A stretch of 33,589 nucleotides of DNA, taken from Candidatus Poribacteria bacterium. GTDB lineage: Bacteria > Poribacteria > WGA-4E > UBA9662. Positions 1 to 33,589 of this stretch are shown in pieces (the first letter of the stretch is position 1; the number at the start of each line of letters is the position of its first letter). The DNA lies in contig PAQF01000075.1 of assembly GCA_002709695.1 (NCBI GenBank), positions 1 to 33,589 on the forward strand. Direction: 5' to 3'. The notes under the pieces were generated by a model. The model was given only the letters and a program-made list of their open reading frames with translations, was not told the origin of the DNA and ran no database searches. The position numbers and the translations under genes were made by a program.

Positions 1-394
1 CATTTGCATGAGGAAAGTTTGCATTTGGTGTATAGGTTAAATTGGGTGCTGTCCCCGATAGGTTTCCATTTTTGGGTTGGGTAACAACGGTATAGGTTAG
101 GGTATCGTTGTCAGCATCGGTAGCCGCAAGAGTAATTGCGATTGCGTTGTCTTCTGCAGTTTCTTTAGAGGAGTCGTTTGCCACAGGTATATCACTGACA
201 GGTGTCACAGTAATAGTGACAGTAGCGGTATTACTATCCCCAGTACCATCGTTGGTTTTGAAAGTAAAGGAATCGGTTCCATTGGCATTTGCATGAGGAA
301 AGTTTGCATTTGGTGTATAGGTTAAATTGGGTGCTGTCCCCGATAGGTTTCCATTTTTGGGTTGGGTAACAACGGTATAGGTTAGGGTATCGTT
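1..394. repeat. Two identical 109-bp direct repeats (1-109 and 286-394)
   Basis: Positions 1-109 and 286-394 read the same base for base, 285 bp apart, which is exactly 95 codons of the minus-strand repeat protein. Bases between the copies and the third repeat unit (about 540-690) are clearly diverged, so these two copies were duplicated or homogenised recently. Confidence 0.9.
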
Positions 395-1348
395 TTCTAC
401 ATCAGTAGCAGTTAGCATTATGTTATTATTGCCTGAATCTTCCAATGCCACCACAGATTGGTTATTAGCTAGCGGAGAGTCATTGACAAAGGTGACTGTA
501 ATTGTAATGGTAGCTGTGTTGCTGTAACTGATCCCATCATTGCTTTTGAAGGTGAAGGTATCTACCCCATTGACGTTAGTGCCGGGGAAGTCAGGGTGGG
601 GTGTGTAGCGCAGAGTAGGCGCAGTGCCTGATAAAGTTCCATGGACTGGGTTGGAGGTGATAGTGTAACTGAGGCTGTCATCGTTAACATCGTTAACAGG
701 TAGCGTAATCATGTTTTTGGTGGAATCCTCAGTTACGGTGATGTTACTGTTGCTGGCCACGGGGGGTGGGAAAGATCGGTCAAAGTATTTGTAGATTCTT
801 CCGCTATTTCCAACTGCCCAAAGGCTTGAGTCTTTATCATAAACTATGGCTTGGAGTCCATTTGACGTACCAGAGGTTTGTGTTGACCAACTGATACCAC
901 CGTTACTTGTGGTCAAGATGATGCCGTCTAGGCCAACTACCCAGCTATGTGTCTTTGACACAAATGTTATATGGTAGAATCGGGTTGGGACTCCAGATGC
1001 TTGTTGCAACCAGTTTGCGCCGCCATCATTTGTGGTGAGAATAGTTCCGCTATTTCCAACTGCCCATCCTTGTGTAGAGGAGACGAAGGTGACCCCGTAA
1101 AGCCGGTTAATGGTATTAGATGCTTGTTGTAACCAGTTTGCACCGCCATCATTTGTGGTGAGGATAGTTCCGTTGTCTCCTACTGCCCAGCCAAGATTTT
1201 TTGACGCAAATGTTGTGTCTTGAAAGTTTATCTGTGTATCTGCTTGGTAGGCTAATTCCCAATTTTGTCCGTAGGCAAGATTGGGAATTAGGAGACTTAT
1301 TATTGGGAATACTGCAATTATGAAATTTGCAAGTGGGTGTTTGAGCAA
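1..1348 (-). CDS. Secreted YCF48/BNR-like plus cadherin/Ig-like repeat protein (C-terminus outside window)
   Basis: The minus-strand frame stays open from a TTG at 1348 to the window edge, so the C-terminus is missing. The first 26 or so residues form a signal peptide (MLKHPLANFIIAVFPIISLL, then a polar cleavage region ending AYGQ). Next come three or four repeats of the YCF48/BNR beta-propeller type, for example GWAVGDNGTILTTNDGGANW. About 95-residue Ig/cadherin-like units follow, with recurring NDTLTYTVVTQP, GTAPNLTYTPN and DSFTFKTNDG segments ending in NTATVTITVT. Proteins of this design are exported and act in adhesion or at the cell surface; the ligand is unknown. TTG is chosen because no ATG precedes the signal peptide, an in-frame stop lies upstream, and a promoter sits just ahead. 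The Shine-Dalgarno sequence is weak (AGAG). Confidence 0.85.
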   Translation of the reverse strand, partial: MLKHPLANFIIAVFPIISLLIPNLAYGQNWELAYQADTQINFQDTTFASKNLGWAVGDNGTILTTNDGGANWLQQASNTINRLYGVTFVSSTQGWAVGNSGTILTTNDGGANWLQQASGVPTRFYHITFVSKTHSWVVGLDGIILTTSNGGISWSTQTSGTSNGLQAIVYDKDSSLWAVGNSGRIYKYFDRSFPPPVASNSNITVTEDSTKNMITLPVNDVNDDSLSYTITSNPVHGTLSGTAPTLRYTPHPDFPGTNVNGVDTFTFKSNDGISYSNTATITITVTFVNDSPLANNQSVVALEDSGNNNIMLTATDVENDTLTYTVVTQPKNGNLSGTAPNLTYTPNANFPHANANGTDSFTFKTNDGTGDSNTATVTITVTPVSDIPVANDSSKETAEDNAIAITLAATDADNDTLTYTVVTQPKNGNLSGTAPNLTYTPNANFPHAN

Positions 1349-1370
1349 GATATGATCTCTGTTGTTTCGA

Positions 1371-1399
1371 TTTATACCCAGAGGAGAAATTAATTGTAA
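1371..1399 (-). promoter_or_regulatory. Probable sigma70-type promoter of the repeat protein
   Basis: On the minus strand TTACAA (1399-1394) and TATAAA (1376-1371) are separated by 17 bp. Transcription would start near 1364, giving a leader of about 16 nt before the TTG at 1348. Seen by eye only. Confidence 0.4.
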
Positions 1400-1732
1400 T
1401 TTGTTTTAGTGACTTTAGCTGGGTTTTTTTGAACAGTAACCTGTGCCAGTTTATAGACCTATATACTTTATTTATTTCAGTTGATGCTGAACTTTAGATT
1501 TATACAAGCATTAACGATAAAACGTGAGTTTACGTTACGAGCCCCTTTGTGTAAAAACGAGTCTTAGCTTTAAGAAGAGTGTAGGTTTTCTGGAATCCTG
1601 ATTTACTGTAGTTTGCAAGTTGATTTTCAACTTGTGATCACCTTTGAGTGTTTGTTACTATAACCTGGGTTTGAAAATTAATAAAATAATACGGTATTAA
1701 TGAAATCATATTTGATTTGAAAGGATAATTTG
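1400..1732. other. Intergenic region between divergent genes, with a hairpin and possible promoter
   Basis: No gene is visible. CAAGTTG (1616-1622) and CAACTTG (1628-1634) form a perfect 7-bp hairpin with a 5-nt loop, a candidate operator. TTGAAA (1671-1676) and TATTAA (1695-1700), 18 bp apart, could be the promoter of the rightward oxidoreductase operon. TTGTGA (1632-1637) with TACTAT (1656-1661) is an alternative. Confidence 0.35.
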
Positions 1733-2791
1733 ATGATTGCAAAGATTGGCATTGGTGTTGTTAGTTTTGCACATGGTCATGTCAATGCCTACTGTAACCA
1801 GATGGTCAATTTTGATGATGTAAAACTTGTGACCTGCTGGGATGACAACCAAGAACGTGGGCAGGCAGCAGCCGATAAGTTTGATATGGCCTATTCACCA
1901 CACGTCGAAGATGTTATTCATCATCCGGAGGTTGAAGCAATAATTGTTACTTGTGAAACGAGTCGCCATGCTGAAATGGTGGTGGCAGGAGCAGAAGCAG
2001 GAAAAAATATCCTGTGTCAGAAACCGATGGCATTGACACTAGAAGATTGTGATCGAATGACCGAGGCAGTAGAGAAGGCTGGTGTGAAGTTTATGATGGC
2101 GCATCAGATGCGCCACGATCCTGCCAACTTGAAAATGAAGGAGATCGTTCAATCTGGCATACTAGGTAGAATTGGGCTTTTACGCCGTCGCCACTGTATT
2201 CCTGCTTTGTTCAATCAAGATTTTATTACTGGGTTTTCTAAATGGCATATAGATCCAGAAAAGAATATGGGTATGTTTATGGACGATGCAAGTCATGCCA
2301 CCGACTTTATTCACTGGATCTTGGGTAGACCTATTAGTGTGATGGCGGAAATCGATAATGTACTAACTGATGTTGCTCCAGACGATAGTGGAATTGCCAT
2401 TTACCGTTTTGAAGAAGGAACCATGTCGGTTTTGATCAATACCTCCGTTACTTTGGCTGGTGAGAACACGACAGAGATTTATGGAGACCAAGGAGTTGTA
2501 ATCCAAAACTACGGTGATGGTCCGTCAACCTCTTTACCTCGACCGGGTAACGCCATCGCGGTGAAACTGTATCAACGTGACCAGCAGGAGTGGCAGGATC
2601 TGGGAATCCCAATTCCAGATTCGCATGGTGAAAGAATTGCTGGAGTTCCACGTCCGTTTATTGATTGTATTAAAAATGATAGTAATCCTCTGGTCACCGG
2701 CGAGGATGGACGCCTGGCTGTTGAGATGATATTAGGGGCCTATCAATCGGCCGCAGAAGGAAAACGCATCCAATTTCCGTTGTCATCATAG
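1733..2791 (+). CDS. Gfo/Idh/MocA family NAD(P)-dependent oxidoreductase
   Basis: A protein of 352 residues with an N-terminal Rossmann fold (IGIGVVSFAHGHVNAY, a variant dinucleotide-binding loop) and a C-terminal alpha/beta substrate domain. This family oxidises or reduces sugars, inositols and related polyols in the cytoplasm; the substrate cannot be read from sequence. The usual EKP motif appears as CQKP (about residue 101), keeping the lysine but replacing the glutamate. The second signature is DDASHATDFIHW, which keeps the catalytic-site His and Asp. ATG at 1733 is preferred over the TTG three bases earlier because AAGGA at 1721-1725 is 7 nt upstream. It is first of an operon with a second such dehydrogenase and an MFS transporter, suggesting uptake and oxidation of a sugar-like compound. 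Confidence 0.9.
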   Translation: MIAKIGIGVVSFAHGHVNAYCNQMVNFDDVKLVTCWDDNQERGQAAADKFDMAYSPHVEDVIHHPEVEAIIVTCETSRHAEMVVAGAEAGKNILCQKPMALTLEDCDRMTEAVEKAGVKFMMAHQMRHDPANLKMKEIVQSGILGRIGLLRRRHCIPALFNQDFITGFSKWHIDPEKNMGMFMDDASHATDFIHWILGRPISVMAEIDNVLTDVAPDDSGIAIYRFEEGTMSVLINTSVTLAGENTTEIYGDQGVVIQNYGDGPSTSLPRPGNAIAVKLYQRDQQEWQDLGIPIPDSHGERIAGVPRPFIDCIKNDSNPLVTGEDGRLAVEMILGAYQSAAEGKRIQFPLSS

Positions 2792-2831
2792 ATAGCTTCT
2801 TAAAGTCAATTAATTGAAAGGTTAGTTTTTT

Positions 2832-3836
2832 ATGTCTGATCAGAAGGTTAAAGTGGGGATCACCGGGCTGGGTTTTGCCGGAGTTGAACATCTAAAAGGT
2901 TATCAGGAGTATAGTCGGTCGGAAGTTTTGGCAGTTTGTGATTTGAACCAGGAACGTGCCGAACAGGTGGCTGAAGAATATAATGTGCCGTTTGTTTATA
3001 CTGATCATCGCGAGATGTTGGCCAATGATGATATTAATGCCATTAGCGTTGGACTGCCGAATTTTTTGCATGCTCCAATGACTATTGATTCACTCAATGC
3101 AGGTAAACATGTGCTGTGTGAAAAACCTCCGGCGCGGAATGCGGAAGAAGCCATAGCAATGGCTAATGCAGCGAAGGCAAACAATCGGACATTAATGTAT
3201 GCGTTGGTGTTACGTTTTGGGGGTGATTCGTTGATGCTAAGAAAGATGGTAGATGATGGCGAGTTAGGAGAGATTTACTTTGGAAAGGCTGGTTATGTTC
3301 GTCGTCGTGGAATTCCAATTGGGGCTGGTGGTTGGTTCGTTGATAAATCGAAATCTGGTGGTGGTGGTTTGATTGATATAGGAGTACATGCGCTGGATCG
3401 TGTCTGGTGGTTGATGGGAAATCCAAAACCGGTTTCTGTATTGGGGGCAACATTTTCAAAGTTTCGCCATTTGGTGTCTGAAGAGATTAAGTATGATGTG
3501 GATGACTCGGCGTTTGCGCAGATCCGTTTTGAGAATGGAGCGACTTTAATGTTGGAAGCGACTTGGTCGTTAAACCTGCCTGGTGCTGGTTATCTCCAGA
3601 TAGCTGGCACGGAAGCGGGAGCTAAACTTGATCCGCTGACAATTTACAAAGATGACCAAGATGTCACCCCTGAAGTTCCATCAATTAATGGGTTTCGGGA
3701 AGAAGTGAAACACTTTGTTGATTGTATCCTTGATAATCAGATGCCTATTGCGTCGGCCGAACAGGGAGTTACACTCATGAAAATGTTGGATGCCATTTAT
3801 GAATCATCCGACAAGATGGGTGAAGTACGACTTTGA
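2832..3836 (+). CDS. Gfo/Idh/MocA family NAD(P)-dependent oxidoreductase
   Basis: A 334-residue cytoplasmic dehydrogenase with a standard Rossmann start (VGITGLGFAGVEHLKGY), CEKP at about residue 97 and the full GGGGLIDIGVHALD signature with catalytic-site His and Asp. It is a more canonical family member than the gene 40 bp upstream. The two are clearly paralogous but diverged, so they probably act on successive intermediates or different sugars. ATG at 2832 is preceded by GAAAGG about 10 nt away. It sits in the same operon as the MFS transporter that follows 34 bp downstream. Substrate is unknown. Confidence 0.92.
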   Translation: MSDQKVKVGITGLGFAGVEHLKGYQEYSRSEVLAVCDLNQERAEQVAEEYNVPFVYTDHREMLANDDINAISVGLPNFLHAPMTIDSLNAGKHVLCEKPPARNAEEAIAMANAAKANNRTLMYALVLRFGGDSLMLRKMVDDGELGEIYFGKAGYVRRRGIPIGAGGWFVDKSKSGGGGLIDIGVHALDRVWWLMGNPKPVSVLGATFSKFRHLVSEEIKYDVDDSAFAQIRFENGATLMLEATWSLNLPGAGYLQIAGTEAGAKLDPLTIYKDDQDVTPEVPSINGFREEVKHFVDCILDNQMPIASAEQGVTLMKMLDAIYESSDKMGEVRL

Positions 3837-3870
3837 ACTTGCTAGGATTTCTAACAAGTGAAAAGTTAAG

Positions 3871-5046
3871 ATGAGGGAAAATAAACTACATAGCATCTCT
3901 GATATCTTGAGGGTTGTTTTTCCTTTGGTACTGGTGATATTTTTCACTTTCCTCGCTCGAGTAATCTTTTCACCTCTTCTGGTGCCGATGGAGGTCGATC
4001 TACACCTTTCTCATACTTCGGCTGGAAGTTTGTTTTTCTTTATTTCTCTCGGGTACGCTCCTACGATGCTTTGTTCTGGCTTTGTTTCTGGTAGGATAAC
4101 TCACTATGGGGCTATTTTGCTTTCTGCCACCATTTGTGGGTTAGCTCTTTTGCTGATTTCCTTCAACTCAAGGCTCGTTGGACTTCAATTTGGGATGTTT
4201 ATTTTAGGTGTAGGAGCTGGTTTGTATTTCCCCTCGGGAATGGCTACACTCACTCATTTGGTGGAAAAAGAGCATTGGGGGAAAGCAATTGCTTTTCATG
4301 AGGCTGGCCCAAATTTAGGTTTTGTTTTGGCTCCTATCGTTGCTGAGCTTGGACTAAGTTTTTCCTCTTGGAGAGGGATTGTAGTTAGTTTGGGATTTGC
4401 ATGCTTAGTAGTAGCTGCTATCTTTGCCTTATTTGGGACAGGAGGTAGGTTTCTGGGTGAACCACCACGTTTTGCCAATGTCAAACTGGTTTGTTCTCGA
4501 CCATCGTTTTGGGTGATAGCTATTATGTTAAGTTTTGTGGCTGCTGCAAGTATGGGGGTCTACTCGATTTTGCCTGTCTACCTAATTAGCGAGCGGAATA
4601 TGGATCCAACATTGGTTAATACTGTTATAGGACTTTCTCGTTTGTCAGGTTTCTTTTCCCTGTTTTTTGCTGGTTGGCTAGCCGACCGTTTTGGAGTGGA
4701 ATTGGTAATGGGATGCATTTACTTGGCGTCTGGGTTTCTAACCATGTTGCTTGGTTTTGCTTCCAATGGATGGTTAATCTTCACTGTCTTTCTTCAACCA
4801 ATGGTGGCAACTTCTTTTTTTCCTGTCTCAGTACTAGCTTTAGCAAATACCGAATCATCCCATACTAGAGATGTTGCGATATCATTAATGGTTCCATTTG
4901 TTTATTTATTTGCTGGTGGAATTGTTCCTGCAAGCATGAGTGCTGTGGGGGAATATTACAAGTTTGACATTGGCCTTATGTTGATGGGGGTGTTTATATT
5001 GCTCAGCTTATTACCTTTGATGTTTTTACGTGTTCGATTGTCTTAA
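3871..5046 (+). CDS. Major facilitator superfamily transporter
   Basis: A 391-residue very hydrophobic protein with about twelve membrane segments in two halves. The first half starts at VVFPLVLVIFFTFLARVIFS and the second after a loop near residue 210. GWLADRFGVELVMG (about residue 268) is the loop 8-9 counterpart of the MFS signature; the loop 2-3 region (GFVSGRITHYGAILLS) is degenerate. It should import or export a small solute across the inner membrane. Its place behind two sugar-type dehydrogenases makes the substrate of those enzymes the likely cargo (inference). The ribosome-binding site before the ATG is poor, so translation may depend on the upstream gene. No convincing terminator is visible after the stop. 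Confidence 0.88.
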   Translation: MRENKLHSISDILRVVFPLVLVIFFTFLARVIFSPLLVPMEVDLHLSHTSAGSLFFFISLGYAPTMLCSGFVSGRITHYGAILLSATICGLALLLISFNSRLVGLQFGMFILGVGAGLYFPSGMATLTHLVEKEHWGKAIAFHEAGPNLGFVLAPIVAELGLSFSSWRGIVVSLGFACLVVAAIFALFGTGGRFLGEPPRFANVKLVCSRPSFWVIAIMLSFVAAASMGVYSILPVYLISERNMDPTLVNTVIGLSRLSGFFSLFFAGWLADRFGVELVMGCIYLASGFLTMLLGFASNGWLIFTVFLQPMVATSFFPVSVLALANTESSHTRDVAISLMVPFVYLFAGGIVPASMSAVGEYYKFDIGLMLMGVFILLSLLPLMFLRVRLS

Positions 5047-5855
5047 TCTATCAGGGAGTTTAGAGCTTTCGATTTTCTGTCGAATGAATATATTATTTTA
5101 AATGAATAAAAATACAATGTTCAGTGGCTTATTGTTTTTAGGATGGCCGAGCTTTTATTTTTTTGATTGAATATATCGTTCTAGAGTTAGTTTAACCCCG
5201 TTGAAATACCTCAGATCAATCTCCAATTCAATGTTGGTCGAGTAGCCTAATTAGGATACCAGAGCGTATCTTCACCTTCTCATTTCAACACTAATCTGGT
5301 ATTGATGTTGGTGTCGTAAAGTCCAAATTTGTTTTCCTCGTGTTCCTACCAAAATGTTCCGTTGTACTAGATGTTGATATAAGCAAATCTAAGGCTGATG
5401 TTTGATTGTCAAAATCATCTAAGTGACTTAATGAGTTATTGAACAAAAAGTAAGAATTTGGTGGGATGGCTCGCGTGTTTTTGGGTATAAACTTCAATGT
5501 GATCTTGATCTGGTTAGGCATTTACTTCTGTGGTTATCGTGTGTGATTTTTATTTTAGCTGAAGTTCTGATGGATCCTTTCCAGAATTCTTGCTGCTTTT
5601 TGGCCTAAAGAAGTGGATGGACCAGTAGTGTTCTTTCTTGCACCTTGGCACGGCCTAGATAAATGGGGGGATTCCCGCGACGGAGATCTTGGCAAATTGT
5701 CATTGTTGCAGGGCCACTGATCGTTTTCAGTACCTCTAAAATAGGTAGGCTTTCTTTGTCCTTTTTATCATAGATCACACATTGCACAGTGCAATCCTGT
5801 AACCCTCGGAAATAAATAGGCGGAGCCGCGACGAGTAGAACACTTTATCTCTCGA
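5047..5855. other. Gene-poor, apparently decayed intergenic region
   Basis: About 800 bp with no intact gene. The only coding trace on the plus strand is the IS110-like fragment listed separately. A 60-codon minus-strand frame (5605-5787) has protein-like composition near its end (GNPPIYLGRAKVQERTLLVH) but no recognisable family or ribosome-binding site. The stretch continues into the broken LamG gene and may be a graveyard of old insertions. Confidence 0.5.
5364..5545 (+). pseudogene. Possible remnant of an IS110-type transposase N-terminus
   Basis: One plus-strand frame reads LDVDISKSKADV followed by stops at short intervals, then LNELLNKK and, further on, GIYFCGYRV. The first segment resembles the start of IS110-family DEDD transposases (G-[IL]-D-[VI]-S-K-x-K-x-D-V), and the last could be the worn ATGIY...GY-V region. 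At least three stops interrupt it, so nothing functional remains. The resemblance is short and may be chance. Confidence 0.3.
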
Positions 5856-5893
5856 TGGCAATAAAATTGCTATAGTATGTAATTTTATTGCCA
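5856..5893. repeat. Perfect 13-bp inverted repeat with 12-nt spacer
   Basis: TGGCAATAAAATT (5856-5868) and its exact complement AATTTTATTGCCA (5881-5893) flank GCTATAGTATGT. The spacer holds a -10-like TATAGT. It lies 74 bp ahead of the start of the LamG pseudogene, so an operator around a promoter is possible. A terminator is less likely because no T-tract follows, and a mobile-element end is a third option. Confidence 0.7.
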
Positions 5894-5966
5894 AAGGTAA
5901 TCTTGCACTTAATTGTTTAACAAGTCCGACAATTAGATAACAAATTAATGCAGGGAGAAGTGCCAC

Positions 5967-6755
5967 ATGTACAAACTGTCTCTTATAAACTTTATGATCT
6001 TTTTGTTGATGGTATATTACTTCATTGGTAGCATATGACGAAATCAACGCTGCTGATAAAAAACTGGAGATGATTTGGAAATTTGACGAAGGGGAAGGGG
6101 ATGTTGCTAAAGAAGCAAATAAAACTGGAAATGATGGGGAGTTTACAGGTGCTGGTAAAGACAAAATTAAATGGGTAGAAGGCATAACTGAGAAAGCACT
6201 TGAATTCAGCGGCAAAGTAGGAGAGGGACAATGGGTTGAAGTTCCGCACTCAGATGACATGGATATTCGTGATGCAATTACAATGGAAGCATGGGTTTAT
6301 CCAACGACAATTGATGGAGAAAAGCGGACGATTATTACCAAAGCTGCCTATTATCTGCAAATTGAACATACCTCACAAGTTGCCACCTATTTTTACGAGG
6401 TTATTCCGCCTGGTTATCATTTGTCTAATGGAAGAGTGAATGAAAATGAATGGTCACATGTGGCTGTCACCTATAATGGTCAAGAGATCAAGTTTTATAT
6501 TAATGGTAAAGAGGATTCAAAGGTTATTAAAGCAAAAGGGAAAATTAAGTCTCAGGTTAGTTGGGGGTACACTTTGGTGGAGAGCGGGATGGATGTTGTC
6601 CGAGGTACTTTCAGGGCACTATTGATGAGATTAAGATTTCCAATTATGCCAAGACCAGAGATGAAATCCTGAAATCGATGAAAGATGCCGCCTCTATCTT
6701 CCCTCAGGCCAAACTTTCTCTGGTATGGGGAGCCATAAAACGGATTAAATATTAA
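5967..6755 (+). pseudogene. Secreted LamG-domain protein broken by two frameshifts
   Basis: Three pieces in two frames make one LamG protein. ATG at 5967, preceded by GGGAG, encodes a signal peptide (MYKLSLINFMIFLLMVYYFI) that ends in a stop at about 6036. The mature part continues in the next frame from about 6025: IWKFDEGEGDVAKE, then VEGITEKALEFSGKVGEGQW, MEAWVYPTTIDGEKRTI and EWSHVAVTYNGQEIKFYING. Near 6555-6565, at a run of five Gs, the frame shifts back to that of the signal peptide: YFQGTIDEIKISNYAKTRDE and a C-terminal AKLSLVWGAIK. The LamG fold is a concanavalin-like sandwich used for binding glycans. The two shifts compensate, so either the gene is decayed or the assembly has errors at two places. 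Confidence 0.8.
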
Positions 6756-7077
6756 CAGTATAACATCAGTTTAATAAATCAAACTCCAATCTGTTTCATA
6801 TTGTGATTTTCCCCATTATTACTGAAATACATTAAATATTCTTCTGGAAAATGAAACAGATTGACTTGCTTCTAACCAAGGCAAATGCGTCATGTCAAAG
6901 TGACTAGGGGTTTTCTCAAGACGTATCTATTTTGCTTTTTAAAAACAAATATCTTTTGCGATCTAAAATCACATCAACTTTACCTCTGAATTATCTTTTC
7001 GATAATCAGGGTTTGATTTAAGTCTTAACTTAAATGCAGAATAGACAACCATCGGTGAATATAAGACCAATTGGGGC
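6756..7077. other. Intergenic region with a spaced 13-bp inverted repeat
   Basis: No gene is visible. CAATCTGTTTCAT (6787-6799) and its exact complement ATGAAACAGATTG (6851-6863) are 51 bp apart. Such a long spacer suits small mobile-element ends or paired protein sites better than a simple terminator. The remaining sequence is AT-rich and shows nothing I recognise. Confidence 0.45.
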
Positions 7078-7262
7078 TTACCTCTCAATAAATGGGAAGT
7101 TAGCGTGGCCAATTTTGTGCTGAGTATCAACCACATAGACGAATAGGCGGTACTTGCCGGGCTGGCTGGTTGGGAACCTTGAATTTTAGCGTGCCATTTG
7201 TGCCTATCTTAACGATCGAACCTTCGGCTTCAGGTGGGATCTCCTCTATATTTAAGGTCTCA
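7078..7262 (-). pseudogene. C-terminal fragment of a secreted protein, frameshifted
   Basis: On the minus strand, HETLNIEEIPPEAEGS and a run ending LKFKVPNQPA read in one frame. After a shift near 7155 the next frame gives GKYRLFVYVVDTQHKIGHAN and FPFIER before a stop at 7080-7078. The G-x-YRLFVYV-D...A-x-x-PF pattern is the final beta-strand pair seen in many secreted hydrolases and beta-sandwich proteins. No start or upstream part exists, because the DUF481 gene occupies the sequence upstream. It is most simply a leftover of a deleted gene. Confidence 0.5.
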
Positions 7263-7265
7263 TGC

Positions 7266-8045
7266 TCAAAATGATAAACTCAGGCCGTTGGTGATTTCTA
7301 AGTCGTGTTTGGTGATACTAGTAGGAGGTTGGCTGTCATAACGGAGATTTAGTCTGGTTGTAACCCGGATTTGATTTGTTATGCGAAAGCTAATATCACC
7401 TTCGATGAGGATTCGAAAATCTTCCTTATGGCTCGGATCGATCTGAAAGTAACCTGTTGTGGCTGAGGATATCCGATCATCGATCTGCCAGATAATGGTG
7501 GCATAATTCGTCGATCTCATAATATCAGAATGGATTTGGCCTAACTTGGTATCATCAATTAGCTCGTTCTCCCACATAGTTCCGATACCAGTATATAACT
7601 GGATTCGTGAAGGATCACCAAGTGAGAAGAAAGCTATCCGTAATCCTCCTCCCGCAAGATTTCGGTCCTTCAATAAAATCGACTCGCTGAATTGTTTTTG
7701 GACGAACGATTCAAACATGAAAGTGTGTGTGATATGTCGGATTCCACGGAAGTGAAACATCCCTTTGTTGATGAATGCTTGGTTATCTTTTCTTATAAAT
7801 TGAAGGTTTCCGACACTGAAAATATGGTAATTCTTCATGATGTAGTCAGAGCGAACTCGTGTCAAAAGCGTCCGCATATCTGTATTACCTGAGTAATAGG
7901 AAAAACTAAGTTTGACATTGTTATAGAATCCTTCGTTTTGGTTCAGCTTGCCGATGGTTTCTGCTGTGAAAACATTGACCTGGGCTAATGTGGGTTTTAG
8001 CAATAAAAGTAGCAATGTGAGAAATAAACAAAGCTTTTTGATCAT
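7266..8045 (-). CDS. DUF481-type outer-membrane beta-barrel protein
   Basis: 259 residues: a signal peptide (MIKKLCLFLTLLLLLLKPTLA), then alternating short beta strands typical of an outer-membrane barrel. LSFSYYSGNTDMRTLLTRVR is the hallmark of DUF481/YdiY-like proteins, which carry a G-N-T-D-x-x-x-L motif in the first strands. The sequence ends ITNGLSLSF with a terminal aromatic residue, as barrels recognised by the BAM complex do. Function within the family is unknown. It lies 124 bp downstream of a Gfo/Idh/MocA gene on the same strand and may be cotranscribed, although the gap could hold its own promoter. Confidence 0.8.
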   Translation of the reverse strand: MIKKLCLFLTLLLLLLKPTLAQVNVFTAETIGKLNQNEGFYNNVKLSFSYYSGNTDMRTLLTRVRSDYIMKNYHIFSVGNLQFIRKDNQAFINKGMFHFRGIRHITHTFMFESFVQKQFSESILLKDRNLAGGGLRIAFFSLGDPSRIQLYTGIGTMWENELIDDTKLGQIHSDIMRSTNYATIIWQIDDRISSATTGYFQIDPSHKEDFRILIEGDISFRITNQIRVTTRLNLRYDSQPPTSITKHDLEITNGLSLSF

Positions 8046-8169
8046 GATGGGTCTTTATTAGGTCAACCCCTTGTTTTTAAGTAGATCTGAAGGATTATAT
8101 GAGGGTACTAGGTTCCTAATTTTTAAAAACAAAACGAAGGGTCGTAAGCTTTCCCTATACCAAGGCCAA

Positions 8170-9273
8170 TTATATTTCTGGGATATCAACAGCAACTTCT
8201 TGTCCCAGTTGCTGCGATCGGAAAATGCCGTCCATGATCATATTAGTTGTTAATACACCCTCAGGTGGAATCGGTGAGACCCCATTTATTCTTACTGCTT
8301 TACCGAATGCAGTCATCTGAGCTTCCCACACGTCTATACTTGGTAGTCCGGAGAAGTGCACATCAACCATCTCTTCCTGTTGCCAACTTTGACCGGCATT
8401 TTTAACTTCTGTTGCTAGCCCTTCTGAGTCTGCAAGTTTCTGGATTTGGTCAGTCATTTCATCGATATGAACAATTGGTCCCCCAAGTGAAATTCCAGCT
8501 TGTTTTCCCAAAAAAAATGTTCCACCCAACGAATTTTGGTGTACAGCCCATGAGATTTTAAATAGCATAACTCGACTGTCTTCGAATCGAACAAAAGCTG
8601 CTCCAAATTCTTCTACATCCATATCCTTCCAGCGAGGGTTTTGTTCTGCCAGGTAATCTGCTGTGATTGCCGAGACACGCACTGGTTTGGGGTATCCCAT
8701 TACGTAAAGAGCATTGTGCATATTGTAAATGCCGATATCTACGATTGCTCCTGCACCTGCGGTTTTTTTGCTAGTGAAAGTGCCTCCAGGAATACCACGT
8801 CGCCGTGTGCCACATGTTTCGGCATAGTAAATGTCGCCGGTAACGCCAGCGTCTACTAATTTTCGAGCGAACTGTAGATCGGAGGAGAAAGTACTATGAA
8901 TTCCGATTTGCAAAATTTTGCCAGAGGCTTTGGCTGCTCGGACCATTGCTATTGCGTCCTCAAGTGTTGCGGCCATTGGCTTCTCGCAAAAAACGTGTTT
9001 TCCTGCTTCGAGAGCTTTCACTGTTGGGTCTCGGTGCGCTTGGTTGTATGTGCAAACACTGACAGTATCTATCTCATCGAGTTCGAGCATCTTTTCCACG
9101 CTGGTAAACGCATGTCGCTTTGGTACGCCCCATTCTTCGGCAGCTTGGATGGCTTTGTCCTCGAAAATATCACAAACAGCGACAAGTTCAAACCCACCAG
9201 CTTTTTCGTAGGCACTACGATGTGCACGCGAGATGCCACCAGTACCAACAATACCCACTTTAATTTTGTCCAT
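8170..9273 (-). CDS. Gfo/Idh/MocA family oxidoreductase lacking the usual His-Asp pair
   Basis: 367 residues with a canonical Rossmann loop (VGIVGTGGISRAHRSAY) and CEKPMAATLEDA at about residue 96. In the second family signature it reads GAGAIVDIGIYNMHNALYVM, so the positions of the catalytic-site His and Asp (DIGVHALD in the paralogue at 2832) are Tyr and His. This subgroup must use a different acid-base arrangement or act on a different substrate; the substrate is unknown. ATG at 9273 has GGGAG upstream at a longish spacing. The gene is transcribed divergently from the DUF6785-type membrane protein with 144 bp between them. Confidence 0.9.
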   Translation of the reverse strand: MDKIKVGIVGTGGISRAHRSAYEKAGGFELVAVCDIFEDKAIQAAEEWGVPKRHAFTSVEKMLELDEIDTVSVCTYNQAHRDPTVKALEAGKHVFCEKPMAATLEDAIAMVRAAKASGKILQIGIHSTFSSDLQFARKLVDAGVTGDIYYAETCGTRRRGIPGGTFTSKKTAGAGAIVDIGIYNMHNALYVMGYPKPVRVSAITADYLAEQNPRWKDMDVEEFGAAFVRFEDSRVMLFKISWAVHQNSLGGTFFLGKQAGISLGGPIVHIDEMTDQIQKLADSEGLATEVKNAGQSWQQEEMVDVHFSGLPSIDVWEAQMTAFGKAVRINGVSPIPPEGVLTTNMIMDGIFRSQQLGQEVAVDIPEI

Positions 9274-9367
9274 TAGGATTCGTTCTCCCTCAGTAGAAGA
9301 TTGATTTATGAAATTGATTATCCCATTTCCACTTTTCTCTTGTCAATCTGTATTGGATGGCTAGTCC

Positions 9368-9396
9368 TTGATGATTTCCTGATATTTTGGTAGAAT
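9368..9396 (+). promoter_or_regulatory. Sigma70-type promoter of the DUF6785-type gene
   Basis: TTGATG (9368-9373) and TAGAAT (9391-9396) are 17 bp apart. The -10 context TTTGGTAGAATTACATGG closely matches that of the promoter at 30455, TTTGGTGTAGAATTACATCG. Confidence 0.6.
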
Positions 9397-9417
9397 TACA
9401 TGGTTTTTTAATGATAG

Positions 9418-11325
9418 TTGAATGTTAAGGAGACTCCCATAGTATCCCAGAGACAAGATGAATTCGGTCAAATCCCAACCTCTCGTTTTATTCTCCGTGT
9501 TTTAATTTTTGGTTCTCTCCTAATTGCGTTGAATTGCTACTGGATTATTTCGGCAGAAAACCGTGTCGTGTGGGAACTCACCGATTTTTCTGTTTTTCCC
9601 ACTGTCCTCTTTACACTCTTCGTCTTAGCTGGTGTTAACCTGTTGCTGAAACGATCATTCAAAAACCTTGCCTTCCGCGATTCTGAAATTGCGACTTCAT
9701 ATATTATGGTTTCTGTAGCTACCGCCTTGGCTGGGCACGACATTATCCGTCAACTGGTCCCGTTAATGGCCAATCCGTTTTGGTATGCTACACCTGAAAA
9801 TGAGTGGGAAGAACTTTTCTTTCGCTATCTACCAACTTGGTTGACTGTTCCAAATAGACGTGTGCTACAGGGGTATTTTGAGGGGGATGTGAGCTTTTGG
9901 CAAGTGCAATACATTTCCGCTTGGCTAATTCCTATATTGGCTTGGACGGGTTTTGTGGCTTTGTTATTGTTTGTCATGTTGTGCATTAATATTGTGATAC
10001 GAAAACAGTGGGTTGAACATGAGAAACTCAGTTACCCTCTGACTGTGATGCCTGTTGAAGTGATTGCTAATACGTCTAAACTTTTTTCCAATAAACTTAT
10101 CTGGCTTGGATTTATAATTGCCTTTGCTCTTGAAGTCATCGCTGGACTTAATTATCTTTTCCCGTCTATCCCATCGCTAAAAATCAAGTACATAGTTCCT
10201 ACTGCCATGAGACCGTGGAATGCAATGAATTGGGGGTTTGCTATTTATGTCTACCCGTTTGCTATCGGGTTGGGTTATTTGATGCCGCTAGACCTTTCGT
10301 TATCTCTTTGGTTTTTTTTGCTGACATGGAAATTGCAACCGGTTGTTTTGACTACGCTTGGGTTGACAACAGCAGTAGGTATGCTAAATGAACAGCGTTC
10401 TGGCGCGTGGATTGGTATTGGAGTTATTGCGTTATGGACTAGTCGGAAACACATAATCAGTGTCATTGGAGGTTTGTTTGGTAAGAAAACGGATGATGGA
10501 ATTTACTATTTAGCCGTATTTGGAATGATTTTCGGCGTAATCATCATGGTACTGTTTTGGTATAAAGCCGGTCTCTCACCGTGGGTTGCCGCCAGTTATT
10601 TTGCTATCTATTTTATTTTATGTATTGGAATGACTCGAATGCGTGCAGAACTTGGTCCGCCAACACATGAGCTGCATAATGCTCACCCGGATCGTATTAT
10701 GGTAGGTTTTTTAGGAACGAGAACTATTGGTGCTGCGAATTTAGCCAACACAACGCTCTTGTCTTGGCTCGCTTATGGTTATCGTTGCCATCCTATGCCA
10801 CATCAACTTGAAGGGTTCAAGATTGGATCTCACTTTGACGTTCGTCATAACCGACTGGTGATAGCGATAATTATTGCTTCAATTGTTGGTGCTTTTTTGT
10901 CAATTTTGCTTCATGTTTCCCTATATCATAGATTTCAATTTGCTAGGTGGGGTATTGGGGAATTCAATCATCTGAGAAGTCGGATTCTATTTCCTACAGG
11001 TCCAAATTTTCAAGTTATGCAACAAGTAGGAATTGGTTTCTTCGTTACGGCTATTCTTACTGTATTGAAGCGTAGGTTTATATGGTGGCCTTTTTACCCT
11101 GTTGGATATGCCGTGGGCAAAGGTTGGGCGATGACATGGTTATGGTTTTCAATTTTCTTGGGGTGGCTGTTTAAACGACTTCTTTTCGCTGGTGGAGGGG
11201 TCAAATATTATCGGATGATGTTGCCACTTTTTTTGGGGTTTATTTTCGGCCAATTTGCAGCGGGCAGTCTTTGGAGTCTTCTTGGGATTATACTCGGTAA
11301 GAACGTGTATACGATGTTCCCATAA
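9418..11325 (+). CDS. DUF6785/DUF6784-type polytopic membrane protein
   Basis: 635 residues with about twelve to fourteen hydrophobic segments; soluble stretches include MTRMRAELGPPTHELHNAHP near residue 405. This motif and the length fit the large uncharacterised DUF6785/DUF6784 membrane family, which I recall from Poribacteria, Planctomycetes and similar lineages. A transport or polymer-handling role is only a guess. The start is ambiguous. Stops lie directly before the TTG at 9418, and no ATG occurs in frame until about residue 97. A strong AAGGAG (about 9427-9432) lies downstream of that TTG and points at an in-frame ATA near 9439. The true N-terminus may therefore be seven residues shorter. 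The gene appears to be monocistronic. Confidence 0.75.
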   Translation: MNVKETPIVSQRQDEFGQIPTSRFILRVLIFGSLLIALNCYWIISAENRVVWELTDFSVFPTVLFTLFVLAGVNLLLKRSFKNLAFRDSEIATSYIMVSVATALAGHDIIRQLVPLMANPFWYATPENEWEELFFRYLPTWLTVPNRRVLQGYFEGDVSFWQVQYISAWLIPILAWTGFVALLLFVMLCINIVIRKQWVEHEKLSYPLTVMPVEVIANTSKLFSNKLIWLGFIIAFALEVIAGLNYLFPSIPSLKIKYIVPTAMRPWNAMNWGFAIYVYPFAIGLGYLMPLDLSLSLWFFLLTWKLQPVVLTTLGLTTAVGMLNEQRSGAWIGIGVIALWTSRKHIISVIGGLFGKKTDDGIYYLAVFGMIFGVIIMVLFWYKAGLSPWVAASYFAIYFILCIGMTRMRAELGPPTHELHNAHPDRIMVGFLGTRTIGAANLANTTLLSWLAYGYRCHPMPHQLEGFKIGSHFDVRHNRLVIAIIIASIVGAFLSILLHVSLYHRFQFARWGIGEFNHLRSRILFPTGPNFQVMQQVGIGFFVTAILTVLKRRFIWWPFYPVGYAVGKGWAMTWLWFSIFLGWLFKRLLFAGGGVKYYRMMLPLFLGFIFGQFAAGSLWSLLGIILGKNVYTMFP

Positions 11326-11424
11326 AAAATAATGCAATTTTTCTTTATCGTTACGTTAAATTGTTTCTCTTAACTGTTGAATTCAATACCATATAATGTG
11401 ATCTTAGTCTTCAAATGTTTTTTC

Positions 11425-11453
11425 TTGACACTTTCATCGGTTTCTGAGAGAAT
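11425..11453 (+). promoter_or_regulatory. Strong sigma70-type promoter of the long rightward operon
   Basis: A consensus TTGACA (11425-11430), 17 bp, then GAGAAT (11448-11453). It lies 67 bp before the GTG start of the binding-protein gene. The rest of the 194-bp gap is AT-rich with no other visible element. Confidence 0.6.
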
Positions 11454-11519
11454 GAATTTATGTTTTTCTCGCTTGATTTCTAGGGATTAGCTAAGCAGGA
11501 CGAAGGATTAAAGTATATT

Positions 11520-13079
11520 GTGAGCTTCAAGGTTTTTTCGTTAATAATTGTAATTTTGTTGTTGGGATTTGCCGTCGATATTGTGATTGGAGACACGCTG
11601 ATATTCGGGCGTGGAGGCGATTCGGTTGGTCTTGATCCTGCTCATGAAGAGGATGGTGAATCCTTTAAAGTTTGTGAGAATATCTACGATACCTTAGTTC
11701 AGTATGCAGAAGATAGTACCGAGATTCAGCCGGCTTTGGCGGAGTCTTGGGAGACTTCTGCAGATGGCTTGATTTGGAAGTTCCATCTTCGCCGTGGCGT
11801 TAAATTTCATGATGATACAGATTTTAATGCCGAGGCCGTTTTGTTTTCACTTAATCGTCAACATCAAAGCCAGCACCCGTTTCACAAAGTTGGCGGTCCT
11901 TATATTTATTGGACGGACAGTGGTTTGGCTGAAGTCGTTGACCAAATTTCGGCTGAAGATACATACACTGTTCGGATTGTACTTAAGAGTTCTTATGCTC
12001 CTTTTATTTATGCGTTAGCCATGCCGCCGTTTTCTATTGTAAGTCCAACTGCTGCTCGTAAGTGGCGAGAAGATTTTACCAATCATCCAGTTGGCACCGG
12101 TGCCTTTAAATTCGTGCGATGGGATCGAAACGATAAAGTGGTTCTACAAGCTAATCAGGACTACTGGGCTGGCCGACCCAAGATAGATCAGCTCATCTTT
12201 CGTTCGATACCAGATAATTCGGTTCGGTTATTGGAACTTCAAAACGGCAGTATTCAAGCTATGGAGTTTCCCAATCCCGATGATCTGGTCATTATCCGCC
12301 GTGACCCCAACTTACAGGTGATTGAGCAACCAGGAATGAATGTTGGGTATCTGGCCATGAATTTTGATAAACCTCCCTTTGATAATCATCAGATACGGTT
12401 GGCTATTAATCATGCTATAAACAAGAATGATATTATTGATCAATTGTATCAAGGCATGGGCGTTCCAGCTAAGAATCCGATTCCTCCAACAATGTGGAGT
12501 TATGATGAGACCACTACTGACTATTCTTATGATCCGGAGTTATCTAAGAAACTATTGACTGCTGCAGGATATGCGAATGGCTTTGAAACCGAGTTGTGGG
12601 CGTTGCCGGTTCCGCGACCTTATATACCGGATGGTAATGCACTAGCAGTAGCTATTCAATCTGACCTTCGCCGTGTGGGTATTGAAACTAAAATTGTGAC
12701 TTATGATTGGGGAACGTACTTAGAGAAAACTAAGAATGGTGATCATACTATGGCGATGTTGGGGTGGTCGGCGGATTTTGCCGATCCGGACAATTTTTTT
12801 TATTATTTACTGAGCAAAAATTCGGCTAGAAAGCCAGCAGGAAATATCGCTTTTTATAGAAGCGAAGAGATGCAGGAGATTTTGGATCAGGCTCGTTCGA
12901 CCACAGATTTAGCAATACGAACTAAACTCTATAAGAGGGCCCAGTCGTTATTCAATCGCGATCTGCCTTGGGTGCCTCTTGCGCATGCTAAGCAGATGCT
13001 AATTATTCATAAAAGCGTTAAGAATGTGAAACTCCATTCTACAACATTCAAGTATTTTCGGCGGATTTTTCTTGGTTAA
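11520..13079 (+). CDS. Peptide/oligosaccharide ABC transporter substrate-binding protein (family 5)
   Basis: 519 residues of the DppA/OppA-type SBP family 5. An N-terminal signal peptide (FSLIIVILLLGFAVDIVIG) leads into TLIFGRGGDSVGLDPAHEED. Family landmarks follow: ALAESWETSADGLIWKFHLR with GVKFHDD, then HPVGTGAFKFVRWDRND, DPDNFFYYLLSKNSA and a final region ending RDLPWVPLAH. It captures peptides or short oligosaccharides in the periplasm and hands them to the permeases. There is no lipobox cysteine, so it is soluble rather than a lipoprotein. The GTG start has AAGGA about 12 nt upstream. It is the first gene of a long run, separated from its permeases by a LamG gene. Confidence 0.9.
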   Translation: MSFKVFSLIIVILLLGFAVDIVIGDTLIFGRGGDSVGLDPAHEEDGESFKVCENIYDTLVQYAEDSTEIQPALAESWETSADGLIWKFHLRRGVKFHDDTDFNAEAVLFSLNRQHQSQHPFHKVGGPYIYWTDSGLAEVVDQISAEDTYTVRIVLKSSYAPFIYALAMPPFSIVSPTAARKWREDFTNHPVGTGAFKFVRWDRNDKVVLQANQDYWAGRPKIDQLIFRSIPDNSVRLLELQNGSIQAMEFPNPDDLVIIRRDPNLQVIEQPGMNVGYLAMNFDKPPFDNHQIRLAINHAINKNDIIDQLYQGMGVPAKNPIPPTMWSYDETTTDYSYDPELSKKLLTAAGYANGFETELWALPVPRPYIPDGNALAVAIQSDLRRVGIETKIVTYDWGTYLEKTKNGDHTMAMLGWSADFADPDNFFYYLLSKNSARKPAGNIAFYRSEEMQEILDQARSTTDLAIRTKLYKRAQSLFNRDLPWVPLAHAKQMLIIHKSVKNVKLHSTTFKYFRRIFLG

Positions 13080-13114
13080 CGGTTAACTAAGTAGAAGATG
13101 AAAGGAGATGTTAG

Positions 13115-13915
13115 ATGACAATAAGAAACTGGATGAAAGACATAATAGTTCCTATCTTGACTTTGATGTTGTTGTCAAGTCTGTTTCTGTCTACTGAAGC
13201 CGCAATTGATAAAGCCTCGATTGTTGGGATTTGGTTGTTTGACGAAGGTAGCGGTAATAAAGTAAAAGATTCATCTGATAACGGGAATCATGGTAACTTG
13301 GTCAGTAAACCGGAATGGGACAATGATGGTAAATTTGGCAAAGCATTATCATTTGAGACAGCTAAAAGTAGTTATGCGCTTGTTCCTTTATCCCATTCTA
13401 ATTCGATAACTGTAGCTGCTTGGGCCAAGTATACAGCTCTACCAACTGGTAATATTGGGTTGTTCCACGCGCAGGCGTCTGAGGACCAAGGTGGCAATCC
13501 GAATACCAAGGTTGTTGGTATCTGGGTTGAAAATTCGAAAATGTTGTGGGGACGTTTAATTGGGCCCGACAATGCTAAGAAAAATTTCCCTAAAACTAAA
13601 GCGTTGGATGCCAAGAAGTGGTATCATATTGCGGTAACTGCCGATGCTAAAACAAAGAAAGGTAAGCAGTATGTAGATGGGGAACTCGTTAGTGAAATTG
13701 ACTATACGGGCAAACTGGGAGATTTTGCCTTTGCTAAAATTGGTCGGCAGGGAACGGAAACTTGGGAAGGCTCAATTGATGAAGTTGCTGTTTTTAATCA
13801 GCCACTGGCTAAAGCTGATATTGAGAAAGTGATGCAAGGTTTGGAAACGGTGCTTGCCGTATCGTTTGAGAGAAAACTTACTTCCATCTGGTCACGTATT
13901 AAAATTGCTGATTAA
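13115..13915 (+). CDS. Secreted LamG (concanavalin-like) domain protein
   Basis: 266 residues: a signal peptide (ILTLMLLSSLFLSTEAA), then one LamG/Laminin_G_3 domain. Landmarks are GIWLFDEGSGNKVKDSSDNG, FGKALSFETAKSSYALVPLS, WYHIAVTADAKTKKGKQYVD and GSIDEVAVFNQPLAKADIE. The fold binds carbohydrates or extracellular matrix in other proteins. It lies between the binding protein and the permeases of a family 5 ABC importer, with AAGGAG 6 nt before its ATG. It could present or bind the polymer whose fragments the importer takes up (inference). The C-terminus RKLTSIWSRIK resembles that of the LamG pseudogene at 5967 (AKLSLVWGAIK), a shared tail beyond the domain. Confidence 0.88.
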   Translation: MTIRNWMKDIIVPILTLMLLSSLFLSTEAAIDKASIVGIWLFDEGSGNKVKDSSDNGNHGNLVSKPEWDNDGKFGKALSFETAKSSYALVPLSHSNSITVAAWAKYTALPTGNIGLFHAQASEDQGGNPNTKVVGIWVENSKMLWGRLIGPDNAKKNFPKTKALDAKKWYHIAVTADAKTKKGKQYVDGELVSEIDYTGKLGDFAFAKIGRQGTETWEGSIDEVAVFNQPLAKADIEKVMQGLETVLAVSFERKLTSIWSRIKIAD

Positions 13916-13952
13916 TCAACCGGTGATTCTAAACCTGCTAGGGATTTAATGT

Positions 13953-14975
13953 TTGCTTGTATATATTTTTCAGCGCTTATTTTCAATTTTGTTTTCTCTG
14001 TTTGGTGTGTCGCTTCTAGTGTTTTTTATGGTTCATTTAATTCCGGGTGATGCGGCATTGGCAATTTTGGGCGAACGAGCAAGTGAGGGGTCACTAGCAA
14101 AATTACGTCAAGAGATGGGACTGAATCTCCCCCTCTATCAGCAATATGGAAAATATTTGTGGGATCTGATACACTTTAATCTTGGTCGGTCATTTCGAAC
14201 CAACCAGCTAGTCGTTGATGATTTGGTACGTTATTTTCCGGCAACGGTTGAATTAACTCTGGCCTCCATGATATTTGCTGTTTTTTTTGGTATTAGTGCG
14301 GGGGTATTGGCTGCCGTTAATCGAGGGAAGTTTTGGGATTATACAGCAATGTTTGGGTCTTTAGCTGGGATTTCGATGCCGATATTTTGGCTTGGTTTGA
14401 TGTTGATCCTGTTATTTTCTTACTTATTGCCGATTTTTCCCAGTTCTCAGCGGATTGATACGGTGCTTGATCTGCAGATTCAGCACCGTACAAATTTCTA
14501 TTTGATTGATACTTTGATAGCAGGTCATTTTGAGGCATTCGGAAATGCTTTATGGCACTTGATTTTGCCTGCGATAACGTTAGGGACTATTCCGCTAGCC
14601 ATTATCGCGCGGATAACGAGATCTAGCCTGCTTGAGATATTGAATCAGCAGTATATTACTACGGCTCATGCTAAAGGGTTACGTTACTCTGTTGTAATTT
14701 TGAAACACGCGTTGAAAAACAGTATGATTCCGGTTTTGACCGTTATCGGTCTTGAATTCGGGTATTTGCTTGGTGGCGCTATCTTGACGGAGCATATTTT
14801 TTCTTGGCCAGGACTCGGTTCTTGGTTGTATGCGGCGGTTAGCGCACGGGATATTCGTCCGATTCAGGGTGGGGTGTTGTTTGTAGCCAGTATTTTCATG
14901 GTGGTTAACTTGGTTGTTGATTTGCTCTATGTTTATTTTAATCCGCAGATACGAATTGCAAATCAGGTGGTATGA
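13953..14975 (+). CDS. ABC transporter permease, DppB/OppB type
   Basis: 340 residues with the six-helix layout of DppB-type permeases. It opens LVYIFQRLFSILFSLFGVSL and has PGDAALAILGERAS in the first periplasmic segment. The EAA loop that contacts the ATPase reads HAKGLRYSVVILKHALKNSM (about residue 240). It ends with the family's typical VNLVVDLLYVYFNPQIR. It forms the inner-membrane channel with the next gene, which it overlaps by 4 bp. The TTG start is favoured because GGGA lies about 9 nt upstream and the first transmembrane helix begins at once. Confidence 0.93.
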   Translation: MLVYIFQRLFSILFSLFGVSLLVFFMVHLIPGDAALAILGERASEGSLAKLRQEMGLNLPLYQQYGKYLWDLIHFNLGRSFRTNQLVVDDLVRYFPATVELTLASMIFAVFFGISAGVLAAVNRGKFWDYTAMFGSLAGISMPIFWLGLMLILLFSYLLPIFPSSQRIDTVLDLQIQHRTNFYLIDTLIAGHFEAFGNALWHLILPAITLGTIPLAIIARITRSSLLEILNQQYITTAHAKGLRYSVVILKHALKNSMIPVLTVIGLEFGYLLGGAILTEHIFSWPGLGSWLYAAVSARDIRPIQGGVLFVASIFMVVNLVVDLLYVYFNPQIRIANQVV

Positions 14976-15814
14976 GCAATCAACGTCCGCCTTTTTGGCG
15001 TCGTTTGTTTCGCCAGAAGTCAGCTGCAATTGGTGCCAGTATTGTTTTGTTTTTTGTTTTTACTGCTGTTTTGGCGCCGGTAATTGCAACGTATGACCCA
15101 CGTCAAGCTGATATAAGTTCGCGTCTTCAAGGTTGTTCGGTCAGCCATTTTTTTGGTACTGATAAGGTCGGTCGAGATGTTTTCAGTCGTATTGTTTATG
15201 GCTCTCGGATTTCGATTAAGGTAGGTTTAATTGCCATGACCTTTTCTCTATCTTTCGGTATGTTTTTTGGTACAATTGCTGGTTATTATGGTGGACGATT
15301 AGAAAACGCGATTATGCGTTTGATGGATATGATGCTGGCTATGCCAAGCATCTTATTGGCTATGGTGATTGTTACCATTTTGGGACAGAGCTTGACAAAT
15401 GCTATTATTGCTGTTTCTATTGTCTATATTCCGCAATATGCGAGAATTTTGCGAGGATCGGTATTGGATGTGCGTGAACAGGATTACGTTATGGCGACGA
15501 AAGCAATTGGGGCTAGCGATTTCTGGATTTTGAAGAGAGCAATTTTGCCCAATTGTTTGGCTCCCTTAATTGTACAGGCAACACTTGGTGTTGGGTCCGC
15601 GATCTTGGATGCAGCTGGACTTAGTTTTCTTGGTCTTGGTGCGGAGGTTGGTGAGCCGGAATGGGGGGCGATGTTAAATGAAAATCGTTCTCTAATTCGT
15701 ATCGCCCCGTGGGCGGTGATGATGCCGGGAATTGCTATTTTTTTAACGGTTTTGGGTTTTAACCTGTTAGGTGATGCACTTCGTGATGTTCTGGATCCAA
15801 AACTTGAAACTTAG
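14972..15814 (+). CDS. ABC transporter permease, DppC/OppC type
   Basis: 280 residues. The N-terminal PPFWRRLFRQKSAAIGASIV, then DPRQADISSRLQGCSVSHFF and GTDKVGRDVFSRIVYGSRIS are diagnostic for DppC/OppC. The EAA loop is ATKAIGASDFWILKRAILPN, and the end NLLGDALRDVLDPKL is typical. It pairs with the DppB-type permease and its ATG overlaps that gene's stop (ATGA). No DppD/DppF ATPase gene follows: the next gene is a LysM protein. The energising subunits must come from elsewhere in the genome. Confidence 0.95.
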   Translation: MSNQRPPFWRRLFRQKSAAIGASIVLFFVFTAVLAPVIATYDPRQADISSRLQGCSVSHFFGTDKVGRDVFSRIVYGSRISIKVGLIAMTFSLSFGMFFGTIAGYYGGRLENAIMRLMDMMLAMPSILLAMVIVTILGQSLTNAIIAVSIVYIPQYARILRGSVLDVREQDYVMATKAIGASDFWILKRAILPNCLAPLIVQATLGVGSAILDAAGLSFLGLGAEVGEPEWGAMLNENRSLIRIAPWAVMMPGIAIFLTVLGFNLLGDALRDVLDPKLET

Positions 15815-15841
15815 GGAATCTTTAGGGAGGAAGCTGACATT

Positions 15842-17797
15842 TTGAAAACATCAATAACATCTGTTATTTTGGTAGTCTTAGTTAGTTTTTTCATAACACC
15901 TTTAATTCCTGCAGAGATTACGCCAAAAGATTCGAAAGAGCTCAATGAATCAACTAGGGTTATTATGATCAAACCTGGGCAGACATTGGCTGATTTAGCA
16001 CTGGAATATTTTGGTGATCGAAAAAAGTATAAGCAATTTTTAAAGTACAATATTATCACAGATATTAACTCGGTGAAACCGGGTGATATGATACGAGTGC
16101 CTGTACTTCCGTCGGCAGAACTTCAGGACCAAGAGTTTCAATCTTTGGCTTCTGGATCATCACCTAACATTACTCATAGGCGTGTTAGTGGTGTAACTGA
16201 AATTATCACTGTGCAGGTGGGTGAGACGTTGGTGGATTTGGCACAGAAATATTTTGGCGATCGAAAAAAGTATAAAAAGTTTTTGGAGTATAATGATATT
16301 GGTAACTTGAACACAATAAAGGCTGGTGATCAATTACAGGTGCCTGTTTTGGCCAATGTAGCTACTTCTGCTAAGCAAACAGAGCCGGAAGAGGTAAATC
16401 AGTCTTCGAGTTTGGCCAAGGTAGAAGCTAAACCTACTCAAAAAACGACACCTCCTGTGGTATTAGAATCATCTATGGAGGCTAGCGTTAATTCTTCTGA
16501 AAACATTCTTCAAGAGATAAGGGAAATAAGGCAGGCTCTTAGGAATTTGGACTCTTCTGGCTCCACAGCAGAGACGCTGACAGAGACAGTTGAAGAGGTT
16601 CTACCTCCAGCAGACATCAGGGTTTTTGATGTGCCGAATGATGCAGGAAAAGGGCTTAACACTAAGGGGGCTACCAGCAAATTTAAAAAGGGTAATATAG
16701 TTGTTACATGGACTAAATCTGACAGTAGTGCTGTCATTGGCTACCACATTTTTCGAAAGCAACTGGATGGAGAGTTTGAGCAAGTAACAAAAAAACCGGT
16801 TAAAGCGGGCGAAGCCAAAAAGAATGTCTTGGCTATTTTACCGAGTTATCATAGGGAATTTTCGCCTAGTGATTATACAAGCCTTGGTTTTTTTGCTGAT
16901 AAGGCTGAAACCAATATTCCATACATTTACAAGGTTGCAGCTGTTGGAGAGGCAGGTATCGTCTCAGAATCTGTTGAATCTGGAGAAGTTAAAGCTGTTG
17001 GTAACCTGATTGCGACGACGAAGATGCCTGAATTTCTGGGGCTTCTCTTAGTTGCGGCTGTAACATTATATTTTATTGATAAGGCTCAAAGTGGTCAGGA
17101 CATGTTTATTCGCAAAATTCCTGCTCTTGATGCTTTTGAAGAAGCCATTGGTCGTTCAGCGGAAATGGGACGTCCCGTAATGTTTATTCCAGGAAACGAT
17201 GATGTTTATAAATCTTCATCAATAGCTGCAATCAATATTTTTGAAGGTGCTGCTAATTATGCAGTGGTTATGCAGTCCCATATTATGTCACCTAATCAGG
17301 AAGCAATTGTCAACCAGGTGTTAAGTAATTCTCTTAGAAACATTTTTCTATATGCTGGAAGACCGGATTTATACGATGAATATGATGTGCATTTTGAAAC
17401 AACTGATCAACTCGCTTTTGCTTCTGCTATAGCTGGTGCTATGTATCGTGAGAACCCAGCAGCAATATTTATTCAAGGTGATTTTGGTGCGGAATCTTTG
17501 ATATTTGCAGAGAATGGTAATGCTGTTGGTGCAATTCAAATTGCAGGAACAGATAACGAGAAACAACTTCCATACTTTGTTGTAGCTTGTGATTATACCC
17601 TTTTAGGTGAAGAATTATATGCTGCAGGTGCTTATATTAAAAAGGATCCAATTCAGATCTGTACGTTGAAAGCACAGGATTTGTTGAAGCTTGCAGTGTT
17701 TGCCTGTTTAATTATAGGTTCTTTGTTGGCACTCTCTGGATCTTCCAACGGCATATTAGACTTTTTTACGCAAAAATGGTTTGAGGTAATTTCATGA
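15842..17797 (+). CDS. LysM-LysM-FN3-DUF6754 membrane protein
   Basis: 651 residues. In order: a signal or anchor segment (1-25), LysM 1 (about 40-88), LysM 2 (about 121-170), a polar linker with a short coiled coil (about 218-238, NILQEIREIRQALRNL), and a fibronectin-III-like domain (about 282-385). Then come a transmembrane helix (about 396-413), a DUF6754-type domain (about 415-605, with GRPVMFIPGNDDVYKSSSIA) and a last transmembrane helix (about 610-632). LysM domains bind the GlcNAc-containing glycan of peptidoglycan. Positive charges after the first helix (DKAQSGQDMFIRK) put DUF6754 in the cytoplasm and LysM outside. DUF6754 has no known function. Start: TTG with GGGAGG 11 nt upstream. 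It overlaps the next gene by 4 bp and heads a four-gene membrane cluster. Confidence 0.85.
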   Translation: MKTSITSVILVVLVSFFITPLIPAEITPKDSKELNESTRVIMIKPGQTLADLALEYFGDRKKYKQFLKYNIITDINSVKPGDMIRVPVLPSAELQDQEFQSLASGSSPNITHRRVSGVTEIITVQVGETLVDLAQKYFGDRKKYKKFLEYNDIGNLNTIKAGDQLQVPVLANVATSAKQTEPEEVNQSSSLAKVEAKPTQKTTPPVVLESSMEASVNSSENILQEIREIRQALRNLDSSGSTAETLTETVEEVLPPADIRVFDVPNDAGKGLNTKGATSKFKKGNIVVTWTKSDSSAVIGYHIFRKQLDGEFEQVTKKPVKAGEAKKNVLAILPSYHREFSPSDYTSLGFFADKAETNIPYIYKVAAVGEAGIVSESVESGEVKAVGNLIATTKMPEFLGLLLVAAVTLYFIDKAQSGQDMFIRKIPALDAFEEAIGRSAEMGRPVMFIPGNDDVYKSSSIAAINIFEGAANYAVVMQSHIMSPNQEAIVNQVLSNSLRNIFLYAGRPDLYDEYDVHFETTDQLAFASAIAGAMYRENPAAIFIQGDFGAESLIFAENGNAVGAIQIAGTDNEKQLPYFVVACDYTLLGEELYAAGAYIKKDPIQICTLKAQDLLKLAVFACLIIGSLLALSGSSNGILDFFTQKWFEVIS

Positions 17798-18441
17798 AGC
17801 GAACGTTACCAGTAGTTCTGTGTAGCACAATTGGTCTTCTGATGGTGTTGCAATACTTTATTCCCCACCAGTTGTCGCAAGCATTTTTTGATCGGACATT
17901 AAAGATGAACCAGATTATTTCAATCTTTGCCTTGATTACGGCGTTGGTTAGTGTTCCCCGTAGTCATATCAGAAGGATTCGTTTGAAAACTGAAAACTGG
18001 CAATATAGTATTGTCCTTCTGGTCGGTTTTTCCTTGCTTCCAATTGCTGCTATTATTGATAATGGGCTGGGTTTTTTTAAGGGAGAGATTAGAATTGACG
18101 GCGCTATTTTTGATTGGATATATGTTAATGGTCAGATACCATTGGGTAATACAGTGTTCGCTATGCTGGCGTTTTATATTACTTCAGCTGCCTATCGTGC
18201 TTTTAGGGCCCGGACTTTTGACGCGGCAATTCTTTTAACTGCTGGAATCATTGTGCTGCTGGCAAATGCTCCTCCTACAGAGATGTACATATGGAGTAAA
18301 TTTTCGGTGATCAAGGATTGGATATTGGCCGTGCCGAGTGGGGCAGCCCAGCGTGCTCTCTTGCTTGGGTTAGGGCTAGGTGCAGTTTCCCAGTCATTAC
18401 GCATTCTGCTTGGTATTGATCGTTCTTGGATGGGAGGGTAA
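17794..18441 (+). CDS. Five-to-six-helix membrane protein of the DUF6754 cluster
   Basis: 215 residues, no family recognised. Hydrophobic segments lie near residues 5-22, 38-53, 70-88, 112-132, 143-160 and 185-205. The loop between the third and fourth (GEIRIDGAIFDWIYVNGQIP) is polar and conserved-looking. It has no signal peptide apart from its first helix and no catalytic motif. The ATG overlaps the TGA of the LysM gene, and the next gene begins 10 bp after its stop, so the proteins are probably made together and may form one membrane complex. The final segment is LGIDRSWMGG. Confidence 0.75.
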   Translation: MKRTLPVVLCSTIGLLMVLQYFIPHQLSQAFFDRTLKMNQIISIFALITALVSVPRSHIRRIRLKTENWQYSIVLLVGFSLLPIAAIIDNGLGFFKGEIRIDGAIFDWIYVNGQIPLGNTVFAMLAFYITSAAYRAFRARTFDAAILLTAGIIVLLANAPPTEMYIWSKFSVIKDWILAVPSGAAQRALLLGLGLGAVSQSLRILLGIDRSWMGG

Positions 18442-18451
18442 GGGAACAATA

Positions 18452-19345
18452 ATGCTAGAACGTTTAATGACGCTTGATCGTCGAATCATTTTCTTAGCGC
18501 TACTTGTTGTTGTGACCATACCAACATTGTTGAAAGTCAGTTTTCCAATAAGTTCCATCACGCCAACTACTCAAGATGTATATGATGAAATCGATGGTCT
18601 TGAACCTGGTTCATGTGTTTGGATTGCTTTGGATTATACACCACCAGCTATGGCTGAGTTGCAACCTCAACTGTCAGCGATTTTGCATCATTGCTTTGCT
18701 AAGGACATTAAGGTTCTGGGCTTTAACCCGCTAATTGCTGAATCTGCTCCACTTGGTCTCAAAGAGTTCAGGAAAATTGGTACAGAACACAATAAAGTGG
18801 AAGGTACTGATTACGTCTATCTCGGATATAGGCCAGGTCAGTTATCTGTTATGCTTGGTTTGGCTAAGGATATGGAAACTGCGGGATATACAAAAGATAT
18901 GAATGATACTCCGCTGTCGAATCTTCCAATGATGAAAGAGGTTAGGAATTATGATGATGCGAATTTACTTATCGCCTTAGCCGCTTTTAAAACACCAGGT
19001 TATTGGGTGCAGTTCGTCGGTGATAGATTTGGTGTTAGAGTGGCTGTAGGAGTTACCAATGTGATGTATACTGCTATGTTTCCTTATATTAATTCGGGGC
19101 AACTTAAAGGGGTTTTGCCTGGCTTACAAGGTGCTGCTGAATACGAACAGCTTGTTAAAAAGGCTGGGTACTCTTCAGGTGGGCCTGCACAAGCAGGCAT
19201 GAGTATTCAGTCTATTGTACATTACGCTTTAGTGCTTCTCCTAATACTTTGCAATGTCGGCTATTTTGTCACTAGGCATAGAGAGGCGAAAGCTCTGGAA
19301 CGTAGACAAACGGAAGCCGTAAAACAATCTGTGGGGTTAGAATAG
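18452..19345 (+). CDS. Bitopic membrane protein with extracytoplasmic domain (DUF6754 cluster)
   Basis: 297 residues, family not recognised. A single helix (about 11-30, IIFLALLVVVTIPTLLKVSF) follows positive residues. A soluble domain of about 220 residues comes next (including VYDEIDGLEPGSCVWIALDY and DANLLIALAAFKTPGYWVQF). A second helix (about 255-275) is followed by a basic tail (TRHREAKALERRQ). The charge pattern puts both ends in the cytoplasm and the main domain outside, on the same side as the LysM domains. ATG at 18452 (GGGA 6 nt upstream) is chosen over a start 72 bp earlier that would lie inside the previous gene and precede the anchor helix. Confidence 0.75.
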   Translation: MLERLMTLDRRIIFLALLVVVTIPTLLKVSFPISSITPTTQDVYDEIDGLEPGSCVWIALDYTPPAMAELQPQLSAILHHCFAKDIKVLGFNPLIAESAPLGLKEFRKIGTEHNKVEGTDYVYLGYRPGQLSVMLGLAKDMETAGYTKDMNDTPLSNLPMMKEVRNYDDANLLIALAAFKTPGYWVQFVGDRFGVRVAVGVTNVMYTAMFPYINSGQLKGVLPGLQGAAEYEQLVKKAGYSSGGPAQAGMSIQSIVHYALVLLLILCNVGYFVTRHREAKALERRQTEAVKQSVGLE

Positions 19346-19346
19346 T

Positions 19347-20024
19347 ATGGAATTACTAGGGACTTGGGTTGCAGCAATTCTAACGCTATGTATTTTTAGC
19401 TTTTTGTATAAAGATAATCCAGCATATAAAGCTGCGCAAAGTCTATTTGTCGGATTGACATTGGGATATGTATTGGTAGTCAAAGTCTTGAAAGAAGGTT
19501 TCTTTGGGGTTATCAAAGACCAGTTCTTTGCAGCAGGAACTTGGAGCATCCAAGGGGATGTTGCTGCCATTGTGTCAGCGGTAATTGCCATATTGTTGGG
19601 GTTACTTTTCTTTAGCTCATATATTCCAAAATTCTCTTGGTTAGTAACTCTTGTTTTAGCTTTAACCATCGGTTGGGGATCAGGGATCGTCATATCGGCA
19701 GAACTTTCGAGTAAGGTCTATGCACAAGTAACTTCAACAATTGGAGATTTTCAGGGTTTCTTTGATAGAGATTTGTTTGCTGGCGAAAATTGGCAGAAAT
19801 CCAAATTGAATACGATCTTGATGCTTGTCGGAGTTGTTTGTACGTTAACCTATTTCTTTTTCTCTGTTGAACATAGAGGTGTACCGGGGAAGCTAGCTAA
19901 AGTTGGGATTATCTTCATTATGGTTAGTTTCGGGGCTAGTTTTGCTAACGCTGTGGCTGGACGTATTTCGCTTCTGATTGGCCGCATGACTTTTTTGTTG
20001 GGTGATTGGCTCCATTTAATTTAG
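19347..20024 (+). CDS. Six-helix membrane protein of the DUF6754 cluster
   Basis: 225 residues with six or seven hydrophobic stretches (about 4-20, 28-45, 68-88, 92-112, 152-170, 178-200 and the end). The polar loop SKVYAQVTSTIGDFQGFFDR lies between helices four and five. No family or catalytic motif is recognised. The ATG is one base after the stop of the bitopic protein, and the next gene (VOC) starts 19 bp further with its own strong ribosome-binding site. This therefore seems to be the last member of the four-gene unit. Confidence 0.72.
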   Translation: MELLGTWVAAILTLCIFSFLYKDNPAYKAAQSLFVGLTLGYVLVVKVLKEGFFGVIKDQFFAAGTWSIQGDVAAIVSAVIAILLGLLFFSSYIPKFSWLVTLVLALTIGWGSGIVISAELSSKVYAQVTSTIGDFQGFFDRDLFAGENWQKSKLNTILMLVGVVCTLTYFFFSVEHRGVPGKLAKVGIIFIMVSFGASFANAVAGRISLLIGRMTFLLGDWLHLI

Positions 20025-20043
20025 GATAATAAAGGGAGGGGAT

Positions 20044-20469
20044 ATGTCGGTTGAGTCAAGCAACAGAATATTGAAGGGATTAGGGACACATCATATTGCC
20101 ATCCAAACGCGGGATTGGCAAGAATCGCTAAAGCTTTACTGTGATGTACTTGGTATGAAGTTGGTAGCGGAATTTGAAGGGGCGTCTCCCAAGCGAAAGA
20201 TAGTACTACTGGATATAGGAGACGGTTCGCATATAGAGCTGTTTGATGTTTATCAAGGAAGTCCAAAACCGGAAGACAATGTGCCTAACGATCCCGTTTT
20301 TCACTTTGCTTTAGCAGTCGATGATACCCGAGCTGCTGTAGAGCATGTTCGAACTGCTGGGTATGAAATTACAGTCGAGCCGATCGATGTGAATCTCGGT
20401 GGTTTGGATGTTACACTCGCTTTTTTCTTAGGGCCGAATGGGGAATCAATTGAATTCTTCCAGACGTAA
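20044..20469 (+). CDS. VOC (glyoxalase/bleomycin-resistance/dioxygenase) superfamily protein
   Basis: 141 residues forming two beta-alpha-beta-beta-beta modules. All four metal-ligand positions of the superfamily are present: His in GTHHIAIQTRDW, Glu in GDGSHIELFD, His in VFHFALAVDD and Glu near the C-terminus in NGESIEFFQT. Members bind a divalent metal and act as isomerases, lyases or dioxygenases on small molecules; the reaction here is not determined. A strong GGGAGG lies just before the ATG. It is 6 bp upstream of surE. Confidence 0.88.
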   Translation: MSVESSNRILKGLGTHHIAIQTRDWQESLKLYCDVLGMKLVAEFEGASPKRKIVLLDIGDGSHIELFDVYQGSPKPEDNVPNDPVFHFALAVDDTRAAVEHVRTAGYEITVEPIDVNLGGLDVTLAFFLGPNGESIEFFQT

Positions 20470-20475
20470 TAATTG

Positions 20476-21231
20476 ATGATCTTGGTGACTAATGATGATG
20501 GTGTTGAATCAGCTGGAATTAAGGGGTTGGCAGCCGCTTTGGGAACGCTGGATTCAGTGTATGTAGTTGCTCCAGACCGCGAGCGGAGCGCCATTGGTAT
20601 GGCAATTACGCTTCATCGTCCATTACGAGCTAAACAGGTGGAAGATTGCTTTTATGCCGTTGATGGGACGCCAGTTGATTGTGTCGATCTGGCTATTGCA
20701 CGACTCTTACCTGAAATCCCAAAATTAGTTGTTTCGGGAATTAATCACGGTGATAATTTGGGGCATGATCTTCATTTCTCCGGAACAGTAGCAGCCGCTC
20801 GAAAAGCTGCATTGTTACATATTCCTTCTATTGCTTTTTCCATGACTTCTAATTCCATGGTGTCCGATGGAAAATACCATTATGAGACGGCCATTAAATA
20901 TGCTGTTCAAATTGTTGAAAAAGCAATAGAGCAGGGTGTTCCTGAGGGTATTTTATTAAATGTCAACATTCCTAATGTTGAGGTTTCCAGGGTCAAGGGA
21001 ATCAAAGTTACTCGGCAGGATTTGGGAACTTATAGCGCTAATGCCATTGAGCGAACAGATCGGGCTGGTAATCCTTACTACTGGATTGGTGGTGAACGAT
21101 CCAAAATCGATCAACGACCGGATACGGATCTAAATACCATTAAGGACTTGTTTGTTTCAATCACTCCTGTACAGTTTGATCAAACTGCACACAGCTACCT
21201 TGATATGGTGGAAGACTGGTTGAACTGTTAA
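20476..21231 (+). CDS. surE: 5'/3'-nucleotidase SurE
   Basis: The 251-residue protein begins MILVTNDDGVESAGIKGLAA, the SurE signature with the metal-binding Asp pair. It continues VVAPDRERSAIGMAITLHRP (metal-ligand Ser) and VSGINHGDNLGHDLHFSGTV (metal-ligand Asn). SurE dephosphorylates nucleoside monophosphates and can act on short polyphosphates in the cytoplasm. ATG at 20476 matches the family start; a TTG just before would only add one residue. Its stop overlaps the next start (TAATG), so it is translationally coupled to the DUF368 gene. Confidence 0.95.
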   Translation: MILVTNDDGVESAGIKGLAAALGTLDSVYVVAPDRERSAIGMAITLHRPLRAKQVEDCFYAVDGTPVDCVDLAIARLLPEIPKLVVSGINHGDNLGHDLHFSGTVAAARKAALLHIPSIAFSMTSNSMVSDGKYHYETAIKYAVQIVEKAIEQGVPEGILLNVNIPNVEVSRVKGIKVTRQDLGTYSANAIERTDRAGNPYYWIGGERSKIDQRPDTDLNTIKDLFVSITPVQFDQTAHSYLDMVEDWLNC

Positions 21232-22223
21232 TGGAACGGATTTTGTCTTTATTGAGCCTGATTTTAAAGGGAGGCTTAATTGGGATTGCCAATATTATTC
21301 CTGGTGTCAGTGGTGGGACTATGGCCATGGTATTGGGTATCTATGAGCGTATGATCCACTCATTGAATTGCATTGGAATTGGTACGGTTAAGAAGATCAG
21401 TTCCTTCAAAATAACGGATATTCGGCAAGAGTGCCAACGAATTGATATTGGGTTTCTGTTTTCGATCGCTGTTGGTGCGTTGATAGCAATTGTAACGACG
21501 TCGAAATTGATTGTTTTATTGATAACAGAGCAACATGACCCAACATATGGATTCTTCTGTGGGTTGATTCTATTATCCATTCTTACACCTCTAAGGATGA
21601 TGGAAAAATTCCGTTTTCATTATCTGATTCCACTCCTATTTGCTACTCTGCTTACGGTTGGATTAACTATAAGTATGGGTGGGAAATCAGTGGAAAAAGA
21701 GAAACAGAAAAATACAATAGAGCAACGGCAAGAAAAGCTAGCTGGTAAGTATACAGAGAGGCAAGAGGTACTATCTTTTGGCCGGTTAGTATATCTATTT
21801 ATTGTGGGAGCAGTAGCGATTTCAGCTATGATTTTGCCAGGGATCAGTGGATCGTTTGTCATGTTGCTTTTTGGTGTTTATTTTGAAATTTTGTCAGCGA
21901 TTAACAATCGAGATTTGATGTTGTTGATGACTTTTGCTATTGGTTGTAGCGTGGGGTTGTTGGCTTTTACCCGGTTGCTTAATTTTTTGTTAGAACGGTA
22001 TCATGATTTTACAGTGTCTTTTCTGGTTGGGCTTATGATTGGGTCATTATATGGTTTGTGGCCATTCCGTGAATTTGAGGTGGTAAATAGCCAGCGGGTT
22101 GACTTTGCCCATGTTTTGCCGAGGATTGACACTAATCTGGCAATCACGTTTGTTGCTTTTTTGCTTGGGTGTATAATTATCTTAATATTTGATTGGTTTG
22201 AAAAGTCAAATCATCGGACATAA
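21231..22223 (+). CDS. DUF368 (PopT-type) undecaprenyl-phosphate translocase
   Basis: 330 residues. The N-terminal GLIGIANIIPGVSGGTMAMV and the internal repeat AVAISAMILPGISGSFVMLL are the paired P-G-[VI]-S-G re-entrant motifs of DUF368 proteins. The family has been shown to recycle the C55-phosphate carrier lipid across the inner membrane for peptidoglycan and other surface polymers. A charged cytoplasmic loop (VEKEKQKNTIEQRQEKLAGK, about residue 150) separates the halves. It is coupled to surE and ends 50 bp before nadK. Its neighbourhood with LysM proteins and ZapA suits a cell-wall role. Confidence 0.88.
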   Translation: MERILSLLSLILKGGLIGIANIIPGVSGGTMAMVLGIYERMIHSLNCIGIGTVKKISSFKITDIRQECQRIDIGFLFSIAVGALIAIVTTSKLIVLLITEQHDPTYGFFCGLILLSILTPLRMMEKFRFHYLIPLLFATLLTVGLTISMGGKSVEKEKQKNTIEQRQEKLAGKYTERQEVLSFGRLVYLFIVGAVAISAMILPGISGSFVMLLFGVYFEILSAINNRDLMLLMTFAIGCSVGLLAFTRLLNFLLERYHDFTVSFLVGLMIGSLYGLWPFREFEVVNSQRVDFAHVLPRIDTNLAITFVAFLLGCIIILIFDWFEKSNHRT

Positions 22224-22273
22224 TTACCTTGTTTGAGATGTTGTGTGACACGGTTTTAAGTGACAGGGATTAA

Positions 22274-23149
22274 GTGAAAACGATCGGTTTTTTTGTCAAT
22301 ACCTCCAAGAAGAAGGCACTTGGAGTTGTGCCCTCAACCGTCACTTGGTTACGGGAGAAGGGGATTGAATCTTTGATTGCCGATGATGAGGCAGATGCCG
22401 TTGGTATACCAAAGATAGGATGTAATAGGGATACTATTGTTGGGCGATCTGACCTGATACTAGTTTTAGGTGGTGATGGCACGCTATTGAATGCGGTGCA
22501 TACGTCAGGTATCGAGGATGTGCCGATTTTGGCTGTTAATATTGGTCATCTAGGTTTCCTAACCGATGTGTCCTTGGATGAGCTTTACTTGGCGCTTGAG
22601 CGGGTTCTAGAAGGTAATTATGAGATTGATACCCGAATGATGCTGGAGGCAAGACTCCACAGTTTTAATAATCAATCTGGAGTGGAAAGTTATTTTGCGC
22701 TGAATGATGTTGTTGTTCGGCATAATACGCGATTAATCGAACTCGAAACGCAAATTGACGGGGAACCGTTCATCACATATAATGCTGATGGTTTAATTAT
22801 GGCTACACCTAGTGGATCTACTAGCTATTCACTTTCAAGTGGTGGTGCTATTGTTGAACCTCATCTAGACGCGATTCTATTAACGCCGATTTCGCCGCAT
22901 TCCTTGACTGTGAGGCCGTTTATTGCCCATGGTGATTCTGAGATAACGGTGACAGTTAGGTCTGATTATGGTGATGTTAATCTTTTGGTGGATGGGGCTC
23001 GTACCATGTTGTTGGTTAGTCCTGGGGCCTCCATCCGTATTTGTAGAGCGGATAAAAAAATCCAGTTGATTCGGTCACAACGACGCAGTTACCACGAGGT
23101 TCTTCGGACGAAGTTGATGCTTGGTGAGGGGATTAGGCGGTCAAAATGA
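22274..23149 (+). CDS. nadK: NAD kinase
   Basis: 291 residues. LVLGGDGTLLNAVHTSG (about residue 63) contains the GGDGT catalytic motif and VNIGHLGFLTDV follows. NDVVVRHNTRLIELETQIDG and MATPSGSTSYSLSSGGAIVE are the other family blocks, the latter binding NAD. It phosphorylates NAD to NADP in the cytoplasm. The start is GTG, preceded by AGGGA 6 nt upstream. Its last codons overlap the first of aroE (ATGA), and NADP is the cofactor of that next enzyme. Confidence 0.95.
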   Translation: MKTIGFFVNTSKKKALGVVPSTVTWLREKGIESLIADDEADAVGIPKIGCNRDTIVGRSDLILVLGGDGTLLNAVHTSGIEDVPILAVNIGHLGFLTDVSLDELYLALERVLEGNYEIDTRMMLEARLHSFNNQSGVESYFALNDVVVRHNTRLIELETQIDGEPFITYNADGLIMATPSGSTSYSLSSGGAIVEPHLDAILLTPISPHSLTVRPFIAHGDSEITVTVRSDYGDVNLLVDGARTMLLVSPGASIRICRADKKIQLIRSQRRSYHEVLRTKLMLGEGIRRSK

Positions 23150-24015
23150 CGAAAATAAGTGGTCATACACAAATTGTTGGTGTTATCGGGGATCCAGTCC
23201 AGCACAGCCGGTCGCCACAAATGCACAACGCTGCTATCTTGGAGCGAAAACTTGATTGCGTTTATGTGCCTTTTCATGTCAGATCTGGAGAGTTGCGAGA
23301 AGCAATTGAGGGTTTCAAGGCACTTAACGTACTTGGTGTTAATGTGACTATTCCGCACAAGCAGGCAGTGATGCCTATCCTTGACGATGTTTCACATGAG
23401 GCAACTCTTATCGGTGCGGCGAACACCTTAATATTTTGTGATGGCAGAGTATCTGGTGACAATACAGATGCGCAGGGGTTTCTGAGGGGGATGACTGAGG
23501 AAGGAATTGATATTCCAGTGGGAGGTTCCGCTGTGGTTTTAGGCGCGGGAGGTGCCGCACGTGCGGTTGTAGTAGCTTTAGCTCTTTCTAAGTTGAGTTT
23601 GATTACAATTGCGAATCGAACTAGATGGAAGGCAACTCAGTTGGAAAGAGAGTTAGCATCTATATCGGACACAGAAATTTCGGTTGCTGACTTGTCTTCT
23701 AGTCAGTTTAACCTGGCAATTCGCTCAGCTGATTTGTTGGTGAACACGACTTCAGTTGGTATGCAGGCATCTGACCAGTTATTGATTGATCCGAATTCTC
23801 TGAATTCCAAGACTATTGTATATGAAATTGTGTATACTCCACCAGAGACACCATTACTTCAGGTTGCTAGAGAGAAGGGCTGTCGAACAATCGGTGGAAT
23901 TGGAATGTTAGTACACCAAGGAGCAATAGCTTTTGAGAAATGGATTGGAATTGTACCTAATGTTCAGACGATGCGTATTGCCTTAGAACAGGCCCTATAC
24001 CAAAAAAAAATGTAG
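23146..24015 (+). CDS. aroE: Shikimate dehydrogenase (NADP)
   Basis: 289 residues with all AroE landmarks: GDPVQHSRSPQMHNAAILER (shikimate-binding serines), VNVTIPHKQAVMP (catalytic Lys), SGDNTDAQGF (catalytic Asp), the NADP loop VLGAGGAARAVVVAL, and GIGMLVHQGAIAFEKW near the end. It reduces 3-dehydroshikimate to shikimate in aromatic amino acid synthesis. The ATG overlaps the stop of nadK by 4 bp, and zapA follows after 9 bp. Confidence 0.96.
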   Translation: MTKISGHTQIVGVIGDPVQHSRSPQMHNAAILERKLDCVYVPFHVRSGELREAIEGFKALNVLGVNVTIPHKQAVMPILDDVSHEATLIGAANTLIFCDGRVSGDNTDAQGFLRGMTEEGIDIPVGGSAVVLGAGGAARAVVVALALSKLSLITIANRTRWKATQLERELASISDTEISVADLSSSQFNLAIRSADLLVNTTSVGMQASDQLLIDPNSLNSKTIVYEIVYTPPETPLLQVAREKGCRTIGGIGMLVHQGAIAFEKWIGIVPNVQTMRIALEQALYQKKM

Positions 24016-24024
24016 GTTTAGATT

Positions 24025-24396
24025 ATGGAAAATAAAGAAACAGCATCAATCAAGATTGATATTTTTAATGCTCAATATACCGTAAGAATTCCTGAGGATC
24101 TAACTGAAGCTGACATTCGAGAAGTTGCTAGTCAAGTTGATCAGATGATGCGGCAAGTTAGTAGTAAAGGTTATGATCAAGTCAGCACTGCTATATTAGT
24201 GGCGCTTAGGTTGGCACAACAAACTCGGAAGGATAGGTTGCACCTCGATTCTCAAATAGCCTACTTAGTTGAACGGATTGACCAGAGTTTGGCGTTGTTA
24301 CCCGGTCAAGATACCGCTAGTGTAGATTCTGGAGAGGATTCAGAAGCAATACCAGATAACGATTCAGACCCATTAGCCCCTCAGGTTCCTTTCTAA
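24025..24396 (+). CDS. zapA: Cell division protein ZapA
   Basis: 123 residues: a small globular N-terminal part (IKIDIFNAQYTVRIPEDLTE), then a long helix (REVASQVDQMMRQVSSK to DSQIAYLVERIDQSLALL) and an acidic disordered tail. ZapA bundles FtsZ protofilaments at the division ring. The I-x-I-x-G/N-x-x-Y-x-[IVL] start and the STAILVALRLA segment match the family. The tail after residue 95 is longer and more acidic than usual. It lies 7 bp before the MoxR gene. Confidence 0.88.
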   Translation: MENKETASIKIDIFNAQYTVRIPEDLTEADIREVASQVDQMMRQVSSKGYDQVSTAILVALRLAQQTRKDRLHLDSQIAYLVERIDQSLALLPGQDTASVDSGEDSEAIPDNDSDPLAPQVPF

Positions 24397-24403
24397 GGTC
24401 TAA

Positions 24404-25390
24404 ATGAGTGTTGAAGACCAGGTTCAGCAGTTTCGGACGCAATTTCATCGGATTAAGGTTGAAGTACAAAAAAGGATTATTGGTCAGGATGATGTCGTTG
24501 AAGATATCTTGATCTGTCTGTTCGCTAATGGCCATGCCTTAATTGAAGGTGTACCGGGCTTGGGAAAGACGCGAATGATCCAGACTTTAAGTGAGGTCTT
24601 GGATTTATCCTTCAAGCGTATTCAGTTTACTCCAGATATGATGCCGTCTGATATTACCGGGACAACAATCTTGGTTGAGGATCAGCAGGGACAAAAACGG
24701 TTCGAGTTTCAGGCTGGCCCTGTCTTTTCTCAGGTGATTCTAGCAGATGAAATTAACCGCGCGACCCCGCGAACTCAATCGGCCCTTTTGGAAGCGATGC
24801 AGGAGCGTACAGTTAGCATCGCTCGCACCACCCACGAGTTGGGGAATCCGTTTTGTGTGTTTGCTACCCAGAACCCTATTGAAATGGATGGTACTTACCC
24901 GTTACCGGAAGCGCAACTTGACCGTTTTCTTTTTAAGCTAAGAGTTGAGTTTCCTGATCATGCTGATCTAATCGAAATTATGCAGCAAACTACTTCAGAT
25001 CGTCAAATGGAAGTTGAAACCGTTTGCGAAGCAGACTCGATTTTGCAGATGCAGCAATTGATCCTTGGGGTTCCAATTGCAGATCATGTAGCTGTATACG
25101 CATCTAAGATTGTTACTGCGACACACGCTGATCAACCCAATGCTTCAGAAATGGCAAAGAGCTATGTTGAGTTGGGTGCTAGTGTTCGTGGGTTGCAGGC
25201 CTTGGTTCTGACGGCGAAGATCAGAGCTTTGCTTGATGGCCGTTATAATGTGGCGATTGAAGATATTCGAACAGTCGCTTTACCTGCTTTACGCCACCGT
25301 TTACTGATTAATTTTGAGGGGCAAAGTGAACGGGTTAGCACCGAGGAGATTATCAAAGACATTCTAGCAACTGAGGAAATCAAACCATGA
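24404..25390 (+). CDS. MoxR-family AAA+ ATPase
   Basis: 328 residues with Walker A GVPGLGKTR (about residue 49), Walker B VILADEINRATPRTQSALLE, sensor 1 VFATQNPIEMDGTYPLPEAQ and the arginine-finger region LDRFLFKL. A winged C-terminal lid includes ALPALRHRLLINFEG. MoxR proteins are chaperone-like ATPases that usually act with DUF58 and von Willebrand factor A partners in maturing enzymes or envelope complexes. Here no DUF58 gene follows. The stop overlaps the start of a questin-oxidase-like protein by 4 bp, which makes that protein the likely partner. Confidence 0.95.
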   Translation: MSVEDQVQQFRTQFHRIKVEVQKRIIGQDDVVEDILICLFANGHALIEGVPGLGKTRMIQTLSEVLDLSFKRIQFTPDMMPSDITGTTILVEDQQGQKRFEFQAGPVFSQVILADEINRATPRTQSALLEAMQERTVSIARTTHELGNPFCVFATQNPIEMDGTYPLPEAQLDRFLFKLRVEFPDHADLIEIMQQTTSDRQMEVETVCEADSILQMQQLILGVPIADHVAVYASKIVTATHADQPNASEMAKSYVELGASVRGLQALVLTAKIRALLDGRYNVAIEDIRTVALPALRHRLLINFEGQSERVSTEEIIKDILATEEIKP

Positions 25391-26382
25391 CACTGTTCTC
25401 CCAATTTTCGGAAAAAATCGACTTTGATGCTAATCTAATTATAGAAGTACCAATGCCAGATCTTTGGGATTTGATACAGAAGGACTGGATTAGCAGTGAA
25501 AAACGGAACCCACTAGATGTTTTCAGGATGGTCAGCTTGGCTGTGGTTCGTTCGCTTCAGCCGGGATCTAATTTTGTTAATCTTCTGTGTGTATTGTACC
25601 GCGGTGATTTCAACTCTATTCGACAGTGCATTGATCAATTCAAAAGGGAGCAGAAGGCTCAATGCCAAAACCCTTTCCGACTTCGGGCAGCACAGTTAGG
25701 TGCGCACGATGCGACCGAGAAATCCTTCCGACAGTTGCGTGGATCGATGTACTATGGTGATGCTGAAGGTGCCGATGATGCTGTTACCAAGATGTATCGA
25801 ACTTCATCAGTGTGTGAACTTTTTGGTATGCTTTTCAATTTGGCTATTCAAGATTTTAATCACCGTGGACGAAAAATAGTTACAGCACTTCAAGTTTGGA
25901 AATTAGTCCAGATTATTGGTTGGGAGTACTCATTGCCAGCCCTCCGTTCTTTAGCTCGTTTTCTTTGTGATCATCCAGTAAATAGTGATTGCTTTATCGA
26001 AAGTGAGAATTTAGTTTATGACGTTAGGACTGATTGGCAGTTAAATCTTTTGGGGGATGTGCGAGTCTGTGAAAAATTAGTGGAAACTTTGGCTGAATCT
26101 GGTTTTGAAGTGGCTCTCGATTTTACTTTCAAAGCCATTCAAGATGGTACTCAGACGGAACTCCTCTGGAAAGCAGTGCTGTCTGTTGCTCATCAAGCAG
26201 ATTCCAACTTGGTTCTTCCTATTTATGCCTTACGGTCCCTTAACCAATTGGCTTATGACGCCACACAACAATTACAAATTTTATTCCAGTCCATTGGTTT
26301 TGTCGCTGAGAATTTCTGTGAGAATCTCAGTTACAAAAAGACTGATTGGAATTCCGCTTTGTTGGATAAGTTATTGTCGTAG
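25387..26382 (+). CDS. Questin-oxidase-like (DUF4243-type) all-helical protein
   Basis: 331 residues, helical throughout, no signal peptide or membrane segment. The block GDAEGADDAVTKMYRTSSVC, ELFGMLFNLAIQDFNHRGRK and WKLVQIIGWEYSLPALRSLA matches my memory of bacterial questin-oxidase-like proteins, where it typically reads ADAAV...ELFELF...ARDFR-x-x-GHK and IGW-HAEPVLRSLA. In place of the GHK histidine this protein has GRK, so enzyme activity is doubtful and a scaffold role is possible. It is translationally coupled to the MoxR ATPase and is the last gene before the RNase P RNA. Confidence 0.6.
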   Translation: MTLFSQFSEKIDFDANLIIEVPMPDLWDLIQKDWISSEKRNPLDVFRMVSLAVVRSLQPGSNFVNLLCVLYRGDFNSIRQCIDQFKREQKAQCQNPFRLRAAQLGAHDATEKSFRQLRGSMYYGDAEGADDAVTKMYRTSSVCELFGMLFNLAIQDFNHRGRKIVTALQVWKLVQIIGWEYSLPALRSLARFLCDHPVNSDCFIESENLVYDVRTDWQLNLLGDVRVCEKLVETLAESGFEVALDFTFKAIQDGTQTELLWKAVLSVAHQADSNLVLPIYALRSLNQLAYDATQQLQILFQSIGFVAENFCENLSYKKTDWNSALLDKLLS

Positions 26383-26407
26383 CCAGTCGGAGTTGGTTCC
26401 TCATGTT

Positions 26408-26437
26408 TTGGCAGTAACTGCGGATTTATGTTACAAT
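26408..26437 (+). promoter_or_regulatory. Promoter of the RNase P RNA gene
   Basis: TTGGCA (26408-26413), 18 bp, TACAAT (26432-26437). The predicted start, six or seven bases later, falls at 26443-26445, where the closing helix of the RNA begins. This agreement supports both calls. Confidence 0.65.
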
Positions 26438-26443
26438 TCTTTG

Positions 26444-26815
26444 GGTTTGAGTTGCATAGATGATCGCGTCCTCTATATTAGGGATGAGGAAAGTCCGGGC
26501 TCCATAGGGCGGGATGCTGGATAACATCCAGGAGCGGTGACGCTATGGAAAGTGCAACAGAGAGTAGACTACAATGCATCTGCATTGTACAGGTGAAACG
26601 GTGTGGTAAAAGCGCACCAGTCTCAACGGTGACGTTGGGAGCTAGGTAAACCCCATCTGGAGCAAGACCAAATAGAAGGATAAGGTGCGCCCGCCTAGTC
26701 CTTGGGTAGAGTCGCTACAGGTTAGCGGTAACGTTGATCGCAGACGAATGATCATCACTTTGAGATGTGCAAACAACTTAAAGGAACAGAACCCGGCTTA
26801 TTTTCAACTCAAACC
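26444..26815 (+). ncRNA. rnpB: RNase P RNA, bacterial type A
   Basis: The catalytic RNA that trims 5' leaders from pre-tRNAs. Diagnostic blocks are GAGGAAAGTCCGGGCTCC (26486-26503), GGAAAGTGCAACAGAGAGTA (from about 26547), GGTAAACCCC with GGAGCAAGACCAAATAG (about 26645-26676) and ACAGAACCCGGCTTA (26786-26800). The ends are set by helix P1: GGTTTGAGTTG (26444-26454) pairs perfectly over 11 bp with CAACTCAAACC (26805-26815). A T-rich run (ATTTTTTCTC) follows directly and could end transcription. Short reading frames over this region are not genes. Confidence 0.95.
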
Positions 26816-26932
26816 ATTTTTTCTCTTTATAATTTTTCCTTCCTTTAATTTTTCAATCTGTTTTTTTGCTGTGATTTTTTTGAGCATTTTATTTGGTATT
26901 GATGGCTCTGAATTATAGTTTATTGTACTTTC
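26816..26932 (+). terminator. T-rich tail after the RNase P RNA
   Basis: Just after P1 come T-rich blocks (ATTTTTTCTC, AATTTTTCC, CTGTTTTTTTGC). The 3' arm of P1 followed by six Ts could serve as an intrinsic terminator. No separate GC-rich hairpin is seen. Confidence 0.4.
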
Positions 26933-26956
26933 TTAGACTTAATTCTTGAAGTCTAA
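26933..26956. repeat. 8-bp inverted repeat touching the -35 of the heptose operon
   Basis: TTAGACTT (26933-26940) and AAGTCTAA (26949-26956) are perfect complements with an 8-nt spacer. The right arm ends immediately before the presumed -35 element at 26957. This position suits a regulator-binding site; the hairpin lacks a T-tract. Confidence 0.4.
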
Positions 26957-26986
26957 TTGGTTATTGGTTGATTGGTGTGATAGAAT
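26957..26986 (+). promoter_or_regulatory. Sigma70-type promoter of the heptose genes
   Basis: TTGGTT (26957-26962), 18 bp, TAGAAT (26981-26986), with a TG one base before the -10 (GTGATAGAAT). The leader to the GTG at 27025 would be about 32 nt. Confidence 0.5.
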
Positions 26987-27024
26987 CGACCTATATGGTG
27001 AAAATGAATTAGCATAAGTTACTC

Positions 27025-28011
27025 GTGAATTTTCAGGGAATTCTTAACCAAATTCGGTCAAAAAAAGTTGTCGTTGTCGGAGACTTGATTCTGGACAAAT
27101 ATATTCAGGGCAAGGCTGATCGTATATCTCCAGAAGCCCCAGTTCCTGTGGTAGAGGTAACGCATGAATCTGTGCGTTTTGGAGGGTCAGCTAATGTAGC
27201 TTATAATATCTCAAGTCTGGGGGGGATAGTTGAGGTGATAGGTGTGGTTGGGGATGACCAGAACGGTGAAACGCTGATGGACATGTTTAATCGTTCCGGT
27301 ATTGGTACGAATGGAATCTTCATTGATTCGGGGCGTCCGACCAGCACCAAAAGCCGATTGATGGCAAATCGTCAACAGATAGTACGTATTGATCGTGAGT
27401 CTAAAGCCCCGTTAGCTGAGTCAGCTTTTTCTGTTTTAGTTGAGTCAGCTTTGTCTAAAATGACTGATTCGGATGCTATTATCTTTGAGGATTATGATAA
27501 AGGCGTGGTGGATAGCGAGTTTATCCATCAGGTACTCAAAAAGCGTTCTTTCCACCCTCAACCGGTGGTAGTTGATCCTAAAGTAGAAAATTTCTGGAAT
27601 TATAAAGGAGTAACCTCAATTACGCCAAATCTCAAAGAAGCTTCAACAGCGGTAAAGCGGCCTATTACCGACGACGAAAGCCTAATTTCCGTGGGGTGTG
27701 AAATAGTGGATCGATTGGAGCTTAATAGTTTGCTGATTACAAGGGGAGAAGATGGGATGACCCTTTTTCAGCCGGATGCGGGGCAAGTCTCCGTTAACCA
27801 TATATCTACCCAGCCGCGTGAAGTTTTTGATGTGACAGGTGCTGGGGATACAGTTGTGTCAGTTTATACACTTGCTTTAGCGGCTGGTGCCGATTTTATA
27901 ACGGCTGCGAAACTAGCAAATTATGCTGGAGGTATTGTGGTTGGTGAGATTGGATGTGTGGCGGTGACGTCGGAACAATTGATGGGAATTGTAGAAGAGA
28001 ATTCGGGATGA
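27025..28011 (+). CDS. D-glycero-beta-D-manno-heptose-7-phosphate kinase (RfaE1/HldE kinase domain)
   Basis: 328 residues of the PfkB/ribokinase fold. VVVVGDLILDKYIQGKADRI, SPEAPVPVVEVTHES and RFGGSANVAYNISSLGG are the characteristic blocks of RfaE1. TSTKSRLMANRQQIVRIDRE and the catalytic DVTGAGDTVVSVY (about residue 270) follow. It makes heptose 1,7-bisphosphate for ADP-heptose, the precursor of LPS inner core. Unlike E. coli HldE it has no cytidylyltransferase domain, so that step must be encoded elsewhere. The start is GTG without a clear ribosome-binding site. It overlaps the following phosphatase gene by 4 bp. Confidence 0.9.
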   Translation: MNFQGILNQIRSKKVVVVGDLILDKYIQGKADRISPEAPVPVVEVTHESVRFGGSANVAYNISSLGGIVEVIGVVGDDQNGETLMDMFNRSGIGTNGIFIDSGRPTSTKSRLMANRQQIVRIDRESKAPLAESAFSVLVESALSKMTDSDAIIFEDYDKGVVDSEFIHQVLKKRSFHPQPVVVDPKVENFWNYKGVTSITPNLKEASTAVKRPITDDESLISVGCEIVDRLELNSLLITRGEDGMTLFQPDAGQVSVNHISTQPREVFDVTGAGDTVVSVYTLALAAGADFITAAKLANYAGGIVVGEIGCVAVTSEQLMGIVEENSG

Positions 28012-28553
28012 AGGTTGTTTTTCTTGATCGTGACGGTGTGATCAATCGTAAACTGGATCATGATTATGTCAAGTGCTGGGGTGAATTCGAGTTTTTGCCG
28101 CAATCATTAGAGGCTATTTCTCTGTTGACTAAGGCGGAGTTTCAGGTAATTATTGTTACCAATCAAGCTTGTGTGAACAAGGGGATAATTTCGCATGTTC
28201 AATTGGCGGAAATTCATCGAAGGATGATAGAGGAAATAGAGCAAACTGAAGGTCGCATTTATGATATTTACTACTCCCCACATCGACCAGAGGAGAATTC
28301 CGAGTACCGAAAACCGAAACCGGGTATGTTGCTACAAGCTATAACTGAGCACAATATAGATATCTCGCAGAGTTATCTAATTGGTGATTCTCTAACTGAT
28401 ATTTTGGCTGGCAAAAGTGTTGGATGTCGCTCGTATTTGCTTTGGTCTGGTAGTGGTTATGAATCACCGTTAAATGCGGATGCAGATTCTCAACCGAATC
28501 GTGTGTTCAAAAATCTTTATCAAGCAACATTATTTATATTGTCTTCCCGCTGA
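28008..28553 (+). CDS. gmhB: HAD-family histidinol-phosphatase/heptose-bisphosphatase (GmhB-like)
   Basis: 181 residues. MKVVFLDRDGVINRKL holds the nucleophile and acid Asp of the HAD D-x-D motif. IIVTNQACVNKG is motif II, RKPKPGMLLQAI carries the motif III lysines, and YLIGDSLTDILAGKSVG is motif IV. After the kinase upstream, the expected reaction is removal of the C7 phosphate of heptose 1,7-bisphosphate. The zinc-binding cysteines usual in GmhB and HisB-N are missing: the loop reads YYSPHRPEENSEYRKPKPGM. ATG at 28008 overlaps the kinase stop (ATGA); a longer start would lie inside the kinase gene and add residues before the DxD strand. Confidence 0.85.
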   Translation: MKVVFLDRDGVINRKLDHDYVKCWGEFEFLPQSLEAISLLTKAEFQVIIVTNQACVNKGIISHVQLAEIHRRMIEEIEQTEGRIYDIYYSPHRPEENSEYRKPKPGMLLQAITEHNIDISQSYLIGDSLTDILAGKSVGCRSYLLWSGSGYESPLNADADSQPNRVFKNLYQATLFILSSR

Positions 28554-28640
28554 TAGTATGATTGATTTTGGTTCTTGAGGTTCTGGCACTCGAGGATTTT
28601 AATAGCATGTGTTTGTTTTGATGTCTTCATAGGGATTGAT

Positions 28641-30206
28641 ATGCCTCAAACTGTTCATAAAATGAGACAGCGAATTACCAAAAACCAATTAATGTTGGTT
28701 CTCGATTCGTGTTTGAATGATCAAGAAATCGTTGGTCTTGCAAAAATATGTGGAATTCATCATTCCTCGTTTCCGAACCCGGAAATAAAAAATCGGGTTA
28801 TCTGTTCTCTTTGCCAAGAATTTTTCGACCAAAGTTCTATCTACAATAAAATTTCGCGGGTTTTAGGCAAGAAGTCGAAGGACGCTATTCGTCGCATTAA
28901 GCATATGGGAATGGACGAGATTTCCATGTTTTTCGGTAATCTTGATTGCCTAAGAACTGGTGATGATGAACTAGGTCAAACTCTTTGGGCTATGTTAATG
29001 GATTCGCGCCAGCAAGTCCAAAATTGCGCTCATAGCCTTTTAACCGAGTGGAAAGTGTTGGAGTTAGCTCATGGGTATGGGAAAGAAGCGCTTGGAGTTG
29101 AGGATCGAGGGAACTGCCTTGTAGGTAACGAACCGATTAATCAAAACGATTTGGAACTGAGCATTGATTTGCCAGTTTTACCGAAATCTAATCAGAAAAA
29201 TAGAGATAATACTTTTTCACGGTCTGTTTCTCCTCAAAGTGGCACTGATTGTCTAGAAGACCAGAGTTCCCACCTAAATCAACATGTATTGGATCTTGTC
29301 TATCAATGTCGAAACTTACAACAACAGTTACAAGAACAGGTTAATCAAAACCAGTTTCTGGAAGAGGAGAACCGGACTTTAAAGGAGCAGGTCTCGCGTT
29401 ATGAATCGCACGAATTGGTGATAGAGCAATTGGTGGAAGAGAAGCGAATTCTTCACTTGGACTTGGCTGAGGTCCGTAGTAAACTGGAAAGACAATTGAC
29501 ACCCCATCTGGAATGGGATAAGGCTGCATTAGCGACTGGTTTCCAATCTCTAGAGCAGTCGGCTGATCAAGCACAGCATGTATTTGATCAGCTTTGCCTG
29601 GACTTTGAAGATCATCTGAATTCCCTACAGCAGATTAGTCAGGATTCAACTGCTAATCTGGATTGGATTCAGCAGCGGATTGCATCCTTAGGGAATAGTA
29701 GCAACAAGAAGGTCAACTATACACCAACACCAAATCTGCCGCGAGTGGGTATATTCGTTGATGTGCAGAATATGTTTTATGCAGCTAAAGATCGGTACGC
29801 GGGACGGCTTGATTACATTAAGCTACTTGACCTAATGGTTGGTCCGCGACAGCTGACTGTCGCTTATGCCTATATTGTACAAATTCCGGAAATCGATCAG
29901 TCTAGTTTCGTTTCTCTCTTGGAGCATAATGGTTACACCATTCGTACCAAAGATCTCCGGTTACGCGGTGATGGATCAGCTAAAGGGGATTGGGATGTTG
30001 GTATCGCGGTTGACATTGCTATGATGTTGGATAGTTTGGATGTAGTTGCTTTGGCTAGTGGCGATGGCGATTTTTGTGAGTTGGCTGAGTTGGTTAAACG
30101 TCGTAACAAACGGATTGAGGTGGCAGCTTTTTCCCATAATACCTCAATGGATTTAATTCGTTCGGCTGACGAATTCTTGCCGATTAGCAATGAAATGATT
30201 ATCTAG
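28641..30206 (+). CDS. Coiled-coil NYN-domain protein (LabA/PIN-like nuclease fold)
   Basis: 521 residues. The N-terminal 150 are helical and unrecognised (QRITKNQLMLVLDSCLNDQE). A linker precedes a long coiled coil (about 215-290, LQQQLQEQVNQNQFLEEENR). The C-terminal NYN domain (about 367-515) has the acidic residues of the PIN-like fold: VGIFVDVQNMF, GDWDVGIAVDIAMM and ALASGDGDFCELAELVKRR. NYN domains are predicted or proven RNases. The target RNA is unknown; the coiled coil suggests oligomers. ATG at 28641 with AGGGA 5 nt upstream is preferred to a longer TTG start. The gene stands alone between the heptose and flagellar genes. Confidence 0.82.
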   Translation: MPQTVHKMRQRITKNQLMLVLDSCLNDQEIVGLAKICGIHHSSFPNPEIKNRVICSLCQEFFDQSSIYNKISRVLGKKSKDAIRRIKHMGMDEISMFFGNLDCLRTGDDELGQTLWAMLMDSRQQVQNCAHSLLTEWKVLELAHGYGKEALGVEDRGNCLVGNEPINQNDLELSIDLPVLPKSNQKNRDNTFSRSVSPQSGTDCLEDQSSHLNQHVLDLVYQCRNLQQQLQEQVNQNQFLEEENRTLKEQVSRYESHELVIEQLVEEKRILHLDLAEVRSKLERQLTPHLEWDKAALATGFQSLEQSADQAQHVFDQLCLDFEDHLNSLQQISQDSTANLDWIQQRIASLGNSSNKKVNYTPTPNLPRVGIFVDVQNMFYAAKDRYAGRLDYIKLLDLMVGPRQLTVAYAYIVQIPEIDQSSFVSLLEHNGYTIRTKDLRLRGDGSAKGDWDVGIAVDIAMMLDSLDVVALASGDGDFCELAELVKRRNKRIEVAAFSHNTSMDLIRSADEFLPISNEMII

Positions 30207-30594
30207 GTCGATGTAGACTAGGTCAATCAAAAAAGTTTGGTGAACTTGCTCAGTTATACATACTTCTTTGGTTATTCAGTTTCCAAAATGGTTGATAAGT
30301 AAAAGTTGTTGGTGATGGTTCTCCGTGTCGAAGCGGTAATATCTTCCGCTTGGTGATGCCGACGAAGGGTGATCTAAATCGTCGTATTTGAGGCTAAGTG
30401 AATGATTATGGATGCTACAAGGTGTAAAAGTTGCTTTTTTCCTTTGCTTTGGTGTAGAATTACATCGTTTGGCGTGGATTTTGCTTCCTTCAAAGTCTTG
30501 TTTAGATCTTCATGCTAAGATTTTCAATTTTTGGTTTTGTTGATCGAAGTTAGGAAATAGCTTACTTCAGTTGTAATTATCAGGTGAAATCGAA
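30207..30594. other. Intergenic region before the short flagellin
   Basis: About 390 bp with no gene. It contains a 6-bp hairpin AAGCGG/CCGCTT (30331-30336 and 30346-30351), possibly the end of the NYN transcript though no T-tract follows, and the promoter listed separately at 30431-30460. Confidence 0.4.
30431..30460 (+). promoter_or_regulatory. Sigma70-type promoter of the short flagellin-like gene
   Basis: TTGCTT (30431-30436), 18 bp, TAGAAT (30455-30460). The -10 context TTTGGTGTAGAATTACATCG resembles that at 9391. A leader of about 130 nt would precede the gene. Confidence 0.55.
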
Positions 30595-31506
30595 ATGAAT
30601 GCGTTGCAAGCTAGGAACAACCCGGCGGCTGTACAGCCATACATCGACTTTAAGCGGTCACAGGCCGTCTTGGAAGCCAATGCTGATTTGGAGCAGTTGA
30701 GGCGTCCGGCTGAAGTAGTTGTCGACGCTGATGCGGTCGATTTGTCTCGTCCGATACGTGACCCAGAGCAAACTCGCATCCAGGAAATGAAGCATGCTAA
30801 TCGGATCGCTCAGGAAGCCAGTGACTTGATGCGAACTGCTGATGAGGGATTGAGTCGAATAGAGGGTATCCTTACCCAGATGCGTGAAATCTCCCAGCAG
30901 GTGCTAAATGTAGAGCTAGAGACCGCCGAACAGGTTGAGCTTGAGCAGCAATTTGATGACATGCGAACTGAGATTCGGCAGGTAGCCAACCAAACCGTGC
31001 AGCGTGGCCAACCGCTAATTAACGGAATGTTCGGTCAGCAGATCTTACCTATTGGCACTGAAGAAGATCTATCACTTACTTTGATGAATGCCGATGTCGT
31101 TGGTCTCGGGTTGACCCAGACCGAAGGGTTGACTTTCAAAGGAGAAACCGTCGACCTCGATGGTAGTATTGGTGAAGGTGGTACACCAGCTGTGTTTCCA
31201 GACGAAGCTAACCTGCAAACACCAGAGAGCTCACGCCAAACCATCAATCGGTTAGATATTGCGGTGGGTCTGGTCAACCGCGAACGAAGTTACTTGGGCT
31301 CGATGCAAAGTCGAATCCAGTTTACTGTCACCGACCTTTCTACACCTTCCCAAAGTGTTGAAAGGTCACGTGTCACTATTGAGAACATGGAGTTTGCAGC
31401 TGAAACCATTGAGGTGACCCGAGAGCAAATTGTGACCCAAACCGGTTCCTCTGTTATGGCACAGGCTGGTGGTGTTTCCCAGAATATCCTGCAACTGATC
31501 CAATAG
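30595..31506 (+). CDS. Short flagellin-like protein with atypical N-terminus
   Basis: 303 residues. The middle and end are flagellin-like. ANRIAQEASDLMRTADEGLS and RIEGILTQMREISQQVLNVE match the ND1 helix region. RLDIAVGLVNRERSYLGSMQ and VTIENMEFAAETIEVTREQI match CD1, and QAGGVSQNILQLIQ ends the chain like a CD0 helix. The first 60 residues instead read MNALQARNNPAAVQPYIDFK and VVVDADAVDLSRPI, without the usual ND0 sequence and its SSGLRINSAAD segment. It could be a minor flagellin, a FlgL-like junction protein or a secreted variant that cannot polymerise alone. AGGTGA precedes the ATG. It lies 850 bp before a standard flagellin gene. Confidence 0.8.
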   Translation: MNALQARNNPAAVQPYIDFKRSQAVLEANADLEQLRRPAEVVVDADAVDLSRPIRDPEQTRIQEMKHANRIAQEASDLMRTADEGLSRIEGILTQMREISQQVLNVELETAEQVELEQQFDDMRTEIRQVANQTVQRGQPLINGMFGQQILPIGTEEDLSLTLMNADVVGLGLTQTEGLTFKGETVDLDGSIGEGGTPAVFPDEANLQTPESSRQTINRLDIAVGLVNRERSYLGSMQSRIQFTVTDLSTPSQSVERSRVTIENMEFAAETIEVTREQIVTQTGSSVMAQAGGVSQNILQLIQ

Positions 31507-31725
31507 TCGGAATTCCTAATTAGTTGCCGGGCGCTCAAAGATCGAGTTCTTCCTATTGTCCTTATAGATCTATCCTTAGTTTTATTAATCTCTGTGTTTT
31601 TTTGATGATTTCTATAGTATTGAAAAAGATTTCTATTTCAATATTGAGCCTTGTTACTTTTGGCTTGTCCAATCTTGTTTTTCCTTCCTCTTAATTCTCG
31701 TTATCCTCATTTTCTTTTCTTTTTT

Positions 31726-31773
31726 GCCGATATATGATTGGTTTGGTTGGGGGGTAGGTACTTAACCAAACCA
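31726..31773 (+). promoter_or_regulatory. Sigma28-like -10 followed by a hairpin, no gene directly downstream
   Basis: GCCGATAT (31726-31733) matches the flagellar sigma28 -10 (GCCGATAA). No TAAA-type -35 is seen at the right distance. TGGTTTGGTT (31739-31748) pairs perfectly with AACCAAACCA (31764-31773). The same arrangement recurs at 32183-32230 before the flagellin gene. Confidence 0.5.
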
Positions 31774-32162
31774 TTTTAAAAAGACAGACGGCAACTGTAT
31801 ATCAGGGGAATTGAGATCAACGTCTTGAGATTTGGAAGTAATGTTTGGGATTATGCTAACCTTATAAATTTATTAAGCTTGTGATTATAGTAGTTAGTTA
31901 TTGGAAAACTAGGCAATCTTTACAAAAGAGAGAAAAAAGGCTTATGGGGAGTAAAACTATCTATTGGTAGTGGATATGATAATTGATAAATCTAGGACAA
32001 TTTTCATCTCGTGCAGGTGGGTTAGAAAATTCTCTGCCTGAATGAAAAACCGTTTGGGCCCAATCAAGATTGGCCGACGCATACTATTCTCTTCTTTGGC
32101 TAAATCAAGATTCGAGAGTTCCTTTTTTGGGTGAGATTTTTCCATCTTTTTTGATTTTTTTC
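31774..32162. other. AT-rich intergenic stretch between two flagellar-type promoters
   Basis: No convincing gene. A 62-codon minus-strand frame (31957-32145) lacks a ribosome-binding site and a recognisable family. A short plus-strand transcript from the upstream sigma28-like site could cover this region. Confidence 0.35.
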
Positions 32163-32230
32163 TAAAGTTATTTGTATGTTATGCCGATATATAGGTAATT
32201 TGGTTGAGAACCGACTTGAACTCAACCAAA
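32163..32230 (+). promoter_or_regulatory. Sigma28-type flagellin promoter with 5'-leader hairpin
   Basis: TAAAGTTA (32163-32170), 12 bp, GCCGATAT (32183-32190), close to the sigma28 consensus TAAAGTTT-N11-GCCGATAA. Transcription would begin near 32197. TTTGGTTGAG (32199-32208) pairs perfectly with CTCAACCAAA (32221-32230), so a 10-bp hairpin caps the 5' end of a leader of about 155 nt. Confidence 0.7.
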
Positions 32231-32353
32231 CTTGAAATTCTAAGGCAATCAGATAATCACGCTAATCATCTACTATCTTAATTGCAACTTTAACTTAATT
32301 TTGGCTTTAATTTAATAACCACTTTGAATTTACCTATATAAGGGGAAATGAAA

Positions 32354-33589
32354 ATGAGTATCTTTGCACTACGCAGTAATGGTTTAGCCTCTTCGGCTTA
32401 CAAGAATCTATCGAATACACAATCCAGCTTGAACGCCAATATAGGTCGTCTGTCGTCAGGACTTAGGATTAACTCAACAGCAGACGACTCAGCAGGTTCC
32501 AACGTAACAGTTCGTATGGGTAACCAGGTACGTGGTATGTCCCAGGCCAATCGCAACGCTCAGGATGCCAACAACCTGTTAGCCACGGCCGAATCGGGTT
32601 TGAGTGACATCAGTGATATTCTGTCCAAGATGCGGGAACTTTCAGTTCAAGCGGCGACAGATACGTTGAATGATAACGATCGATCCAGTATCGAATTGGA
32701 ATTTCAGTCATTGAAGGATGAAATAACTCGAATAGCCAATGTGACGGAATACAATGGCATGAACGTGCTAAACGGTAGCTATCAAAGATCAAATCATGGT
32801 GATTACAATCAAACTTGGTCTGGTAATGGACCGGAATCGTTGTTCAGCAATCAGAATAACACAGCCTACTATGACCAAAGGCAACCAGGGACCAGCGGCT
32901 CCAGCGATCCACATGGGACTGAAGGACCACAACGGTTCAACCAAGATGGTCCACATGATGATAACCGAGGCCACTGGCGTTTGCAAATTGGTGCGGATAA
33001 CGACATTAACAACCAGCATGAATTCAGTGTCATGAACGCCACCGCTAGGGGGCTGGATTTGAATGTCGTGGACGTAGCAGATACTTTCACAGAGTTTAAA
33101 GAAGCTATCCGCGATGGACATATGGGATGGAAGGTCAACGCAACAACTGGTGAAATGGGCGGTGAAGGTGCTGGGTTTGTGGAGGTTGAATGGGATGACA
33201 CTCTTAACAGTGGTGCTGGAGGAATAAGGGCTGGAGTTGATGGTCCTGAAATTACTAATATTGGTTTAACAGTAGAGGGTGCTGAGGGCCGTGATCTGGT
33301 TGCCAATATTGGTACTGGCACTATTGAATATAGTATTGATGATGGAATAGGACTAAATTTTCGATATGATGTTTATGACGTCAATGTTGGTACTGTTGAT
33401 GATGCACGATCTGCAGTAACGCATCTGGATCATGCCATAGACGAGATCAACCGGGAACGGAGTTACATTGGTTCAGAACAGAACAAGCTGCAGTTCACCA
33501 TGTCGAACTTGACCAGTAATATTCAGAGTATAGAATCGTCGAGATCGAGTATAGAAGATGTAGATTTCGCTGCTGAAGCGGCAGATCTA
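32354..33589 (+). CDS. fliC: Flagellin (C-terminus outside window)
   Basis: 412 residues are visible, with no stop before the window end. The start is canonical: LRSNGLASSAYKNLSNTQSS, then IGRLSSGLRINSTADDSAG and NAQDANNLLATAESGLSDIS. The C-terminal half has NRERSYIGSEQNKLQFTMSN and ESSRSSIEDVDFAAEAADL, so only the last helix is missing. Between about residues 140 and 200 there is a hypervariable, Gly-, His-, Asp- and Asn-rich surface segment (HGDYNQTW, SSDPHGTEGP, DGPHDDNRGHW). ATG at 32354 is chosen because AGGGG lies 8 nt upstream; an ATG six bases earlier is too close to it. It is driven by a sigma28-type promoter and is exported to form the filament. Confidence 0.95.
   Translation, partial: MSIFALRSNGLASSAYKNLSNTQSSLNANIGRLSSGLRINSTADDSAGSNVTVRMGNQVRGMSQANRNAQDANNLLATAESGLSDISDILSKMRELSVQAATDTLNDNDRSSIELEFQSLKDEITRIANVTEYNGMNVLNGSYQRSNHGDYNQTWSGNGPESLFSNQNNTAYYDQRQPGTSGSSDPHGTEGPQRFNQDGPHDDNRGHWRLQIGADNDINNQHEFSVMNATARGLDLNVVDVADTFTEFKEAIRDGHMGWKVNATTGEMGGEGAGFVEVEWDDTLNSGAGGIRAGVDGPEITNIGLTVEGAEGRDLVANIGTGTIEYSIDDGIGLNFRYDVYDVNVGTVDDARSAVTHLDHAIDEINRERSYIGSEQNKLQFTMSNLTSNIQSIESSRSSIEDVDFAAEAADL

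Follow-up and report, generated by a model that had tools for sequence, protein, structure and literature searches.

The window, i.e. the complete stretch of 33,589 nucleotides from Candidatus Poribacteria analyzed here, contains four genes (A, B, C, and D) which are inherited together and in the same order across dozens of bacterial families. A to D make up only part of the system; two larger proteins, X2 and X3, and two small ones, X0 and X1, belong to it as well. The explanation in which we place about even confidence is that A to D constitute one inner-membrane complex working with X2 and X3, which would perform ATP-driven mechanical or transport work across the membrane. The direct observations behind this explanation are co-inheritance, gene order, the topology deduced from charge and hydrophobicity, sequence conservation, intact ATPase motifs, and the fusion of X2 with X3.

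Gene A (15842–17797, 651 amino acids), gene B (17794–18441, 215 amino acids), gene C (18452–19345, 297 amino acids), and gene D (19347–20024, 225 amino acids) are all located on the plus strand. According to the list of open reading frames, A and B overlap by 4 bp, and gaps of 10 bp and 1 bp separate B from C and C from D, respectively; the tight packing described in the sequence-only reading was thus confirmed by the coordinates. The start of gene C was set to the in-frame ATG at 18452 inside the listed open reading frame 18380–19345. Gene A starts with a TTG codon and has a GGGAGG motif upstream. Scans for promoters and terminators yielded promoters no more numerous than in shuffled sequences.

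The protein A consists of a signal-like N terminus, two LysM repeats, a linker, an FN3-like region, a transmembrane (TM) segment, the DUF6754 domain, and a second TM segment. The DUF6754 domain (17003–17740, residues 388–633) is a member of Pfam PF20539 by score (285.4 bits at a cut-off of 27, E = 4.4e-85). Similarly, LysM was assigned by score in two stretches (Pfam PF01476, 43.8 bits at a cut-off of 20.9), with the second repeat at 16205–16345 (residues 122–168) and the first at 15953–16102, the limits of the latter being approximate and based on an alignment by eye to the second repeat. For the FN3-like region, with approximate limits of 16604–16996, no hit to PF00041 was found in the window protein at E ≤ 1; an fn3 hit was obtained in 8 of 67 relatives, and the FN3-like family consensus D.PND.G...W...Y.I.R aligns there. 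Of the domain architecture proposed earlier, the LysM repeats and DUF6754 were hence verified by Pfam, and an FN3-like region is suggested by the family consensus and these relatives.

B, C, and D matched neither Pfam nor NCBIfam families at E ≤ 0.001. B and D, previously described as polytopic proteins of no recognized family, indeed have approximately six TM segments each; B carries a conserved cytosolic YRAFRAR loop and a conserved GIERSYLGG tail, and D a conserved YKDNPFYKFAEH loop. The topology was deduced from the mean net charge on either side of the TM segments in approximately 50 homologues. This placed DUF6754 in the cytosol, as had been suggested, the large domain of C outside, and both ends of C inside. 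C had been regarded as bitopic with a large extracytoplasmic domain; the domain was retained, but a TM helix is present at each end of the protein. Relatives in the PDB were found for none of A, B, and D, and for C the matches were all insignificant. AlphaFold models of C and A, generated from two-sequence input, had mean pLDDT values of 40 and 35, and profile comparisons of A with C and of B with D revealed no relatedness.

In the window genome (G000), a second ABCD cluster is located on another contig, and its A lacks LysM. Throughout the phylum, DUF6754 was detected in 82 of 85 genomes, mostly as a single copy. A single-protein search of the named genome collection returned one match only, on a contig from an isolate of Candidatus Poribacteria whose C is 86% identical. 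Two further genes of the window have paralogues near the second cluster (L006) of the same genome: a 635-amino-acid membrane protein (9418–11325; L006:16331–18262) and a LamG-like protein (13115–13915; L006:3726–4475). These may be just expanded families of the phylum. Genes of a peptide-type ABC transporter (SBP_bac_5 and two permeases, 11520–15814) lie immediately upstream of the window cluster, and similar genes were seen near ABCD in L069, L071, L117, and L091.

Hidden Markov models were seeded from both window-genome clusters and refined by iteration over 60 loci, 40 outside the phylum and 20 inside. Contiguous A-B-C-D on one strand was found in 38 of the 40 outside loci and in 19 of the 20 inside, the single non-contiguous locus inside the phylum being situated at a contig end. 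DUF6754 in unrelated neighborhoods, which would have spoken against a dedicated system, was looked for and not encountered as a pattern. The two exceptions outside the phylum are an orphan A (L041) and an A adjoining X3 (L045). Together with three carriers of A for which X2 or X3 was not detected (G091, G141, and G160), these orphan genes count against a complex powered by X2 and X3.

Co-occurrence was assessed in 289 genomes, 204 outside the phylum and 85 inside. Among the 204, A was present in 51 genomes from 45 families. C was likewise present in 51 of them (133 of all 289), 50 in common with A, and D in 53 (135 of all 289), including 51 of the 51 A genomes; the search for partners that occur apart from DUF6754 thus did not overturn the proposed linkage. 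X3 was found in 49 of the 204 genomes, 49 of 49 being A genomes, and X2-type MutL proteins in 48 of the 51 A genomes, some of the X2 and X3 matches counted being weak or fragmentary (e.g., G114, G143, and G284). Fisher's exact p values for A with C, X3, and X2 were 2e-45, 3e-45, and 3e-35, respectively (204 genomes, uncorrected for phylogeny). The sample appears to be spread thinly over many phyla, because the phylum of G220 is represented by only four genomes, three of them with DUF6754. None of 14 model-organism control genomes contained DUF6754 above the cut-off, and no DUF6754 was found in viral contigs and plasmids.

For 69 complete modules, the trees of A, B, C, and D agree, with mirror-tree correlations of r = 0.77–0.83, to which shared species history also contributes. 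In each of the four trees, the window copy groups with the same sister, and several tandem ABCD copies lie closer to copies of other genomes than to one another. Since homologues of each of the four genes, arranged in this order, exist in dozens of bacterial families, the window cluster goes beyond chance; chance or mere shared transcription was ruled out by the co-occurrence and by a rearranged operon (X1-A-B-C-D-X2-X3) in L149. Omp85 was considered as a marker for an outer membrane and discarded, as it occurs in 274 of the 289 genomes and does not discriminate; G143 and G284, which carry divergent DUF6754, lack it. In L145:10211–15198, from a genome in which Omp85 was not detected, a divergent C has a long N terminus of DWLRG-type repeats, and divergent C, D, and an X2-like gene form one run. 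Three additional tandem copies of C follow the ABCD module at L055:3763–6468 (minus strand, G204).

Clustering of neighboring genes revealed X0, X1, X2, and X3 as recurrent neighbors of ABCD. The full operon X0-X1-X2-X3-A-B-C-D is present in L078, L113, and L117, and in L107 without X0. X0 (approximately 150 amino acids) and X1 (approximately 130 amino acids) are both encoded upstream of X2. The sequence-only reading of a dedicated membrane system was accordingly borne out with regard to co-inheritance and contiguity; its restriction to four genes was not. Within the Poribacteria, X2 and X3 mostly lie apart from ABCD, which speaks against a complex powered by this pair; in the window genome, X2 is encoded at G000:C17:76847–78643, and X3 is situated on contig C48, at its end. 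The copy numbers of A, C, X2, and X3 were 6/5/1/1 in G218, 4/4/1/1 in G213 and G241, 3/3/1/1 in G220, and 2/2/1/1 in the window genome. One X2/X3 pair thus appears to serve several ABCD modules, because single X2 and X3 genes accompany two to six copies of A.

X2 has approximately 600 amino acids, and its MutL domain (PF13941) scored above the gathering cut-off (420.6 bits in L080, 422.4 bits in the window genome). The motifs DCGSTTTKA, DIGGATTD, and GSGGVL are conserved and the ASKHA-type motifs intact, so that by sequence X2 is an ATPase of the ASKHA type and of the GlmL/MutL superfamily. X3 (approximately 375 amino acids) shows a weak resemblance of its N-terminal part to the barrel-sandwich domain RnfC_N (PF13375, 20.1 bits, below the cut-off of 25.6) and to NusG/SPT5 at E of about 0.1, with no family above its cut-off in the remainder of the protein; it may be a cytosolic barrel-sandwich or KOW-like protein and is a putative adaptor. 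Fusions of X2 with X3 occur as paralogues encoded by single open reading frames of 952–1015 amino acids (L138:9132–12089, L139:894–3932, L140:9237–12095, and L141:8878–11925), which do not adjoin ABCD genes. At L051:11926–13720 (minus strand, G212), X2 is split into two open reading frames by a stop codon or frameshift, the sole such case among linked X2 genes.

Known members of the GlmL family are accessory proteins of B12 mutases and not transport motors, which weighs against the favored explanation, and a role as reactivase or chaperone has been proposed for GlmL relatives. It is conceivable, though unlikely in our judgment, that X2 and X3 act in this manner and repair ABCD, which would then be a membrane enzyme or channel. 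The NCBIfam entries nearest to X2 would fit such a role: the methylaspartate mutase accessory protein GlmL (NF040745, 226.9 bits, equivalog cut-off 475) and the GlmL-related ornithine degradation protein (NF040744, 205.5 bits, cut-off 600), with X2 scoring below both cut-offs. Shorter GlmL-like relatives of 450–510 amino acids (L155, L156, and L157) point in the same direction, an OraS/OraE-like aminomutase gene pair, read from sequence, adjoining those of L155 and L157; this is a known setting of the superfamily, distinct from that of ABCD. The many near-invariant charged residues of DUF6754, seen in alignment columns across 50 homologues, might also be those of an active site. The neighborhoods argue otherwise. 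Unlike GlmL, the X2 of approximately 600 amino acids accompanies X3 and ABCD rather than a B12 mutase, and neither cofactor-binding families nor mutase genes are recurrent neighbors of ABCD-linked X2. Furthermore, genomes without ABCD also lack X3 and X2, with the exception of G170 (85% completeness), which has a full-score X2 and D and no A. MutL without A was recorded in seven genomes outside the phylum, six of them low-scoring; the proteins from two of these six (L155 and L156) are GlmL-like and 450–460 amino acids long.

The conservation pattern differs between the two sides of the membrane. Mean conservation of DUF6754 was 70%, and the cytosolic loops of B and D (0.48–0.83) were mostly more conserved than the outside loops (0.26–0.48). 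The length of the outer head of A varies from practically zero to approximately 700 amino acids. This pattern is consistent with an engine that is conserved in the cytosol and carries outward heads that vary. Of the 67 A proteins, 3 have LysM, namely those of family f1 as read from the sequences (the window, the sister species L071, and L070). From this distribution, LysM is a local decoration and not general to the A family, and the earlier proposal that LysM anchors the complex to peptidoglycan does not hold as a general feature.

The same rarity of LysM weakens a second alternative, in which ABCD would be a static scaffold across the envelope, tying an actin-like X2 through the membrane to the wall and organizing the envelope, with no substrate moved. 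Membership of X2 in the ASKHA fold family, a weak match to MreB-like_C below its threshold (20.3 bits, cut-off 27.8), and the LysM and FN3-like outer parts of the window copy are in favor of this scaffold, but X2 groups with MutL and not with MreB, FtsA, or PilM, and we consider it rather unlikely. The variable heads, and the presence of several modules per genome with one cytosolic pair, could also be those of a signaling receptor which senses the wall or the surroundings and reports from its cytosolic face via X2 and X3. Such a receptor is improbable given the neighborhoods of ABCD, in which no kinase, cyclase, or regulator recurs.

A role in wall growth or division had been suggested by two genes downstream of the window cluster, DUF368 (undecaprenyl-phosphate translocase-like) and ZapA. 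Both genes were confirmed at this position. The link was rejected because these neighbors recur solely in the sister species of the same genus (2 of 100 loci including the window), and genes for the wall or for division do not recur in other ABCD neighborhoods; a wall growth or division module is thus very improbable. Other genes were found in proximity at several loci. Genes for gcvT, gcvH, and gcvP subunits, read from sequence, adjoin the X0-to-D operon or its X2/X3 part in L113, L117, L078, L080, L053, L091, L124, and L128, with a lipoate-ligase-like gene nearby in L113, L080, and L128. Similarly, gapA-pgk, in most cases accompanied by tpiA and a SecG-like gene, was read near ABCD or X0–X3 in L042, L060, L068, L127, L135, and L136, which include deep members of the phylum. 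The proximity of glycine-cleavage (eight loci) and gap-pgk-tpi genes (six loci) may reflect an old neighborhood, not a functional link. Anti-phage defence was discarded, as PADLOC models matched none of A to D, X2, and X3 at E ≤ 0.01.

The favored explanation, an ATP-driven inner-membrane complex, can be outlined as follows. A, B, C, and D would assemble physically into one complex with a conserved cytosolic face, formed by DUF6754 and the conserved loops of B and D. The outward parts, chiefly the head of A, would vary and engage the envelope; judging from the domain match, LysM in the window copy would bind peptidoglycan. X2 is predicted to hydrolyze ATP and, via X3, to drive or reset the ABCD core, which would thereby perform work across the membrane, be it mechanical or transport; a single X2/X3 pair could energize several modules.

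Known systems offer partial parallels. In PilM-PilN-PilO-PilP and in MreB/FtsA scaffolds, a cytosolic ATPase of actin-like fold is linked to inner-membrane proteins whose domains lie outside. The likeness to ABCD and X2 would be one of analogy; family matches to PilM, PilN, PilO, or PilP were absent among the scanned proteins, and no pilus gene was noticed among the recurrent neighbors. In ECF-type transporters, several membrane modules share an energizing module. This parallel is again an analogy, as ABCD and X2 have neither an ABC ATPase nor a sequence relation to that type. The Pfam entry PF20539 holds the DUF6754 domain alone, with no link to B, C, D, or X2/X3. The open-access papers searched contained no mention of DUF6754, PF20539, or PF13941, and searches around GlmL gave nothing relevant. 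COGNAT (PMC5700660), which was also consulted, deals with a different complex. The system therefore seems undescribed in the open-access papers searched.

As a tentative and less probable extension, ABCD with X2 and X3 could represent a new class of energized envelope machine, in which a GlmL-like ASKHA ATPase and a dedicated adaptor would drive interchangeable four-protein modules whose heads differ from copy to copy. The system is kept together in approximately one in four of the genomes sampled outside the phylum, often in multiple copies, and is thus probably important to the cells that carry it. Divergent GlmL-like proteins gain a context away from B12 mutases, and DUF6754 ceases to be an orphan domain: with its link to an adaptor and to an ATPase of a named superfamily, it becomes part of a testable system.
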